From Hyphomonadaceae bacterium (GTDB lineage: Bacteria; Pseudomonadota; Alphaproteobacteria; Caulobacterales; Aquidulcibacteraceae): a stretch of DNA of 64,000 bases. The DNA lies in contig JAEUMR010000010.1 of NCBI GenBank assembly GCA_016791385.1, forward strand, positions 19,822 through 83,821. The letters run 5' to 3'. This document shows, one piece after another, positions 1 to 64,000 of the stretch. Within the stretch, counting starts at the first letter, position 1, and each line of letters starts with the position of its first letter. The notes beneath the pieces are model-generated. The model was not told the DNA's origin, did no database searches, and saw only the letters and a program-made list of their open reading frames with translations. Made by a program: the position numbers and the translations under genes.

Positions 1-612
1 GGCGTCGAGCTGCGAGGATCGCACTTCCGCTGATTGTACGTCGATCGGCACGCGCCGCTCGTTGCGGCGGGCCATATCGGATTGGTCCTCGATCAGGAAG
101 TTGAACTGCGTCTCCTCACGGCGGCGGCCTTCGCTGTCGCGATAGGCCACGCGAACAGGGCGTACGCGGAAGCTCATCGGCGTAACTTCATTGTACATCC
201 GGTAGGCGAGATACTCGAGTACGGTGAGCTGTTCGAAATTGCCGCTGGTCCGGCAACGCGTAACCAGCTTGAGCTTGTTTTGCCCCTGCATCGGCGTACC
301 GCGCACTGCAGCGCCGTCAAAGTTGAGGCGCAGCGGCGGAAAGCTGCAGATGCCGCCAGTGCGGCGCGAGATGCCGCCAGCTGACAATTGGATGTCGAAG
401 CGATGCGCTGCAGCGCCGTCCTGCAGGATAAAAACAGCCGGATAAGCGTCCGTATTGCGCTGCGCGGTGCGCACCAGCGTGCCGATCGGCCCCTCAATCG
501 CGGCCTGCAATTCGGTATCGTCGGAGAACAGGCGGGTTTGCGCTGACGCGGGCGCGAGCGCACAGGTCGCACTGATGATGAACGCTATCGCGGCAGTTTT
601 GATTGACGACAT
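1..612 (-). CDS. Uncharacterised secreted protein, C-terminus cut by window edge
   Basis: An open frame on the minus strand reads 204 codons from the start to the window edge without a stop, so only the N-terminal part is present. It begins with a clear signal peptide (hydrophobic core AAIAFIISATCALAPASA, cleavage likely after ASA). The mature part contains FPPLRLNF, GQNKLKLVTRCR and YLAYRMYNEVTPMSFRVR. I recall these as hallmarks of a widespread but uncharacterised family of exported proteins, and I assign no function. Two ATGs lie in tandem (615 and 612); the second sits about 5 nt after GGAGG and is preferred. The gene diverges from the PLP-dependent decarboxylase at 747. Confidence 0.75.
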   Translation of the reverse strand, partial: MSSIKTAAIAFIISATCALAPASAQTRLFSDDTELQAAIEGPIGTLVRTAQRNTDAYPAVFILQDGAAAHRFDIQLSAGGISRRTGGICSFPPLRLNFDGAAVRGTPMQGQNKLKLVTRCRTSGNFEQLTVLEYLAYRMYNEVTPMSFRVRPVRVAYRDSEGRRREETQFNFLIEDQSDMARRNERRVPIDVQSAEVRSSQLDA

Positions 613-666
613 CATCCCCTCCCCCTGACGGAACGGCATGAGCTTAAGAAGGGCGGCCGTGGATTG

Positions 667-699
667 GAAGCGCTTCTGCGCAACGCAGGTCACGTTGCG
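667..699. promoter_or_regulatory. Two inverted repeats in the divergent promoter region
   Basis: GAAGCGCTTC (667-676) is a perfect 10-bp palindrome whose AAGCGCTT core resembles LacI-family operators. Three bases later CGCAACG (679-685) and CGTTGCG (693-699) form a perfect inverted repeat with a 7-nt spacer. Both lie in the 134-bp gap between the divergent genes starting at 612 and 747. A regulatory role is inferred; no regulator gene is adjacent. Confidence 0.35.
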
Positions 700-746
700 G
701 GCGGCCGGGGCCCGCGCGTAGGGTGCACGGCAAGGGAGCGAAGGAC

Positions 747-1982
<1,236 letters not shown>

Positions 1983-1990
1983 GAAACGCC

Positions 1991-2644
1991 ATGACGCTTA
2001 GTTTTGACTTCTACTTCTCGTTCCGTAGCCCCTATTCCTATCTGGCGACGCCGCAAGTCGAAGAGCTGGCCAAGCGCTACGACATCGAACCGCGCATGCG
2101 CATCGTCATGCCGATCGCCATCCGCATCCCGGGCTTCTTCAAGCAAGTGAACCCGATGTGGCCGCCCTATCTGCTGCGCGACACCTTTCGTATCGCGCAG
2201 ATGAACGACATCCCGTACCGCTGGCCGCGCCCCGATCCCATCGCCATGGACATCGGCAAAGGCGAGGTCGCGGCCGAGCAGCCCTACATCTTCCCCGTCA
2301 GCCGCCTCGGCGTGCTCGCGCAGCGGCAAGGACGCGGCCTGCCGTTCGTACGCGCAGCGGCGCACGCGATCTGGTCGGGCGAGGTCGACAATTGGTACGA
2401 GCCCCAGCACTTAACGGCGGCGCTGGAGAAAGGCGGCCTGCCCGCCGCGGAGATGTTGCAGCTGGCGGACACCCAGGCGGGGGAGCTGGACGCGGAGATC
2501 GCAGCCAACGAGGCGGCGCAAACGGGCGCGGGTCATTGGGGCGTGCCGCTGTTCGTGTTCAACGACGAGCCGTTCTTCGGCCAGGACCGGCTCGACCACC
2601 TGATCTGGCGCATGCGCCAGCATGGCCTGACTGAGCGCGCTTAA
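1991..2644 (+). CDS. DsbA-like thioredoxin-fold protein, 2-hydroxychromene-2-carboxylate isomerase family
   Basis: A 217-residue protein opening with FDFYFSFRSPYSYLATPQVE, the typical N-terminus of the HCCA isomerase/kappa-class glutathione transferase branch of DsbA proteins. The SPYSY motif replaces the CxxC of true thiol oxidoreductases, and the C-terminal GVPLFVFNDEPFFGQDRLDHL is the usual end of the fold. Characterised members isomerise 2-hydroxychromene-2-carboxylate in naphthalene breakdown using glutathione, but many homologues have other or unknown substrates. It lies 8 bp after the decarboxylase gene and probably shares its transcript. No aromatic-degradation genes surround it, so the family name should not be read as a substrate. 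Confidence 0.82.
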   Translation: MTLSFDFYFSFRSPYSYLATPQVEELAKRYDIEPRMRIVMPIAIRIPGFFKQVNPMWPPYLLRDTFRIAQMNDIPYRWPRPDPIAMDIGKGEVAAEQPYIFPVSRLGVLAQRQGRGLPFVRAAAHAIWSGEVDNWYEPQHLTAALEKGGLPAAEMLQLADTQAGELDAEIAANEAAQTGAGHWGVPLFVFNDEPFFGQDRLDHLIWRMRQHGLTERA

Positions 2645-2702
2645 CCCTAATCGCGCTAGGCTTCGCGCCTCTCATGTCCGGCATTGACGCGCGCGCGCGG
2701 GG

Positions 2703-4418
2703 ATGAAGACTGCGGCCATCTCTGCTTGGGCGGCGCATCCTATGAAACCTGAGACACGCGATACGATCTGGGTCGCCATCCTGGCGTTCGTCTCGGTCGT
2801 GCTTCTTTCCAGCACGATCTGGGAAAACGGCGACATTGAGCTCAAATGGTGGGCGGTGAAAGCCTGGGCCAATTTCCAGTTCCCCGACTTCCCGCCGAAC
2901 CACCACAATATGCGCTGGGCGATCACGTTCCCGGCCGTCTTCTTCATCCGCCTGTTTGGCGACGGCGCGCTGCAATATTTGCTGCTGAACCACCTCGTCT
3001 TCGCGCTGACCACCGCAGGCCTCTACGCGCTAGTCCGTTCGCTGACCTCGCCGCTGGTGGCGGCGCTGGCGCTGGCGGTGTGGCTGATCAATCCCGCCGT
3101 CTCAGGCCTCGCCGCCAACCTGATGCCGGAGATTTACAGCATCGCTTACGTGGTGGCGGCGCTGCTCGCGTTACAGCGCGCCTACGCGACGGGCTCGCGC
3201 TGGTTCTTTGCTGGCGCCGTGGCGCTGATGTTCTGCGCTTATGGCGCGAAGGAGACCAACATCTTCTTCATGCCCGGCTGGGGCTTGTACGAGCTGATGC
3301 GGCGGCGCTGGAGCAACGCGGCGCTGATCGTCGCCGTATTCGGCGCGCTGCTGGCAGCGGAGACGCTGGCCGTGGACACGCTGCTGAGTGCGCGCCACAT
3401 CGTCTGGGGCCGGGCGCAGGCAATTCTGCAAGCGGGCCATCTCAACGAGATGACCGAAGACTGGATTTACCAGCCGATCGATCTCTTCACGCGCTGGCTC
3501 TTCATCGCGCCCACCAATCTCGACCGGCTCGAATTCTATTCCAAGGCGCTCTACTGGCTGTTCTTCATCGCCACCGGCTGGAAGGCGTGGGAATGGTTCC
3601 GCGCCCGCACCGCGCTGCCGCCTGGAAAATCCGAAGCCCCCGGCGCGGACATCATCCCGGTAACCTGGGCGATGGGGCTCTCGTTCGCCTTCTGCACCAC
3701 CTTCTTCATTCTAAAGCTTAATCCGCTGATCCTCGGCCAGCCGTTGAACGACCGCTATCTATGGCCGCTGCTGGCGCCGGCGACGATCATCTTGAGCGTG
3801 CTGGGTCACCGCGCGCTGCTGGCAACCGAGAGCGCGCAGACGGGTCTCGCGCGAACCTCAGCACGCCTGCAGGCGTTCGCCACGCCGCTCGCCTCCGGCA
3901 AGCTGGCGCTGATGACGCTGGCCGCGATCGCGGGGTTTGCCACGCTGACGCGCGTGCCGATCGAGATGGGCTCGGTGCACATTCGCCGGCACGGCTTTGA
4001 GAAGCCCTATACGACGCTTTCGGCGCAGCGCTGGTACGACGAGGCGCGCGAACACCTGATGCAGGGCTGCACCTTGGCCTTCCCGCGCCGCCGCCCAGCG
4101 CAGACCGTGCTCGTCCATGCAATCCCGTATCGCGACGTGTCACCGACGCTGCAGCTGTACAATCAAGAACTCGATGGCCTGATCATCGCCGGACGCCGCC
4201 TGCACGGCTGGTCCATTCCGCGCGAAGATTGGCCGCTGTTCGAAGGCAAGCTCTACGCCGAACTCGACAACCCCGATTTCTTCCGGCCGTACGCAATCCG
4301 GCTTGAGGGGGCGGGCCAATGCACGCAGATCTTTTATCTCGGCCAGGCCGATATCGCGCCGCAGGACCAGTTGATCGAGGGCGCCCTGCACGAGCCGCCA
4401 ACGACGGCCGCGCCCTAA
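2703..4418 (+). CDS. Polytopic membrane protein, GT-C glycosyltransferase-like
   Basis: A 571-residue integral membrane protein with about 10 hydrophobic segments in the first 420 residues, followed by a soluble C-terminal domain. The N-terminal loop with FPPNHHNMRW and the later LMPEIYSIAYV resemble the acidic first loop and early helices of GT-C (PMT/ArnT-like) transferases, which use polyprenyl-phosphate sugars as donors on the periplasmic face. The match is by architecture, so the assignment is tentative. Two ATGs are possible (2703 and 2742) and neither has a strong ribosome site. The stop overlaps that of the convergent epimerase gene by four bases. Confidence 0.65.
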   Translation: MKTAAISAWAAHPMKPETRDTIWVAILAFVSVVLLSSTIWENGDIELKWWAVKAWANFQFPDFPPNHHNMRWAITFPAVFFIRLFGDGALQYLLLNHLVFALTTAGLYALVRSLTSPLVAALALAVWLINPAVSGLAANLMPEIYSIAYVVAALLALQRAYATGSRWFFAGAVALMFCAYGAKETNIFFMPGWGLYELMRRRWSNAALIVAVFGALLAAETLAVDTLLSARHIVWGRAQAILQAGHLNEMTEDWIYQPIDLFTRWLFIAPTNLDRLEFYSKALYWLFFIATGWKAWEWFRARTALPPGKSEAPGADIIPVTWAMGLSFAFCTTFFILKLNPLILGQPLNDRYLWPLLAPATIILSVLGHRALLATESAQTGLARTSARLQAFATPLASGKLALMTLAAIAGFATLTRVPIEMGSVHIRRHGFEKPYTTLSAQRWYDEAREHLMQGCTLAFPRRRPAQTVLVHAIPYRDVSPTLQLYNQELDGLIIAGRRLHGWSIPREDWPLFEGKLYAELDNPDFFRPYAIRLEGAGQCTQIFYLGQADIAPQDQLIEGALHEPPTTAAP

Positions 4419-5287
4419 AGCGCCAACGTAGAGAGATCGAAGGACCGGCAGCGCACGCCGAGCTCTGCTTCCGCGTTGAACAACGGGGCTTGGTTCTGAT
4501 GCATCAGACTGATCAGGCTGTCGCTGCGCAGCCGCGTCGGCAGACGCGCAAGCTCTGCTGCGCGCAGCGCCAGCCACATGGCTTGCCAGGGCGTTGGGAC
4601 TGGCACGACCTTGCGGCCAAGTCGGGCCCCAATCGCCTCGATGATGTCGCGGAACGTGTGCGGCGCATGGTGCGCGAGCGTGACCGGCGCAGCGGTCACA
4701 TTTTCCGCTGAGAGCGCCCGGTACACGCCATCGGTCAGATCGTCTTCGTGTAGCGTGAATTGGATCTGACGCCCGTCGCCCGGCATCGGCACGAAGCGCG
4801 AGGTGCGCACCTGCGCCACCAACCGGCCGAACATGCCGCCGGGCGAGAGGCCATAGATGAGCCCGGGCCGCAGGATGCGTGCGCCGAGCGCGCTCGCGGC
4901 GGTTTCGATCTTGAGCTTGGCACGGCCATATTTGGAGCGGCAGCCGTCGAACGCGCTAATGGTGGAGATCAGCACAACGCGCTTCACACCAGCCGCCCTG
5001 GCAGCCTCAAACAGGCGCTTTGAGCCTTCGACATTGACCGCGTGGATGTCGTTCCACTCCACCGCTTGAAAGTCATAGGCGCAGTGAATCAACGCATCGG
5101 CGCCGCGCAACGCATCGGCGGATACAGGCTCACCGAGTTGTAATTGCACTTGGCCAGGCTTGGGCGCGCGCGTCATCGCCGTCACGGCCCAGCCTTCGGC
5201 CGCCAACTTGGCGGCGATCAGGCTTCCGACGTATCCGCTGGCGCCGGTGAGCAGGCAACGCGGCGCAGCTGATCGAGCTTCGCTCAT
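4415..5287 (-). CDS. NAD(P)-dependent epimerase/dehydratase (extended SDR)
   Basis: A 290-residue Rossmann-fold protein. CLLTGASGYVGSLIAAKLA near the N-terminus is the TGxxGxxG cofactor site. DALIHCAYDF and RVVLISTISAF follow in the usual order; KYGRAKLKIE carries the YxxxK-type catalytic pair, and RPGLIYG marks the substrate half. Such enzymes act on nucleotide sugars, sterols or other alcohols/ketones, and the substrate is not readable here. Its ATG overlaps the stop of the upstream GMC oxidoreductase (ATGA), so the two are translationally coupled. A redox partnership on one substrate is plausible. Confidence 0.85.
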   Translation of the reverse strand: MSEARSAAPRCLLTGASGYVGSLIAAKLAAEGWAVTAMTRAPKPGQVQLQLGEPVSADALRGADALIHCAYDFQAVEWNDIHAVNVEGSKRLFEAARAAGVKRVVLISTISAFDGCRSKYGRAKLKIETAASALGARILRPGLIYGLSPGGMFGRLVAQVRTSRFVPMPGDGRQIQFTLHEDDLTDGVYRALSAENVTAAPVTLAHHAPHTFRDIIEAIGARLGRKVVPVPTPWQAMWLALRAAELARLPTRLRSDSLISLMHQNQAPLFNAEAELGVRCRSFDLSTLAL

Positions 5288-6831
5288 GCCTCGTCCCTCG
5301 CCGCTTCTGCGCCAATCCGGTGCGCGTTGGCCATGACCGCGAACGTGATGGTCGTCGCCGGTATGCTGGGCAACACGCTGGCGTCGACCGCGTGAATGCG
5401 CCGCCAGCCAAACGGACGGCCAAGTGTATCACTGGCCGCCCCCTGCGGCGCTGTGCTCATCGGGAACGAGCCACCGACATGGAAGCCGCGCCCTGGTTCG
5501 GCGATCTCCAGCAGCGGCCAAACCGGCGCAGCCCCGAGCTTGGGCGCCGCTGCAAGCAATTTGCCGATCAGCTTGCCCACGCGGCTGCGCACCTCGGCGC
5601 TCGCTTGGCCGCGCGCAAGCAGCGCTCCGCTCTCAAGCGAAAGCTCAATCGCACCGGAATGCGCCGAATGCAGGTAGCCCTGGATCAAGCCGAGGCGCGC
5701 ATCAGCAAGCGGGGCCGCAAAACTGAGGGGGCCGAGCCGGCGGCGCACTTCGTGGGCCATGTGGTCATTATACGAATAGACCTGCATGTGCACCGTGTGC
5801 GGGCTGATCGCAGCGTCGCGTAGTTCGAGGAAGAGCTGCGCCATCGTGTGCAAGCGTTCGGCGCTCGGCTTCGGTGCACCCTTGAGGAAAAGCAACGGCA
5901 GCAGGAAATACTGACTGTCCTTGAGGATGGCGCGATCGAGAGCCCCTGCGCGCATCAGCAGCGCCGTCGTCGGCAATGCGCCTGCGGCCAGGAAGGCGCG
6001 CTTGGCATGAAGCGCCACCGGCTCTGCACTCAGGCGATCCTTGCCGATGACGGAGGCGCTCGCTGTGTCCTCGCTCACGCCTTCGGCAACAACATTGCTG
6101 CGGTAGGCAAAGCGCGGGTTGGCCTGCAGCGCCTGCAGAGTCCGCGGGGCGGCGTAGATCAGCTTGCGCGGACAGCCATGCAGGCAGAGCCCGCAATAGA
6201 GGCAATCCTCGGCAGCGGCGGCGACACGCGCCTGTCCAAAGCGAAAGCCGGCCGCGCGCAGCGCCTCGCGGTTACGCGAGAGACTCCGGTGCATGGCGTT
6301 TGCCTGGCCGCTGCGTTCGAGCGGCGCGCGCGGCTTTGCATAAAGTGGAAGCCATTCAGCCAAATCATCTTCGGCCGCGCTGATGCCGAGCATGTCTGAA
6401 CACGCGACGTAGTGCGGCGCGAGTTGGGCTTCCGTGATGGGCCAATCGGCGATGTCGTGCTGCACGAACGGCAACGCCGCCGCACCCCAGACATTGCTGA
6501 GTCCGCCGACGGCGAAGCTCGGCTCGACCCCAACGCCCGCGCGCGCAAGACCAAGCTGCTCGCTCGCTTCGCTGTAAGGAAATTCTGAGCCATAGATCAG
6601 CTTGCGCGGCAGCCCCTCGCGCGCCTCATGCACCGCCCAGGCCGCAGTCTCGGCGCTGATATCCCAGCGCTCGCGCGCGGTTTCGACCAACGCGGCGCGC
6701 TCGGGCTCCAGGGAAACGCCCGCATCCACCATCAAGACGCTGCGGCCGCCGGCAAGCAAAGCGGATGCACAAGCAACGCCGCTCGGTCCCGATCCCACTA
6801 CGATGCAGTCGAAGTCAGGGGCCGACGTCAT
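5284..6831 (-). CDS. GMC-type FAD oxidoreductase with a four-cysteine cluster
   Basis: A 515-residue flavoprotein. DCIVVGSGPSGVACASALL at residues 8-26 is the FAD GxGxxG site. HVGGSFPMS and the C-terminal DASVLPSIPATT are the glucose-methanol-choline oxidoreductase signatures. The middle carries CLYCGLCLHGC, with Cys210, Cys213, Cys216 and Cys220 in a CxxCxxCxxxC arrangement like a ferredoxin cluster ligand set, followed by P-R-K. Classical GMC alcohol oxidases lack this, so electron transfer through an iron-sulfur centre is inferred. It overlaps the downstream epimerase (ATGA) and follows the GT2 gene by 18 bp, making a three-gene operon. Substrate unknown. Confidence 0.85.
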   Translation of the reverse strand: MTSAPDFDCIVVGSGPSGVACASALLAGGRSVLMVDAGVSLEPERAALVETARERWDISAETAAWAVHEAREGLPRKLIYGSEFPYSEASEQLGLARAGVGVEPSFAVGGLSNVWGAAALPFVQHDIADWPITEAQLAPHYVACSDMLGISAAEDDLAEWLPLYAKPRAPLERSGQANAMHRSLSRNREALRAAGFRFGQARVAAAAEDCLYCGLCLHGCPRKLIYAAPRTLQALQANPRFAYRSNVVAEGVSEDTASASVIGKDRLSAEPVALHAKRAFLAAGALPTTALLMRAGALDRAILKDSQYFLLPLLFLKGAPKPSAERLHTMAQLFLELRDAAISPHTVHMQVYSYNDHMAHEVRRRLGPLSFAAPLADARLGLIQGYLHSAHSGAIELSLESGALLARGQASAEVRSRVGKLIGKLLAAAPKLGAAPVWPLLEIAEPGRGFHVGGSFPMSTAPQGAASDTLGRPFGWRRIHAVDASVLPSIPATTITFAVMANAHRIGAEAARDEA

Positions 6832-6849
6832 GGGCTGCTACTGCGGCGA

Positions 6850-8067
6850 TCAAGTCTGCGGCGCGCGCGTAGCGAGCGGAATACGCAGGATGCCGATCAT
6901 GAATGCGCCGAACCCCAGCTGAATGGCGATGACGATAAAGCTGAGACCGCTCAGCACTGCCCGCGATATGAGTGGCGCGTTGTTCAGCGAGCCGAACCCG
7001 ACCTGCGACCACGCCCACAGCGCATAGCCGAAGATGGCAATGCCGGCTGCAAGCACAATCGCGCCTGCACGCACTGCAGTATCCGTTGTCGCCAAGCGGA
7101 ACACGAGGTCAGAGCGCCAGCCACGCGGCAGCATGCCGGTGAGCGTCGCATAGTAGCGCGCCAAGATGCCGAAGCTCATCATTTGCACGCCGGCGATGAG
7201 CATGAAGCACGCCGCTGCGTAAGAATTGGTGTCGAGCACCACATCGTCCGCCAGCGCGAGCGGACCGAACCATAACAACGCCATGAGCAAGGCGCCGAGC
7301 GCGGTTACCGCGGCGCCCGGGTACACGAACAGCCATTTCGGACTGTACATCAGGAGCAGCTTCAGGTGCCGCCAGCCGTCACGCCATGTCTTCAGGTGTG
7401 GCGCGCGGCTGCGGCCGTCCGGGCGCAGTGTTGTCGGAACCTCCGACATGCGCAGCCCCTCAAGGCCTGAGCGGATCACCATCTCGGAGGCGAATTCCAT
7501 GCCCGTCGTCACAAGCTGCAGCCGGCGCACCGCTTCGACATTGAAGCCGCGCAGACCGCAATGGAAATCGCGCACCGGAATCTTGAACAGAACGCGGCCG
7601 ATATAGGAGAGGATCGGGTTGCCAAGGATGCGATGCAGGATGGGCATGGCGCCAGGCGAGATGCCGCCGGCGAAGCGATTGCCCATGACCAGCTCGTCGC
7701 CTGCGCGCAGGCGCTCCACGAACAGATCAAGCGCGCTGAAATCGTAACTGTCGTCGGCATCGCCCATGATGATGTAGGCGCCGCGCGCGGCGGCGATGCC
7801 GCCCAGCAGCGCGGCGCCATAGCCGCGGCTCGGCACCGGCACGACACGAGCGCCCAATTGCTCGGCGATCGCTTGTGAGCCGTCGGTGCTGCCATTGTCG
7901 GCGATCAGCACCTCGCCCCGGATACCGGTGCGGCGCAAAAAGGCCTGCGCCTTCTCCACGCAGACCGCGATTGTCTCGGCCTCGTTAAGGCAAGGCATCA
8001 GGATGGTGAGTTCGACTGCATTCGTCGCCTCCGCCGAAGAGGCCGAAGCGCTGGCTGTCAGCCCCAT
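6850..8067 (-). CDS. Membrane-anchored GT2 glycosyltransferase, dolichol-phosphate-mannose-synthase-like
   Basis: A GT-A domain opens with LTILMPCLNEAETIAVCVEK and carries IADNGSTDGS, IMGDADDSYDF (the DxD metal/nucleotide site) and a GLRGF segment, as in polyprenyl-phosphate glycosyltransferases that build lipid-linked sugars. The last 150 residues hold about four hydrophobic helices anchoring it in the inner membrane. The frame stays open upstream to 8196, but that extension is not family-like, so ATG 8067 is chosen; GTG 8082 is an alternative. It leads the operon with the GMC oxidoreductase and epimerase, and the GT-C-like protein at 2703 could be a consumer of its product. Confidence 0.85.
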   Translation of the reverse strand: MGLTASASASSAEATNAVELTILMPCLNEAETIAVCVEKAQAFLRRTGIRGEVLIADNGSTDGSQAIAEQLGARVVPVPSRGYGAALLGGIAAARGAYIIMGDADDSYDFSALDLFVERLRAGDELVMGNRFAGGISPGAMPILHRILGNPILSYIGRVLFKIPVRDFHCGLRGFNVEAVRRLQLVTTGMEFASEMVIRSGLEGLRMSEVPTTLRPDGRSRAPHLKTWRDGWRHLKLLLMYSPKWLFVYPGAAVTALGALLMALLWFGPLALADDVVLDTNSYAAACFMLIAGVQMMSFGILARYYATLTGMLPRGWRSDLVFRLATTDTAVRAGAIVLAAGIAIFGYALWAWSQVGFGSLNNAPLISRAVLSGLSFIVIAIQLGFGAFMIGILRIPLATRAPQT

Positions 8068-8250
8068 GTCTGCGGTATTCACGAGCCGGCCCCAAAGCAA
8101 AAAGCGCACATGTGCGACCGCTCGGCTGATAGCAGTGGCGCCCCCCGGTGTCGACAAAAGTCGCCCCCGCGCGGAACCATGCCCTTGCCGCGTCACCCGA
8201 TAGGACGCGATTTTACCTTAACACGCGCTCGATATGGTTCCCATCGCGCC

Positions 8251-8892
8251 TCAGGCCGTGCGCACCTCGCGCACCGGCTTCTTCACCGGCTTCGGTTTGC
8301 GCCGCAGGCGTTTCACGAACTCCCGCGCCGCACGCGAACGGCGATAGCGGTTCCAAATCGACCCCAGCCGCGCTGGCGACGCATCGAGTTCGAACTTCGC
8401 CGACAGTTCCGCTCCGGCCGCGCCGCCCTGCGTGACCGAGCACACTTGGCGCAAGGCCGGCGGCGCCATTGTCAGCGCCGCTTGCACCGCCGTCTCGATA
8501 ACGCGGCTCTTTGCGCCATCCTCAACATTGATCACGAGCGCCACCTCGGCCACACGCGGCTTCAGCGCGGCAAGCTGCGTGATCGCCGCGATCGTGGCGT
8601 CAGCGATTCCTGGCGTGATCAGGGCATGGCCAATGCGCGCGACATCATTGAAGTGCGCGACTGGCGCGCCAGCGCTGGCGCGCGGAAAAAGACGGCGCGT
8701 CAGGCTCGGGCCGAGCCCCCACAGAAGGCGCATGTCGGCGCGCGCGGTGGAGGTCGGGGTATCGACAAGGATCGTCGTCCGCGCAGGCGTATAAAATAGC
8801 GCGAACAAGACGAACAGCACCACGGCGCCGGCGCCGCCCAGCCACAGCGCAGCGGGCGATGAAACCCAAGTTGCAAGCGTATCCAAGGCCAC
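8251..8892 (-). CDS. Hypothetical protein with one N-terminal transmembrane helix
   Basis: About 213 residues and not recognised. A single strong hydrophobic helix (WLGGAGAVVLFVLFALFY) lies near the N-terminus, followed by a soluble domain rich in Ala and Val and a very basic C-terminal tail (RLRRKPKPVKKPVREVR). The GTG at 8892 is placed five bases after GGGGAGGGG and is clearly preferred to the in-frame codon at 8997, which would overlap the preceding DUF2254 gene. It is the distal gene after that gene on the same strand. The tail could bind nucleic acid or acidic lipid, but this is only composition. Confidence 0.7.
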   Translation of the reverse strand: MALDTLATWVSSPAALWLGGAGAVVLFVLFALFYTPARTTILVDTPTSTARADMRLLWGLGPSLTRRLFPRASAGAPVAHFNDVARIGHALITPGIADATIAAITQLAALKPRVAEVALVINVEDGAKSRVIETAVQAALTMAPPALRQVCSVTQGGAAGAELSAKFELDASPARLGSIWNRYRRSRAAREFVKRLRRKPKPVKKPVREVRTA

Positions 8893-8971
8893 AGCGCCCC
8901 TCCCCGGCCCATCCTTATAGGGCTTGTCAGGCAAAGGGGAGGTCAGACGTGTGCGGCGGAAGGGCCTGACA

Positions 8972-10540
8972 TCAGGCCGCCCGGGCGGCTTCCTCAACGG
9001 CGGAGAAGAATGCGGGCAAGCACGCCCGTTGCGCGTCGGGCATGAACTCGAAGTTGCGCCCGCGGTCGATGATTTCCCAGAAATCCTTACTCCCGACGTT
9101 CTCCAGCTGCCGCCGGATCATCTGCAAGCGCTCGGCCGGCTCTTCGCGCATGTCGTAGGCGATGGATCGGGCGCGATCCTCTTGGCCAGTCGAGAGATAG
9201 TACGCGGCAAGCTTCACTTGCGCCTTGCGAACACCCAGCAGCGCCTTTTCCTGCTCGCGCACGAACGGAGCGCGATCCAGCTCCAAGAACTCACGCAAGA
9301 TCTCGCTCTCAGCGGGAGAGGATAGCTCGTTGGCCAGCTGCGCCAATGCCGACAAGTCGTAGGCGACCGTCTCGGTAACGAAGGTCAGCTCCGTCTCGAA
9401 GCTCAGCAACCCATAATATTTCATGTGCTTGACTGCATCGACTGCCGCCTTTGTCCGGCCCTGCTGCAGCATCGCTTCGCCGAGTTTCCGGTACTGGTTG
9501 AGGACGTTATAGGCGGTGCGCACATCACGCGCGTTCAGGGTCGCGCGCATGTAGGAATTGAAGAAGCGGAAGACGAGGTCGATGAGTTCGGTGTCGTTAA
9601 CCCGCGCCGCCGCATCGCCAATGTATCGTGTGTCGATGGCGATCACATAAGCGACGTCGCGCATCGAACTCAGCGCTTCATTGTAGATGCTGAGATACTG
9701 GCGCATCACCTTCCATTCGACCCAGGTCCGGCGCGCCTCCAGATCACCGAGCGATTCCGCGTCCATGGCGACGAAGTCCGGATTTTGGCGGATCGCCGGA
9801 CCGATGGAGAACCACGCCCCATTGGCGTGTTGCTTCACATCGAGGTAGGCGATCGCAAAGTCCTTCAACGCATCGGCCGAGGCGCTGGCGATGATTTTGT
9901 CTTTTCCCGAGATCGAGTTGTTGGCGATGTCCGTCAGCTCTTCGAGCGCGAACAGCATCTCCGCCTGCGCCCCGAAGCACTCCGCCTGATCCTGGCCGTG
10001 CGCGCCCTTGTTGGCGGTCCGCACTGCATCTTCATGGATGTGACGGACCAGATTTTGCGGAGCCAAAAACCAGAACACGTAGCCGAAATAGGGCATGGTG
10101 ATGATCAGGCCGCCCATCGTCAGCGACAGCATCACCAGAAGCGTGATGCGCGGCACGAACTCTGAATGACCCGCCGCCGCCAGCCACACGCTGGTGGCGC
10201 TCGCGATCACGTAATAGGCGGCGACATAGATATTCAGGCGGTCGCGCAAAAACATGCGCGCCACACCCGTGTAGCGTTCAGACGAGAGCTGAACGATGAT
10301 GCTGACGACGGTGATGACGATGCCGAACACGGCGGCATTGACACCGACGAGCGTCGATAGCGCATTGCTGCTCGATCCGGGATCGAAGTTGAAATAGAGC
10401 GCTATCGGCCCTGCGCCGGGCTGCCGCGACAAGTAAAAGTCGGCGCAGTAGAAGCCCCAGAACACCGCCAGCGCGGCCCAGGCCAAGATCGCCGCCTGAA
10501 AAGCGAAGCGGCGATAGGAATCGCGGTCAAGATTGTTCAT
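8972..10540 (-). CDS. DUF2254 family membrane protein
   Basis: A protein of about 522 residues with four transmembrane helices in the first 170 residues, including the family-typical stretches FDPGSSSNALSTLVG, VVSIIVQLSSERYTG and MPYFGYVF. A long soluble, helix-rich C-terminal region follows. DUF2254 proteins are predicted inner-membrane proteins of unknown function. Two starts are possible, ATG 10585 and ATG 10540; neither has a convincing ribosome site, and 10540 begins closer to the first helix with a typical charged leader. The next gene downstream is the single-helix protein at 8892. Confidence 0.8.
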   Translation of the reverse strand: MNNLDRDSYRRFAFQAAILAWAALAVFWGFYCADFYLSRQPGAGPIALYFNFDPGSSSNALSTLVGVNAAVFGIVITVVSIIVQLSSERYTGVARMFLRDRLNIYVAAYYVIASATSVWLAAAGHSEFVPRITLLVMLSLTMGGLIITMPYFGYVFWFLAPQNLVRHIHEDAVRTANKGAHGQDQAECFGAQAEMLFALEELTDIANNSISGKDKIIASASADALKDFAIAYLDVKQHANGAWFSIGPAIRQNPDFVAMDAESLGDLEARRTWVEWKVMRQYLSIYNEALSSMRDVAYVIAIDTRYIGDAAARVNDTELIDLVFRFFNSYMRATLNARDVRTAYNVLNQYRKLGEAMLQQGRTKAAVDAVKHMKYYGLLSFETELTFVTETVAYDLSALAQLANELSSPAESEILREFLELDRAPFVREQEKALLGVRKAQVKLAAYYLSTGQEDRARSIAYDMREEPAERLQMIRRQLENVGSKDFWEIIDRGRNFEFMPDAQRACLPAFFSAVEEAARAA

Positions 10541-10610
10541 GCGCGCGCGAGAGCCCGCGGCCAATTGAAAGGCCCGGCCCGGCATGTTCGCGCCGGGCCG
10601 GACAGGAACA

Positions 10611-10985
10611 TCAGATGCTCTCGAGCCGTGATGTCACGATGCCGCCGATGATCACCGCCGCGTAGCAAGCGAACATCAACGACGCGAATTGCGGTCCCAA
10701 GCTCGGGTCGAGGTTTGGGAAGACGTTTGTGAAGCTGTTGATTTCGTAGATGCCGACGATCAAGCCGGGCACCGCCATGATGGAAGCCGCTTCAGCGCGG
10801 TCAGTCGGCGCAACCTTCATCAGCTTCAGGCAGACATAGGTGACGAGCAGCATCGCCACCGGCAAGATCATAAACAGCCACGACACGCCCGAGCCCGCCG
10901 TAAGCACGCTCTCGCCAGCGAAGCGGAACGCCACGGCGATGGCGATCCAAATTACAAATCCAACGATCATCCAGCGAACGATCAT
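10611..10985 (-). CDS. Small four-helix membrane protein, DUF5367-like
   Basis: A 124-residue protein consisting almost entirely of four hydrophobic helices (starting WMIVGFVIWIAIAVAFRF). A conserved-looking short polar segment, FPNLDPSLGPQFASLMFACYAAV, precedes the last helix. The layout resembles the DUF5367 family, which has no known function. GGGGAGGACTTC directly precedes the ATG, giving a strong start. It lies 70 bp upstream of the DUF2254 gene on the same strand and may share a transcript with it. Confidence 0.75.
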   Translation of the reverse strand: MIVRWMIVGFVIWIAIAVAFRFAGESVLTAGSGVSWLFMILPVAMLLVTYVCLKLMKVAPTDRAEAASIMAVPGLIVGIYEINSFTNVFPNLDPSLGPQFASLMFACYAAVIIGGIVTSRLESI

Positions 10986-11180
10986 GAAGTCCTCCCCTCA
11001 CAGCCCGCAGCAACGGGCATTCGATGGTCAAACGTTACAGGCATCTCATATTGGCGCCAATCGGCTCGTCGGGCCGCTCGGGCCAGCGCGTGCGAAAGCG
11101 CTACCTCGTGCCTGCAGACGGCTCCGTGCTGCGCAAACAGCAAGCAGCCCATCAAGGGGCGTGGCCCGAGATCATCTTCA

Positions 11181-11200
11181 CGCACTCGTTAGTGAGTATT
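11181..11200. promoter_or_regulatory. Putative operator upstream of the MFS-esterase operon (copy 1)
   Basis: CGCACTCGTTAGTGAGTATT matches the element at 18951-18970 in 14 of 17 core positions (CAC-N-CGTTAG-Y-GA-R-TAT). It carries the inverted arms ACTC and GAGT. Both copies sit just upstream of a TTGAC -35-like hexamer, but the two promoters run in opposite directions. The box is therefore more likely a regulator site than part of the core promoter. The TetR-family gene at 14333 is the natural candidate regulator (inference). Confidence 0.5.
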
Positions 11201-11227
11201 GACGACGTGCTAGCGATGGCCCCATGA
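11199..11227 (+). promoter_or_regulatory. Candidate promoter of the MFS-esterase operon
   Basis: TTGACG (11199-11204) is separated by 17 bases from CCATGA (11222-11227). The -35 is good and the -10 poor, as is usual in GC-rich alphaproteobacteria. It overlaps the end of the 20-bp box at 11181. The remaining non-coding stretch 10986-11338 holds nothing else I can support; two short frames in it have no coding character. Confidence 0.35.
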
Positions 11228-11338
11228 TGAGTTCAAGCTCGGCCACCAAGACCGGCTCGCCATGGGAGGGATGAGTGCCCCGATACGCAGCGGCCGCATG
11301 CGCGGCCGATGAGGCAGCGTGCGCGCTTGCGGTGCGCC

Positions 11339-12667
11339 ATGGCTGACGAAGCGCGCGGCGCTCCCCTCACGCAGAGCATGACCGGCAGTCCGGGTACAGC
11401 GCGCCCTCGCGCAGGCTTGGTGCTCGCCGTGCTCTGCTTTGTCTATGTGCTCAACTTCCTCGATCGTCAGCTGCTGTCGATCTTGGCCAAGCCGATCCAA
11501 GACAGCCTGCATGTCACCGACAGCCAGTTGGGTCTGATCGGCGGGCTCTACTTCGCTTTCTTCTACTGCTTCATCGCTATCCCTGTCGGCTGGCTTGCGG
11601 ATAAGACCAATCGCGTCGCCGTGCTGTCGGCCGCGTGCGCGATCTGGAGCGCGGCGACAATGGCCTGCGGCCTGGCGCGCACGTATCCCCAGCTTGTGAT
11701 CGCGCGTATGACTGTCGGCTTCGGTGAAGCCGGCGGCGTACCGCCGTCTTACGCAATCATCTCCGACTATTTCCCACCGGGCAGGCGCGGCACGGCGCTG
11801 AGCATCTTCAATCTCGGGCCACCCATTGGCGCAGCGCTCGGCATCGCCTTCGGCGCCTCGATCGCCGCTGCCTTCAGCTGGCGTGACGCGTTCATCGTGC
11901 TCGGCGGCGTCGGCCTGCTGGCGGCGCTGGTTGTGATCCTCGTCGTGCGTGAGCCTCCGCGCGGCGGCATGGACGGCCAGGCGGCGCAAGAAGCCACGCA
12001 CAAGGCGGGTTTCTGGCCTACGCTGGTGATGTTTTTTTCCCGGCCTTCATTGGTGCTGGCGGGCCTCGGCGGCGGCGCGGCGCAATTTATCACCTATGGC
12101 GTCGGCAATTTCACCACGCTGTTTTTGATGCGGGAAAAGGGCATGACGCTCGAACAGGTCGCGCTCTATTATTCGCTTGTAGTTGGCCTGGGCATGGGCG
12201 CAGGCATCATCGCCTCAGGCTGGGTCATCGACCGCTTCGCGCGCCGCTGGAAGCAAGCCTACGCGCTAGCGCCAGCCATCTCGCTCGCGTTGGCGATCCC
12301 CTTCTACCTCGCCTTCGTCTGGGCCCCGACCTGGCAGCTTGGCGTGCTGTTCGCAATCGGGCCAACGTTTCTCAACTACTTCTATCTCTCCTCCGCCGTC
12401 ACGCTCGTGCAGGAGGAGGTCCGTCCGGATCAACGGGTGATGTCAGGCGCGCTGTTGCTGCTGGTGATGAATTTCATCGGCCTTGGCCTTGGCCCCACCT
12501 ATGTCGGCGCCGCCAGCGATTATTTCCGCGCCACCCATCCGGACAATTCCCTGCAGGTGGCGCTTTACACGATGACGCCGTTTTATGTCGTCGCCATCGT
12601 CTTGTTTCTCTGGCTTGCGCGCGTGCTGCGCCAGGAAGAGCGCCGCGCCAAGGAGGCCGCGCCATGA
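11339..12667 (+). CDS. Major facilitator superfamily transporter
   Basis: A 442-residue transporter with 12 predicted helices. FVYVLNFLDRQLLSILAKPIQ in helix 1, GWLADKTNRVAVL in loop 2-3 (the MFS motif A region) and GEAGGVPPSYAIISDYFPPGRRG in helix 4-5 match the spinster-like/hexuronate-type MFS proteins common in sphingomonads and Caulobacterales. These often import aromatic or other organic acids. ATG 11339 is preferred to the in-frame ATG at 11309 because it gives a normal-length cytoplasmic leader. Its last codon overlaps the start of the carboxylesterase gene (ATGA), so the two are one operon. Confidence 0.88.
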   Translation: MADEARGAPLTQSMTGSPGTARPRAGLVLAVLCFVYVLNFLDRQLLSILAKPIQDSLHVTDSQLGLIGGLYFAFFYCFIAIPVGWLADKTNRVAVLSAACAIWSAATMACGLARTYPQLVIARMTVGFGEAGGVPPSYAIISDYFPPGRRGTALSIFNLGPPIGAALGIAFGASIAAAFSWRDAFIVLGGVGLLAALVVILVVREPPRGGMDGQAAQEATHKAGFWPTLVMFFSRPSLVLAGLGGGAAQFITYGVGNFTTLFLMREKGMTLEQVALYYSLVVGLGMGAGIIASGWVIDRFARRWKQAYALAPAISLALAIPFYLAFVWAPTWQLGVLFAIGPTFLNYFYLSSAVTLVQEEVRPDQRVMSGALLLLVMNFIGLGLGPTYVGAASDYFRATHPDNSLQVALYTMTPFYVVAIVLFLWLARVLRQEERRAKEAAP

Positions 12668-14319
12668 AGCTGCTCAGCACCTTCGTCTTCGTCGCTGTGC
12701 TCGCCACAGCCTCCGCCGCTTGTGCGCAAACCGGTTCACGCATGCCCGACTCCGCCGCCCCTGTCGTCGAAGCGCCCGCGGGCCCCGTGCAGGGGCGGCT
12801 TCAGGACGGCATCCGCGTCTTCAAGGGCATCCCTTACGCACAACCTCCTGTCGGCCCGCTGCGCTGGCGCCCGACCCAGCCGGCGCCTGATTGGCGTGAG
12901 CTGCGCCAGGCGAGCGAATACGGCCCCGCTTGTCCGCAACCGGTTGCGCGCACGCGCGGCATCTATGCCCAGGACCTGGGCGCGCAGAGCGAAGACTGCC
13001 TCACGCTCAACGTCTGGACGCCTGCCAACGCGCACAACGCGCCCGTGCTCGTCTGGATTCATGGCGGAGCGCTTGTGGCGGGGGCGAGCAAAGAGCCGCT
13101 CTACGACGGCGCCCGGCTCGCAGCAGAAGGCATCATCGTTGTCAGCATCAATTATCGCCTCGGCGTGCTCGGCTATCTCGCCCATCCCGAGCTGAGCGCG
13201 GAGTCGGCGCAACACGTCTCCGGCAATTACGGCCTGCTCGACCAGATCGAAGCGCTGCGTTGGGTTCAGCGCAATATTGGCGCTTTCGGCGGCGACGCGG
13301 CGAACGTAACGATCGCCGGGGAGTCCGCTGGCGGGCTCAGCGTCATGTACCTGATGACGTCACCGCCTGCACGCGGCCTGTTCGCGCGCGCGATTGCGCA
13401 GAGCGCCTACATGATCTCGATGCCGGAATTGCGCGAGGCCCGGCACGGGCACGAAGCGGCCGAGACGACCGGCCTTCGGCTGGCGCAAAGGCTGAACGCG
13501 GCCAACATCGCCGCACTTCGCCAGATGGACGCTGATGATCTGGTCAATGGCGCCACGGCAGCCGGCTACTCCGCCCTCGGCACGGTCGACGTCCAGATTC
13601 TGCCCGGCCAGCTTGTCGACGTGTTCGACCACGGCGAGCAAGCGCCGGTTCCAATCCTTGCCGGCTTCAACAGCGGCGAAATCCGTTCGCTGACAATCCT
13701 CATCCCCGAACCGCCGGCAAGCCGCGACACCTACGAGCGTACGATCCGCGAGCGCTATCTCGATCTCAGCGATGTGTTCCTGCGTCTCTACCCGAGCGGC
13801 AACATCCGCGAGAGCATGCTCGCGACCACACGCGACGCGATGTATGGCTGGACCGCCGAGCGTTTGGTCCGCAGCCAGACCGCGCAAGGCGCACAATCCT
13901 ACCTCTATCTCTTCGATCACGGCTATCCGGCAGCGGACGAGGCGCAATTGCATGCGTTTCACGGCAGCGAGCTGCCATACATGTTCGGCAACATGCAGCG
14001 CACGCCGCCATATTGGCCCGCGATTCCTTCCACCAATCGCGAACGGCGCCTTGCCGATGCAATGGTGCGCTATTGGGCCAGTTTTGCACGTGACGGACGC
14101 CCGCGAGCAGCGAACATGCCTGAATGGGCCGCCTATGGACCCGGCGCTGCGTTCATACATTTCTCCGACACGCCGCAGCTGTCGCAGCGCATGATGCCCG
14201 GCATGTTCGCGCTGCACGAAATCGCGACGTGCCGCCGGCGCGCCGCCGGCGATCAGCAATGGTTCTGGAATGTCGGCATCATTTCCCCGGCGCTGACGCG
14301 CCAGGAAGGTTGCCCCTGA
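12664..14319 (+). CDS. Secreted type-B carboxylesterase
   Basis: A 551-residue alpha/beta hydrolase of the carboxylesterase/PnbA family with an N-terminal signal peptide (ending near ASAACAQ). GESAGG holds the nucleophile Ser221. NYRLGVLGYLAHPE and EDCLTLNVWTP are family blocks, FNSGEIRS carries the acid residue and FHGSELPYMFGN the catalytic His. The predicted periplasmic or surface location suits hydrolysis of esters before uptake. It is coupled to the MFS transporter gene by an ATGA overlap and faces the TetR gene 13 bp away. With the nearby acyl-CoA synthetase this suggests an ester whose acid moiety is activated to a CoA thioester. Confidence 0.88.
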   Translation: MKLLSTFVFVAVLATASAACAQTGSRMPDSAAPVVEAPAGPVQGRLQDGIRVFKGIPYAQPPVGPLRWRPTQPAPDWRELRQASEYGPACPQPVARTRGIYAQDLGAQSEDCLTLNVWTPANAHNAPVLVWIHGGALVAGASKEPLYDGARLAAEGIIVVSINYRLGVLGYLAHPELSAESAQHVSGNYGLLDQIEALRWVQRNIGAFGGDAANVTIAGESAGGLSVMYLMTSPPARGLFARAIAQSAYMISMPELREARHGHEAAETTGLRLAQRLNAANIAALRQMDADDLVNGATAAGYSALGTVDVQILPGQLVDVFDHGEQAPVPILAGFNSGEIRSLTILIPEPPASRDTYERTIRERYLDLSDVFLRLYPSGNIRESMLATTRDAMYGWTAERLVRSQTAQGAQSYLYLFDHGYPAADEAQLHAFHGSELPYMFGNMQRTPPYWPAIPSTNRERRLADAMVRYWASFARDGRPRAANMPEWAAYGPGAAFIHFSDTPQLSQRMMPGMFALHEIATCRRRAAGDQQWFWNVGIISPALTRQEGCP

Positions 14320-14340
14320 CCGCAGCGTCGCGTCAGGCTT
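14315..14340. terminator. Short hairpin between convergent esterase and TetR genes
   Basis: CCTGAC (14315-14320) and GTCAGG (14332-14337) pair across an 11-nt loop and are followed by CTTTC on the plus strand. The stem overlaps the esterase stop codon. It lacks a proper T-tract, so it is only a weak candidate transcription terminator. Confidence 0.3.
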
Positions 14341-15046
14341 TCAGCGCCAGAAAACCTGCCGCCATGAACTTGGCGATGCGCTTCTTGACGGCAGGAAAAT
14401 CATCCGAGCGGCAGATCCCGCCGGACAAGCGATCAATCCGGCCGGTGCGCGCGAGCGTGTTCATCAGCGCGCCGGTGACGAAGTGGTAGCCCCAGAAAAT
14501 GTCCTCGTCCGAATAGTCCGGCAACGCCTTCTTGAGGATGCTGACGAGCTTCAGAACCACGGGATCGAAATACTCATCCATGAGCTTGGCGCCCTCAGGC
14601 GTGTTGCTCACCCGGGCGCAGAAGGAGGCGTAATTCATCCAAAGCTCGCCGCCCTCATAATAGAGATCGAGGTCGGTATCCAAGAAGGCGTGTAGCGCCC
14701 CTTCGACGGTGGGGCGCTTGCCCGCGGCCGCTTCGTATTCTTCAAGCGCACGCATACGTCTGCCGCTGGTGACGCTGGCGCGCCGCGCGAACACCGCTTC
14801 GAACAGGTTGTTCTTGTCCTTGAAATAGTAGTGCAGCAGCGTCGTGTGGATACCCACGCGTTCGGCGACGTCGCGCAGGGTCACGCCGTAAAGGCCGTGC
14901 TTGGAGAACAGGTACTCGGCGGCGTCCAGAATCTGCTCGAGGCTCTCGGCCCGCTGCTCAGCCTTGGTGCGCGGGCGGCGTTTGTCCGCTGCACGCTTCG
15001 CCTTCGAACCGGCTGCCTTTGAATCGGCAGAGACCCGCTTCGTCAC
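14333..15046 (-). CDS. TetR/AcrR family transcriptional regulator
   Basis: About 237 residues. After a basic, Lys/Arg-rich leader the DNA-binding domain reads LFSKHGLYGVTLRDVAERVG, then HTTLLHYYFKDKNNLFEAVF, a canonical TetR helix-turn-helix. The C-terminal half is the ligand and dimer domain. GTG 15046 overlaps the acyl-CoA synthetase stop as GTGA and is preferred; TTG 15055 is an alternative. It is the last gene of the TonB receptor-ligase-TetR array. I infer that it binds the two similar boxes at 11181 and 18951 and responds to a substrate or CoA ester of this pathway. Confidence 0.87.
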   Translation of the reverse strand: MTKRVSADSKAAGSKAKRAADKRRPRTKAEQRAESLEQILDAAEYLFSKHGLYGVTLRDVAERVGIHTTLLHYYFKDKNNLFEAVFARRASVTSGRRMRALEEYEAAAGKRPTVEGALHAFLDTDLDLYYEGGELWMNYASFCARVSNTPEGAKLMDEYFDPVVLKLVSILKKALPDYSDEDIFWGYHFVTGALMNTLARTGRIDRLSGGICRSDDFPAVKKRIAKFMAAGFLALKA

Positions 15047-16653
15047 ACCCGCCAACGGCTTGCCCCTTGAGCTGCGAACCTGTCCTTTGCGTAGTCAGCG
15101 CGCAGCTTGATCTTGTCAATCTTACCTGTCGCCGCGAGCGGCATTGTTTCGATCTGTTCAACGTCGTCGGGAATCCACCAATCCGCGACCTTGCCGCGGA
15201 GGGACGCCAGCAATGACTGCGTATCCACCGCCTGCCCCTGCCGTGGCTCGACGATCAACACCGGCCGCTCGCCCCACTTCTCATCCTCCCGGCCAATGAC
15301 CGCCACCAGCCCGACAGCGGGATGGCGGCCGACAATCTCTTCGATCTCAGCCGGATTGATCCATTCGCCGCCAGATTTGATCAGGTCCTTCGACCGGCCG
15401 CAGATGCTGAGAGTGCCGTCATCGCCGATCAAGGCGAGATCGCCGGTATCAAAATACCCTTCGGCGTCGAGTGCATCGGCGTCGGCGTTGAAATAACAGT
15501 CGACGACGCTTGCGCCTTTCACTTTCAGACGCCCCATCACGCCCCTTTGCTGAGGAAGAGTCACCCCTTCGGCATCCGTAAGTTTGAGATCGAGGCCCAT
15601 CGGCGCGCGTCCTGCCCCGCGCTCGGCGGACGGCGCTGCGCGCGGAGACTCTACCGTGCCCAGCGGGGAAAGCTCGGTCATGCCCCAGCTGGTCTGCACG
15701 CGCGCGGCAAAGCGCGATTCCATTCGCTCGATCAGCGCGTCAGGGCATTTCGAACCGCCGATGATGACGCGCTCAAGCGCGGGCAGATCGGAATCCGAGG
15801 CGTCGAGATGATCGAGTACGCCGAGCCACACCGTTTGCACTCCGACGGCCACCGTCACGCCTTCCTCGCGCATCAGCCGCGCTAAGCTGGCGCCATCGGC
15901 ATTACGGCCTGGCAGCACCAGCTTCGCACCCACGGCGGGAGCGGCGAAGGGCAAGCCCCAACCGTTGGCGTGAAACATCGGCACCGCGACGAGAACAGCG
16001 TCGCTTCCTGTCAGCGCAAACGCATCCGCCTGCAGCGCCCGCAAAGTGTGCAGGTAGTTCGAACGGTGTGTGTAGAGCACGCCCTTGGGCTTGCCGGTCG
16101 TGCCAGATGTGTAGCACAGGCCAGCCGGCGCATCCTCGGCGAAGGCTCCCCAGCCCACCGGTGCGCCGGATTCTGCGAGAAGCGCCTCGTGTCGCCATGT
16201 CCGCGGCCTCTGGAACGCAAACGAAGGCGCCAAATCTCCGTCCATCACGATCAGGTTTTCAAGCATGGGACAGAGCGCCACGAGCTGCGCGGCGAGCGGC
16301 GCCAGATTGCTAGAAAACGCCAATGCGCGCTCGCCAGCCTCGTTGATCATGGCCGCGAGCTGGGTTGCGGTCAGCCGCGGATTGAGCGTGTGGCAGACGA
16401 GCCCCGCTCCCATCGCCGCATAATACATCTCGAAATGATGTTGCGTATTCCAGGCCAGCGTTCCCACGCGATCGCCAACTTTGAGCCCCAGCGACACCAG
16501 CGCCCCCGAGAGCCCGTTCGCACGCTCTCTGAGCGCCGCATAGCCGATGCGGGTTACAGCGCCATCCTCGTCAACGCTGACCACCTCACGATCCGGCGAC
16601 CACTTGGCGGCGTGCTCCAAGAATTTGTCGACGGTGAGCGCGTAGGCCTGCAT
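15043..16653 (-). CDS. Acyl-CoA synthetase (AMP-forming, FadD/long-chain type)
   Basis: A 536-residue adenylate-forming enzyme. YTSGTTGKPKGVLYTH is the phosphate-binding P-loop motif, SWGMTELSPLG the adenine-binding A5 motif, and GYFDTGDLALIGDDG and GRSKDLIKSGGEWI the hinge region. LAATGKIDKIKLR carries the catalytic C-terminal lysine. It activates a carboxylic acid with ATP and CoA. The first 60 residues match medium/long-chain or aryl-acid ligases, but substrate length cannot be read. It follows the TonB receptor gene by 71 bp and overlaps the TetR start, giving a transport-activation-regulation array. Confidence 0.9.
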   Translation of the reverse strand: MQAYALTVDKFLEHAAKWSPDREVVSVDEDGAVTRIGYAALRERANGLSGALVSLGLKVGDRVGTLAWNTQHHFEMYYAAMGAGLVCHTLNPRLTATQLAAMINEAGERALAFSSNLAPLAAQLVALCPMLENLIVMDGDLAPSFAFQRPRTWRHEALLAESGAPVGWGAFAEDAPAGLCYTSGTTGKPKGVLYTHRSNYLHTLRALQADAFALTGSDAVLVAVPMFHANGWGLPFAAPAVGAKLVLPGRNADGASLARLMREEGVTVAVGVQTVWLGVLDHLDASDSDLPALERVIIGGSKCPDALIERMESRFAARVQTSWGMTELSPLGTVESPRAAPSAERGAGRAPMGLDLKLTDAEGVTLPQQRGVMGRLKVKGASVVDCYFNADADALDAEGYFDTGDLALIGDDGTLSICGRSKDLIKSGGEWINPAEIEEIVGRHPAVGLVAVIGREDEKWGERPVLIVEPRQGQAVDTQSLLASLRGKVADWWIPDDVEQIETMPLAATGKIDKIKLRADYAKDRFAAQGASRWRV

Positions 16654-16724
16654 GCAATGGGGGCTTCAGAGAAAATGCGGCCGCCGGCTGGAGTCAGCAC
16701 GGCGGCCGGAGGGAGGATCGGGGT

Positions 16725-18869
16725 TTAGAACGCTCTCAGGACACGGATGCCGAATTGCCGGGGCGGGCCGGCGAATCGCAGGCCGGAATTGATCGCTCCG
16801 ACATAATGTTGGTCGGTGAGGTTCGTCGCCCACAAGGTGGTGACGAGGTCACCGTGGGTCCATGCCAATTGTGCATTGACAATATTGCGCTCCTCAATGT
16901 GATCGCCACGCGCTACGTTATGAAACAACGTCGCCCATTGTTCGGAGACGTGCCCGTAATTGATGCGCGGCGTGAGCGTGTCCCCGCCGCCCAAAGCGAA
17001 TTCGTACTGCGCGCCGATATTGAAGGTGAGTTCCGGAGCGTATGTTTGCTCGCGTCCTTCGAGATTGATGCAGGTCGCTGACGTTGGACCGGTCAACGGA
17101 TTGCAGGCGACGGCGGGCCCGCCAATACGCGGGTCGGTCGCATAAAACGTCCCTAACTCGCTGTGCAGGAGACCAAGCCCGGCATCGACCGAGAACGCGC
17201 CAAACACCGCCTCAAGCTGTGCTTCGAAGCCGTACATCCTGGTGGTGTCAGGTGCATTGAGTTCGATGTTCAGGCTCGGCACCGGGAAGTCCGGATAGCC
17301 GATGATGACCTGGAAGTTCTCGTACTCATTGTAGTAGGCGTTGATCTGAGTACGCAGATGTCCACCGAGCCAACCCGCCTTCCAGCCGACCTCGTAGCTG
17401 GTGACGTTTTCCTCGTCGAACGGCGCCGGCAGACCAAGACCGACAGGTACGTTCAGTCCCCCAGGCCGGAAACCGGTCGCAACGAATCCATAGAGGAAGT
17501 TGTGGTCGTCGACAGTCCAGTTGAGCGCCACCTTGCCTGAGAGATTGGACCATTCCTCGCGCTGGTCTTGATAGAGCGGCAGCCCAAACTGATTAACAAA
17601 AATGTGGTTGGTGGTGGTCGCTTCCGCGTAACGAGCGCCAATCTGCAACTGGAAACGCGCGGGCAGATTGAAGCTCATCTGGCCGAACACCGCCGCGCTA
17701 TCCTTCGGGTTGGTGCCTTGAATCGTGTACGCAGGCGCCGGCGTCCCGATGTACAAACGGCCATCTGAGAAGGTGTACTGATCTTCCTGGAAATACGCAC
17801 CCAAGATCCAGGTGATCGGTCCGTCATCCGGCGAAATCAGGTTCAATTCCTGTGACCAGATGGTCTCATCAACCGAGTCCGCGAAGGTCAAATTGCCTGC
17901 ACTCGTCCCATCAAGGTCAGTCCGGTACGCGGTGTTGCCTTCCTGGTAGCCTGTCACCGAGCGAATGCGAATTCCGGAGGCGGTCTCATAGTCGACGCGC
18001 AAGGTCGACCTGAGGAAGCGATCGAGCGCCAATTCCGCCGCATTCGCAGAAACGTCGAACAGGTCGTTGGTCGAATTCACCGGATCGGCGGGATAGGCGC
18101 TGAGATCCAGGTAGTCCAAATCCGTCTTGAAGTTCACGCTGAGATTTTCAGTCGGCTCCCACAGAAGACTGAATCGGCCCGCCGCAATGCGCACGCCATC
18201 ATCGCCGGTATGGGGACCGCTAATGTCATAGAAGCTGTCACGGGAGTCGCCGTACAGCGCCACGCGCGCAGCGAGCGTGTCCGAGAGCGGCACGTTGACG
18301 GCAAATTGCCCGCCCACCGCGTTGTAATTGCCGACCTGGCCAAGCGCATAGCCGTGAACGCCGCCGCCAATCACCGGATCGTTAGACACCACGAACACCG
18401 CGCCGCCGGTCGCGTTCTGGCCCACGAAAGTGCCCTGCGGGCCGCGGAGAATCTCAACCCGCGCAACATCGTAATAGGGCTCAGCGGTGAAATATCCGGG
18501 GAAGGTCGCGACACCGTCGCGATAGGTAATGACCCCGGTGGTTGTCTGCGTATTGTGCTCTGCCTTGCCGATGCCGCGAATATTGAAGTCGATCCCCTGA
18601 CCGAAATTGTTCACTGTCGCGCCGGGCGCAATAAACTGAAGCTGGTCAACATTGGCGACGCCCGCGTTGGCGAGGTCGTCGCCGGTCAATACGGTCACGG
18701 CGATCGGCGTGCGCTGCAGACTCGTGGAGCGCCGTTCGGCGGTGACAACGACTTCGTCGGTGGAATCGCTCGCGCTGCTTTCTTGAGCAGGCGTCGTCTG
18801 CGCGGCGGCGGCGCCGCACCAGCTCAGCGTCAACACGGACGCGCTCAGCCACAATGCGTGGATCTTCAT
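16725..18869 (-). CDS. TonB-dependent outer-membrane receptor
   Basis: A 714-residue protein with a signal peptide ending CGAAAAQTT. The plug domain runs from about residue 40 (DEVVVTAERRSTSLQRTPIAVTV) through GTFVGQNATGGAVFVVSNDP, and a beta-barrel ends in a terminal aromatic residue (RVLRAF). No classic C-terminal siderophore-specific feature is seen. Sequences of this length starting DEVVVTAERR are typical of receptors for organic substrates in sphingomonads and Caulobacterales. A strong ribosome site, AAGGGGAGGGAGT, precedes the ATG. It heads the TonB receptor-acyl-CoA synthetase-TetR array, whose promoter holds the second copy of the shared box. Confidence 0.9.
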   Translation of the reverse strand: MKIHALWLSASVLTLSWCGAAAAQTTPAQESSASDSTDEVVVTAERRSTSLQRTPIAVTVLTGDDLANAGVANVDQLQFIAPGATVNNFGQGIDFNIRGIGKAEHNTQTTTGVITYRDGVATFPGYFTAEPYYDVARVEILRGPQGTFVGQNATGGAVFVVSNDPVIGGGVHGYALGQVGNYNAVGGQFAVNVPLSDTLAARVALYGDSRDSFYDISGPHTGDDGVRIAAGRFSLLWEPTENLSVNFKTDLDYLDLSAYPADPVNSTNDLFDVSANAAELALDRFLRSTLRVDYETASGIRIRSVTGYQEGNTAYRTDLDGTSAGNLTFADSVDETIWSQELNLISPDDGPITWILGAYFQEDQYTFSDGRLYIGTPAPAYTIQGTNPKDSAAVFGQMSFNLPARFQLQIGARYAEATTTNHIFVNQFGLPLYQDQREEWSNLSGKVALNWTVDDHNFLYGFVATGFRPGGLNVPVGLGLPAPFDEENVTSYEVGWKAGWLGGHLRTQINAYYNEYENFQVIIGYPDFPVPSLNIELNAPDTTRMYGFEAQLEAVFGAFSVDAGLGLLHSELGTFYATDPRIGGPAVACNPLTGPTSATCINLEGREQTYAPELTFNIGAQYEFALGGGDTLTPRINYGHVSEQWATLFHNVARGDHIEERNIVNAQLAWTHGDLVTTLWATNLTDQHYVGAINSGLRFAGPPRQFGIRVLRAF

Positions 18870-18938
18870 ACTCCCTCCCCTTGGCCATGAGCCCGCGCTC
18901 TCCGGCGCATGGCCAACGCTGACCTGCCTTCAGGAACC

Positions 18939-18944
18939 TGTCAA
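18939..18944 (-). promoter_or_regulatory. Consensus -35 hexamer of the TonB receptor promoter
   Basis: TTGACA on the minus strand lies 70 bp before the receptor start, with AATTAATAT just upstream. The -10 about 17 bases further on (CAGCGT) is weak. The shared box at 18951-18970 ends seven bases upstream of this hexamer. Confidence 0.35.
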
Positions 18945-18950
18945 TATTAA

Positions 18951-18970
18951 TTCACGCGTTAGCGAATATC
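18951..18970. promoter_or_regulatory. Putative operator upstream of the TonB receptor (copy 2)
   Basis: TTCACGCGTTAGCGAATATC is the partner of the box at 11181-11200. Written with its flanking A, ATTC and GAAT form inverted ends (18950-18967), and the centre holds ACGCGT. The similarity is in the same strand orientation although the controlled genes are on opposite strands. A TetR-family site is inferred. Confidence 0.5.
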
Positions 18971-19045
18971 TTTCTCCGCAGCTATTTGCCAAGCCAGGGG
19001 GCGCGTCAGCACGTCCGGCGGGATGAGCAATGAGGGATTGGGACC

Positions 19046-19136
19046 TGGCGGAGACGGAGGGATTCGAACCCTCGATACCCTGTTCGAGTATAACGCCTTA
19101 GCAAGGCGCCGCCTTCAGCCACTCGGCCACGTCTCC
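19046..19136 (-). tRNA. tRNA-Ser (anticodon GCT)
   Basis: The minus strand folds as a class II tRNA. The acceptor GGAGACG pairs with CGTCTCC, followed by discriminator G and an encoded CCA. The D-arm begins GCCGAGTGGCTGAAGGC, the anticodon loop reads TTGCTAA, the variable arm is long, and the T-loop is GGTTCGAATCC. The GCT anticodon reads AGC/AGU serine codons. Confidence 0.97.
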
Positions 19137-19264
19137 AGCGGGCCACCCGCTTAGCCTGCACCCAGCCGCCCCGGCAAGCCCCGCTTCCCACCTGCGTTCT
19201 GGTTAACTGGCGCCGCGTTTGCGCGAACGAGCGGGAACTCACTCACGCCGAGGGCGAAAAAACC

Positions 19265-20947
19265 ATGTCACAACAGGCCTTGCGGCTTCAGAGCGCCGAT
19301 TTGGAGCAGTGTGCCGATCAAGCGGCGGCTGTTTCAACACGGATTGGCGCCGATCACGATCAAACCGCGCGCGAAGCTCAGGCCCTGGCGGCGCTCGCCG
19401 GCGAATTCGGCCTGTTCGGCCTTAACCTCGTTCTTGACTGGAAGGATGCCTGGGAAGGCTCCGCCGACGAGCCGTACCGCCTCGAACAAGACCCAAGCGA
19501 AGCCGCCAATGACGGCGCGCCATCGCCGCGCGCGCCCTTCCCAGCCCTGCCTGCAGGACGCTGGCATGTCGAAGCGCGCTACGCCACCCGCCTCATTCCC
19601 GCGACCGACTGGATCGTCATTGCGCTCACCGCTCAGCTGGCTGCGCTTTGGGGCTCCGGGCTTGGCTTGTTCGATCTCTCGATCGGCCAAGCAGCCGCCT
19701 TCGTCATGGGTGCGCTGTCGCTCAAGCTCGGGCTTTGGATCACGGAGAGCTATCGCACTACGCCTGCGCGCATGCGTCCGGAACGCGGCGTCGGCGGCTT
19801 GGCGCTCGGCGCCATCCTCGGCATCTTGGTCGCCAACACGTTTGCGCCCGACGCACGCAGCGCCGCGGCGCTGGCTGCAACGCTGCCGTTTGCGGCCATG
19901 CTGCTCGCCGGCATCCACGCAGCGCTGGCTATCTGGATCAGCGCCGCGCATCGCAAGGGCGTGTTCGCGGAAACGATTGTGTTGGTCGGCGCCACTGCAT
20001 CGGCAGAGCGCTTGGCCGCACGCCTTACCCGTGGCGGCGAAGCACGCGTGGTGGCCATCGTCGACGACCGCCTCTCGCGTGCGCCAGCGCAGCTTCACTC
20101 CATTCCCGTGACCGGCAACGTGGACGACCTGCTGGCATGGCAAGACCTGCCGCACGTCGACCGCATCGTTATCGCCGTCACGCAGAAAGCCGAGGCGCGG
20201 GTGCGCAGCATCATCGAGCGCATGCGGCCATTGCCGAACCGCGTCGATCTACTCCTCGATTACGACACGACCAGCATCAGCGGGCGTGGCTTCGACAAGC
20301 TGAGCGGGGCAGCCCTCGCCTGCGTCTCCGGCCGCCCGCACAGTGCGCGCCGCGCGCTTCTGAAACGGCTGCAAGACGTCGCGCTGAGCGCCACGCTGAT
20401 CGCACTGTTTGCGCTGCCGATGCTGTTCATCGCCGCCGCCGTGAAATTCGACAGTCGGGGGCCGGTGCTCTACCGGCAGCGCCGCCACGGCTTCAACAAC
20501 CGCATCATCACCGTGCTGAAGTTCCGCACCATGCGGCACGAGCCTGATGCGCCGCTGCGTCAGGTCACCGCGAACGATCCGCGCATCACCCGCATCGGCC
20601 GCTTCCTGCGCCGCACCAGCCTGGATGAGCTGCCGCAGCTTCTCAATGTGCTGAAGGGCGAGATGAGCCTAGTCGGGCCACGCCCCCACGCCGTCGGCAT
20701 GAAGGCGGCCGAGCGCGATCTGCACGACATCGTCGCGGAATACGCTCATCGCCACCGCGTCAAACCCGGCATCACAGGCTGGGCGCAGATCAATGGCTCG
20801 CGCGGCCCGCTCGAAACGCCCGCAGCGGTGCGCGAGCGGCTGAAGCTCGACCTCGACTATGTCGCGCGCGCCTCGCTCTGGTTTGATGTGCAGATCCTGC
20901 TGCGCACCGCGCCCGCTCTGTTTGGCGACAAGAAAGTCACGCGGTGA
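19265..20947 (+). CDS. hfsE: Polyprenyl-phosphate sugar phosphotransferase, HfsE-like
   Basis: A 560-residue polyisoprenyl-phosphate hexose-1-phosphate transferase that starts repeat-unit synthesis on undecaprenyl phosphate at the inner membrane. It has four or five helices from about 116 to 235, a Rossmann-like CoA-binding-type middle domain, and a catalytic domain from about 355. That domain holds [48 protein letters not shown] and [15 protein letters not shown]. The first ~100 residues form an extra acidic cytoplasmic extension. Its GTGA junction with the flippase and the following GT2, deacetylase and export genes match the gene content of the Caulobacter holdfast locus, hence the symbol, given by context. 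Confidence 0.82.
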
Positions 20948-22401
20948 AAGCTGCGCGCCTCCTTGCCGTTGCGCCGCTGCAGGCGGCGCAAGCGCTGGTC
21001 GGCTTTGGCTCCATCGTCGTGTTTACACGGTTGATGAGCGCGGAAGATTTCGGCCGCTATGCGCTGGCGCTGTCCATCTCGATGGCGGCGCACACGCTGC
21101 TGTTCACGTGGGCGGAAGCTGCGGCGTTCCGCTTCTTCGCAACTGCCCAGGCAGCGCGGCGCTTGGCCGATCACTTTGCCACCCTCCTGGGTATCGCCTT
21201 TCTGCTGGGCGGGGCGACGCTGCTGGTGACCGCGTTCATCCTCTCGCGCGCTGGTCTCGCACACGAGGCGTCGTCCATCGCCGCCTTCGCAGCGGGTGCG
21301 GCGTCGCTGCGCTTCGTGACGCGCATCGCGCGCGAGACTGACCGCGCCTCGCTCTCATTCACGCGTTATGCGGTGCTCGAGACGGCGTACCTCGCGCTCG
21401 GCTTCGCGGCTGGCGTTGGGCTTTTGATCTATTTCGACCTTGGCGCAGCCGCCCCCTTTGCCGGCCTTATGCTCGCCGGCGTGCTCATCGCCATGATCGA
21501 TGCGCCGCGCCTCTTCGCTCAAGCAAGCGGCGGGTACGTGACGCTCATGCGCACTCAACTCTATGCGCAATATGGGACGCCGCTGGCGCTGGCGCTTGTT
21601 GTTGATCTCGGCGTTCAAGCGCTGGCGCGGACGCTTGTCGCCACGCAAGCCGGCGAAGCTTCGCTTGGCGCCTATGCCGCCGCGTTCGGCCTGACGCGTC
21701 CGCTTGACCTGATTTTCACCGGCGTTGCGGCAACGTTCGCGCCGATGCTGTTCTCTGCCTACGAAAAGGAAGGCGCTGGCGCAGCCCGCGGCGTCGCCGC
21801 CGACGCGTTTGCCTGGCTCTGCGCCTTGACCCTGCCGGCCTGCGTCGGCTTGGCCATGGTGGCCGAACCCCTGACAACGTTGATGATCGGCAGAGCGCTC
21901 AGCGCTGAGGCCGCAGCCGCGATGCCATGGCTTGCGTTCGCCGCGTTGTGCTCGGGCTTTGCTCTGCACTATTGGTCAGAGGCTTTTCAGCTCACGCACC
22001 GCACCGGGCAGCGTGCACTGCTGATGCTCGCGCCTGGCGCGGTGCAACTGATGCTTACGTTTGCACTGGCCCGCACCTATGGCGCACAGGGCGCCGCGAT
22101 CGCTTCGGCGGCCGGCGCTGCGCTTGCGGCGTGCCTGCTGGCGCTGCGCGGCCGCAAGCTCTTCGACATGCCCGCGCCAAGCGGCGTTCTCGTGCGCATC
22201 GCCATCGCCACGGCGAGCATGGCTGGCGTGCTGGCCATGCTGCCGGCAGGCGACGGCGCGGGCTGGTTTGCGCTGCGGGTAGGCGTGGGCCTCGTAACCT
22301 ACCTGGCCGTCGCGTCTGCGCTCAATGTGCTGGGCGCTCGCGACCGCATCGTCCGTGCGATCCTACGGCCGGCGCCCGCCACCGCCGGCGCGGAAGGCTG
22401 A
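20944..22401 (+). CDS. hfsF: Wzx-type polysaccharide flippase, HfsF-like
   Basis: A 485-residue polytopic protein with about 12-14 hydrophobic helices and few charged loops. The N-terminal LMSAEDFGRYALALS is typical of MOP-superfamily lipid-linked oligosaccharide flippases (Wzx/RfbX). It would move the undecaprenyl-linked repeat unit across the inner membrane. The GTG start overlaps the phosphotransferase stop (GTGA). The next glycosyltransferase begins 4 bp after its stop. Length and position match HfsF in the holdfast locus; assignment to that role is by context. Confidence 0.8.
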   Translation: MKAARLLAVAPLQAAQALVGFGSIVVFTRLMSAEDFGRYALALSISMAAHTLLFTWAEAAAFRFFATAQAARRLADHFATLLGIAFLLGGATLLVTAFILSRAGLAHEASSIAAFAAGAASLRFVTRIARETDRASLSFTRYAVLETAYLALGFAAGVGLLIYFDLGAAAPFAGLMLAGVLIAMIDAPRLFAQASGGYVTLMRTQLYAQYGTPLALALVVDLGVQALARTLVATQAGEASLGAYAAAFGLTRPLDLIFTGVAATFAPMLFSAYEKEGAGAARGVAADAFAWLCALTLPACVGLAMVAEPLTTLMIGRALSAEAAAAMPWLAFAALCSGFALHYWSEAFQLTHRTGQRALLMLAPGAVQLMLTFALARTYGAQGAAIASAAGAALAACLLALRGRKLFDMPAPSGVLVRIAIATASMAGVLAMLPAGDGAGWFALRVGVGLVTYLAVASALNVLGARDRIVRAILRPAPATAGAEG

Positions 22402-22405
22402 GCCG

Positions 22406-23326
22406 ATGCGTGAACAGATCATCGCCATTGGGCAAACCTCAACGCCGGTCCGCCTCAGCGTCATCACGCCCGTTCATCGCTACGACGCTTCGCCGCTGTT
22501 GAGGAGCATGCGCGCAGCGCCCGCTGGCGTTGAGTTCATCCTGCTCGACGACGGCTCGCAATCGGCAGCGCTGCTCTCGCGCCTCGCGGACACGGCATAC
22601 AAACTTGCCGCCCCTGTGCGCATCATCGTTTGGGAAAAGAACCGTGGTCGGGCGGCCGCCCGCAACCGCCTCGTTACCGAAGCGCGCGGCGCGTACGTGC
22701 TGATGCTCGATGCCGACATGCTGCCGGACGCACCGGATTTCCTGCAGCGCTGGCTCGACGTGGCGGAGCTGCAAGCCCCGCACGCAGCGTTCGGCGGCCT
22801 CTCCCTCCGCCAAGTGTCCGCCACACCGGCGACAGCGCTGCACTACGACATGTTCGCGCGTTCGGACTGCCGTTCCACGGCGGAGCGCCAGCGCTCCCCA
22901 GCGCAATTCACGGCCAGCGCAAATCTCATGGTACGCCGCTCATTTCTTCTGGCTCATCCGTTCGACGACGCATTCGTTGGTTGGGGCTTTGAGGATGTCG
23001 AATGGGCGCTGCGCGCCAATGCGCACGCGCCGGTACTTCACGTCGACAATCCGGCCACGCATGCTGGTTTGGACGATGTCGAGGCGCTGCTGCGCAAGTC
23101 GGCGCAAGCCGGTCCCAATTTCGCGCGCCTGGCGCATCTGCACCCCGCACTCGTTTCGCGCTTCGCCGCCTATCGCGTCGCCGCCATGCTGCAGCGCCTG
23201 CCGCTGCCCCGCTTGTTCCGTCGCATCAGCGCGGACATCGCGCGCATGTCCCTCTTGCCGGCTGCCGTGCGCCGCATCGCGCTGAAGCTATTTCGCGCCA
23301 GCCATTATGCCGAGCATCTCGCATGA
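22406..23326 (+). CDS. GT2 glycosyltransferase of the hfs-like locus
   Basis: A 306-residue GT-A-fold enzyme. LSVITPVHRYDASPLLRSM opens the nucleotide-sugar domain, LLDDGSQ and MLDADMLP supply the conserved acidic residues, and GWGFEDVEWALR resembles the acceptor-side E-D motif of chondroitin-polymerase-like GT2 enzymes. It likely adds one sugar to the lipid-linked repeat on the cytoplasmic side. ATG 22406 follows GGAAGG. Its stop overlaps the deacetylase start (ATGA). By position it corresponds to HfsG in Caulobacter, but the second GT2 at 24081 is an equal candidate, so no symbol is given. Confidence 0.84.
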   Translation: MREQIIAIGQTSTPVRLSVITPVHRYDASPLLRSMRAAPAGVEFILLDDGSQSAALLSRLADTAYKLAAPVRIIVWEKNRGRAAARNRLVTEARGAYVLMLDADMLPDAPDFLQRWLDVAELQAPHAAFGGLSLRQVSATPATALHYDMFARSDCRSTAERQRSPAQFTASANLMVRRSFLLAHPFDDAFVGWGFEDVEWALRANAHAPVLHVDNPATHAGLDDVEALLRKSAQAGPNFARLAHLHPALVSRFAAYRVAAMLQRLPLPRLFRRISADIARMSLLPAAVRRIALKLFRASHYAEHLA

Positions 23327-24084
23327 CGCTGACCGCCTATTCACCCCCGCGCAACATCGCGGCAAAGTTCAAGCGCCGCGCGACCCAGCGCCATGCCGCC
23401 CGTCCTGCCACGCTGCGCTTTGACCAGCCGATCCTGTCGATCAGCTTCGATGATTTTCCCGTCAGCGCGGCCGAACACGGCGCGGCCGTCCTGGAAGCGC
23501 ACGGCGCCCGCGGCACCTACTACGCCTCAGCCGGACTGGCGCAGACAGAAGGCCCTTGCGGGCTCAATTTCAGCGCAGGTCACCTTTCGGCGCTCGTCGC
23601 GCACGGCCACGAAATCGGCTGCCACACCTTCGGGCACGAAGATTGCGCGCGCCGCAGCGCGCTCGAAACCCTGCGTGACCTTGCGCAAAACCGCGACGCA
23701 CTGGCCGCCATGGGCGCGCCAGCAGCGGCGCAGACGCTGGCGTTTCCTTACGGCGAGACCACCATCGAGTTGAAGCAGAGCCTGCCGCCACGCTATCGCT
23801 GTGCGCGCGGCATTCTGCCAGGTCTCAATGTCGGCGCCGCTGATCTCGCTCAACTGCACGCTTACGCGCTCTTCGGCGCCAATTGGCGAGGCAATCTGCG
23901 CCATGCGCTGAAGCGCGCCGCGAAGAAGAAGGCGTGGGTGATCGGTTTCACGCACGATGTGTTGGCGGCGCCTTCGCCGTGGGGCACGAGCGTAAGCGAA
24001 CTCGACGCGCTGCTGACCCAGGCGCAAGCGCTCGGCTTCGCCATCCTTCCCGTCAACGAAGCGCTCGACCGGAGGCGTCCATGA
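23323..24084 (+). CDS. hfsH: Polysaccharide deacetylase, HfsH-like
   Basis: A 253-residue NodB/CE4-type protein. ISFDDF (Asp43, Asp44) matches the TFDD catalytic-base motif, and HTFGH (His101, His105) the metal-binding HxxxH motif. AFPYGE and the late FTHDV fit motifs 3 to 5. It would remove N-acetyl groups from GlcNAc residues; in Caulobacter HfsH such deacetylation makes the holdfast cohesive and sticky. There is no signal peptide, consistent with cytoplasmic action on the lipid-linked intermediate. It is coupled on both sides by ATGA overlaps to GT2 genes. Confidence 0.85.
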   Translation: MTLTAYSPPRNIAAKFKRRATQRHAARPATLRFDQPILSISFDDFPVSAAEHGAAVLEAHGARGTYYASAGLAQTEGPCGLNFSAGHLSALVAHGHEIGCHTFGHEDCARRSALETLRDLAQNRDALAAMGAPAAAQTLAFPYGETTIELKQSLPPRYRCARGILPGLNVGAADLAQLHAYALFGANWRGNLRHALKRAAKKKAWVIGFTHDVLAAPSPWGTSVSELDALLTQAQALGFAILPVNEALDRRRP

Positions 24085-25040
24085 TCAAAGTCAGCGTCCT
24101 GATCCCGACTTTCCGCCGCCCGGAAAGCTTCGCACGCGCCGCCCGGAGCGTCTTCACCCAACAAGGCGTCGAGAACGTCGAACTCATCGCCGTCGATAAC
24201 TCACCCGAAGGCTCCGCGCTCAGCACGTTCGCCGCGCTCTCTAAGGATGCGCCGATCCCGTTCCGCTGGACGCATGCGCCCAATCCCGGCGTCTCCAGCG
24301 CGCGCAACACTGCGCTGGCGCTGGCGCAGGGCGAGTTGATCGCCTGGCTCGATGATGACGAGGAAGCCTCGCCGGGCTGGCTCGCAGCGCTCATCGCAGT
24401 GCGCTGCGAAACGGGCGCACAGAGCGTGTTCGGACCGGTGCAGGCACGCGCCGGCGCCGGGGCAGGTAATGCGCACTTCCACGAGAAACTCTACACGCGC
24501 ACCGGCCCGCGTGAGAGCGGCATCGTCGCCAAGCCCTACGGCATGGGCAATTCACTGCAGCCGCGTCGCATGTTCGAAGACGGCGCGCCGTTCAATCCCA
24601 GCGCCAATCAGCGCGGCGGGGAGGACGACACATTGTTCGCCGCCTGGGCGGAGGCAGGCGCACAATTCGCATGGGCTGCCGATGCATCGGTGATCGAGCA
24701 TCTGGGCGCTGAGCGGACGCATCTGCGCCATGGCCTCAAGCGCGCTTTCGCCTACGGCCAGGGGCCCAGCGAAACTTCCTGGGCGCAACGCGACTACGCT
24801 GCGCTCACCCGCCACATAATTGTCGGCGTGGCGCAAACGCTCGTCTTTGGCGCCGTGGGCTTGGCGCTAACACCGCTTTCAGCCAGACACGGCTTGGACC
24901 TCATCGGTCGTGCAGCGCGGGGCGCGGGCAAAGTGTTCTGGTTCTGCGAGCAGCGCTTCTATGGCGCTGCGTTGATCGATCAGACCGCGCGCCGCAGCAC
25001 ACGCTCGATCAGAACGACCGACGCATCCGCACCGGCATAA
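24081..25040 (+). CDS. Second GT2 glycosyltransferase of the hfs-like locus
   Basis: A 319-residue GT-A enzyme with VSVLIPTFRRPESFARAARS, IAVDNSPEGS, PGVSSARNTAL, AWLDDDEEASPGWL and GGEDDTLFAAW, in the expected GT2 order (nucleotide site, DxD, acceptor acidic motif). A hydrophobic region near residues 250-270 may touch the membrane. GGAGG lies 7 bp before the ATG, and the ATG overlaps the deacetylase stop. The last 61 bp overlap the 3' end of the convergent HfsB-like gene, so the two transcripts are antisense over their ends. Confidence 0.85.
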   Translation: MIKVSVLIPTFRRPESFARAARSVFTQQGVENVELIAVDNSPEGSALSTFAALSKDAPIPFRWTHAPNPGVSSARNTALALAQGELIAWLDDDEEASPGWLAALIAVRCETGAQSVFGPVQARAGAGAGNAHFHEKLYTRTGPRESGIVAKPYGMGNSLQPRRMFEDGAPFNPSANQRGGEDDTLFAAWAEAGAQFAWAADASVIEHLGAERTHLRHGLKRAFAYGQGPSETSWAQRDYAALTRHIIVGVAQTLVFGAVGLALTPLSARHGLDLIGRAARGAGKVFWFCEQRFYGAALIDQTARRSTRSIRTTDASAPA

Positions 25041-25642
25041 ATGAGCCCGAGAAGGTTCGCGCCGGCCTCAACCAGCGCCTGCTTTGCCCGCGACGCTGCA
25101 GGTGCAGCCCCCGCGTCTGCGCCAACCACCAGCACGACGCCGTCCATGTGCCGCGCGAGACGGAGGGCGATATCGCTGCGGTCGAGCGAAGGCGCATCGA
25201 CGATCGCCACAGCGCCCTCGGCGCGGATTGCATCCCAATAGGCCGGCCCCGGCGGCACGACGACACGTGCGTTCACAGGCACAGCGCGGGAATCGAACAC
25301 GCCAGCCTTGATGCGGGTCTGTCCTACGCGATGGAAGTTGAAAGCCGGGCTGATGAGGCTGCCCACTCCGAACAGCGACACACCGTGGACTTCGCCATCC
25401 TGCTTCGGCCCGAGCGGTGCGTATTCGCTTAGGGCCTTGGCCAAGCCGTTACGCTTCAGGTTCAGGTCGATCGCGTACACATTCGTGTTCTTGCAGGCTT
25501 GAGCAATTGCGCAGGCCGCAGTGGTCACGCCCTCGCCGCGCTGCGCACTGACCAGCATCAGCGCCCGGCCCGCGCCGCGCCGGAACGGCTGCACCGCAAG
25601 CGCCTCCAGAACGCCTTCAACGGAGAAGCTCTGTTTGCTCAT
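24980..25642 (-). CDS. hfsB: BY-kinase-like protein with degenerate P-loop, HfsB-like
   Basis: A 220-residue protein with the fold order of the cytoplasmic domain of bacterial tyrosine kinases (CpsD/Wzc): SAQRGEGVTTAACAIA, VYAIDLNLKRN, then AVAIVDAP and VVLVVGADAG. In the Walker A position the invariant lysine is Val39 (GEGVTT), and there is no C-terminal tyrosine cluster, so ATP hydrolysis or autophosphorylation looks doubtful. It overlaps the co-polymerase gene (ATGA), the arrangement expected for HfsA-HfsB. A structural or regulatory partner of the co-polymerase is the most likely role. Confidence 0.75.
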   Translation of the reverse strand: MSKQSFSVEGVLEALAVQPFRRGAGRALMLVSAQRGEGVTTAACAIAQACKNTNVYAIDLNLKRNGLAKALSEYAPLGPKQDGEVHGVSLFGVGSLISPAFNFHRVGQTRIKAGVFDSRAVPVNARVVVPPGPAYWDAIRAEGAVAIVDAPSLDRSDIALRLARHMDGVVLVVGADAGAAPAASRAKQALVEAGANLLGLIYAGADASVVLIERVLRRAV

Positions 25643-27165
25643 GCACCACCTTTGACGAGCGTGAGCGAGGGCTTCGTCCTTGGCGGCTTCTTCGCCGCCT
25701 TCACCGGCGCTGCGCGCGGGATTACAGCGAGCACTGGAACATCAAGCGCCCGCGCCGCGCTCGATGGCGTGGGGAAGCTGCGCCGCATCAAGCCGCGCGA
25801 GATTCCTGCCGCAATGGCAATGACAGCCGCAATCAGCAATGTCACGATCATGATCGGCCAGCGCAGGCTCTTGCCTTGCGTTGGCGTCTCCGCTTGCTGC
25901 ACGAGGCTAATGTTGTCGGAGGATTCCCCCAGCATGCGGCTGCGGGCGCGCGCTTCCTCGGCGCGCGTGGCGAAGCTCTGGGTGCTGCTTTCAAGAATCG
26001 CACGCTCGCGTTGCAGTTGCCGAAAGCGAGGTTCGAGCTGCTGCATCGTGCGCAACCGGGAGCGCACTTCCTCGCGCTGCTGCGTGAGGGCGGTCTCGCG
26101 CCCGCGCTGGGCGCGGGTTTCCGCCTCCATTGCGTAAAGCTGGCTGGCGATATCCTGGCGAACCGGATTAGCGCCGCGGCGGGTGATCGTCGGCGGATCG
26201 CCGCCAGCGAGGAATGCCTCCAATTGCGCGATGCGCCGATCCACCTCGCGCACGGGCATGGCGTCATCCTGATAGCGCGACAGCAATTCCTGGCGTTCGA
26301 CTTGCGCCTGCACCAATTCGCGGCGGGCGTCGGACTCGCTGTAAAGCTCGATTTGCTCCGGCTCTTGGCCCATGCGTGCGCGCAGCGCCGCGGCGCGCGC
26401 CTGCGCCTCGCCACGTTTGGTTTGCGCATCGAGCAATTGCGTTTCGATATCGCCAGCGCGGGCGGCGAGAGCGGCCATCTCGCTCTCGAAGTCGCCAATG
26501 CTGTTCTCGGTTAGGAATGCTGCAAGCGCCGCGTTGGCTTGCGCCGCGCGCTGGCCAAGATCCTGTGTTTGACTCGACAGAGCCTCGTATTCGCCGCCGA
26601 TCAGCACTTGGCGCCGGTGCGCAAGATAGCTTTCGATCAGCGCGTTGAGCGCGGCGGCGGCGATGTCCGGGTTCTTGTGCTGATAGGAAAGACCGATTGC
26701 CGGTGTCTGCGGCGCGGTTTCAATGCTCAGCGCGCGAGAGAAAGCGCGCTCGGCCAGGGCCAGCCTGCGCGCGTCGGAACCGCCGCCGGAGGCGATCTCT
26801 GGGTAGAGCCGGGCAAGGCCGACGGTCTCAATCGCATGGCGCACCACTGCGCCTGAGCCGATCATGCGCATTTCAGCGTTTACGACCGCCTGCATATCCG
26901 GCGATGCCCCCGCCGACGCGCCGCCCGCCATCGGCTGATAGACATATTCTTCGCCCAGCCGCACCAGCAGTTCGGCGCGCGCGGTGAAAGTGCGCGGCGC
27001 CATCAGCGCCGCCGCCAAGCCGAGTGCGCAAATGGCCCCGCCCACCGCAATCACAAGCCAGCGCTCGCGCCAGAGCATCGCCACCAGATCGGCCCAGGTC
27101 GCCTTCGACGCGCCCATGAGCGCGCCCCATGCGCCCTGGTCAGTCGTTTCCGCCGCGGTCTTCAT
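25639..27165 (-). CDS. hfsA: Polysaccharide co-polymerase (Wzz/GumC-type), HfsA-like
   Basis: About 508 residues. A helix near residues 40-58 (WLVIAVGGAICALGLAAAL), a large periplasmic region with long coiled coil (many Gln/Glu/Arg/Ala heptads, residues ~180-400) and a second helix near 435-455 (IMIVTLLIAAVIAIAAGI) give the PCP-2 layout. These proteins oligomerise in the inner membrane, control chain length and link to the Wza-type exporter. ATG 27165 follows GGGAGCGTCG and is preferred to the codon at 27225, which would run through the palindrome at 27212. The gene is divergent from the export lipoprotein. Confidence 0.82.
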   Translation of the reverse strand: MKTAAETTDQGAWGALMGASKATWADLVAMLWRERWLVIAVGGAICALGLAAALMAPRTFTARAELLVRLGEEYVYQPMAGGASAGASPDMQAVVNAEMRMIGSGAVVRHAIETVGLARLYPEIASGGGSDARRLALAERAFSRALSIETAPQTPAIGLSYQHKNPDIAAAALNALIESYLAHRRQVLIGGEYEALSSQTQDLGQRAAQANAALAAFLTENSIGDFESEMAALAARAGDIETQLLDAQTKRGEAQARAAALRARMGQEPEQIELYSESDARRELVQAQVERQELLSRYQDDAMPVREVDRRIAQLEAFLAGGDPPTITRRGANPVRQDIASQLYAMEAETRAQRGRETALTQQREEVRSRLRTMQQLEPRFRQLQRERAILESSTQSFATRAEEARARSRMLGESSDNISLVQQAETPTQGKSLRWPIMIVTLLIAAVIAIAAGISRGLMRRSFPTPSSAARALDVPVLAVIPRAAPVKAAKKPPRTKPSLTLVKGGA

Positions 27166-27211
27166 CGACGCTCCCACGCACCCTCTGGCGCGCGCGCAGC
27201 TTCGTCGCATT

Positions 27212-27231
27212 TGGTAAATGATCATTCACCA
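27212..27231. promoter_or_regulatory. Near-perfect 20-bp palindrome between hfsA-like and hfsD-like genes
   Basis: TGGTAAATGATCATTCACCA is symmetric at 9 of 10 base pairs (one A/C mismatch at the fifth position). It is placed 46 bp before the hfsA-like start and 59 bp before the hfsD-like start. Placement between divergent genes suggests an operator controlling both. No regulator gene lies in the locus. Confidence 0.5.
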
Positions 27232-27290
27232 CCGCACGCGCAGGTTCAGCGCAACGGCGGATTCTCGGCGCCGCCGCCCGGGAGGGATTG

Positions 27291-27998
27291 ATGCGCAACG
27301 CGGTCACGATTTGGGCCCTGGCGGTCGCCATGGGCTTTGCCGGCTGCGCCAGCTTGGCCCGCAGCGAGGAAGCGCCCGCTCCGGCTGCGATCACCTATTC
27401 CGATGATACGCCGCAATACCGGTTCTTTCCCGGCGACGAGATCGAGGTGACAGTCTTTTCGGCGCCGGAACTGTCGCGCACGGTGACGGTGGCCCCCGAT
27501 GGCCGCATCGCCTTGCCTATGGTCGGCGCGGTGCGTGCGGCCGACCTCACTGCCGGCGAGTTGCAAGATGCGCTCGTTAGCGCGTACGCGGTACATCTGC
27601 GCACGCCCGAACTGAGCGTTACGCCGAAAACCTATGGCTCACGCCAGGTGTTCGTGGGCGGCGAGGTCGCCCGGCCGGGCATCTACGAGATGCCAGCGCA
27701 GATCGACGCGCTGCAAGCCGTCGCCATGGCTGGCGGCTTCTTGCCGACGGCGCGGCGCGGCGACGTGCTGATCCTGTCGCGCGCGAGCGGGCGCACGCAA
27801 GTCAGCGAAGCAGACCTCTCGCCACGCGCCATGCGCGCCGGCTTGCCCAATGCGCAACCGCTGCAGCGCTATGATGTGGTCTACGTGCCGCGCTCTCGCA
27901 TCAGCCAAGTGAACCTGTTCATGCAGCAATATGTGCGCGATGCGCTGCCGGTGCAGTTCAGCTTCTATTACGACCTGCGCGGCAACCGGAATTACTGA
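27291..27998 (+). CDS. hfsD: Outer-membrane polysaccharide export lipoprotein, HfsD/Wza-like
   Basis: A 235-residue protein. GFAGCASL is a lipobox, followed by YRFFPGDEIEVTVFSAPELSRTVTVAPDGRIALPMVGAV, the polysaccharide-export (Poly_export) domain; here I cite it only as residues ~40-78. A SLBB-type segment (VFVGGEVARPGIYEMP) follows. It would form the outer-membrane exit channel. GGAGGG lies at 27281-27286, so ATG 27291 is chosen over TTG 27288. It is transcribed away from the hfsA/hfsB-like pair, with the palindrome at 27212 between them. Confidence 0.88.
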   Translation: MRNAVTIWALAVAMGFAGCASLARSEEAPAPAAITYSDDTPQYRFFPGDEIEVTVFSAPELSRTVTVAPDGRIALPMVGAVRAADLTAGELQDALVSAYAVHLRTPELSVTPKTYGSRQVFVGGEVARPGIYEMPAQIDALQAVAMAGGFLPTARRGDVLILSRASGRTQVSEADLSPRAMRAGLPNAQPLQRYDVVYVPRSRISQVNLFMQQYVRDALPVQFSFYYDLRGNRNY

Positions 27999-28085
27999 GC
28001 CGATCGCAAGCTCGTGATCGCGCTCTCGCGTCTGTGACTGGCGCATTCGTCAATGCTGACAGACCCTCCGTTTGAGGAGGGGCGA

Positions 28086-28547
28086 ATGGCCACTGCAGTC
28101 CTACGACCCACGCGGCGGTTTCGCCTCGAAGCGGAGCCGAACGTCATCCCCTTTATCGATGTGATGCTGGTTCTGCTGGTGATCTTCATGGTCACGACGC
28201 CGAAGCCGACCACCGATCTGCGCGTTGATCTGCCCGGCCCCGGCGCAGCGATCGCCGCGGCGCTGCCGCCGACAATCGTGCGCATCGTTGAAGAAAACGG
28301 CGCCGTCGCCTTTTATGTCGGCGGCGAGAAAACCGCGCCGGACATGCTGGGCGAACAGGCGCTGACGCTGATGCTCAGCGCCGACGCGAGCCTCGATCAG
28401 GCGTCAGCGCTTGGCGATGGCCGCGTGTTCGTGCACGCCGGTCTCGACGTGCCGTACCATCATGTCGTCGACGCTGTGGATGCGCTGCAGCACGTCGGCT
28501 TTCGCAAAGTCACCATCGCCGCACAGGACGCCGACGCACCCGCTTAG
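28086..28547 (+). CDS. ExbD/TolR-type biopolymer transport protein
   Basis: A 153-residue protein with a short basic cytoplasmic leader and one transmembrane helix, NVIPFIDVMLVLLVIFMVT. The aspartate in the helix is the proton-pathway residue of ExbD/TolR. A periplasmic domain follows, with the ALGDGRVFVHAGLDVPYHHVVDAVD region typical of the family. Partners ExbB/TolQ and TonB/TolA are not encoded nearby. GAGGAGGGGCGA precedes ATG 28086, which is preferred to the upstream codon at 28053. It lies 87 bp after the export lipoprotein and ends overlapping the convergent Sel1-like gene by four bases. Confidence 0.85.
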   Translation: MATAVLRPTRRFRLEAEPNVIPFIDVMLVLLVIFMVTTPKPTTDLRVDLPGPGAAIAAALPPTIVRIVEENGAVAFYVGGEKTAPDMLGEQALTLMLSADASLDQASALGDGRVFVHAGLDVPYHHVVDAVDALQHVGFRKVTIAAQDADAPA

Positions 28548-28819
28548 TGGTGCTTCACGACCATCCACTCGCGCGCGGCGCGTTGGGCTTGGGCGATCTC
28601 GTCCTTCGACATGATCTCGGCCAGCTCACGGCGGCATTCCTTGGCCGCATCGGAACCACGCACAGCGGCGAGGTTGAACCACATGTGCGCCTGCACCAGG
28701 TCGATCGAGCCGCCTTGGCCGGTCGAGTAGATGAGGCCCAGCTTGTACAAGTTATCGCTATCGCCCTGACGGTGCACAGCTGCGCGCACTTCGGCGATTT
28801 CAGAATCGGTAAACGCCAT
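28544..28819 (-). CDS. Small Sel1-like repeat protein
   Basis: A 91-residue protein with one Sel1/TPR-like unit: LYKLGLIYSTGQGGSIDLVQ followed by AHMWFNLAAVRGSDAA has the spacing of a Sel1 repeat (AxxxLGxxYxxGxGVxxDxxxAxxWFxxAA). Such short proteins are probably protein-binding adaptors. It has no signal peptide. AAGGGAG precedes the ATG by eight bases. It converges on the ExbD gene with a four-base overlap of stops. The region 28820-29102 upstream contains only the likely promoters of this gene and of the RcnB-like gene. Confidence 0.78.
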   Translation of the reverse strand: MAFTDSEIAEVRAAVHRQGDSDNLYKLGLIYSTGQGGSIDLVQAHMWFNLAAVRGSDAAKECRRELAEIMSKDEIAQAQRAAREWMVVKHH

Positions 28820-29062
28820 ATTGGCTGCTCCCTTGGCTCATTTGAGAGCGCCCAGACTTTGTCCGTGTACGCTCCACCCCACTGGCGTGCATTTTTCGCG
28901 CCGCCGGAGCGCAGAAGTGCCATGCTTTAATTGCGATAAGCTTAAGAGCGATCAGCCCTTTTTCGATTTATGGCGCTTCACCAAGAGCAGCCGGTTCCCA
29001 GCTCATTCAGGCAGGATTCAGTTAACATCTTCGAGAATGCGAGCCACAGAGGGACCTTTCCT

Positions 29063-29078
29063 TGAACGGCGCTGTTCA
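29063..29078. promoter_or_regulatory. Near-palindrome in the leader of the RcnB-like gene
   Basis: TGAACGGCGCTGTTCA has 7 of 8 symmetric pairs and lies 25 bp before the start. It could be a hairpin in the mRNA leader or an operator. It is not an alphaproteobacterial LexA box, which needs GTTC-N7-GTTC. Confidence 0.3.
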
Positions 29079-29102
29079 CGGGAAGCAGGAAGGAGACCTC
29101 AA

Positions 29103-29636
29103 ATGAAGCGCATCGCACTTGCGGCCCTTGCTGCTGCAACGTTTGCGGCGCCGTTGGCCGTTTCGACCGACGCCGCCGCTCAGGACCACGGACGACACCG
29201 CCGTGATCGGGACTACCGCGATCATGACGGCCGCGACCATCGCCGGGATGACCGGTACGACCACCGCGACGATCGTCGCGATTACCGCGGCGATCGCCGC
29301 GACTACAGAGACGATCGCCGTGACGACCGCCGGGATTGGCACGACCGCCGCTGGGACCGCAGCCGCTACAACGGCTACACCTATCGCGGCGATTGGTATT
29401 ACGGCCCGCCGCCGGCGCATTATGGCTATGGCGATGTCCATTACGGCTATCGCGCCTGGCGCCGCGGTGACCACTTGCCGCGCTACTACCGCGATTATTA
29501 CGCACCGGTGGACTGGCGCTATTATCGCCTGCGTGAGCCGCCGCGCGGTTATCACTATGTCCGCGACGATCGCGGCGACTACCTGCTGGTCGGCATCGCC
29601 ACTGGCGTCATTCTCGGCGTAATCCTCGGCAACTAA
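29103..29636 (+). CDS. RcnB-family periplasmic protein with Arg-Asp repeats
   Basis: 177 residues. The signal peptide (ALAALAAATFAAPLAVSTDAAAQ) is followed by a low-complexity tract of DRRDYRxD-type repeats (about residues 30-85). A Tyr/Arg/Pro-rich domain then ends in HYVRDDRGDYLLVGIATGVILGVIL, the C-terminal RcnB-family block. E. coli RcnB influences nickel/cobalt homeostasis, but most family members have no known function. AAGGAGACCTCAA precedes ATG 29103. The frame is open far upstream, but that part has no ribosome site and is not family-like. Confidence 0.85.
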   Translation: MKRIALAALAAATFAAPLAVSTDAAAQDHGRHRRDRDYRDHDGRDHRRDDRYDHRDDRRDYRGDRRDYRDDRRDDRRDWHDRRWDRSRYNGYTYRGDWYYGPPPAHYGYGDVHYGYRAWRRGDHLPRYYRDYYAPVDWRYYRLREPPRGYHYVRDDRGDYLLVGIATGVILGVILGN

Positions 29637-29663
29637 CCACCGCCAGCCGCAATCACGCTCAAA

Positions 29664-29695
29664 CGCCCCGGAGTTCCCTCCCCAACTCCGGGGCG
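29664..29695. terminator. Strong hairpin after the RcnB-like gene
   Basis: CGCCCCGGAGTT (29664-29675) and AACTCCGGGGCG (29684-29695) form a perfect 12-bp stem with an 8-nt loop, 27 bp after the stop. It is followed by CATTG rather than a T-run, so it may act as a transcript-stabilising hairpin or a weak terminator. Confidence 0.6.
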
Positions 29696-29755
29696 CATTG
29701 CGCGTTAAGCGCGCGGAAACCATGCTGCACCATCCTGCCCGCAGAGAGGTGCGCG

Positions 29756-29926
29756 ATGCTGCTGTACATCTGGTTTGCAGTGATGGTGCAGGCGTTCATG
29801 CCGGGCGTTGACCGCATCGGCTCGTCGTTCGAAGCGCGGCTGCATAGCGAGCTTGATTCGTCCTCGCTCGTCGGCGCGGCGGGTCACATGGCGCGCTATA
29901 CGCCGCTGGTGGCGCGGGCGCGCTAG
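29756..29926 (+). CDS. Possible small protein, 56 residues
   Basis: ATG at 29756 is preceded by GAGAGGTGCGCG. The frame reads [20 protein letters not shown] and then continues to RARLHSEL-like helical sequence and ends [11 protein letters not shown], with a stop overlapping the gatB stop. The first 15 residues are hydrophobic (a short membrane segment or signal). No family is recognised. GC-rich codon choice is compatible with coding, but length and lack of homology keep this tentative. Confidence 0.4.
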
Positions 29927-31404
29927 ACGCCGAGCTTCTTCTTCAGAATCTCGTTGACCACGGCCGGGTTGGCCTTGCCGCCGGTCGTCTTCATGGTCTG
30001 ACCGACCCACCAGCCGAACGCTTTCGGGTTCTTCTGGACGTCGGCGACTTTGTCGGCGTTGGCGGCCATCAGCTCATCGATCGCTTTCTCGATCGCGCCG
30101 GTGTCAGTGACCTGTTTCAGGCCTTCGCGTTCAACGATGGCGCCGGGCGCTTCGCTGGTTTCCATCATCTTGGCGAACACATCCTTGGCGATCTTGCCGT
30201 TGATGGTGCCATCCTTGATCAGATCGAGTAGCGCGCCGAGTTGTTCAGCCTTCACCGGCGATTGACCGAGTTCGAGGCCCTTCTTGTTGAGCGCGCCGAA
30301 CAATTCCTGCGTCACCCAGTTCGCGGCCGCCTTGCCGTCACGACCCTTGGCGACGGTTTCGAAATAGGTCGCAGCATCGCTATCGCCCGCGAGAACGCTC
30401 GCGTCGTAGGCGCTGAGGCCATACGCGCTTACAAAGCGCTTCTTCTTCGCATCTGGCAGTTCCGGCAGCGAAGCGCGGATCTCTTCGATCCACTTTTCCT
30501 CGATCACAAGCGGCAACAAGTCCGGATCGGGGAAGTAGCGATAGTCATGCGCGTCTTCCTTCGAGCGCATGGTGCGCGTCTCGCCCGCGTTCGGATCGAA
30601 CAGCCGCGTCTCCTGATCGATTGCGCCGCCGCCCTCAAGGATCTCGATCTGACGGCGCGCTTCATACTCGATCGCCTGCATCATGAAGCGGGTCGAGTTG
30701 ACATTCTTGATCTCGCAGCGCGTGCCAAACGGCTGACCCGGACGGCGCACGGAAACGTTGACGTCGGCGCGCATGGAGCCTTCCTCCATGTTGCCGTCAC
30801 AGGTGCCGAGCGCACGCACGATCGAGCGCAGCTTGTTGAAGTAGGCGGCCGCCTCTTTCGCCGAACGCATGTCCGGCCGCGAGACGATCTCCATTAGCGC
30901 GACGCCGGCGCGGTTCAGATCGACGAACGTCTCGCTTGGGGAAAGATCGTGGATCGACTTGCCGGCGTCCTGCTCGAGGTGCAGCCGCTCGATGCGGATC
31001 GTGATCGGCTCTTCGCCGTCCGGCTCGACCTCGATGGCGCCCTCGCCGACGATTGGCTCCTTGAACTGGCTGATCTGATAGCCTTGCGGCAGGTCGGGGT
31101 AGAAGTAGTTCTTACGGTCGAACCGGCTCTTCTTGTTGATCTCGGCATTGAGCCCAAGCCCCGTGCGGATCGCTTGTTCGACGCAGAACTTGTTGATCAC
31201 AGGCAACATGCCCGGCATCGCTGCGTCGACCAGCGAGACATGCGCGTTCGGTTCGCCGCCGTAAGCGGCGCTGGCGCCGGAAAAGAGCTTGGCCTCCGAC
31301 GTTACCTGCGCGTGCACTTCGAGGCCGACGATGATTTCCCATTGCCCCTTGTCGCCTTCGACAAGCTGGTCAGGGCGGGCGGAGCGGACGTCGAGCGGAG
31401 TCAT
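29923..31404 (-). CDS. gatB: Aspartyl/glutamyl-tRNA amidotransferase subunit B
   Basis: A 493-residue Gat[35 protein letters not shown] and [20 protein letters not shown] follow the GatB kinase-like domain, which phosphorylates Glu/Asp on misacylated Glu-tRNA(Gln) or Asp-tRNA(Asn). The C-terminal YqeY-like tail domain ([20 protein letters not shown], then [18 protein letters not shown]) grips the tRNA. It works with GatC and GatA, encoded 11-15 kb away at 44672 and 42730 on the same strand but not contiguous. No strong ribosome site precedes the ATG. Confidence 0.97.
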
Positions 31405-31534
31405 GGGGGCTATCTAAGCGCTCGCGCGCGTTGCGTCACCCCGCTTGCCGGTGCGGCAAACACCCCTCTACTGCCGCTGCGGCCACCCTTCCGGCGCCGG
31501 GACGGGCGGTCTACGGTCTGGCTGTGGGGACGGG

Positions 31535-32902
31535 ATGAGCACGGGACGGATCAGGGGGCTTCACTGGGCGGCGGGCGCGAGCCTTTCGGCCCTCGCCTTG
31601 TTCAGCCCAAGGGCGGCCGCGGAGACGCCGTTCAAACCGGAGCGTTTTGACGAAACCTGGCCGCCGAACGGCGCGGGCGCCCCGTTCGGCGCTGAGTTCA
31701 AGAACATCGAAGTCGCGCCGGATGTGAGCGTCTCTTTCGGCGGCGACATGCGCTGGCGCTTCGCCGCACTCGACGCGCCGCGCCTCGGCCTGGGCGGCGC
31801 CGAGGCCGATTCGTGGCTGCTACAGCGCCTCTTGCTGCATGCCGATCTGCGCTTCGGCGACGACGCACGCGTCTTCCTGCAAGTCGGCGCGCACGATGGC
31901 GTGTCACGCGAGATCCCTTCGTCAACGGACGATGACGGCATCGACATGCAGCAAGCCTTCGTCGATCTGAACCACGACTTTGGCGACGCGCACGTCACGC
32001 TACGGCTGGGCCGTCAGGAACTCGCGCTCGGCCCGCGCTTCCTTACGACGCGCGATAGCGGCAATGTCCGCCAGCGCCACGACATGGGGCGGCTCATCAT
32101 CCGCGACGGCGCCTGGCGGTTCGATGCGTTCGCTGGACATCCTACCGGGCTGTCGCCGGGCCCGTTCGACGACGAGGCCGACCAGGCACAAACCTTCTAC
32201 GGCGGGCGTCTGCAATATGCCGCCACAGGCGTGACCACGGATATCTCAGTCTATGAGCACGACAGGGATAGCGCCTCTCTCGCGGGCGTAACGGCGCGCG
32301 ACGAGCGAGTCAGCGCCGGCCTGCGCAGCTTTGGCCGCCGCGGCGATGTCGACTTCGACATCGAGGCCATCTTTCAAAGCGGCGCGTTCGGCGGCGATGA
32401 CATCCGCGCCGTAGGTCTTGCGGCGGATATCGGCCGCACCTTCCCGCATCATCCGCTCGCGCCGCGCATCGGCGCACGCTTCACCTATGGCAGCGGCGAC
32501 TCGGATTCAGCCGACGGCGTAGCCGAAACCTTCGCGCCCTCGTTCCCGAGCACCTCATGGTTCGGCCAAAACGGCCTCGCCAGCTTCGCCAATATCGTTG
32601 AAGTCGCGGGGCTCCTTGCGCTTACACCCCGGCCAGATGTCACCGTTACGAGTAAGGTCGCCGCCGTCTGGCGCGCGGACACCAACGATTTCCTCTATGC
32701 TGGCGGCGCCTATCTGGCTGGCACGAGTGGCGGCGAGGACGCTTTCACCGGCCTTGCACCAAGCGTCTCGGTCGCGTGGCGTCCAACCGAAAACATCATG
32801 ATCAATCCCTATGTCAGCTACGTAGCGCTCAGCGACGAGGTCCGCTCGCGCGGCGCGCATGACGTGACGTACGCCCATCTCTCAATCAGCCTGCGCTTCT
32901 GA
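31535..32902 (+). CDS. Alginate-export-like outer-membrane porin
   Basis: 455 residues. The signal peptide ends near PRAAAETPF. The N-terminal part with VSFGGDMRWRFAALD, LQRLLLHADLRFGDDARVFLQVG and LRLGRQELALGPRFLTTRDSGNVRQ matches the alginate-export (Alginate_exp) barrel family. The protein is predicted to be beta-barrel throughout and ends in a terminal Phe (SISLRF). Family members range from alginate secretion (AlgE) to uptake of organic solutes; no alginate genes are nearby, so substrate is open. ATG 31535 follows GGGGACGGG and gives a proper signal peptide, unlike the longer upstream reading from 31445. Confidence 0.83.
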   Translation: MSTGRIRGLHWAAGASLSALALFSPRAAAETPFKPERFDETWPPNGAGAPFGAEFKNIEVAPDVSVSFGGDMRWRFAALDAPRLGLGGAEADSWLLQRLLLHADLRFGDDARVFLQVGAHDGVSREIPSSTDDDGIDMQQAFVDLNHDFGDAHVTLRLGRQELALGPRFLTTRDSGNVRQRHDMGRLIIRDGAWRFDAFAGHPTGLSPGPFDDEADQAQTFYGGRLQYAATGVTTDISVYEHDRDSASLAGVTARDERVSAGLRSFGRRGDVDFDIEAIFQSGAFGGDDIRAVGLAADIGRTFPHHPLAPRIGARFTYGSGDSDSADGVAETFAPSFPSTSWFGQNGLASFANIVEVAGLLALTPRPDVTVTSKVAAVWRADTNDFLYAGGAYLAGTSGGEDAFTGLAPSVSVAWRPTENIMINPYVSYVALSDEVRSRGAHDVTYAHLSISLRF

Positions 32903-33012
32903 ACTGGCGTGCGGTGCGCTACTTCGGCCCGGCCAGCCCGATTTACACCATCATCCTCATCATCTGCAGCGCCGGCTCGCTGGCCGACATCACCGTCACG
33001 CACAGTTAGCCC

Positions 33013-33041
33013 CAAAACAAAACCCCCGCTCATCGCGGGGG
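33013..33041 (-). terminator. Rho-independent terminator for the minus-strand secreted-protein gene
   Basis: On the minus strand CCCCCGC (33035-33041) and GCGGGGG (33023-33029) pair across a 5-nt loop and are followed by TTTTGTTTTGG. This is a textbook intrinsic terminator about 60 bp past the stop of the gene at 33102-33887. Confidence 0.8.
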
Positions 33042-33101
33042 CAGGCCGAGGGGCTGGCCTTGAGTATGGTGGGAGAAGAAAAATGTTGGCCGGGGCGGCG
33101 C

Positions 33102-33887
33102 TTACCAGACGCCCTGACCGACGCCGCCATCCATCGTCATGGCGCCGTTGAAGGTGGTTTCGGTCCGCGCGGCGCGCGTTTCGGTGTCGCGCACATGCAC
33201 GAGCTTGTCGCCCGGGCCGAAGCGGCGCAGCAGCGAACGTTCGTTGCAGGGGCGGCGTGCGATCTGCGTGCGGCAGGTCACTTGGCCATTCTCATACCAA
33301 AGCGCCTCGCCCTGGGCGCAATCATACGAGCGGCCGTCGAGCGTATAGCGCATCCGCGTGCCGGCGATGCAGCGATAGATTTCACCGCGAAAATCCTGCG
33401 CGACTTCGCGGCCAGCAAAGGTCTGCGAAGCCGGGTGCGGATTGTTTCCAGTGTCATAACAGATCGCCTGCAACGGCATGTCGCGCTCGCGGGAAACGCT
33501 CTCGGTGGCGACACTCGCCTCCGTGACAGCAAACGCAGCCGAAGACGCGCTGGCGGAGGCGCCTGATTCAACGATCGTGTTCGAACGGATGATGGTGTCG
33601 CCGGTGCGAACATTGGCGATGGCGATCGCGGTTGCACTCGCCGCTGCTTGCGCGCGGGCGCCGGCGTTCACCACGACCACGTTCGGCGGAGGCACGTTCG
33701 GCGGCGGCACGACGACTGTCGGCGGCTGGCAGCAACGGGTCGGCGGCGGAGGCGGCGTGCAGCCCTGGTGGCACACGGGCGGCCGGTTGCAGCTATTGCA
33801 TTCCGCCGAAGCCTGGCCCGGCAGCATGAAGCAGCCGAGCGCCATAAAGGCGAGCGCCGCCAAAATGTATCGCGCTGGAACGGTCAT
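33102..33887 (-). CDS. Secreted Cys/Pro-rich hypothetical protein
   Basis: 261 residues, family not recognised. The signal peptide ends PGQASAEC. The mature N-terminus is Cys- and Pro-rich (CNSCNRPPVCHQGCTPPPPP). A Pro/Val linker and an Ala/Ser-rich stretch (about residues 75-130, with AGARAQAAASATAIAIANV) follow, then a cysteine-containing C-terminal domain with CYDTGNNPHPASQTFAGRE and YRCIAGTRMRYTLDGR. The architecture suggests an exported, perhaps surface-attached, repeat-linker protein stabilised by disulfides. Its own intrinsic terminator follows at 33013-33041, so it is probably monocistronic. Confidence 0.75.
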   Translation of the reverse strand: MTVPARYILAALAFMALGCFMLPGQASAECNSCNRPPVCHQGCTPPPPPTRCCQPPTVVVPPPNVPPPNVVVVNAGARAQAAASATAIAIANVRTGDTIIRSNTIVESGASASASSAAFAVTEASVATESVSRERDMPLQAICYDTGNNPHPASQTFAGREVAQDFRGEIYRCIAGTRMRYTLDGRSYDCAQGEALWYENGQVTCRTQIARRPCNERSLLRRFGPGDKLVHVRDTETRAARTETTFNGAMTMDGGVGQGVW

Positions 33888-34035
33888 GCGCGCTCACTCC
33901 TGAAACTCGCCTGTCGTGCTGCAATCGCGGGGCCAATCCTCGCGCGGGGGAAGAAACCATCCCGGGCCAGCACGGTTAGGGCGGGCGCGGAGCTTGCGTG
34001 GACCTAAGGCGCATTAAAGGACGTTCGGCCGCGAC

Positions 34036-34566
34036 ATGATGGGGGAAGAAACGTTTCATCCCGACACCCGGGCGCTGCTCGCCTACGGGCGAGCGCTCGC
34101 GGGCGTGGCCGAGCCGCCGAAGAAAGGCGGCGCCGATCAGGTGCTTGAACGCCTGTTCGTGGTCGAGCGCGCCGCCGACGGCCGCCTGCCGATCCGCACC
34201 TTCGGCGCCGAATTGGTAAAGCTGTTCGGCCGTGACCTGCGCGAGCACAATCTGGCGCACTTCTTCCTGCCGCCCGATCTGGCGCTAGTGAACGCGCTGA
34301 TCGGCGCTTCGATGGCTGCGGGTGAGCCGGGGGTCGCCCGCCTCACCGCTGAAACCAGTGAAGGGCGCAAACTCGGCGTCGAGATGCTGTTAACCCCGCT
34401 CCGCATCGACGGCTCGCAGAGCAACCGCCTGCTCGGCATGTTTCAACCCCTTGGCGGCGAACCGTTCCTGAACGGCCAGGACGTGCGCTTGCTGCGCCTG
34501 GGCTCGCTGCACCCGCCTGCCGCGAAGGCGCCAAAGGGCATGCGCCTCGTCGTGGTCAATTCCTGA
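34036..34566 (+). CDS. PAS_5-domain protein
   Basis: A 176-residue soluble protein whose central part (RLPIRTFGAELVKLFGRDL, then FFLPPDLALVNALIGASMAAGEPG) matches PAS_5, a PAS-like domain found almost only in alphaproteobacteria. The C-terminal section reads LLTPLRIDGSQSNRLLGMFQPLGG. Function of the family is unknown, with a sensory or protein-interaction role likely. Two ATGs occur in tandem (34036 and 34039). The 3' end overlaps the convergent Pr6Pr gene by 11 bp. I do not see a transmembrane helix or output domain. Confidence 0.8.
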   Translation: MMGEETFHPDTRALLAYGRALAGVAEPPKKGGADQVLERLFVVERAADGRLPIRTFGAELVKLFGRDLREHNLAHFFLPPDLALVNALIGASMAAGEPGVARLTAETSEGRKLGVEMLLTPLRIDGSQSNRLLGMFQPLGGEPFLNGQDVRLLRLGSLHPPAAKAPKGMRLVVVNS

Positions 34567-35200
34567 GCGCGTCCAAGTCCGCAGGTGACCGCTTCAGAGC
34601 CCGGCTTGCGCCGATCAGCGCAAGCGCGCCGAGCACGAACGCAATCACGAGCCCCGCCATGTTCAGCAGCACGCTCGTCCACGGCGCTTGGCTGGGGTCC
34701 ATGAAGAAGTACGGGTAATAGCCGTCGAACGCGCCGCGGCTGAGGCCATAGCCCGCATACGCAGCCGGCCACGACGCTGAGAAGAGTGCATCGCGCCAGA
34801 TCAAAAGGCCGTGCGGGCGAAGCCACCAGAATAGGACGAATAGCACTGGCACTACCTGGTGCACTGTCAGATCCGCCACCTTCTGCCATCCCTGCGGATC
34901 CCAGCGCGAGGCCAGCAGCAGATTGTAGACGATGCACACGAACAGGATCGAGGTCACCGCCATCAGTTCGACGCGCGGCGCGTTAAGGCCGCTGCGGCGC
35001 TCCGGCGCCAGCGCCGCGCGCGCCATCACCAGCGTCACCAACGTGTTGGTGAGGATGGTGAAGTAGGCGAAGTAGCGCCACACGACCGCAAGCGCGCCGT
35101 CGTGCGACATGCCCTGGTAGAGTGTGATGAATTCGAGCGCGAGCCCGAACGCGCCGATCACGGCGCCCGCCGCCGCAACCGCCCGCGCCGCGCGCGTCAC
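34556..35200 (-). CDS. Pr6Pr-family membrane protein
   Basis: A 214-residue protein with six predicted transmembrane helices. YFAYFTILTNTLVTLVMA, then WDPQGWQKVADLTVHQVVP and FDGYYPYFFMDPS are the characteristic loops of the Pr6Pr family (PR-R-W six-helix proteins), which have no known biochemical role. GTG at 35200 overlaps the stop of the GMC oxidoreductase (GTGA), so translation is coupled. The pair may be functionally linked through a membrane-associated redox substrate, but nothing else supports that. Confidence 0.8.
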   Translation of the reverse strand: MTRAARAVAAAGAVIGAFGLALEFITLYQGMSHDGALAVVWRYFAYFTILTNTLVTLVMARAALAPERRSGLNAPRVELMAVTSILFVCIVYNLLLASRWDPQGWQKVADLTVHQVVPVLFVLFWWLRPHGLLIWRDALFSASWPAAYAGYGLSRGAFDGYYPYFFMDPSQAPWTSVLLNMAGLVIAFVLGALALIGASRALKRSPADLDALRN

Positions 35201-36882
35201 ACGGCCACCTTCGCGTCTTCAGCAATCGGAGCGTGATCCTGGGGCAAGGGCGGCTTGCCACGAATGAGGTCGGACAGCTTTTCCGCAATCATGATCGTTG
35301 GCGCGTTGGTGTTGCCGCCGATCAAAGTCGGCATCACCGAAGCGTCGATCACACGCAGGCCTTTGACGCCGCGCACGCGCAATTGTTCGTCCACCGGCGC
35401 CTTGTCGTCTGCTCCCATGCGAACCGTGCCGACCGGATGATAGATCGTCTCTGCGTTGCGGCGAATCCAAGCGTCGATCTCAGCATCCGTACGCACTTGT
35501 TCGCCCGGACGCATCTCGGGGCCGCGCAGGAAGCTGAGCGCTTCCTGCCCGACGATGTCGCGAATGATGCGGACTGAATCGCGCATCGTGCGCCGATCGT
35601 TTTCCTCGGCCAGATAGCGTGGATCGATAAGCGGCGCCTCGAATGGGTTGGTGGAGGCGAGCTTCACCGTTCCGCGACTTTCCGGACGCAATTGGCAAGC
35701 GTGGATGGTGAAGCCATCACGATCGGGCTTCACGCGCGCATGATCGATCATCACTGCGTTGACAACGTGGATCTGAATGTCGGGGCGATCAAGCTCGCCG
35801 CGGGTCTTCAAGAATGCGCCGGCGTGCAGGTGATTGGTGCGGCCAGCGCCCTGCTTCGTGAACAAGTACTGAAGACCGATCATCGGCTGCTTCAGGCCCT
35901 TGGTCTTAGTGTACATCGAGATCGGCTTAGTCATCTCGTAGATGACGCAAACATCGAGGTGGTCCTGCAGGTTGCGGCCCACGTCCGGCGCATCCATCAC
36001 CACAGGCACGCCTGCCTGCTTCAACTCATCGGCCGGTCCGATCCCCGATAATTGCAAGAGTTGCGGTGATTGGAACGCACCACCGCAGACGAGCACTTCG
36101 GCGTTGGCGTAGACCTTCTGTACCGGCTTGCCCGGGCCGCCTGAAAACTCGACGCCAACCGCCTGCTTGTTCTCGATGATGAGCTTGCCGGCGTAGGCAT
36201 TGGAGATAATTTTGAGATTGGGCCGCGTCGCCACGACCGGCGCCAGATAAGCGGCCGCCGCGCTCCAGCGTTCGCCGTCGCGGATAGTCAGGTGATAGGG
36301 GCCGACGCCCTCTTGCTGGTAGCCGTTGAAGTCGCGCGTGACCGGATAGCCAGCCTGCGCGCCAGCACGGATGAACGCCTTGTACACCGGATCGCCGGGC
36401 GGTCCGCGCGAAACCCAGAGCGGCCCGCCTTCACCGTTCCACGCATCGCCGCCGTCCTCGTGGTGTTGCGCGCGCTTGAAGTAGGGCAGCACGTCGGCAT
36501 AGCCCCAGCCGGTCAGACCCATCTGGCGCCACTGATCGTAGTCGCGGGCGTGACCGCGAATGTAGATCATGCCGTTGATCGCCGACGAGCCGCCCCAGCC
36601 GCGGCCGCGCGGCTGATAGAGACGGCGGTTGTCGAGGAATTGCTGCGGGACGGTTTCGAAGCCCCAGTTGAACTGGCCCTTGGTGCTGATGAGGTTGCCG
36701 ACGCCCGCCGGCATGCGCACGAGCAGCGAGTTGTTGCGCCCGCCCGCTTCAAGAAGCGCCACGGTCACGTTCGGATCTTCGCTCAGCCGGCTTGCCAGCA
36801 CGCAGCCCGCGCTGCCCGCGCCGACGATCACGTAATCGAACTTCGCTCCGCTCTCGATCTCGGCCACGTTCCGCTCCCGCAT
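35197..36882 (-). CDS. GMC oxidoreductase, choline/alcohol dehydrogenase-like
   Basis: A 561-residue flavoprotein. FDYVIVGAGSAGCVLASRL is the FAD site, GRGWGGSSAINGMIYIRGHA the first GMC signature, LLQLSGIGP the second, and YHPVGTVRMG with GNTNAPTIMIAEK closes the catalytic domain. It resembles choline dehydrogenase and long-chain alcohol dehydrogenases; the substrate is not determinable. ATG 36882 is chosen because the upstream extension to 36966 is not family-like. It is a conventional GMC enzyme without the cysteine cluster of the one at 5284. Confidence 0.9.
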   Translation of the reverse strand: MRERNVAEIESGAKFDYVIVGAGSAGCVLASRLSEDPNVTVALLEAGGRNNSLLVRMPAGVGNLISTKGQFNWGFETVPQQFLDNRRLYQPRGRGWGGSSAINGMIYIRGHARDYDQWRQMGLTGWGYADVLPYFKRAQHHEDGGDAWNGEGGPLWVSRGPPGDPVYKAFIRAGAQAGYPVTRDFNGYQQEGVGPYHLTIRDGERWSAAAAYLAPVVATRPNLKIISNAYAGKLIIENKQAVGVEFSGGPGKPVQKVYANAEVLVCGGAFQSPQLLQLSGIGPADELKQAGVPVVMDAPDVGRNLQDHLDVCVIYEMTKPISMYTKTKGLKQPMIGLQYLFTKQGAGRTNHLHAGAFLKTRGELDRPDIQIHVVNAVMIDHARVKPDRDGFTIHACQLRPESRGTVKLASTNPFEAPLIDPRYLAEENDRRTMRDSVRIIRDIVGQEALSFLRGPEMRPGEQVRTDAEIDAWIRRNAETIYHPVGTVRMGADDKAPVDEQLRVRGVKGLRVIDASVMPTLIGGNTNAPTIMIAEKLSDLIRGKPPLPQDHAPIAEDAKVAV

Positions 36883-37009
36883 ACTTCTTGTGGTTTTGCA
36901 GCGCCCAAGGCGTAACAGACCTGGGCGGGCGTGGTCGAGCCTGACGCCCCGGCGCCTCCCTGCCAAAGCTTAAGCGAAAGTTTACGATGAAGCAGGCATT
37001 AGCGCTGTC

Positions 37010-37633
37010 ATGGCGCTACCTGCCCGGAATCAGGACTTCGCGGCTGCGGCCCGCCGGCTCAAGGCGGTGCAGGTCAAGCTGCGTGAACGCCGCCGCTTCC
37101 GGCGGACTCCGTTAACGGTTGGCGGGCGTATGCTCGACCCACTCGGGCGCGAGCACGATTGCCGCACCGCCGACATGTCTCCGGGGGACGTTCGCATTGT
37201 GGCCGAGATCGAACCGCGGGTCGGCGATCGGGTCGTGCTTTACCTTGAGGGTTTTGGCCGCCTCTCCGGCTGTGTCGCCCGGCGCTGCGGAGAAGGCGAA
37301 GTCGCCGTTATCTTCGACTTTAGCACCCACAAGCGCGAAAAGCTGGCCGAGCAGCTAATGCTGTCGATGAACAAACACCTCGGCGTCGAGGCGCCGCAGC
37401 GGCATGTCAGCGAAGGCGCCCAGTTCGTCCCGCTGGAATTCGAGACCGGCGAGACCTTTGACGGTGAAGTGCTCGACTTCTCGCTCGCAGGCATCACCAT
37501 CCGCTCCAACCGGCCCCCGCCGCTGATCGGCATGTGGGTGCGCGTCGGTAACGTTTACGGACGCGTCGCCCGCATTATCGATGGTGGCTTTGCCATCGAT
37601 CTAGAGCCCCGCAACAAGCCGGCCGAAGACTAG
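37010..37633 (+). CDS. PilZ-domain protein, possibly with two PilZ-like halves
   Basis: 207 residues. RERRRFRRTPLTVGGRMLD with CRTADMSPGDVRI gives the RxxxR and D/NxSxxG-like c-di-GMP-binding pattern, with the last Gly position altered to Asp-Val, in the first half. The second half (FVPLEFETGETFDGEVLDFS, then LAGITIRSNRPPPLIGMWVRVG) repeats the beta-barrel pattern without the arginine motif. PilZ proteins read cyclic-di-GMP to control motility, surface attachment or polysaccharide. A link to the hfs-like locus is possible in function but not in location. Confidence 0.78.
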   Translation: MALPARNQDFAAAARRLKAVQVKLRERRRFRRTPLTVGGRMLDPLGREHDCRTADMSPGDVRIVAEIEPRVGDRVVLYLEGFGRLSGCVARRCGEGEVAVIFDFSTHKREKLAEQLMLSMNKHLGVEAPQRHVSEGAQFVPLEFETGETFDGEVLDFSLAGITIRSNRPPPLIGMWVRVGNVYGRVARIIDGGFAIDLEPRNKPAED

Positions 37634-37713
37634 AACGCCCCGGCACGGCGATTGCACCCGTCCTGTTTCGTCGGTGGCGCGAATAGCGCCGCCGTATCGG
37701 AACGGAGCAAGAC

Positions 37714-38241
37714 GTGAGCGACGCAGCCCCCATTCAGCTTCCAACCGCCAAGCGGTGGTGGGTGCAGGTGCGCGGCAAGCCTTACGGCCCGTACACCTCA
37801 GAACAGCTGAGCGGCTTCATTAACGAAGGCCGCGTTCGCCCGAGCACTCAGGTCTCGGATGCGGAAGACGGCGTCTGGATCGAGGCGCGCCGCGTGATCG
37901 GTCTGTCGCACGCTTTCCGCACCGATCCGGCCAACGACAGCGCCGAAGCGGCCAATGTGTTCGTGCACGCCGAGATCTTCTCGGGCTCGTGGCAGTCCTT
38001 CATGGCCGCACTTGAGAGCATGGGCTCGGTCTGCGACCTCGCCCCGGGCCTATGGCTGGTGCGCACGCGCTTCTCGGCTGGCGTCATCCGCAACACGCTT
38101 TCGCAAACGCTCGAACGCGGCGACCGCTTCGTTGTGATCGACGCCACACGCGATCGCTTGGCCTGGTTCAATCTCGGCCCCGAGATCGACGTGAAGATCA
38201 CCAAGGTGTGGAACACTGCGCTGCGCCCTGAGCAGCGCTAA
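37714..38241 (+). CDS. GYF_2 (DUF4339) domain protein
   Basis: 175 residues. RWWVQVRGKPYGPYTSEQLS with INEGRVRPSTQVSDAEDGVW is a GYF_2 domain, a small fold thought to bind proline-rich or membrane partners and usually found at the terminus of bacterial membrane proteins. The C-terminal 100 residues are soluble and not recognised; WFNLGPEIDVKIT near the end is well formed. It has no transmembrane helix. The gene follows the PilZ gene by about 80 bp and its stop overlaps the nitronate monooxygenase stop. Confidence 0.75.
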   Translation: MSDAAPIQLPTAKRWWVQVRGKPYGPYTSEQLSGFINEGRVRPSTQVSDAEDGVWIEARRVIGLSHAFRTDPANDSAEAANVFVHAEIFSGSWQSFMAALESMGSVCDLAPGLWLVRTRFSAGVIRNTLSQTLERGDRFVVIDATRDRLAWFNLGPEIDVKITKVWNTALRPEQR

Positions 38242-39380
38242 CCTTCGACAAGCTTCGCCAGCCGTTCATACGCGCGCAGGAAGTCCTCTTTGAATTCCTG
38301 CACCACCGCGCCGGTGGAGAGCGGCTCGTTCATCAGCCCGACACCTTGGCCGACCCAATAGGTCGCGAGTTCTTTCGCGCCCGGGTGGCCGCCTTCGGCA
38401 AGCTTGTCGATCAGCCGCAGCGGCGGCTCGGAGATGAACGTCTGCAACGGCATCGGCAGCGGCTTGGGCGCTTCGTCCGACTCCCACGCATCGGTCCACG
38501 TGGACCGCAATTGCCGCGATGGCTTTCCCGTCCGTGAGCGCGAACGCACGGTGTCGCGCGATGTCGCTGCAAGCATTTTTTCCTTCACCGCCGGGCTCGT
38601 TTCCGCCTCGGGCGTGGTCAGCCACACCGAGCCGCACCACGCGCCATCGGCCCCCATTGCCATCGCCGCTGCCATCTGCGCGCCGGTGACGATGCCGCCT
38701 GCCGCCAGTACTGGCGTGTCGATGCCGGCGGCACGCAGCGTCCGCACCACTTCCGGCACCAACACCATCGTCGACACCTCGCCGCAATGGCCGCCCGCTT
38801 CGGTGCCCGCTGCGATGATGATGTCGACGCCTGCTTGCGCCTGCGCCAGCGCGTGCTCACGCGCGCCGACCAGCGCGGCGACCGCCACACCATGCTTCTT
38901 GCCCAGTTCGATCATGAGCGGCGGGGGAGTGCCGAGCGCGTTGGCGATCAGCTTGATTGGATACTGAAACGCAATGTCGAGCGTAGACGCACCCGCATCG
39001 GCGAGATTGCGGGCAAAGCCGCCAGCGCCCTTGCGTAGCTCCTCCAGCGCTCCAGCGTCGACGCCGTGCTTGGTGAGAATGCTGGCGGCGAAGTCGCGGT
39101 GTTGCTGAGGCAGCATGTCGACAAGTTGATCGACACTCGCGCTCGCGCCTTTGCCCTCATATTTGTTCGGCACGATCAGATCGACGCCATAGGGCTTGCC
39201 GCCCGCATGCGCCTCGATCCAATCGAGTTCCTCGCGCAAGCGCTCAGCCGAATAGCCTGCGACGCCGAGGACGCCCATGCCACCCGCCTTGGAGACGGCG
39301 GCGACGACGTCGCGGCAATGCGAAAACGCAAACAGCGGAAACTCGATGCCGAGGCGCCGGCAGAGCGGGGTATTCATCAT
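38238..39380 (-). CDS. Nitronate monooxygenase / NPD-family flavoprotein
   Basis: A 380-residue FMN-dependent TIM-barrel protein. CRRLGIEFPLFAFSHCRDVVAAVSKAGGMGVLG opens the barrel; AQAGVDIIIAAGTEAGGHCGEVSTMVLVPEVV (quoted in part) carries the GTEAGGH catalytic/FMN loop, and VLAAGGIVTGAQMAAAMAMGADGAWCGS the phosphate site. Members oxidise alkyl nitronates or act as enoyl-reductase-like flavoproteins. GAGGAG lies about ten bases before the tandem ATGs. The gene is convergent with the GYF_2 gene and 37 bp downstream of the M23 peptidase on the same strand. Confidence 0.88.
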   Translation of the reverse strand: MMNTPLCRRLGIEFPLFAFSHCRDVVAAVSKAGGMGVLGVAGYSAERLREELDWIEAHAGGKPYGVDLIVPNKYEGKGASASVDQLVDMLPQQHRDFAASILTKHGVDAGALEELRKGAGGFARNLADAGASTLDIAFQYPIKLIANALGTPPPLMIELGKKHGVAVAALVGAREHALAQAQAGVDIIIAAGTEAGGHCGEVSTMVLVPEVVRTLRAAGIDTPVLAAGGIVTGAQMAAAMAMGADGAWCGSVWLTTPEAETSPAVKEKMLAATSRDTVRSRSRTGKPSRQLRSTWTDAWESDEAPKPLPMPLQTFISEPPLRLIDKLAEGGHPGAKELATYWVGQGVGLMNEPLSTGAVVQEFKEDFLRAYERLAKLVEG

Positions 39381-39416
39381 GGGCGAGTGCTCCTCGCGCC
39401 GATGCTACACGCCAGA

Positions 39417-40007
39417 TCAGCCCGGCGTCTGCCCTGACCTCAGGTGAGGATAGGGATCAATCGCACGCGCCGTCCACCAGCGGCGGGCCTGGCTGACGCG
39501 CTGAATCTCGAAATGAAGGTGCGGCACGGGTGCATTGCCGCTCATACCGACATAACCGATGATCTCGCCCTGCCGCACGCGCTGACCTTCGCGTAGCCCC
39601 GCCGCGCGCGCGTTGAGGTGAGCGTAGTAGAAAACGGTGCGCCGGGTCGCGTCGAACTGATAGATGCCGACCCCGCCCAGCTCGCTATCCTGAAAACGCG
39701 CGATCCGGCCATCGCTTGCCGCCAGCACCGCTGTTCCCAGCGGCGCCATGATATCGATGCCCTGATGCGCCCGCCCTTCGCTCCGCGGCGCCCCGTAAGT
39801 GTCGACCAGTTCGCGCGTCTCAACGCCTGCGACCGGTATGATCAAGCTGCGTCCGCTCGGCAGCACCTTCTCACGCACGGTCAGGCTTTTTGCGTCCTTC
39901 GTGCCGTGGGCGGGCGCCGAAGCGCTGTCGACAGCCACCATGCCCGCGCACACCAGGAGAGCCGCGCCGGCGACGAACGGTCCGAATATGGTGCGAGGCA
40001 TCCGCAT
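39417..40007 (-). CDS. M23 (LytM-type) metallopeptidase
   Basis: 196 residues with an uncleaved or cleavable N-terminal hydrophobic segment (FGPFVAGAALLVCAGMVAVD), so it is inner-membrane anchored or secreted. The C-terminal LytM domain has HQGIDIMAPLGTAVLAASDG (His and Asp zinc ligands) and HLHFEI (two His), all present, so it should be an active glycyl-glycine or DD-endopeptidase acting on peptidoglycan. Starts ATG 40007 and ATG 40001 are both possible; the frame reaches TTG 40025. Confidence 0.88.
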   Translation of the reverse strand: MRMPRTIFGPFVAGAALLVCAGMVAVDSASAPAHGTKDAKSLTVREKVLPSGRSLIIPVAGVETRELVDTYGAPRSEGRAHQGIDIMAPLGTAVLAASDGRIARFQDSELGGVGIYQFDATRRTVFYYAHLNARAAGLREGQRVRQGEIIGYVGMSGNAPVPHLHFEIQRVSQARRWWTARAIDPYPHLRSGQTPG

Positions 40008-40121
40008 GAAGCGCGCACGGGGCAAAATTCGTGCTGCGAATGCAAGAGAATTCTGCAGCTAAATGTTAACCACTGCCCGCTTCGCTCTGCGTGTTGCGCT
40101 GGAGACGCTGGAGCAAAGCCT

Positions 40122-40658
40122 TCAGGCAAGGCGGCTCGGTTTTAGGTCGCGCTTATACCGCTTCCAGTTCTCGACATAGTGCGCGGCAGACATCTGAATG
40201 ATCTGCCGCCGCTGCTCTTCGAGCGTCCGCGCAACGCGCGCGGGTGACCCCGTCACCAGCGTGCCCCCCTCGAAAGTCTTGCGCTCCGTCACCAACGCGC
40301 AAGCGCCGACGAGACAGAAATCGGGGATGTGGGCGTGATTGAGCACGGTCGCCTTGATGCCGATTAGCGCGGTGTCCCCAATCGTGCAGCCGTGCAAGGT
40401 CGCGTGATGGCCGATCGTGACGTCTTTGCCGATCGTCAGCGGCGCGCCCATATCGGTGTGCAGAATACTGCCGTCCTGAACATTGGAATTCTCGCCGACC
40501 ACGATCGGCTCGTTGTCGCCGCGCAGCACGGCGCCGAACCAGACGCTGGCGTTGCGCTTCAACACGATCTTGCCGATCAGGACAGCACTCGGCGCCACCC
40601 AAAAGGCGTTCTCGTCCTCGACCTCCAGATCGGCGTCCGCAAGCGCGTAGATCGGCAT
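40122..40658 (-). CDS. Gamma-class carbonic anhydrase-like left-handed beta-helix protein
   Basis: 178 residues of hexapeptide repeats (FWVAPSAVLIGKIVLKRNAS, VQDGSILHTDMGAPLTIGKD, VTIGHHATLHGCTIGDTALIGI). HHATLHGC with the earlier HTD provide zinc-ligand histidines in the gamma carbonic anhydrase/CaiE/YrdA family. Members hydrate CO2 or act as transferases with the same fold. It stands alone between the peptidase and phoH genes; no carboxysome or carnitine context. The start ATG 40658 is in the usual place. Confidence 0.88.
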   Translation of the reverse strand: MPIYALADADLEVEDENAFWVAPSAVLIGKIVLKRNASVWFGAVLRGDNEPIVVGENSNVQDGSILHTDMGAPLTIGKDVTIGHHATLHGCTIGDTALIGIKATVLNHAHIPDFCLVGACALVTERKTFEGGTLVTGSPARVARTLEEQRRQIIQMSAAHYVENWKRYKRDLKPSRLA

Positions 40659-40917
40659 GACTTCTGCTCCCAGGCTGAGCGATGCCTGTGCGAATTGTTT
40701 GTGACGTTCCGGCTCTTCAACGCGTCATTAACCGGTTCGGCCCCTTCATGGAACGGTTCGAGCGGGAGCTTCTGTTCGATCCGTCTCCTGGGCCTTTGGC
40801 CCGAACGTGGGGGAGTGCGTGAGCATACGGCACAGGAAGAACACCGCCGTCTCATCGCCGCCAGGCGCACCCCTAAACGACTCCGAGTCCGACATCTTCT
40901 TCGATCCCCCCGCCGCA

Positions 40918-40939
40918 GCCGCAAGGTCTGCGGCTTTTT
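40918..40939 (+). terminator. Terminator-like hairpin in the phoH leader
   Basis: GCCGCA (40918-40923) and TGCGGC (40929-40934) form a six-pair stem with a 5-nt loop and are followed at once by TTTTT. It lies only 30 bp before the phoH start and upstream of its AAGGAG ribosome site. It could end an upstream small transcript or be an attenuator for phoH. Confidence 0.55.
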
Positions 40940-40968
40940 CGTCTGCCCGCTCCAAGAAGGAGACCTCG

Positions 40969-41730
40969 ATGGCGAAGCGCAGTGTGAAGCGTCGGCACGC
41001 ACAAGGCGTGCTCAACGTTCAGGAATTTCAGCGCGATGAAAACCGCGCGCGAAATCTCCAGGTGCTCGATGGGGGCTTTCAGCCCGCCAACGACGCCCGC
41101 GAACAGCGCTTCGTAAAAACCGTGCGCCCCAAATCGAAGGGGCAAACCATCCTGATGGAGGCGATCGACAACAATCCGCTGGTGCTGGCCCTCGGCCCGG
41201 CTGGCACCGGCAAGACCTACCTCGCCATCACCAAGGCTGTGGAGGCGCTCGAAAGCGGCAAGGTTGGCCGCATCGTGTTGTCGCGGCCGGCGGTGGAAGC
41301 AGGCGAATCGCTCGGCTTCCTGCCCGGCGCGATGGAAGACAAACTCGCCCCCTACCTCAGGCCGCTCTACGATGCGCTGCAGGATCGCCTATCGCCGAAA
41401 CGCCTCAAGGCGCTGATGGCCGAGGGCCTGATCGAAATCGCGCCCGTGGGCTTCATGCGTGGACGCACGCTCAACAACGCCTTCGTCGTGATCGACGAAG
41501 CGCAGAACTGCACCTACGGGCAGATCAAGATGCTGCTGACGCGTTTAGGCTGGAGCTCAACCATGGTGGTCACGGGCGATCCGGCGCAGACGGACTTGCT
41601 CCCCGACCTTTCCGGCCTTGCTACGGTCGCCGACAAGCTCGACGCGCTCGATAACGTCGCCGTGGTGCGGCTTGGCGAAGCGGACATCGTTCGTCACCCG
41701 CTCGTCGCTTCGATGTTGGGTGTCTTGTAA
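40969..41730 (+). CDS. PhoH-family ATPase
   Basis: A 253-residue P-loop protein. GPAGTGKT (Gly76-Thr83) is Walker A, FVVIDEAQN Walker B, and MVVTGDPAQTDL sensor-like motif III; the whole is the PhoH/superfamily 1 helicase-like core. PhoH proteins are widespread ATPases linked to RNA handling or phosphate starvation; the E. coli name does not prove a phosphate role. AAGGAGACCTCG precedes ATG 40969. The frame extends upstream to GTG 40807, but that would read through the hairpin at 40918. A clear intrinsic terminator follows at 41793. Confidence 0.88.
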   Translation: MAKRSVKRRHAQGVLNVQEFQRDENRARNLQVLDGGFQPANDAREQRFVKTVRPKSKGQTILMEAIDNNPLVLALGPAGTGKTYLAITKAVEALESGKVGRIVLSRPAVEAGESLGFLPGAMEDKLAPYLRPLYDALQDRLSPKRLKALMAEGLIEIAPVGFMRGRTLNNAFVVIDEAQNCTYGQIKMLLTRLGWSSTMVVTGDPAQTDLLPDLSGLATVADKLDALDNVAVVRLGEADIVRHPLVASMLGVL

Positions 41731-41792
41731 CACGCCCGCGCGGCGCTGCGCGGGTCGCGCGCCGCGGTACTTGGGTTGGATTTTACTCTTAT

Positions 41793-41820
41793 GCCCCGGC
41801 CTCTACGCCGGGGCTTTTCT
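41793..41820 (+). terminator. Intrinsic terminator of phoH
   Basis: GCCCCGGC (41793-41800) and GCCGGGGC (41807-41814) make a perfect 8-bp stem with a 6-nt loop, followed by TTTTCTTT. The T-run reaches the stop codon of the convergent DUF3126 gene at 41821. Confidence 0.85.
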
Positions 41821-42246
41821 TTAGCCTTCGCCGTCGAGATCGATGTCGAGCACCGTCATCGTCAGCACTTGGCCTTCGTCCTCATCGACCGAAACCGTGC
41901 CGACGAATTCGTCATGCACATAGACCTCGGCGCTGTCGGTCTTGCGCGGGCGTGCGCGGACATCGAGGTCGGCGGCGTGCAGCAGGTGACGCAGCGCCGT
42001 CTGCAGGCGCGCGCGTTCTGCATCGTCGATCGGCGCATTCTTCTTGGCGCCCGCTGCGCGCGGCACCGCCAGGCTGATCGAGTAAGAGAGTTCCCCTTCG
42101 TCCTCGTCGCGCAGCAGGTCCGCGACCTTGCGGCCATCGACCAGCACGCCGGCCTCATCAGCACCGCTCGACACGACCGACACCGTGGGCGAGCCCAACA
42201 ACTTGCTCAGATAGGCGCCGAGGCGCGTGCATTCAGCTGCGTTCAC
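41821..42246 (-). CDS. DUF3126 protein with an internal tandem duplication
   Basis: 141 residues. The C-terminal half (RLQTALRHLLHAADLDVRAR, then DSAEVYVHDEFVGTVSVDEDEGQ) is the usual short alphaproteobacterial DUF3126 unit. The N-terminal half (LGAYLSKLLGSPTVSVVSSG, then AGVLVDGRKVADLLRDEDEGELSY) has the same order of a leading helix, strand, D/E-rich hairpin and terminal strand, so the protein looks like two DUF3126 copies fused. A typical family member is about 70 residues. Function unknown. It ends where the phoH terminator begins. Confidence 0.8.
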   Translation of the reverse strand: MNAAECTRLGAYLSKLLGSPTVSVVSSGADEAGVLVDGRKVADLLRDEDEGELSYSISLAVPRAAGAKKNAPIDDAERARLQTALRHLLHAADLDVRARPRKTDSAEVYVHDEFVGTVSVDEDEGQVLTMTVLDIDLDGEG

Positions 42247-42318
42247 GGGATCGCTCCTTCGCCGGCAAACTCGGCTGCGGCGGCGAAGAGGTCAAGCCGC
42301 GAAAGCGGCCTGCGGAGG

Positions 42319-42600
42319 CTAGTCGAAGTCCCAGTGGGTGGCTTCGTGACGCAAATGCCGTCCGGTTAAGAACAGCGCCACGCCCATCGCGCCGAACCCA
42401 CCCATCAGCGCCAAATAGTCCCACATCCCGTCATTGATGGAATCCATCAGCGTGAACGGGGTGTAGAGGGCGACAAAGCCGAGCGCGATGATCACCGCGA
42501 CACCCGTCTTGATCAGCACATCGCCGAAGAAATAATTGCGATCGATCTCGCCGCGGGAGCGGCGCTGCGGGTGGGCGGCGGACGGTTTCGACTTGGCCAT
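42319..42600 (-). CDS. Small two-helix membrane protein
   Basis: 93 residues. The hydrophilic, basic N-terminus (MAKSKPSAAHPQRRSRGE) is followed by two helices (IKTGVAVIIALGFVALY and LALMGGFGAMGVALFLTG). ATG 42600 is chosen because the frame upstream to 42729 is not hydrophobic and reads into the gatA tail. I do not recognise the family. It lies between gatA and the DUF3126 gene on the same strand and may be part of the gat transcript. Confidence 0.65.
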   Translation of the reverse strand: MAKSKPSAAHPQRRSRGEIDRNYFFGDVLIKTGVAVIIALGFVALYTPFTLMDSINDGMWDYLALMGGFGAMGVALFLTGRHLRHEATHWDFD

Positions 42601-42729
42601 AAAGGCGAGCTTAGCCGGATTCGCGCGCAGGCGATGGGTTGGCGCCCTGCGGTTTATCGTTCGCAAGTCGCAACGAATACACCTCCCAACGCGCCGCGCG
42701 AGCATCAGCGCGGGCGATGGGCGGCGCAC

Positions 42730-44208
42730 CTACATCCACCACTTGCTGGGCTTGGCCCGAAAGTTCGCCGCCTTCTCGAGCGCAGCGCTGACGGCGAACA
42801 CGCTCTCCTCGTCGAGCGCCTTGCCGATGACCTGCAACCCGAGCGGCAGCCCCTGCGCGTCCGTCGCCGCAGGCAACGCGATCGCCGGCAAGCCAGCGAG
42901 GTTCGCCGTCACCGTGAAGATGTCATTCAGATACATCGCCACCGGATCGGCGCTCTTTTCGCCAAGCGCAAACGAGGCCGATGGCGTCGCCGGCGTCAAG
43001 ATCGCGTCGACAGTCGTGAACGCGTCGCGGAAGTCCTGGGCGATGCGCTGACGCACCTTCTGCGCGCGCAGATAATACGCGTCGTAATAGCCAGCGCTCA
43101 GCACGTACGTGCCGATCAGAATGCGCCGCTGCACTTCGCGGCCGAACCCGGACGCGCGCGTCTGCTCGTAGGTTCCGGTCAGATCTTTGCCGGCAACGCG
43201 CGCGCCGTAGCGCATGCCGTCATAGCGCGCGAGGTTCGATGAAGCCTCGGCTGGCGCCACAATGTAATAGGTCGGCAGCGCGTACTTGGTGTGCTTGAGC
43301 GAGATCGGCACGATCTCGGCGCCAGCGTCCTTCGCCCACTGAATGCCCTGCTGCCACAGCGCTTCAATCTCGGCAGGCATGCCGTCGACGCGATATTCCT
43401 CCGGCACGCCAATCTTCATCCCCTTGATCGAGCGCTTGGTAGCGGCGCGGAAATCCGGCAGCGCGTTCGGCAGCGAGGTGGAATCCTTCGGATCGTGCCC
43501 GGCCATCGATTGCAGCAGCATGGCTGCATCCTCGACGCTCTTGGCGATCGGCCCCGCTTGGTCGAGCGAAGACGCAAAGGCGACAATGCCCCAGCGCGAG
43601 CAGCGGCCGTAGGTTGGCTTGATGCCGACCGTGCCGGTGAACGCCGCGGGCTGGCGGATCGAGCCGCCTGTGTCGGTCGCGGTAGCGCCGAGGCAAAGAT
43701 CGGCGCTGACGGCCGCAGCCGAGCCGCCAGAGGAGCCGCCCGGCGTCAGCTTCGCGTCGTCATTGCCGCGCCGCCATGGCGAAACCACAGGGCCGAAATG
43801 CGAGGTCTCGTTCGACGAGCCCATCGCAAACTCGTCCATGTTGAGCTTGCCGAGCATCAACGCGCCATCACGGAACAGATTGGCGGTGACTGTCGATTCA
43901 TAGGTGGGCGTGAACTCGCCAAGGATGCCGGAGCACGCCGTGGTGCGCACCCCTTCGGTGCAGAACAAATCCTTGATGCCGAGCGGAGCGCCCTCAAGCG
44001 GCCCGGCCTTGCCGGCGGCGCGCTTTGCATCGGAGGCCTTTGCCTGCGAGCGAGCGCGATCGGCGGTGACGACGACGAAAGCGTTGAGCTTCGGGTTGGC
44101 CTTGTCGATCGCATCCAGGAACGCGTTGGTTAGCTCAGCGGAGGAGAATAGCTTCTTCTCCATGCCGTCGAGCGCTTCAGCCAGGGTCAGTGCGGTAAGG
44201 TCGGTCAT
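42730..44208 (-). CDS. gatA: Aspartyl/glutamyl-tRNA amidotransferase subunit A
   Basis: A 492-residue amidase-signature enzyme. [18 protein letters not shown] carries the catalytic Lys, and [12 protein letters not shown] with [16 protein letters not shown] provides the cis-Ser and nucleophilic Ser. It releases ammonia from glutamine for GatB. Its ATG overlaps the GNAT gene stop (ATGA). With gatC and the inserted GNAT gene it forms a gatC-GNAT-gatA unit; gatB lies at 29923. All expected catalytic residues are present. Confidence 0.97.
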
Positions 44209-44675
44209 GCCAGCGATTTGTCGTAATAGATGTTGTGCGGGCTATCCGCGGGATAATCGAGAAATGCGCCGCAGCGCTTGAAGCCGGCGCGCTCATAGAC
44301 ACGCCACGCCGAGGCAAAGCCATCGACAGCGCCGGTCTCGAGCGCGAGGCGCTGCAAGCCTTCCTGTCGCGCCAGCGCTTCGATCTTGGCGACGATCTGT
44401 CCAGCCAAGCCCGCGCCGCGCGCCTCGGGGCGCGTGAACATGCGCTTCACCTCACCAAGCCCCGCGCCATGACGCTTCAGCGCGCCCATTCCCATGGCGG
44501 CCCTCGCGGCATCACGGGCGATGAACACGGTCGTGTTCGGCTCGGCCATCTGTTCGACCGTCATGTGATGGGTGAACTCGCGCGGCGTTTGCGTCAGCGC
44601 CCATTCATTGAGCGCCGCCACCAGCGCGCGCGCATCATCCGTGAGCGGCGTTTCGACGGCGATGGTGAAGCTCAC
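44205..44675 (-). CDS. GNAT-family N-acetyltransferase within the gat operon
   Basis: 156 residues. [20 protein letters not shown] is the acetyl-CoA-binding motif A (R-x-x-G-x-G/A), [28 protein letters not shown] the motif B region. The start GTG overlaps the gatC stop (GTGA) and the stop overlaps the gatA start (ATGA), so it is translated with both. Acetyl acceptor unknown: a small molecule, antibiotic or protein N-terminus are all possible. Its location inside gatCA is unusual and may be chance. Confidence 0.88.
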
Positions 44676-44962
44676 TCCACCACCTTGGGCACGACAAAGA
44701 AACCGTCTTCACTCTTCGGCGCATTTTTCAGCACGCGCTCGGGATTGTCGCCATCGGTGACGACATCCTCGCGCATCGGCAGCGAGAGACCCTCCACCGC
44801 GCTGGTCATCGGCTCGACGCCGTCGACGTCGACCTCGTTGAGTTGCTCGATCCAGGCCATGATGCCGTTGAGTTCCGCCGCCATGGGCGCGACACGCTCT
44901 TCCGGCAGCGCCAAGCGCGCCAGCTTGGCGACCTTACGGACAGTTTTTTCGTCGATGGACAT
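44672..44962 (-). CDS. gatC: Aspartyl/glutamyl-tRNA amidotransferase subunit C
   Basis: 96 residues. VRKVAKLARLALPEERVAPM (start) and GVEPMTSAVEGLSLPMREDV are the GatC signature. GatC wraps around GatA and tethers GatB. ATG 44962 gives the family-typical start, preferred to codon 44998, which adds a basic leader. Its stop overlaps the GNAT gene. It is divergent from ruvX at 45077, so the 114 bp between them holds two promoters. Confidence 0.95.
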   Translation of the reverse strand: MSIDEKTVRKVAKLARLALPEERVAPMAAELNGIMAWIEQLNEVDVDGVEPMTSAVEGLSLPMREDVVTDGDNPERVLKNAPKSEDGFFVVPKVVE

Positions 44963-45076
44963 GGGGCGGGGCTTATAGGCCGCCGCGAGGCGGTTCAAGC
45001 CCGCGGTCCGCCTGCGCCCGCCAGCGGCGAAGCGGACGCTGGCGAATGCGGCGCCGGGCGTCCATAAAGCGGCGCC

Positions 45077-45547
45077 TTGCCGCTCCTGGACCCCACCGCC
45101 TTCGCCGCCGCCCTGCCAGAGCGCGGGGCGATCCTGGGCATCGACCCCGGGGAGAAGCGGATCGGCGTTGCCGTTAGCGATTTGACGCGGCTGATCGCGT
45201 CTTCGCTCGACACCATCGCCCGCACCAAGTTCGCGGCCGACGCCGATGCGATCTTGAAGCTCTATGACGGCCGCGGCTGCGCCGGCATCGTGGTCGGCCT
45301 GCCACTGAACATGGACGGCTCATCTGGCCCCGCTGCGCAAAGCGCCCGCGCCTTCGCCCGCAACCTCTTGGCCAAGCGCGACGCGCCGTTGCTGCTTTGG
45401 GACGAGCGCCTCTCGACAGCCGCCGTGACGCGCACGCTGCTCGAAGGCGACGCCTCGCGCCGCCGCCGCGGCGAAGTGGTCGACAAGATGGCCGCCGCTT
45501 ACATGCTGCAAGGCGCACTCGACGCGATGCAGGAACGGCGCGCATGA
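45077..45547 (+). CDS. ruvX: RuvX/YqgF, Holliday-junction resolvase-like nuclease
   Basis: 156 residues. ILGIDPGEKRIGVAVSD, IVVGLPLNMDGSSGPAAQSA, LLLWDERLSTAAVTRTLLEG and GEVVDKMAAAYMLQ are the four YqgF blocks, with the catalytic acidic residues in DPG, DER and VDK intact. In other bacteria YqgF is needed for maturing the 16S rRNA 5' end; recombination roles are also reported. The start is TTG at 45077, the usual N-terminal length for alphaproteobacteria. It overlaps the AEC transporter start (ATGA). Confidence 0.93.
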   Translation: MPLLDPTAFAAALPERGAILGIDPGEKRIGVAVSDLTRLIASSLDTIARTKFAADADAILKLYDGRGCAGIVVGLPLNMDGSSGPAAQSARAFARNLLAKRDAPLLLWDERLSTAAVTRTLLEGDASRRRRGEVVDKMAAAYMLQGALDAMQERRA

Positions 45548-46464
45548 ACAACGTCATTGGCGAGCTGCTGCCGGTCTTCATCCTCATCGTGATCGGTTGG
45601 AGCGCGCGCGCCGCCGGCATCGTCAGCGCGGAAGGCTTCGGCGCCGTCAATCGCTTCGGCTATTTCGTACTCTATCCGGCCTTCTTATTCACGCTGAGCT
45701 CAAGCGCAGACCTGAGCGGGGGCGAAGCAGGACCGTTCATTCTCGGCATTTTGCTTGGCTTCGGCGTGATGATCGCGTTGTCGCTTGCTACCCGGCCTTT
45801 CTATCCCAAGGACGACGGGCCGGCTTTCACCAGCGTGTTCCAAGGATCGGTGCGCTGGAACGGCTTCGTCCTGCTTGCCGCGGCGCCCTCGCTTTACGGG
45901 CCTTCCGGCCCGCATTTGATCGGGGTTGCGTTCGGGCCGTTGGTGCTTGTGGTGAATCTGATCTGCGTGATCGTACTGGCGCGCTGGGGCAGGAACGGCG
46001 CCAACAGCGCGCGCGCGATCATCGACCAGATCATCGCCAACCCGCTCATTCTCGGTTGCGCCGCCGGCCTCACCGCTCAGGCCTTTCATGTCCGCGACCT
46101 TGGGCCGGTCTCCGACGTGCTCGATCTGCTCGGCCAAGCAGCGATGCCGATTGCGATCATCTGCGTCGGCGCAGGGCTCGATTTCAGAGCCGTGCGGGCC
46201 GCGCGCGTGAAGGTAGCCGTAGCGAGCGCGGCCAAACTGATCGTGGCCCCCGCTGTAATGTGGGCCGCAGCTACACTTGTCGGCGCAAGCCCGCTGGCGG
46301 CGGCAGTCGCCGCTGGCGTGGGTTCGACCCCGACAGCGGCCGCCGGCTACACGCTGGCGCGCGAAATGGGCGGCGACGCACAGTTGATGGCGGCGATCAT
46401 CACCGCCACGACGCTGCTTTCCTTCATCACGATGCCGATAGCCATCGCCCTGGCCTTGGGCTGA
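45544..46464 (+). CDS. AEC-family transporter
   Basis: A 306-residue permease with about ten hydrophobic helices. MNNVIGELLPVFILIVIGWSARAAG at the start and PTAAAGYTLAREMGGDAQLMAAIITATTLLSFITMP at the end (quoted in part) match the auxin efflux carrier superfamily, which in bacteria exports or imports organic acids such as malonate. It is coupled to ruvX by an ATGA overlap. I cannot name the substrate. Confidence 0.85.
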   Translation: MNNVIGELLPVFILIVIGWSARAAGIVSAEGFGAVNRFGYFVLYPAFLFTLSSSADLSGGEAGPFILGILLGFGVMIALSLATRPFYPKDDGPAFTSVFQGSVRWNGFVLLAAAPSLYGPSGPHLIGVAFGPLVLVVNLICVIVLARWGRNGANSARAIIDQIIANPLILGCAAGLTAQAFHVRDLGPVSDVLDLLGQAAMPIAIICVGAGLDFRAVRAARVKVAVASAAKLIVAPAVMWAAATLVGASPLAAAVAAGVGSTPTAAAGYTLAREMGGDAQLMAAIITATTLLSFITMPIAIALALG

Positions 46465-46473
46465 GCGGAAAGC

Positions 46474-46731
46474 TCAATCCCGGCGGAAGCGCAGCGGTTC
46501 AACCGCCTCGCTCTCGCCCACCACCATGCTCAGGTCTTCCTCGAAGCCGGGGTGGTTCGTGGGGTCGACGACATAGGTATGGGCCTGGCTCGCCGGTTCC
46601 AGCGGCGCTCGGACCGGCGCCGGGGCGGCATCCGCCTTGCCCGCGCCAAGGCCGGCCACAACCGCGGCAAACGCCACGCCAACCGGACGCAAGGGGCTCA
46701 GATCTTCCCGCTTTGGGTGCGACTTGGTCAT
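46474..46731 (-). CDS. Small exported hypothetical protein
   Basis: 85 residues. A polar start (MTKSHPKREDLSPLRPV) is followed by a hydrophobic core (VAFAAVVAGLGAGKADAAPA) consistent with a signal peptide cut after ADA. The mature part, APAPVRAPLEPASQAHTYV then DPTNHPGFEEDLSMVVGESE, is Pro- and Glu-rich. AAGGAGGGCGTG precedes ATG 46731, so translation is likely. The family is not recognised. It is convergent with the AEC transporter and divergent from pyrB. Confidence 0.65.
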   Translation of the reverse strand: MTKSHPKREDLSPLRPVGVAFAAVVAGLGAGKADAAPAPVRAPLEPASQAHTYVVDPTNHPGFEEDLSMVVGESEAVEPLRFRRD

Positions 46732-46843
46732 CACGCCCTCCTTCGATTAGCCCGTTCGACCCGCCCGTCCCAACCATTGGAACAAAATGAGTACAGCACC
46801 GAGTCCTGGGCGCCAATAGGGCCGGAAACTTTGTCCACGCCTT

Positions 46844-46865
46844 CTTCTCGCCGCGCTTGCGGCGA
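46844..46865 (+). promoter_or_regulatory. GC-rich hairpin in the pyrB leader
   Basis: TCGCCGC (46848-46854) and GCGGCGA (46859-46865) form a perfect 7-bp stem with a GCTT loop. A CTTC just before the stem and AAG just after it could extend pairing. It ends 27 bp before the pyrB start. There is no T-run, so it is not an intrinsic terminator; a translational or attenuator-like role is possible. Confidence 0.3.
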
Positions 46866-46892
46866 AGCCGACACAGGGCTTAACAAGCGCAC

Positions 46893-47885
46893 ATGGCTCA
46901 GCGACCGACTGGCGTGAAGAAAACCGAAGCTCGCAGCACGCCCGTTAGAATCCGCAGCAAGCACCTTCTCGCCATCGCCGACCTCAATCGTTTCGAAGCC
47001 GAAAATCTGATTGACCGCGCCGAGGCGTTCGAGCCGTTGCTCGAACAGAAGGTCAAGAAGCTCGACACGCTGCGCGGGCGAACGCTGATCAATCTGTTTT
47101 TCGAGAACTCGACGCGCACGCAATCGAGCTTCGAACTCGCCGGCAAGCGCATGGGCGCCGACGTCGTCAATATGAGCGTGAAGAGTTCGAGCGTCGCCAA
47201 GGGCGAGACGCTGATCGACACGGCGGCCACGCTGAACGCGATGCGCCCAGACCTTCTCGTTGTGCGCCATGGATCATCGGGCGCTGCGGCGCTGCTGGCG
47301 CGCAAAGTCGATTGCGCCGTGATCAATGCTGGTGACGGCAAGCACGAACATCCCACCCAAGCGCTGCTTGATGCGTTCACGATCCGCCGCCGCCTCGGCG
47401 GCATCGAGGGACTGAACATCGCCATTTGCGGCGACGTGCTGCACAGCCGCGTCGCGCGCTCCAACGTCGCGCTGCTGAACATGCTGGGCGCAAGCGTGCG
47501 CCTTGTCGGCCCGCCCACGCTGATGCCCGCGGGGGCCGAGCGCTGGGGCGCACAAGTGTTCCACGACATGCGCAAAGGCATCAAGGACGCCGACGTCGTC
47601 ATGATGCTGCGCGTGCAGCGCGAACGCATGACCGGCGGCTTCTTCCCATCAGCCCGCGAGTTCTTCTGGTTCTACGGCCTCGATGAAGACAAGCTGCGCG
47701 CGGCTAAACCCGGCGCGCTGGTCATGCATCCGGGCCCCATGAACCGCGGTGTGGAGATCGACTCCACCGTTGCAGACAATCCGGTCATATCGCTGATCGA
47801 AACACAGGTGCGCATGGGCGTGGCGTTGCGCATGGCCGTGCTGGAGGCGCTCGCCGAAAGCGGCGCCAATGAGGAGGCGCGCTAA
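46893..47885 (+). CDS. pyrB: Aspartate carbamoyltransferase catalytic subunit
   Basis: 330 residues. [20 protein letters not shown] (carbamoyl phosphate site STRT), [33 protein letters not shown] and [11 protein letters not shown] are intact, so it is an active transcarbamoylase, the committed step of pyrimidine synthesis. ATG 46893. The stop overlaps the start of a 49-codon ORF (TAATG), followed by a dead dihydroorotase gene, so the operon resembles the PyrB/PyrC' complexes of pseudomonads and other alphaproteobacteria. Confidence 0.96.
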
Positions 47886-48034
47886 TGTGGATGTTCCTGC
47901 TCTGGTGGTGCGTTGACGATCACCTCGCCGCCGCGCTCAACACACCCGGCCTTGGACATCTGCCCCTCTGGGTGCCGTTGATTATCGCGCTCGGCTTCTC
48001 CACGACCGTCAATGTGGCGGCGAAACGCACCTGA
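47885..48034 (+). CDS. Small membrane protein in the pyrB operon (49 residues)
   Basis: [20 protein letters not shown] starts on the A of the pyrB stop (TAATG), giving a one-base overlap typical of coupled genes. Residues 29-39 (PLIIALGFSTT) are hydrophobic. The reading frame ends with TGA at 48032-48034, two bases before the pyrC homologue. It is too small for confident family recognition, but the exact coupling at both ends argues it is translated. Function unknown. Confidence 0.55.
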   Translation: MWMFLLWWCVDDHLAAALNTPGLGHLPLWVPLIIALGFSTTVNVAAKRT

Positions 48035-48036
48035 AC

Positions 48037-49317
48037 ATGATCAGACCCACGCTCATCACCAATGCCAAGCTGATCGACCCTGCCAAGAACAAGGTCGAGG
48101 ACGGCGCGATCCTGTTCGCCGACACGATCCTCGATGTCGGCAAGTTCAGCGGCGCGCCGGAAGGCGCGGAGGTGATCGACGCGCAGGGCGCGCATTTGGC
48201 GCCAGGCCTGATCGACATGCGCGTCGTCATCGGCGAGCCCGGCGCTGAGCACAAAGAGACGTTCAAGTCCGCCGGCCGCGCAGCGGCGGCGGGCGGGGTC
48301 ACCACCATGGTGATGATGCCGAACACCATGCCGGTGATCGATGATCAGAGCCTTGTCGATTTCGTGCTCCGGCGCGGCGTCGATCGCTCCGGCGGCGTTC
48401 GCATCCTGCCCGCTGCAGCTCTGACACAACACCTCGACGGCGCGTTGATGACAGAAATCGGCCTGATGGCCGAAGCCGGCGCGGTGATGTTCACCAATGG
48501 CGACAAGCCGGTTGTGGATTCCCGTGTGCTGCGCCGCGCTCTCTCCTATGCGAGCGCATTCGGCGCGCTTGTGGCGCATCGGCCGGAAGACCCCTACCTT
48601 GCCGAGGGCGGGGTCATGCATGAGGGCGAACTCGCCGCGCGTCTGGGATTGCCGGGCATCCCCGCCGCCGCCGAAGCCATCATGGCCGAGCGGGACCTGG
48701 CGCTCGCCGAACTCACCGGCGGACGCATCTTACTGGATATGCTCTCGGCCGCGCAGAGCTTGCCGGCGCTGAAGCGGGCCAAGGAACGCGGCGTCTCCGC
48801 TTTCGCCAGCGTCAATGTCCACCACCTCGTCCTCAACGAGAACGATGTCGATGGCTATCGCAGCTTTGCCAAACTCGCCCCGCCGCTGCGCAGCGAAGAT
48901 GACCGCGTCGCTCTCGTGCAAGCGGTGAGCGATGGGCTGATCGACGTGATCGTCTCCGGCCACGATCCGCAACCGGCGGAAGAGAAGCGCTTGCCGTTCG
49001 AAGAAGCCGCCTTCGGCGCGGTGGGCCTGGAAACGCTGCTGGCAGGCGCGCTTACGCTGCACCACAAGGGCGATGTGGCCCTCAACACGCTGATCCGCGC
49101 GATGACGCTGCGGCCAGCCGAACTGCTCAAACTGCCGCAAGGCCGCCTCGCCAAGGGCGCGCCAGCCGATGTGATCGTGGTGGATCTCGGCGCGCCGTTC
49201 CGGCTCGACTCCGACAAACTCAAATCGAAATCGAAGAACTCGCCGTTCGACGAAAAGCTGCTGCAAGGCGCCGTGAAACGGACATTCATCGCCGGTAAAC
49301 AAGTGTTCGGCGCGTAA
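48037..49317 (+). CDS. Non-catalytic dihydroorotase homologue (PyrC'/PyrX type)
   Basis: 426 residues of the dihydroorotase/amidohydrolase fold, but the metal site is destroyed. The usual D-x-H-x-H-x-R becomes DMRVVIG (Asp60, then Arg62, Val64, Gly66). The carboxylated-lysine region reads FTNGDKPV instead of the active form, and the late DHAPH motif is SGHDPQ. GPL/FGAVGLETLL and NPPLRS-like LAPPLRSEDD are retained. Such pseudo-DHOases scaffold ATCase (PyrB) in other proteobacteria, so this is probably a structural partner and not the DHOase of the cell. The active pyrC must lie elsewhere. Confidence 0.9.
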   Translation: MIRPTLITNAKLIDPAKNKVEDGAILFADTILDVGKFSGAPEGAEVIDAQGAHLAPGLIDMRVVIGEPGAEHKETFKSAGRAAAAGGVTTMVMMPNTMPVIDDQSLVDFVLRRGVDRSGGVRILPAAALTQHLDGALMTEIGLMAEAGAVMFTNGDKPVVDSRVLRRALSYASAFGALVAHRPEDPYLAEGGVMHEGELAARLGLPGIPAAAEAIMAERDLALAELTGGRILLDMLSAAQSLPALKRAKERGVSAFASVNVHHLVLNENDVDGYRSFAKLAPPLRSEDDRVALVQAVSDGLIDVIVSGHDPQPAEEKRLPFEEAAFGAVGLETLLAGALTLHHKGDVALNTLIRAMTLRPAELLKLPQGRLAKGAPADVIVVDLGAPFRLDSDKLKSKSKNSPFDEKLLQGAVKRTFIAGKQVFGA

Positions 49318-49333
49318 CGACAGGGAGGTTCTC

Positions 49334-49675
49334 ATGCGCAAGATCGTGCTTGGCGCAGCGCTGCTCGTTCTCGCGGCCTGCGCAACCAATCCTGTGCCGC
49401 CGCCGCTGCACCCCGGCGATCCAGGGCCAAACGGCGCGCCCCCGCCGATCCCGCTCGACGGGCCGATCGCCTATTCCTGCGATAATGGCGCGCAGCTGAT
49501 CGTCGACATCGAAGGCGCCAACGCGCGTGTCGCCATCGTCGGCGGGCCATCCATGGTGTTGCCGCGCGCAAGCGAGGGCTATTACTCGAATGGGCGCTAT
49601 GGCTTCCGCGGTGGCGGCGGCGCCGGCCAATGGGAAGTCGGCCGCTCTGCTCCCGTCAATTGCCGCGGCAGCTAG
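49334..49675 (+). CDS. MliC-like lipoprotein
   Basis: 113 residues. LLVLAACATN is a lipobox. After a Pro-rich linker comes IAYSCDNGAQLIVDIEGANA, then VAIVGGPSMVLPRASEGYYS, GRYGFRGGGG, QWEV and VNCRGS. This order (YxCDNG ... xLP ... GxYxxxG ... C) matches the C-type lysozyme inhibitor domain MliC/PliC, with the two cysteines that form its disulfide. It may protect peptidoglycan against lysozyme. The start is ATG 49334 with AGGGAGG six bases before it. Confidence 0.75.
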   Translation: MRKIVLGAALLVLAACATNPVPPPLHPGDPGPNGAPPPIPLDGPIAYSCDNGAQLIVDIEGANARVAIVGGPSMVLPRASEGYYSNGRYGFRGGGGAGQWEVGRSAPVNCRGS

Positions 49676-49732
49676 CGGCGATCGCGCGTTCTCCTCTCCA
49701 CAGGCGAGCCTTCGCCTGTTAGAGATGACGCG

Positions 49733-50383
49733 GTGCTGGTGTTTCCTTTCATCCTTGCCGCGGCGGGCGGCTATCTCCTCGGCTCCGTTCCGTTCGGATT
49801 GGTGATCACGAGGCTTGCTGGTCTCGGCGACATTCGCACGATCGGCTCAGGCAATATCGGCGCGACCAACGTGCTGCGCACCGGCCGCAAGGACCTCGCA
49901 CTCGCCACCTTATTGCTTGACGCAGGCAAAGCCGCGATCGCGCTGCTGCTGGCGCGCTGGCTCGCGGGATCGAGCCCCTATCAAGTCGAGTTAGGACTCG
50001 TCGCCGGCGGCATGGCCTTCATCGGCCATTGCTTTCCTGTCTGGCTCGGATTCAAAGGCGGCAAAGGCATTGCGACGTTCTTCGGCCTCCTGTTCGCCGG
50101 CATCTGGCCGCTTGGAATCATCGCCGCGGTCACTTGGCTCGCTGTTGCGACCATGTTCCGCTACTCCTCGCTGGCTTCGCTCTGTGCGGCCGCTGTTGTC
50201 CCAATCGCGGCCCTGTTCGCGGGGTTCAGCTGGCCGGAAGTGATCTTCACGTTCGTGATCGCGGCGCTGATCTTCTGGCTGCACCGCGCCAACATCGCCC
50301 GCCTGCGCGCCGGCGCTGAGCCGCGCATCGGCGAGAAGAAGACAGAAGCGCCCGCCGCAGCCGAGCCCAGCGCCAAATCATGA
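49733..50383 (+). CDS. plsY: Glycerol-3-phosphate acyltransferase (acyl-phosphate type)
   Basis: 216 residues, about five to six helices. GYLLGSVPFGLVITR, GSGNIGATNVLRTGRK and FKGGKGIATFFG are the three PlsY motifs (SVPFG, GxxNxGATN, KGGKG), all present. It transfers acyl from acyl-phosphate to glycerol-3-phosphate in phospholipid synthesis. GTG start at 49733. The C-terminus extends into an Ala/Glu-rich tail. The stop overlaps dprA (ATGA). Confidence 0.95.
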   Translation: MLVFPFILAAAGGYLLGSVPFGLVITRLAGLGDIRTIGSGNIGATNVLRTGRKDLALATLLLDAGKAAIALLLARWLAGSSPYQVELGLVAGGMAFIGHCFPVWLGFKGGKGIATFFGLLFAGIWPLGIIAAVTWLAVATMFRYSSLASLCAAAVVPIAALFAGFSWPEVIFTFVIAALIFWLHRANIARLRAGAEPRIGEKKTEAPAAAEPSAKS

Positions 50384-51468
50384 CGCGAACGCTGTCGCGC
50401 CCGGAGCGTATCGCTTGGGCGCGTCTGTCGCGCACGCCGCGGGTAGGACCGCTGACGTTTCACCGGCTCATCGCCCGCTTCGGCTCGCCGGCGGCCGCCC
50501 TCGACGCCCTACCGCGCTTCTCCGATCAAAGCCCGCCTGCTGAAGCCACGATCGCGGCGGAGATCGACCGCGTCGAAGCGCTAGGCGCGCGATTGCTGGC
50601 CTCTTGCGAGCCGGACTATCCGCCGCTGCTCGCCCAACTCGACGCACCGCCGCCGATGATCGCATTGCGCGGCAAGGCCGAGCTGCTGAAGCGGCCGACA
50701 ATCGCCATCGTCGGCTCGCGCGAAGGCTCGGGCGCAGCGCTGATGTTCGCGGAGCGCATCGCCGCCGACCTTGGCGCAGCGGGCTTTACAGTGGTCTCTG
50801 GCCTCGCGCGCGGGGTCGACGCCGCCGCGCACCGCGGTTCGCTCGCGACGGGGACAGTGGCTGTCCTCGCCGGCGGGCTCGATCAACCCTACCCACCGCA
50901 GAACCTGAAGCTGCACGAAGCGATCTGCGCACAAGGCGCCGTACTTGCCGAAGCGCCGCTCGGAAGCGTTGCCCGTGCGCGCGACTTTCCACGCCGCAAC
51001 CACGTGATCTCCGGTGTCTCGCGCGGCGTGGTGATCATCGAAGCGGCGCTGCGCTCAGGTTCCCTGATCACCGCCCGCGCCGCGGCCGATCAAGGGCGCG
51101 ACGTGATGGCGGCGCCCGGCTCGCCGCTCGATCACCGTGCGCGCGGCTCGAACGCTCTGATCAAGCAAGGCGCGACGTTGATCGAAAGCGCCGAGGACGT
51201 GATCGCCGCTCTTGGCGAGGCGGCCCCGCCGTTGCGGCCAATGTCTGCAGGCCCCCTGTTCGAAGCCATGGAAGAGCCTTCACCCGGCTTGCCTAAGCGG
51301 GTGGCGGCGCTGCTGTCTCCCACGCCGATCCACGTCAATGATATCGCCCGCCTGCTCGAAGCGCCGACCGGCGCGGTAGCGGCGGCGTTGACCGAACTCG
51401 AACTCAGCGGCCGCGCAGCGTCTCTGCCGGGTGGCTATGCCGCGTCGTCGGGCGCCGCGTTCCCATGA
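50380..51468 (+). CDS. dprA: DNA-processing protein DprA
   Basis: 362 residues. A SAM-like N-terminus is followed by the Rossmann-like DprA core: IVGSREGSGAALMFAERIAA, GLARGVDAAAHRGSLAT, VLAGGLDQPYPPQN, ARDFPRRNHVISGVSRGVVI, ALRSGSLITARAAADQGRDVM. A C-terminal winged-helix domain (LSPTPIHVNDIARLLEAPTG) ends the protein. DprA loads RecA onto incoming single-stranded DNA during transformation. Coupled to plsY by ATGA; its 3' end overlaps a small convergent ORF by 34 bp. Confidence 0.94.
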   Translation: MTRTLSRPERIAWARLSRTPRVGPLTFHRLIARFGSPAAALDALPRFSDQSPPAEATIAAEIDRVEALGARLLASCEPDYPPLLAQLDAPPPMIALRGKAELLKRPTIAIVGSREGSGAALMFAERIAADLGAAGFTVVSGLARGVDAAAHRGSLATGTVAVLAGGLDQPYPPQNLKLHEAICAQGAVLAEAPLGSVARARDFPRRNHVISGVSRGVVIIEAALRSGSLITARAAADQGRDVMAAPGSPLDHRARGSNALIKQGATLIESAEDVIAALGEAAPPLRPMSAGPLFEAMEEPSPGLPKRVAALLSPTPIHVNDIARLLEAPTGAVAAALTELELSGRAASLPGGYAASSGAAFP

Positions 51469-51635
51469 AGCACGGCCCGCGCAGCGCGGTGCGCCTGCTC
51501 AAGCGGCTGGGCTAATGTGTCCAGTCCCATCATCCGCGCCATGTTAGCTAGTTGTTCAGCAACCTCTCCCACATAGGAAGCAACATCGATGGCGCTAATG
51601 CCATCCAATCCTGATGGATGTTGTTGTTGTGGCAT
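51435..51635 (-). CDS. Small hypothetical protein, convergent with dprA
   Basis: 66 residues, MPQQQHPSGLDGISAIDVAS and onward, mostly helical with AEQLANMARMMGLDTLAQPL. Codons near its start are AT-rich (CAA CAA CAA CAT CCA TCA), unlike the neighbours, while the 3' end, overlapping dprA, is GC-rich. No family recognised. A Shine-Dalgarno-like GAGGGCG lies about ten bases before the ATG. It may be a small adaptor or a chance frame. Confidence 0.45.
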   Translation of the reverse strand: MPQQQHPSGLDGISAIDVASYVGEVAEQLANMARMMGLDTLAQPLEQAHRAARAVLHGNAAPDDAA

Positions 51636-51862
51636 GTAGTGGAACGCCCTCTTCCATCTAGGGTTGTTCGTAACAGCCTTAAGTTGATCGCGCTACATCT
51701 TTCGAAAAATTGCTAAGGCTCGGACGTTAAAGCTTAAATTAGCTGTCCGCAGGCATGTGTAGCGCTCTCCGCGCCACCCGGTGCGTTGACAGGCCGGGGG
51801 CCGCCCCCCAGTTTCCGGCCCTCTTTATTTCTGGCCCTCACACCGAGAGCAGCGCGCCTGAC

Positions 51863-54454
51863 ATGAACGTCGTCGTTGTCGAATCCCCGGCTAAGGCCAA
51901 GACAATCAACAAGTATTTGGGCTCGGACTACAAGGTCCTGGCCTCGTACGGCCACATCCGCGACTTGCCGCCGAAGGACGGTTCGGTGAAGCCCGACCAA
52001 GACTTTGCGATGGATTGGGAGATCGACCCCAAGTCCTCCAAGCATGTCAAAGCCATCGCCGACGCCATGAAGGACGCCAGCAACCTGATCCTGGCCACCG
52101 ACCCTGACCGCGAGGGCGAGGCGATCTCTTGGCACGTGCTGGAAGCGCTCAATCAAAAGAAAGCGCTGAAGGGCAAGACTGTTAAGCGCGTCACCTTCAA
52201 CGCCATCACCAAGCCGGCCGTGCAGGCGGCGATGGCCGCCCCACGCGACATCGACATGGAACTGGTCGACGCCTACTTGGCGCGCCGGGCGCTCGATTAT
52301 CTCGTCGGCTTCGGCCTCTCGCCGGTGCTTTGGCGCAAGCTGCCGGGCTCGCGTTCGGCAGGCCGCGTGCAATCGGTGGCGCTGCGCATCATTGTCGATC
52401 GCGAAGTCGAGATCGAGCGATTCAAGCCGCAGGAATATTGGTCGGTCGACGCCCAGCTTGCCACCGGCCGCGGCGACATCTTCCCGGCTCGCCTTTCGGC
52501 CTTCGAAGGCAAGAAGCTGAAGCGTCTCGACATCCCCAACGAGCAGATGGCGCACGCCGCGCGCGATGCGGTGAAGCGCGGGCAATTCAAGGTCAGCGCC
52601 GTCGAAGCTAAGCCAACCAAGCGCAACCCGCCGCCGCCGTTCACGACCTCGACCTTGCAGCAGGAAGCGGCGCGCAAGCTCGGCTTCAACGCCTCGCGCA
52701 CGATGCAAACAGCGCAGCGCCTCTACGAAGCGGGCCACATCACCTACATGCGGACGGACGGCGTCAGCATGGATGAAGGCGCCATCCGCGATCTGCGCAC
52801 CGCTATCGGGGGCCAGTTCGGCAAAGACTACGTGCCCTCCGAGCCGCGCCGTTACGCCTCGAAGATCAAGAACGCGCAGGAAGCGCACGAGGCTATCCGC
52901 CCCACCGATCCGTCACGCCATCCGCGCGAGCTGCATCTCGAGGGCGACCAAGCCAAGCTCTACGACCTTGTCTGGAAGCGCGCCGTCGCCAGCCAGATGG
53001 AAGCGGCCTCGATCGAGCGCACGACCGTCGATTTCACCGAGCCCACCGGCAAGGTCGAGCTCCGCGCCACCGGCCAAGTCATTCTCTTCGACGGCTTCCT
53101 GAAGCTCTACCAGGAAGGCCGCGACGACGAGGAAGACGAGGAAAACCGCCGCTTGCCGCAGCTGAAGCAAGGCGAAGCGGTGAATGTGCACGACGTCAAA
53201 GCCGACCAGCACTTCACCGAACCGCCGCCGCGCTATTCGGAAGCGAGCCTGGTCAAGAAGCTGGAAGAACTCGGCATCGGCCGTCCCTCCACCTATGCGG
53301 CGATCCTGGAGAAGCTGCGCGAGCGCAATTATGTGCGCATGGACAAGAACCGCTTCATCCCCGACGACCGCGGCCGCCTCGTCACCGCGTTTCTGGAGAA
53401 CTTCTTCTCCAAGTATGTCGAATACGATTTCACCGCTGATCTCGAAGAGAAGCTCGACGAAGTCAGCGCCGGCGACCTCAACTGGAAGGCGCTGATGCGT
53501 GAGTTCTGGAAGGACTTCAACGGCGCGCTCGGCGAGATCAGCGACCTGCGCATCACCCAGGTGCTCGACACGCTGAACGAGGTGCTGGGGCCGCACATCT
53601 TCCCGCCGAAGGAAGACGGTTCCGATCCACGCGTCTGCCCGCTCTGCGGCGTGGGCCAGTTGTCGCTACGGCTTGGCAAGTATGGCGCGTTCGTCGGCTG
53701 CTCGAACTACAATGGCGATCCGCCGTGCAAGTACACGCGCCCGCTCGCCGGCGCCGAAAACGGCGATGCGCCCGCAATCCCGAGCGAAGGCATCGAACTC
53801 GGCGATGGGCCAAACGGCCCCGTAACCCTGAAGACCGGCCGCTTTGGGCCGTATTTCGAAACGCCAAACCCCGATGACGAAGCCAAGCCGAAGCGCGCCT
53901 CGCTGCCGCGCGGCTGGACGCCGGAAACTACCTCGCTGGAAAAAGCCATCGCGCTCCTATCGCTGCCGCGCGAAGTCGGCATGCATCCGAGCGAGAATGA
54001 GATGATTCTCGCCGGCATCGGCCGCTACGGCCCTTACCTGCAAATGGGCAAGATGTACGCGAACCTGCCTTCGATCGAAGACGTGTTCGAAATCCAGATG
54101 AACCGCGCCGTCGCGGTGATCGACGAAAAGAAAGCCGGCGGCGGCAAAGGCCGCTTCGGCCGCGCCGCGCCGACAGCGATCAAGGAACTCGGCGAAAGCC
54201 CGGTGACGGGCAAAGCGGTGCGCGTGCTCAACGGCCGCTATGGCCCGTACATCAATGACGGCGAAACCAACGCCAACGTGCCGAAGGAAAAGAAGCCGGA
54301 GGACGTGACGCTCGACGAGGCGCTGTCCCTGCTGGCGGCACGCGCCGAAGCGAGCGGCGGCAAGAAGAAGGCGTCAGCGAAGAAGGTGGCGGCTAAGAAG
54401 CCAGCGGCGACCACCAAGAAGACGCCAGCGAAGAAAGCTGCTAAGAAGGCGTAG
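51863..54454 (+). CDS. topA: DNA topoisomerase I
   Basis: A type IA topoisomerase of about 863 residues. VVVESPAKAKTINKYLGSDY starts the TOPRIM domain, which includes DPDREGEAISWHV. The transesterifying Tyr295 is in ITYMRTDG. Zinc-finger-like CPLCGVGQLSLRLGKYGAFV and CSNYNGDPPC follow, then several C-terminal topoisomerase repeats, and a Lys/Ala tail (KKTPAKKAAKKA) like those of other alphaproteobacteria. ATG 51863 is used because the preceding extension is not family-like. It relaxes negative supercoils. Confidence 0.97.
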   Translation: MNVVVVESPAKAKTINKYLGSDYKVLASYGHIRDLPPKDGSVKPDQDFAMDWEIDPKSSKHVKAIADAMKDASNLILATDPDREGEAISWHVLEALNQKKALKGKTVKRVTFNAITKPAVQAAMAAPRDIDMELVDAYLARRALDYLVGFGLSPVLWRKLPGSRSAGRVQSVALRIIVDREVEIERFKPQEYWSVDAQLATGRGDIFPARLSAFEGKKLKRLDIPNEQMAHAARDAVKRGQFKVSAVEAKPTKRNPPPPFTTSTLQQEAARKLGFNASRTMQTAQRLYEAGHITYMRTDGVSMDEGAIRDLRTAIGGQFGKDYVPSEPRRYASKIKNAQEAHEAIRPTDPSRHPRELHLEGDQAKLYDLVWKRAVASQMEAASIERTTVDFTEPTGKVELRATGQVILFDGFLKLYQEGRDDEEDEENRRLPQLKQGEAVNVHDVKADQHFTEPPPRYSEASLVKKLEELGIGRPSTYAAILEKLRERNYVRMDKNRFIPDDRGRLVTAFLENFFSKYVEYDFTADLEEKLDEVSAGDLNWKALMREFWKDFNGALGEISDLRITQVLDTLNEVLGPHIFPPKEDGSDPRVCPLCGVGQLSLRLGKYGAFVGCSNYNGDPPCKYTRPLAGAENGDAPAIPSEGIELGDGPNGPVTLKTGRFGPYFETPNPDDEAKPKRASLPRGWTPETTSLEKAIALLSLPREVGMHPSENEMILAGIGRYGPYLQMGKMYANLPSIEDVFEIQMNRAVAVIDEKKAGGGKGRFGRAAPTAIKELGESPVTGKAVRVLNGRYGPYINDGETNANVPKEKKPEDVTLDEALSLLAARAEASGGKKKASAKKVAAKKPAATTKKTPAKKAAKKA

Positions 54455-54462
54455 AGTGTTCG

Positions 54463-54852
54463 GTGCTTGATGTGTTCCGACCTCCGGCAGTGAAGGCAGT
54501 GCTTGCTGCACTAGCCGCACTGAGGTTTGGCATCCACGAAAGCACGATTGCCCCGTACAAGGCGTCCGCGGCGCGCGTCATTCGGAACTCGCCCAGACGA
54601 ACTGCGCAGACACTCGACGACACAAAGAACCCAGCGGGTGTGGCGCTGTTGGTCCTGCTGAACGAGCTAGAGTGCGACATCGCCACGGGGCGTCACCACG
54701 TCTATCGCGGCATGCTCGGGACGGGTGGAGGATTTCTCACTGCCGCCCACGTCGAGATAGTCCGCCAGCTTCGGGAAGCCAAAACGATCTCAGACGAAGA
54801 GGTCGATTTGGCGATGAAAAACCTCCGGGAAGCTATCAAAGCTGGGGGCTAG
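54463..54852 (+). CDS. Hypothetical protein between topA and rnr
   Basis: 129 residues starting GTG at 54463, nine bases after topA. MLDVFRPPAVKAVLAALAAL is followed by RRTAQTLDDTKNPAGVALLV and FLTAAHVEIVRQLREAKTIS, a mostly helical soluble protein. It uses codons rare in the window (AGG, AGA, ATA, CGA), so it may have arrived recently. The stop at 54852 is 50 bp before rnr. No family recognised. The reading is coherent enough to be a gene, but its function is unknown. Confidence 0.55.
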   Translation: MLDVFRPPAVKAVLAALAALRFGIHESTIAPYKASAARVIRNSPRRTAQTLDDTKNPAGVALLVLLNELECDIATGRHHVYRGMLGTGGGFLTAAHVEIVRQLREAKTISDEEVDLAMKNLREAIKAGG

Positions 54853-54902
54853 ACCAGACTCTGGTGGTCTTCGCGCGTGTGATTGCGCTATCCCAGGCCT
54901 TC

Positions 54903-57185
54903 ATGCCCAAACGCCCTCCCCACGCCCCAGAGCCCCTAACCCGCGAGCGCGTGCTTGAGGCGCTCCGCAAGGCCGGCGGCAAGGCGCAGAAGCGAGACAT
55001 CGCACATGAACTGGGCATCGGCGCCGATCAGAAGAAAGAGCTGCGCCATATCCTGCGCGAGCTGGAAGAAAGCGGCGCACTCGGCCGCACCGGGCGCAAG
55101 CGCTACGCGGACACACAGGCGCTGCCGGAATCCGGCGTCATGGATGTGGTCGATCGCGACCCCGATGGCGAATTGCTTGCGCGCATGCGCGGGCCGGAAG
55201 GATATTTCGGCCCGCTGGTGCGGCTCGCGCCCGGTGAAGCGCGCCGCCTGCGCGGCGAAGCGGCGATTGGTGTCGGCGACCGGGTGCTGGCGCGCATCGG
55301 CCGCGACGATAGCGGTGAGTTCATCGCCCGCGTCGTCAAGCGCCTCGGCCAGAGCGCGCACCGCATCCTCGGCGTCTATCGCGCCAACAAGGATCCGCGC
55401 GCCAAGTTCGGCGGCGGTCGCGTTGAGCCTGCCGACCGCAAAGCGCGCTATCCGCTGGTGGTGGAAGCCAAAGACGTGGGTGAGGCAGAAGACGGCGATC
55501 TCGTCTTCGCCGAAGTGCGCGTCTCAACGCGCGACCGTGCGCACGGACCAAAGTTCGGCGTCATTCGCGAGGTCGTCGGACGCGAAACCGATCCGCGCGC
55601 AGCCTCAATCCTCGCCATGCACACGCATGGCATCCACCCCGGCCACAGCGAAGACGAAGAAGCGCAAGCGCGCGCCGCGCAGAAGCCGACCCTCAAAGGC
55701 CGTGTCGATCTGCGCCAATTGCCGCTCGTCACCATCGACCCCGAAGATGCGCGCGATCACGACGACGCGGTCTACGCCCAGCCCGATGACGACGAGAAGA
55801 ACAAGGGCGGCTGGCGTGTGTGGGTGGCGATCGCGGATGTCTCCGCCTATGTGACGCCGAACTCGCCCCTGGACCGCGGCGCGTTCCGACGCGGCAATTC
55901 CACCTACTTCCCCGACCGCGTCGCGCCGATGCTGCCGGAATCGCTGTCGGCTGACCTTTGCTCGCTGCGCGAAAAGGAAGATCGCGCCTGCCTCGCCGTC
56001 GAAATGGTGTTCAACGCCGACGGCCATAAGCTGAAGCACACATTCGTGCGCGGTCTGATGCGCTCGGCGGCGAAGCTCTCCTACGAACAGGCGCAAGCCG
56101 CCATCAATGGCGAGCCGAACGACAAGACCAAACCGCTGTTAGACGCGGTGCTCAAACCGCTTTGGGCCGCCTATGCGTGCGTGTGGGGCGCGCGCGAGAA
56201 GCGCCAGCCGCTGGAAATCGATGCGCCAGAGCACCGCATTCTGTTCAAGGATGGCAAGGTCGTCGGCGTGAAACGGCGCGAGCGCTTCGACGCGCACAAG
56301 CTGATCGAAGAATTCATGATCATGGCCAATGTCTGCGCCGCCGAAACGCTGGAGCAGAAGAGCCGGCCGCTAATCTACCGCATCCACGACCGGCCGAGCG
56401 ATGAGAAGATCGCCGCGCTTACCGACTTCCTGCCGACTGTGAACATGAGCTGGGCCAAGGGCCAGAACGTCACCGCTGGCCGCTTCAACCGCATCCTGCA
56501 TTTGGCGGAGACATCGCCGAACAAGGAGATCATCAACGAAGTGGTGCTGCGCACGCAATCTCAGGCCGTGTACAGCCCCGAGAACATCGGCCATTTTGGC
56601 CTCAATCTGCGGCGCTACGCACACTTCACCTCACCGATCCGCCGCTACGCCGATCTAACCGTGCATCGCGCCCTCATCCGTGCGCTAAGGCTCGGCGAGG
56701 ATGGCGCGAGCGACAAAGAGGAAGCGCGCTACGGCGAGATCGCGCAGCACATCAGCGAAACCGAGCGCACCTCGATGGCGGCCGAGCGCGATGCGACCGC
56801 GCGCTACATCGCCGCGTTCCTGGCCGATCGCGTCGGCGCGACGTTCGAGGGCCGCGTCACAGGCGTCACCCGCTTTGGCCTGTTCATCCGTCTGCACGAA
56901 ACGCAAGCCGATGGCCTCGCGCCCATCTCCACGCTCGGCAACGAGCGCTGGATTCACGACGAAACGGCGCACGCCCTGGTGGGCGAGCATACCGGCACAC
57001 GCTTCCCGCTCGGCATGAAGGTGGAGGTGCGGCTCGAAGAAGCGACGCCAATCAGCGGCGGGCTGGTGTTCTCGGTCTTGAGCGATCCCGAGCCGCCGCA
57101 GCCGGGCTGGCGCAAGACGCGGCCAGGCCGCCAGATGCGCGGCGGACGCGACCGCGATCCCAAGCGCGGCAAGCGGCGGCGCTAG
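54903..57185 (+). CDS. rnr: Ribonuclease R
   Basis: 760 residues. An N-terminal winged-helix region (REELRHIL-type, ~residues 15-60) is followed by cold-shock domains, the RNB catalytic domain with TIDPEDARDHDDAVYA (four Asp) and FTSPIRRYADLTVHRALI, and a C-terminal S1 domain (FEGRVTGVTRFGLFIRLHET). A basic Arg/Gly tail (MRGGRDRDPKRGKRRR) ends it. It degrades structured RNA 3' to 5'. ATG 54903 is used; the frame is open upstream to 54672, but that part overlaps the preceding ORF and is not family-like. Confidence 0.95.
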   Translation: MPKRPPHAPEPLTRERVLEALRKAGGKAQKRDIAHELGIGADQKKELRHILRELEESGALGRTGRKRYADTQALPESGVMDVVDRDPDGELLARMRGPEGYFGPLVRLAPGEARRLRGEAAIGVGDRVLARIGRDDSGEFIARVVKRLGQSAHRILGVYRANKDPRAKFGGGRVEPADRKARYPLVVEAKDVGEAEDGDLVFAEVRVSTRDRAHGPKFGVIREVVGRETDPRAASILAMHTHGIHPGHSEDEEAQARAAQKPTLKGRVDLRQLPLVTIDPEDARDHDDAVYAQPDDDEKNKGGWRVWVAIADVSAYVTPNSPLDRGAFRRGNSTYFPDRVAPMLPESLSADLCSLREKEDRACLAVEMVFNADGHKLKHTFVRGLMRSAAKLSYEQAQAAINGEPNDKTKPLLDAVLKPLWAAYACVWGAREKRQPLEIDAPEHRILFKDGKVVGVKRRERFDAHKLIEEFMIMANVCAAETLEQKSRPLIYRIHDRPSDEKIAALTDFLPTVNMSWAKGQNVTAGRFNRILHLAETSPNKEIINEVVLRTQSQAVYSPENIGHFGLNLRRYAHFTSPIRRYADLTVHRALIRALRLGEDGASDKEEARYGEIAQHISETERTSMAAERDATARYIAAFLADRVGATFEGRVTGVTRFGLFIRLHETQADGLAPISTLGNERWIHDETAHALVGEHTGTRFPLGMKVEVRLEEATPISGGLVFSVLSDPEPPQPGWRKTRPGRQMRGGRDRDPKRGKRRR

Positions 57186-57229
57186 ACGCCCTACCGCCGC
57201 GGCGCCATCCTGTTGCCAGGGGGTACAAG

Positions 57230-57634
57230 ATGAAGCCGATCCATTTCCTCGTCTCCGCGCTCGTGTTCGCCGCGGCGTGCACGCCGCCCGCCACGCCCAA
57301 CGCGCAAGCGCAGCCAGAGCAGGCGCAGGCGACAAATGCTCCGGGCAAGCCTGGGGCTGCGCCTGCCGCCAACGCTCAAGATGCGGCGCTCACGCCCGCC
57401 ATGTTCATTGGCCGCTGGGGCGACAACGGCGACTGCACCAAAGACATCGTGTTCCACCAGGACGGCACGTTCGCTTCGTACACTGGCGGCCAAGGCAATT
57501 GGCGCCTTGATGGCGACGTCATGACGATGTCGGGCGTGGGCGGCACGTTTCAGGTGCGCGTCCAGATCATCGACAACAGCCGTCTGCTGATCTTCAACCC
57601 GGATGGCTCGGTCGGCACTTCGCAGCGCTGCTGA
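57230..57634 (+). CDS. Small exported lipoprotein
   Basis: 134 residues. The N-terminal hydrophobic stretch LVSALVFAAACTPP contains a lipobox-like FAAAC. A Pro/Gln/Ala-rich linker leads to a compact domain: FIGRWGDNGDCTKDIVFHQD, then GTFASYTGGQGNWRLDGDVM, FQVRVQIID, and GTSQRC. Two cysteines could form a disulfide. This is a lipocalin-like/extracellular small beta-domain in appearance, but I cannot assign a family. GGGGG lies a few bases before the ATG at 57230. It is followed by the sppA terminator region. Confidence 0.75.
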   Translation: MKPIHFLVSALVFAAACTPPATPNAQAQPEQAQATNAPGKPGAAPAANAQDAALTPAMFIGRWGDNGDCTKDIVFHQDGTFASYTGGQGNWRLDGDVMTMSGVGGTFQVRVQIIDNSRLLIFNPDGSVGTSQRC

Positions 57635-57638
57635 CGGC

Positions 57639-57675
57639 AAAAGAAAAGGCCCTCCGCGCGCTCACGCGAAGGGCC
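57639..57675 (-). terminator. Intrinsic terminator of sppA
   Basis: On the minus strand GGCCCTTCGCG and CGCGGAGGGCC form an 11-bp stem with one mismatch and a 6-nt loop, followed by TTTTCTTTT. It lies 27 bp past the sppA stop. Confidence 0.8.
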
Positions 57676-57701
57676 GTCAAGGCTATGGAGCTTGTAAGCG
57701 C

Positions 57702-59456
57702 TTAGCGCACGGTGACGCTGTTGGCGCGGGCGCGGACATTAGCATCCTCTTCCTGCGTTACGGCGAGCACGCGCTGCATGCGCGGATCGGAGAGCGCCGC
57801 ATTGAGGCGCACCAAGGCCTCAACGCTTTCAGACGAAGCGCCGAACAGGTGGCCCAGGTTTTTGAACGGGTTCTCCTGCTCCGGATAGAAGCGCAGTTGC
57901 ACTTGCGCATTCTCCGGGATGTTCGCCAGAGCACGCGCACGCGTCACCGCAACCGAGAAGCCGCCGAGGTGGTCGACAAGACCACGCTCCAGCGCCTGCT
58001 GGCCGGTCCAGACGCGTCCGCCCGCGATCGCGCGCACGCGATCCACCGGCATGTGGCGGCCGTCGGCGACGATGCCGAGGAAGGTGGCATAGGCCCGGTC
58101 GATGAAGCCGGCGAAGGCCGCGCGCTCGGCTTGGTTGAACGGCCGCTCGCTGGTGAACATCTCGACCATCGGCGAACCGACCGTCACCGTTTCGGTGTTG
58201 GTCGACAGATAGTGCTCAAGCGCCGGGCCGATGATCAGCTTGCCGCCAAGCACGCCAATCGAGCCCGTGATCGTCGACGGCGAGGCGATGATTTCATCAG
58301 CATAGGCAGAGACATAGTAGCCGCCGGAGGCTGCGACCTCGCCCATCGAGATAACGATCGGCTTGCCGCGCTCGCGGGCGGTGCGCAGCGCCGCCAGGAT
58401 CTGATCGGACGCGACAACCGAACCGCCCGGGCTCGACACGCGGAAGACGATCGCTGCGACGTTGCTGTCCTCCGAGGCGTCGAGCAACGCACGTGCGATG
58501 CGATCGCTGTTCATGTTGGCCTCGTCGCTGAAGAAGCCGCTCTCATCAGGACCCGACACGATCGCGCCCTCGCCCTGCACGACAGCGATCACCCGGCCGC
58601 TGTGGCTCGCGCGCGGACGATAGTCGGCGAAGTCCACCAGTTCCGACCCCTCGGCGCGCGCGAGCGCGGCGCGCTCGGCTTCCTCTGGTCGGCCAAGGTG
58701 ATCGACCAGCTTCAAATCAACCGCGCGCTGGGCGGTGAAGGGCGTGCCTTCGACCGCGGCGCGGGCTTGTTGCGGAGTAATGCCGCGGTCCGCCGCGATG
58801 TTGGCGAGCATGTTGTCGTAGATGCCGCCCATCAGGCTCAGCATCTCTTCGCGGTGCTGCGGCGTGAAGGTGCGCTGCGTCAGTTCGTTCGCCGCGGTCT
58901 TGTAATCCTCCCGCGTCTCGAATTGCGCTTGCATGTGATAGCGCTCGAGCGTGCCGGCCAGGAAGGTCACTTCCGCCGACAGGCCCATCGGCATGAACTC
59001 GCTCGATTCCTGCAGCCAAACTTCGTCGCTGTCGGCGACCGCCATAAAGCCCGGCATGCCCATGCGCACGCCATCATTCTGCACATGTGCGATCACGAAC
59101 TTGCCGGATTGGCGGAACGCGGCGAGCGCGGTGCGGAGTTCTTCGGCCTGCGCCGCCGGCATGCCGCCGGTGTTGGCGCGGATGTAGATGCCCTTCACCG
59201 CATTGTCGGTGCGCGCGGCGTCGATCCGTTGCAGCACTTCCAGCAGCGCCTGCTCACCGCCCAAGGCGGCGAACGGATTGGACGGCCGCTGATCCGTCAT
59301 CGGCTCGCGCAGATCGAGCGACAGCACCATCCGCGAAGGTTGCGGCGGCTCGGCGCTCATGCCGGCGATCATGCTGATCAACAGCAATGGCCCGAGGAAC
59401 ATGAAGAGGAAGAGGCCGACGAGAACGCCCCCGACGGTGATGAGAAACTGCTTCAC
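57702..59456 (-). CDS. sppA: Signal peptide peptidase SppA (67K type)
   Basis: About 584 residues, double-domain SppA. An N-terminal membrane helix (LITVGGVLVGLFLFMFLGPLLL) is followed by two ClpP-fold repeats. The second contains ASGGYYVSAYADE with nucleophile Ser377, and DYKTAANE in the first supplies the general-base lysine, completing the Ser/Lys dyad. It degrades signal peptides in the inner membrane. The frame opens with GTG 59462, but AGGAG lies eight bases before the second GTG (59456), so that is preferred. Its promoter holds two related 16-bp repeats. Confidence 0.94.
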   Translation of the reverse strand: MKQFLITVGGVLVGLFLFMFLGPLLLISMIAGMSAEPPQPSRMVLSLDLREPMTDQRPSNPFAALGGEQALLEVLQRIDAARTDNAVKGIYIRANTGGMPAAQAEELRTALAAFRQSGKFVIAHVQNDGVRMGMPGFMAVADSDEVWLQESSEFMPMGLSAEVTFLAGTLERYHMQAQFETREDYKTAANELTQRTFTPQHREEMLSLMGGIYDNMLANIAADRGITPQQARAAVEGTPFTAQRAVDLKLVDHLGRPEEAERAALARAEGSELVDFADYRPRASHSGRVIAVVQGEGAIVSGPDESGFFSDEANMNSDRIARALLDASEDSNVAAIVFRVSSPGGSVVASDQILAALRTARERGKPIVISMGEVAASGGYYVSAYADEIIASPSTITGSIGVLGGKLIIGPALEHYLSTNTETVTVGSPMVEMFTSERPFNQAERAAFAGFIDRAYATFLGIVADGRHMPVDRVRAIAGGRVWTGQQALERGLVDHLGGFSVAVTRARALANIPENAQVQLRFYPEQENPFKNLGHLFGASSESVEALVRLNAALSDPRMQRVLAVTQEEDANVRARANSVTVR

Positions 59457-59485
59457 AGGCACAACTCCTGGCCAGGCTATGGGCC

Positions 59486-59501
59486 TTATCGATTATTGAT
59501 A
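59486..59501. promoter_or_regulatory. Operator-like repeat near the sppA promoter (copy 1)
   Basis: TTATCGATTATTGATA matches the element at 59529-59544 in 13 of 16 positions. It is itself an imperfect inverted repeat (TATC ... GATA). Confidence 0.4.
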
Positions 59502-59528
59502 TGAAGGAGGGGTGGAATGCAAGCGATT

Positions 59529-59544
59529 TTATCGAAAAATGATA
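59529..59544. promoter_or_regulatory. Operator-like repeat near the sppA promoter (copy 2)
   Basis: TTATCGAAAAATGATA is in direct orientation to copy 1, 43 bp apart start to start, about four helical turns. Both are in the 177 bp between divergent sppA and the glycosyltransferase at 59634. Confidence 0.4.
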
Positions 59545-59633
59545 AATCTTGGCAGCCTCAGCTCGTCCGGCCGGCCCCTGGAAGTGCTTTGCAAACTAGC
59601 CATTCCCCGCAATAAGACCGCGCCCCAAAGTCC

Positions 59634-61139
59634 ATGGCGAACCGCAACCCGGCAGGACTCAAGTCGATGAAGACGCTCCTCGCCCAGCTTGAGAGCCGCC
59701 CTGAGCGAGGCCTTTTGGCCCTCGTCCTGGGCCAGATGCTGTTCTGGACGCTCGCGCCGCTGCTCTCGCACACCGCCCCGCCGCTCGACGTTGTCGAGAT
59801 GTACGCCTGGGGCCGGGAATGGGTGGTCGCCACCTTCAAACACCCGAACCTGCCCGGCCTCGTGCTTGAAGCGCTGCGGCCGCTTGCGGCGAATGCCTGG
59901 CAGGCCGCCTTCATCGTCTCCCAGGCCTTCATCGCCCTCACCTTCTGGGCGGTTTACAAACTCGGCCGCGAGCTGATGGACGCACCGCGCGCGCTCGCCG
60001 GAACGCTGCTGCTGACCGGGGTCTATTTCTTCAGTTGGCCCACGCCGGAGTTCAATCACAACGTCGCGCAGATGCCGCTCTGGGCGCTGGTGATGCTGAC
60101 GCTCTGGCGCGCCAGCACACACGGCAGGACCATCGATTGGTTGCTGCTGGGCGTGGTCGGCGGCTTGTCGTTGTGGGCGAAATACTCCTCCGCAGTGCTG
60201 CTTGTCGTCGCTGCCGGCTGGATTCTCTACGACGCGGCGGCGCGAAAGCGTCTGCTCTCCCCGGGCCCATGGGCTGCACTGGCCGTCTTCGCGGCAACAG
60301 CAGCGCCGCAGGCGCTCTGGCTTTTCGAGCACGACTTCTCGCCGTTCGCGTACGCGGCCCGCCGCGCCAGTCATGGACAATGGTATGCAAGCCTCGAGTT
60401 CCTGCTAACGCTCGCGCTCGATCACCTACCGATGCTGATTGTACTCGCCGCTGCGGGCTGGTTCGGCAAGGCCGTGGAAGGCGCGCCGCCCAAGCCAGAG
60501 CAACGGGCGATGCACTTTCTATTAGCGATGGCGCTGGGCCCACCGCTGCTGACTGCAGCAGGCGCGCTCATCAGTGGCGCCGGGCTGCGTTCCTCGTGGG
60601 GAGCGCCGATGGTGGTGCTTTCGGGCCTGCTCGTGGTGGCGCTGCTCAGCAACAAGTTTAGCGCCGACAGATTGCGGCGCACGGCCATCGGCGCGGGCGC
60701 GCTGATCGTCCTCGTCTCCGGGCTCTACTTTGCGCACATGCGCTACGGCGTCGCCATCACCGGCGATCCGCTGCGCGGAAACTGGCCGCAGGCGCGCATC
60801 AGCGAAACGCTGGAGCAGCGTTGGCAGGAGGAAACTGGTGCGCCATTGCGCATCGTCGCCGGCGATATCTGGACCGCGGGCCTTGTTGGCTTAGGCGAAG
60901 CCAATCCACCGTCCGTTCTGATCGATGGCGACTATGCAATCTCTCCGTGGGTGACGCCTGCGGACGTCGCGCGCGATGGCGCGCTTGTTGTGTGGAGCGA
61001 AGAGGTTCCCCCGACACTGAGTGCGCTCGTTGATGGCGCAGTGTTGGGGCGGCTGTCCGTGCGCGCGCCTCACGCGCGCACGAACACGCCGCCCAATATC
61101 GTCATCAATTACACGATCATCCCCCCGCGCGCTTCCTAG
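59634..61139 (+). CDS. GT-C (ArnT/PMT-like) membrane glycosyltransferase
   Basis: 501 residues with about 10-11 helices and a C-terminal soluble domain. The first periplasmic loop carries PPLDVVEMYAWGREWV, a DxxE-type acidic motif of the PMT_2/ArnT superfamily, and the following PTPEFNHNVAQMPLWA matches that family. It would transfer a sugar from a polyprenyl-phosphate donor to an acceptor in the periplasm. ATG 59634 or ATG 59667 can start. It is paired, convergent stops overlapping by four bases, with a polyprenyl-phosphate glycosyltransferase-like GT2 at 61136, which could make its donor. Confidence 0.83.
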   Translation: MANRNPAGLKSMKTLLAQLESRPERGLLALVLGQMLFWTLAPLLSHTAPPLDVVEMYAWGREWVVATFKHPNLPGLVLEALRPLAANAWQAAFIVSQAFIALTFWAVYKLGRELMDAPRALAGTLLLTGVYFFSWPTPEFNHNVAQMPLWALVMLTLWRASTHGRTIDWLLLGVVGGLSLWAKYSSAVLLVVAAGWILYDAAARKRLLSPGPWAALAVFAATAAPQALWLFEHDFSPFAYAARRASHGQWYASLEFLLTLALDHLPMLIVLAAAGWFGKAVEGAPPKPEQRAMHFLLAMALGPPLLTAAGALISGAGLRSSWGAPMVVLSGLLVVALLSNKFSADRLRRTAIGAGALIVLVSGLYFAHMRYGVAITGDPLRGNWPQARISETLEQRWQEETGAPLRIVAGDIWTAGLVGLGEANPPSVLIDGDYAISPWVTPADVARDGALVVWSEEVPPTLSALVDGAVLGRLSVRAPHARTNTPPNIVINYTIIPPRAS

Positions 61140-62104
61140 CGCCGCGCCTGCAGCGACTGCACTGCGTCGGTGCGCTCGATGGCGGCGACATATTCGAGAG
61201 CGCGCTCGCGAACCCGTGGCGGCGTGTCGACGCGGCCAAGGCTCGATACGATCAGCGTGATCATCGTGAAAAGGCCCGTCTGCACGAACAGCGACAGGGC
61301 AAAGCCGGTGACGATGGTCACCCAGCCAGGCGTTGCGTAGCCCGCCAGCTTCATGATCAGCGCGCCGACAACGATGAGCACGACCAAAGCGGCCATGCCG
61401 ACGAGCGCCAGCGCCATACGCGTCAGCACCAAGTCGGCGAACACCATCACCGCGCGCATGCCATGCAGTACAAGGCTGGGGAAGTTCATGCGCGACTGGC
61501 CCGCATAGCGGGTGCCGCGATCGGTCGGCACATCCGCGCGCCGAAGCCGCGCCTTCACCACTGCGCCGGCAACATGGGTCGATGCTTCGTACATGCCCGA
61601 CACGCGCATCAGCGCGGCAGGACTCAACGCCATGAAATTGCCGAAGCGCAGCACCTGTCCGGTCAACAGCCGGAACAAGCGCTTATAGATGGCGTAGAAC
61701 AGCTTGAACGACAGCGTCTCCGAGCGTTTGGCGCGCTGGGCGACGGCGATGTCAACGTTGGGCGCATGCACCGCTGCGAGCAGGTTTGGGATGCTTTCCG
61801 GCGTATCCTCGCCGTCGGAATCCATCACCACACAGGCGCTCAGATTTGGCAGCTTGGCCGCGTGCGCGAGTCCGATCGAGATCGCTGCTTGGTGGCCGAC
61901 ATTGCGGGCAAGCCGCAGAACCTCGCCGCTAAGACCAGCGCCGCTGATCGCGCTCAGCTGCGGCGGGGCGCCAAGCGAGCCGTCATCGACCGCGATAACG
62001 TGAAACGGCTCACCAGCGGCGCGCTGGCTCTCGGCCAGCCGGCGGCACAGCTCGGCGAAGCTCTCCTGGTCTTCGAAGACGGGCGTGACGATGGCGACGG
62101 TCAA
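61136..62104 (-). CDS. GT2 glycosyltransferase, polyprenyl-phosphate type (DPM1/ArnC-like)
   Basis: 322 residues. VAIVTPVFEDQESFAELCRR, IAVDDGSLG, VVMDSDGEDTPESIP (DxD site) and GQSRMNFPSLVLHGM follow the DPM1/ArnC order, with two C-terminal helices (LVGMAALVVLIVVGALIM and ITGFALSLFVQTGLF-like). It likely makes a polyprenyl-phosphate sugar at the inner membrane, a donor for the neighbouring GT-C enzyme. The start is TTG at 62104 with GGAG about nine bases before. The stop overlaps the convergent gene by four bases. Confidence 0.86.
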   Translation of the reverse strand: MTVAIVTPVFEDQESFAELCRRLAESQRAAGEPFHVIAVDDGSLGAPPQLSAISGAGLSGEVLRLARNVGHQAAISIGLAHAAKLPNLSACVVMDSDGEDTPESIPNLLAAVHAPNVDIAVAQRAKRSETLSFKLFYAIYKRLFRLLTGQVLRFGNFMALSPAALMRVSGMYEASTHVAGAVVKARLRRADVPTDRGTRYAGQSRMNFPSLVLHGMRAVMVFADLVLTRMALALVGMAALVVLIVVGALIMKLAGYATPGWVTIVTGFALSLFVQTGLFTMITLIVSSLGRVDTPPRVRERALEYVAAIERTDAVQSLQARR

Positions 62105-62232
62105 GCTGCCGCGCTCCTGAGGGCGTTGGTCCTAACGCTAGAGCCATCCATGGACTTGTCCGTCAACCTTTCGCCCCCGCGCCGAAACTGAAGGGCGGAT
62201 CATACGTGGCGTTGAGAGCGCCTGAGGCGAAA

Positions 62233-62309
62233 TGGTCGGAGCAGCAAGATTCGAACTTACGACCCCCACGTCCCGAACGTGGTGCTCTACCAGGCTGAGC
62301 TATGCTCCG
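62233..62309 (-). tRNA. tRNA-Pro (anticodon CGG)
   Basis: Minus strand: acceptor CGGAGCA pairs with TGCTCCG, discriminator A, encoded CCA. The anticodon stem CCACG/CGTGG has loop TTCGGGA (anticodon CGG), and the T-loop is AGTTCGAATC. It reads CCG proline codons, common in GC-rich genomes. Confidence 0.97.
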
Positions 62310-62520
62310 ACTTGATTTTCCAGAGATTTTGGACGCCCTGGCGTGACATCCACTCTGCGACCCAGGGGGCCTTGCCAAGCGGCCGGTCCCCAAAAATCGG
62401 CCCTCCACATAGCGTCCAAGCCCGGGCTTGGCAACGCGGAAAGGACACCGCCCCTCGCCTGCGTCACCGCGCCTGCCGCCGCGACCTAACGGCGTCTCGC
62501 TCGCGTGGCCGCAGGCGACA

Positions 62521-63051
62521 TTACCCAGCTGAAAGCGACGCGTTCGCCGTCCCCGGCGGCGGACGCCGCCAACAGCTCGGTGACGGCGTCAGGGTGAGCG
62601 TTAATCTGCTCCATCGTCTCCGTGTCGGGCGCGCGACAAGGCGGCCGAAACGCGTGTTTCGGCGTGCGCCTGACGTCTTGCGGTGCGGGGCGTTGACGCC
62701 GCGGCTGAAGTCACGGTTCGCCTGCTTGCAGATGGACGCAACAAGCGCGTTCAAGACCCGCTTGTTGCTCGGCTCCTGAAACGCTTTCAGAAATGGCATC
62801 CGCCGGGCCGGCACATCGTCGAACCCGATCGAGAGCTGCCCGAACTCGCTCAGATCCCAGACATGGCCGAAGCTGTAGTCGATGCCTTCGAAGTGAACTT
62901 CACCGCCTGCGCGGTCAGGAACGGATTTGTTCAGCGGCGCCTCGAAGAGGCCTTCCCCCGGCTCCTCGCCGCCCCAAGAAGGGTGTGGCGAAAGGCCCTC
63001 CCCAGGCCGGGCGCGTCCCCACTGCCGGCTGCCCCAGCGATCCTGTTGCAT
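62521..63051 (-). CDS. Doubtful ORF between tRNA-Pro and tRNA-Gln
   Basis: The frame reads FEGIDYSFGHVWDLSEFGQL and FDDVPARRMPFLKAFQE with GC-rich third positions over about 62700-62960, so this part has coding character. Its upstream end (PSWGGEEPGEGL) and downstream end (TLTLTPSPSCWRRPP) look like translated non-coding GC-rich repeat, so the full frame is probably not one gene. It could be a decayed or very short gene. No family recognised. The segment 62310-62520 holds nothing supportable. Confidence 0.3.
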   Translation of the reverse strand: MQQDRWGSRQWGRARPGEGLSPHPSWGGEEPGEGLFEAPLNKSVPDRAGGEVHFEGIDYSFGHVWDLSEFGQLSIGFDDVPARRMPFLKAFQEPSNKRVLNALVASICKQANRDFSRGVNAPHRKTSGARRNTRFGRLVARPTRRRWSRLTLTLTPSPSCWRRPPPGTANASLSAG

Positions 63052-63088
63052 CAGGACGCGGGCGCCCTTAAGTAGCCGCTCCGCGCTT

Positions 63089-63163
63089 TGGGGTGTCGCC
63101 AAGCGGTAAGGCAGCGGTTTTTGGTACCGCCATTCCTAGGTTCGAATCCTAGCACCCCAGCCA
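63089..63163 (+). tRNA. tRNA-Gln (anticodon TTG)
   Basis: Acceptor TGGGGTG pairs with CACCCCA, discriminator G, encoded CCA. D-arm GCCAAGCGGTAAGGC, anticodon loop TTTTGGT (TTG), T-loop GGTTCGAATCC. It is the substrate on which GatCAB acts after misacylation with Glu in bacteria lacking GlnRS. Confidence 0.97.
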
Positions 63164-63296
63164 ATCTTCGCCCGACGGGCGGCCCAAGACTTGCCAGCGC
63201 CCCAGCGGCGAGCATGCCGGCCCTCTGCGCCGATAATCGCTCTTGCCAAGCGGGGCCGGATCACGCTCAAGGACGGTGCCTTCAGAAGGAGCGGCA

Positions 63297-63806
63297 ATGG
63301 CGCGGAAGAGCTACACCCCTGGGGATTTCGAGCTGGTGGTGCGCCGCTCCAAAACAGGGCTTGGCCTGTTCGCCGAAAGCGAGGTGCCGAAGGGCGCCTG
63401 CATCATCGAATATCGCGGCGTCGACATCACCGCCGAGCAGGAAGCCAAGAGCCGCAGCAAGTACCTGTTCGAGATCAATTCACGCCGCACCATCGACGGC
63501 GCGCCGCGCTGGAACACGGCGCGCTATATCAACCATTCCTGCCGTCCGAATTGCGAGCCGACCATCCATAAGGGCCGGGTCTGGATTCATTCGCGCCGCC
63601 GCATCAAGCCGGGCGAAGAGCTGAACTACGATTACGGCAAGAACTACTTCAATCAGTACCTGAAGGACATTTGCGCCTGTCCCAAGTGCGAAGAGAAGCG
63701 CTCGGCGGCGAAAGCCTCAGTAGCGAAGGCCACCGCACGCAAGCGCGCCGGCAAGGCAGCCAAGAAAGCAGGCGCGGCAAAGCCCGCAGCCAGCCCGCGC
63801 AAGTGA
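63297..63806 (+). CDS. SET-domain protein lysine methyltransferase
   Basis: 169 residues. SKTGLGLFAESEVPKGACII is the SET-N motif, RYINHSCRPNCEP carries the NHS and cofactor-proximal residues, and GEELNYDYG the catalytic Tyr motif. A post-SET-like CACPKCEEKR follows, then a Lys/Ala-rich tail (about residues 140-169) resembling histone H1 or Alba-like tails. It likely methylates lysine in a DNA-binding protein using S-adenosylmethionine. Bacterial SET proteins are scattered and mostly unstudied. ATG 63297 follows AAGGAGCGGCA. Confidence 0.88.
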   Translation: MARKSYTPGDFELVVRRSKTGLGLFAESEVPKGACIIEYRGVDITAEQEAKSRSKYLFEINSRRTIDGAPRWNTARYINHSCRPNCEPTIHKGRVWIHSRRRIKPGEELNYDYGKNYFNQYLKDICACPKCEEKRSAAKASVAKATARKRAGKAAKKAGAAKPAASPRK

Positions 63807-64000
63807 TTAGAGGGTCTTGATCTCAGCGCCATCGGCGCGGCCGAGGATCACGGTCTGCGCCAGACCGATGAACAGCCCGTGCTCGACCACGCCGGCGACA
63901 CGCTTCAGCGCATCGCCGAGCGCGTCGGGATCGGCGATCTTTCGCGCGTGCGCATCCAGGATGTAGTTGCCGCCATCGGTGATGACCGGCTCGTTGGACT
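63807..64000 (-). CDS. rpiA: Ribose-5-phosphate isomerase A, C-terminal part only
   Basis: The minus strand reads about 64 codons to TAA at 63807-63809, with [30 protein letters not shown] and a terminal [11 protein letters not shown]. ITDxGN and EHGLFxG are RpiA C-terminal signatures. The enzyme interconverts ribose-5-phosphate and ribulose-5-phosphate. The rest lies outside the window. The gene meets the SET gene stop end to end. Confidence 0.9.

Follow-up and report, generated by a model that had tools for sequence, protein, structure and literature searches.

The promoters of two neighboring operons in the window, a 64,000-nucleotide stretch of DNA from a Hyphomonadaceae bacterium, share a 26-bp dyad that stands in a fixed register to the -35 hexamer, is confined to this cluster in the host draft genome, and co-occurs with a TetR gene in the sequences compared. 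The two boxes are most likely docking sites of the regulator whose gene lies between them, and the best reading of the sequence is a local TetR regulon (TetR_C_30, PsrA/NicR-like) for a putative ester-scavenging cluster. The sole basis for proposing an ester as the putative substrate is the assignment of one product to the carboxylesterase family. The features of the cluster are as follows.

11174..11199, plus strand: candidate operator dyad ATCTTCACGCACTCGTTAGTGAGTAT at the MFS-esterase promoter; held-out matrix score 33.8, second in the window; own-genome profile E 3.5e-6; 8 of 13 pairs symmetric
11199..11204, plus strand: -35 hexamer TTGACG, first T common with the dyad; read from the sequence, register as in orthologues
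11223..11228, plus strand: tentative -10 CATGAT, spacer 18; read from the sequence by analogy to an A and a T that are weakly conserved in orthologues some 17 bp downstream
11309..12667, plus strand: MFS transporter (MFS_1); Pfam E 3.5e-49
12664..14319, plus strand: type B carboxylesterase (COesterase); Pfam E 1.4e-105
14333..15055, minus strand: TetR regulator, TetR_N + TetR_C_30; PF00440 E 6.9e-14, PF17939 E 1.1e-32; nearest solved chains NicR and 2fbq
15043..16653, minus strand: acyl-CoA synthetase (AMP-binding); Pfam E 8.2e-68; best NCBIfam matches PRK06018 and PRK07008, below cut-off
16725..18869, minus strand: TonB-dependent receptor; Pfam E 2.6e-28 and 1.6e-13
18916..18921, minus strand: tentative -10 CAGCGT, spacer 17; inferred from the sequence, agreeing only with the weakly conserved A and T of orthologues
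18939..18944, minus strand: -35 hexamer TTGACA, first T common with the dyad; read from the sequence
18944..18969, minus strand: candidate operator dyad ATATTCGCTAACGCGTGAATTAATAT at the promoter of the TonB receptor-acyl-CoA synthetase-TetR operon; held-out matrix score 34.6, top in the window; own-genome profile E 1.6e-5; 9 of 13 pairs symmetric

The regulator carries both the TetR_N helix-turn-helix and a TetR C-terminal domain, as members of the TetR family do. A TTG at 15055 opens its reading frame; the GTG at 15046 is the start chosen in the original prediction.

Redrawing of the two promoter boxes

The original prediction had placed a 20-bp box before each operon, and both 20-mers are present in the window sequence, at 11181 and 18951. 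They had been credited with a match at 15 of 20 positions; the recount gave 14. Raw similarity of the 20-mers was rejected as evidence, being at chance level: at best 15 positions agree between 20-mers of the two 201-bp upstream regions, a value reached by 135 of 297 pairs of 201-bp stretches drawn at random from the window. When up to three mismatches were allowed, the first 20-mer matched only itself in the window. The core CGTTAGYGARTAT, a pattern itself taken from both boxes, occurs exactly at these two places only in the host draft genome, and with up to one mismatch it gave four matches including these two, compared with three for a reversed control. This derivation makes the scan weak, and a held-out matrix and a profile were used instead. 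At the level of sequence, the significance of the box pair rests on comparative genomics, not on raw similarity.

Both boxes had also been described as abutting a TTGAC hexamer. This holds for the first (TTGAC at 11199-11203), but the second, as drawn from 18951, does not adjoin the minus-strand TTGAC that starts at 18944. When the two are extended to 26-bp dyads, at 11174-11199 on the plus strand and 18944-18969 on the minus strand, both have their last base in common with TTGAC in the direction of transcription, and each 20-mer is an off-centre core inside an imperfect palindrome with the half-site ATATTCACTCWCG. The puzzle of two promoters pointing in opposite directions is thereby gone, since a dyad stands in equal register to both -35 boxes.

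Distribution of the dyad in loci and genomes

Of 467 matching stretches, the best 80 were kept for the locus sample, giving 79 loci. L109 and L126, which duplicate L037 and L038, were omitted, L035 and L036 were unused because they are covered by L058 and L061, and L051-L054 lay outside the 91 training loci. A matrix trained on the 91 other loci placed both window sites at the top, with 34.6 and 33.8, followed by a third at 12.0, and sites scoring above 12 were present in 89 of the 91 orthologous loci, versus matches in 4-19 of the 91 for column-permuted matrices (20 permutations, threshold 10). A matrix-free count of symmetry peaked at a dyad length of 26 ending on TTGAC (44 of 2194), the other lengths from 18 to 35 giving 1-13 each. 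The check proposed with the original prediction had a positive outcome: orthologous clusters again have the motif in front of both operons. Nor is it scattered genome-wide: a profile built without the window sites returned these two only in the host draft genome (150 of 303 candidates scored). What emerges is a palindromic candidate operator, common to the target promoters and kept together with the regulator.

Records of the dyad-bearing TetR clade come from Caulobacter, Phenylobacterium, Brevundimonas, Hyphomonas, Asticcacaulis, Sphingomonas, Stenotrophomonas, and Pseudoxanthomonas, including a 20.7-kb locus of Brevundimonas viscosa (L058) with three dyads and one TetR gene. Alignment A2 holds 96 of the 120 promoter-oriented sites, those dropped being the two from the window itself, 20 that lack an annotated gene within 300 bp, and two repeat dyads. 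No dyad with at least 9 of 13 pairs ending on TTGAC was found in 18 loci (L021-L034 and L051-L054), and the more distant TetR paralogue loci L051-L054 were rejected as carriers of this site, their dyads scoring 6.4-10.9 at best and none being clear. A loosely linked short-chain dehydrogenase group recurs in 27 loci (by neighbor clustering, with Pfam on one representative), which was too little for naming a substrate.

Of 60 family genomes, all 13 with a TetR orthologue yielded sites and none of the 47 without one did, in a scan with stricter filters (118 candidates scored per genome) by which weak sites in the 47 may be lost; the Fisher p of 1.9e-13 for this co-occurrence ignores the relatedness of the genomes. 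Ten of the 13 site-bearing genomes had fed the profile, and the dyad of an eleventh, G018, is the same as in one of these, so that presence in these eleven is no independent test. The host genome, G012, and G056 fed it no site, yet carry sites: two in G012, on small contigs before the starts of a TonB receptor and an MFS gene, and the strongest in G056 before an MFS gene 73% identical to that of the window, outside the stretch first fetched. The MFS gene was rejected as a means to part the TetR from the enzymes, and because all 11 MFS carriers are among the 13 TetR carriers, only a second copy in G018 is informative. This related MFS-esterase pair without a TetR gene has no dyad (top score 4.0), although the genome has a TetR and a site elsewhere; in this single control found, the motif goes with the TetR gene and not with the MFS-esterase genes. 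Recurrence, confinement in the host genome, and co-occurrence with the TetR gene together support, from sequence comparison, the original prediction that the TetR protein controls both operons as one regulon.

Register to the -35 hexamer and sign of regulation

Of the 128 gene-facing sites that were scored, 98 have a TTGAC starting exactly on the last base of the palindrome (one more site, making 129, was too close to a contig end for scoring), and near-miss registers were -1 (two sites), +2 (one), +3 (two), and +5 (one). Counted over 183 dyads, 71 are without TTGAC at the usual register; eight have it on both sides. The register at the target promoters is narrower than a repressor requires, a point against a model of repression. 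The -10 is weak in orthologues, with A and T alone clearly conserved. None of 16 sites lying no more than 200 bp from a TetR start has the usual register. Near these starts, the dyad lies over or just beyond a TTGAC promoter in 17 of 22 sites, a repressor-like placement; it follows an opposite-strand TTGAC by 18-20 bp in nine of the 22, in six it overlaps an opposite-strand TTGACT at its end, all from Hyphomonas or Hyphomonadaceae records, and five match no repressor geometry counted. Most likely this is a switch of an otherwise ordinary kind, recurring in related bacteria, whose position against the promoter is unusually constant.

We consider it probable that the cluster TetR binds both dyads and represses both operons until it is released by a ligand; the TetR as binder, repression as the sign, and the identity of the ligand are what we infer. 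A TetR dimer would sit on the 26-bp palindrome adjoining the -35 of both promoters, silencing the MFS-esterase operon and the TonB receptor-acyl-CoA synthetase-TetR operon, hence its own gene too. The candidate ligand, held in the TetR_C_30 domain, would be the substrate, or the acid or acyl-CoA product of the esterase and synthetase. The ligand-bound dimer would then leave, and uptake, hydrolysis, and activation would come on together.

The same TetR and operators might instead be used with the dimer activating the receptor and MFS promoters and repressing near its own gene, a possibility to which we give a rather low probability. A dimer just upstream of the -35 could touch RNA polymerase, and PsrA, which reportedly switches rpoS on and psrA off, acts both ways according to the available portion of PMC13104628. 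The one exact TTGAC register (98 of 128), its absence at the TetR starts, the eight dyads with TTGAC in register on both sides, and the weak -10 with only A and T clearly conserved all fit activation. Extended to the whole widespread clade, this reading describes a two-way switch set by geometry, again doubtful: a palindrome whose last base coincides exactly with the leading T of the -35 would activate the receptor and MFS promoters, one lying over the -35, -10, or start would repress the TetR's own gene, and a single dyad could activate two divergent promoters. However, the -35 is near consensus here, and activator-dependent promoters often have no near-consensus -35; moreover, the clade's other geometries are repressor-like, and shared promoter ancestry could likewise preserve the register.

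Repression by the cluster TetR also has to be weighed against a different factor, encoded elsewhere, that binds the dyads while the TetR governs something else. Dyad-TetR co-occurrence cannot fully part the TetR from the cluster genes, because it usually travels with them; however, the 47 family genomes without an orthologue in which no dyad was found, the dyad-free pair of G018, and genome G010, which keeps a receptor fragment, the TetR, and the dyad but lacks any MFS match at E 1e-100, make such a factor quite unlikely. Chance likeness of the two promoters is more improbable still: matches of 14-15 of 20 are common between random pairs of window regions, but the held-out matrix ranking, the profile search, and the recurrence in 89 of 91 loci argue against it.

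A 26-bp operator model is now available for this TetR clade. It ties the TonB receptor, MFS transporter, carboxylesterase, and acyl-CoA synthetase into one putative regulon, and therefore the inducer, and so the substrate, can be sought in a simple reporter assay. Whether the protein represses or activates is directly testable, given its constant one-base register to the -35.

Comparison with known TetR systems

The closest solved relatives of the cluster TetR by profile are chains of NicR (5fhp and 5fgl, E 2.5e-21), the repressor of the nicotine pathway; chain 2fbq, titled 'probable transcriptional regulator', is presumably PsrA. The best NCBIfam match is likewise PsrA (E 1.5e-15, residues 34-234, nearly full length), but its 57.6 bits fall far short of the equivalog cut-off of 300, so the protein does not qualify as an orthologue. 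In the available portion of PMC13104628, PsrA has palindromic operators, represses its own gene, and activates another promoter; the operator given there, C/GAAAC-N2-4-GTTTG/C, differs, when compared by eye, from the 26-bp ATATTCACTCWCG-type dyad. The regulon here also looks like one local cluster, unlike the fatty-acid degradation genes of PsrA.

A literature search, outside subscription literature, found no paper describing this cluster or regulon. The available portion of PMC13273656 concerns an IclR regulator. In the bsd I bile-salt cluster of Caenibius tardaugens, a TetR gene stands beside CoA-ligase and alpha/beta-hydrolase genes, and palindromic operators have been proposed (PMC12882949, accessible part); both these proposed palindromes and the gene content differ from those of the cluster here. 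The five TetR regulators of the RegPrecise work (FabR, FadP, LiuQ, PsrA, and RutR; Table 1 of PMC5343134, as far as available) belong to fatty-acid, branched-chain amino-acid, and pyrimidine pathways, an ester-uptake cluster not being among them. These proteobacterial regulons nevertheless resemble the present one in that the same method yielded conserved operators at acyl-CoA-related operons (PMC5343134, same portion).

The palindromic element and the cluster around it

The cluster genes are arranged in the window as follows:
11309-12667, plus strand, MFS transporter
12664-14319, plus strand, type B carboxylesterase
minus strand, TonB-dependent receptor, acyl-CoA synthetase and TetR protein with a TetR_C_30 domain

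The closest solved relatives of this TetR protein were two NicR chains and 2fbq, which we take to be PsrA; its top NCBIfam match was likewise PsrA, far under the family cut-off. A tRNA-Ser gene (anticodon gct; 19046-19136, minus strand) lies just past the receptor promoter.

The original prediction had drawn 20-bp boxes at 11181 and 18951, and the letters are indeed present there; a recount gave 14 matching positions of 20 rather than the claimed 15. The best 20-mer match between the two real upstream regions is 15, a value that random pairs of 201-bp stretches of the window reached in 135 of 297 trials, and therefore the similarity of the boxes alone proves nothing. We built a symmetric 26-column matrix, seeded with seven sites of relatives and refined on 91 loci with the window excluded. 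A site scoring above 12 was present in 89 of the 91 loci; L124 and L061 had no site, the contig of the latter breaking off within the cluster. The half-site of this dyad is ATA(T/C)TCACTCWCG, and its information content is about 31 bits. In the window, to which the matrix was blind, the two top places were 18944-18969 (34.6) and 11174-11199 (33.8), with the third at 12.0. Twenty column-permuted matrices gave 4-24 matches in 4-19 loci at a threshold of 10, compared with 202 matches in 89 loci for the real matrix. A matrix-free count of symmetric stretches ending on the first T of TTGAC gave 44 of 2194 for length 26, and 1-13 for each of the other lengths from 18 to 35. The puzzling placement of the boxes beside oppositely pointing promoters was thus an artefact of off-centre drawing, as each box belongs to a dyad and the two dyads share one register. 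The proposal that the TetR gene controls both promoters appears right in substance, given the dyad in other genomes, for a reason invisible in the window alone.

Conservation of the cluster and confinement of the dyad

The TetR orthologue was accompanied by the same partner genes in relatives and in the loci of named records (79 loci from the best 80 of 467 matching stretches). Sources among these best 80 included Caulobacter, Phenylobacterium, Brevundimonas, Hyphomonas, Asticcacaulis, Sphingomonas, Stenotrophomonas, Pseudoxanthomonas, Nitrospirillum and many metagenome bins. The window arrangement, with receptor-synthetase-TetR facing esterase-MFS, was seen again in loci such as L068, L070, L074, L076 and L077, while all five genes lie on a single strand in others (L039-L042). 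In L043 (genome G010; 8619-10366), the receptor start is fused directly to a synthetase end and TetR, the cluster middle being absent through either a deletion or an assembly fault; the dyad and TetR are kept.

A whole-genome scan, of the kind proposed earlier as a check, was run on the host draft genome with a 33-column profile built from 96 sites, window sites left out. In this 83% complete genome, with 150 of 303 candidates scored, nothing was hit beyond the two sites of the window (E 3.5e-6 and 1.6e-5); the third listed match was the second window site read on the opposite strand. Profile sites were present in 13 of 60 genomes of the family, and it is exactly these 13 in which a TetR orthologue was matched at E 1.4e-98 or lower (Fisher p 1.9e-13, uncorrected for relatedness). 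The other 47 had no site at E 0.1, under tighter filters by which part of the weak matches escape; one of them, G026, has only a 44% relative. Ten of the 13 site-bearing genomes had contributed sites to the profile, and the G018 dyad is identical to that of one contributor; the host genome and G012, neither a contributor, still have sites, those of G012 being two on small contigs, immediately before receptor and MFS gene starts. Another MFS-esterase pair in G018, with identities of 62% and 53%, has no TetR gene in the 19.9 kb fetched, and no dyad was found in that stretch (best score 4.0).

Eight genomes of the order, picked for their TetR hits, were searched with the profile, and six gave matches at E 0.05. 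All matches in G050, G054, G056, G058 and G037 fell within about 10 kb of a TetR orthologue, and G053 had one weak match (E 0.033) distant from its 45% TetR relative; G041 and G042 had none at E 0.05. The cluster stretch initially taken from G056 contained no MFS gene; the top site of this genome, which no training set contained, lies before an MFS gene with 73% identity to that of the window.

Promoter register and the sign of regulation

Of 183 dyads catalogued in 92 loci, window included, 112 share their last base with the first T of a TTGAC, at one end or, in 8 of these, at both; in the other 71 no TTGAC stands in this target register. Of the 104 single-sided dyads, 89 are directed at an annotated cluster gene no more than 300 bp away; such a gene is found solely on the opposite side of 2, and the remaining 13 have none in the annotation. 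Within 200 bp upstream of genes, the target register was found at 49/64 sites for receptors, 36/45 for MFS transporters, 9/12 for esterases, 5/8 for synthetases and 0/16 for TetR genes. The offset was 0 in 98 of 128 scored gene-facing sites, with near misses at -1 (2), +2 (1), +3 (2) and +5 (1). A weak -10 element, with only A and T clearly conserved, follows about 17 bp downstream, which would place the dyad centre near -47.5. Single dyads with TTGAC on each side (L059:12126, L062:12124, L064:12205) appear to serve two divergent promoters.

The 22 sites no more than 300 bp from a TetR start were placed differently. For 9 of them, the dyad comes 18-20 bp downstream of a TTGAC on the opposite strand; 6 overlap a TTGACT on that strand at its end, 2 (L115, L118) lie 31 bp past a TetR-strand TTGACA, and 5 match none of these geometries. 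In one such locus checked, L072, the divergent gene is another TonB receptor. Of the three dyads in the Brevundimonas viscosa locus L058, which has a single TetR gene, two occupy the target register and one the repressor position; the receptor site of this locus is weak (16.8). Because the counted positions near TetR genes, including that in L058, can let a dimer block polymerase, repression of the cluster promoters by TetR is favoured on positional grounds, and a substrate-derived ligand would release the protein. Activation of the target promoters is a less likely alternative, for which the one-base constancy of the register speaks, as does the precedent of PsrA, a TetR protein described as a repressor of its own gene and an activator of a different one (PMC13104628).

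Paralogous regulators and relation to known systems

In L071, a related but distinct palindrome, ATACTGACTTACTCGTAAGTCAGTAT (1167-1192), precedes a TonB receptor with TTGAC in the same register, and the TetR gene (3691-4413) after that receptor encodes a paralogue, 51% identical; the register geometry may extend to sister regulators. Weak dyad-like stretches at L052:11922 (10.9) and L053:8027 (6.4) lie shortly before the start of a distant acyl-CoA synthetase gene in loci whose TetR proteins are paralogues (51-53%), and are possibly the paralogue's own operator.

A literature search found no published description of this cluster or regulon. Comparative sequence evidence makes a local TetR regulon of an ordinary kind the well-supported reading; its unusual feature is the fixed register of the dyad to the -35 box.
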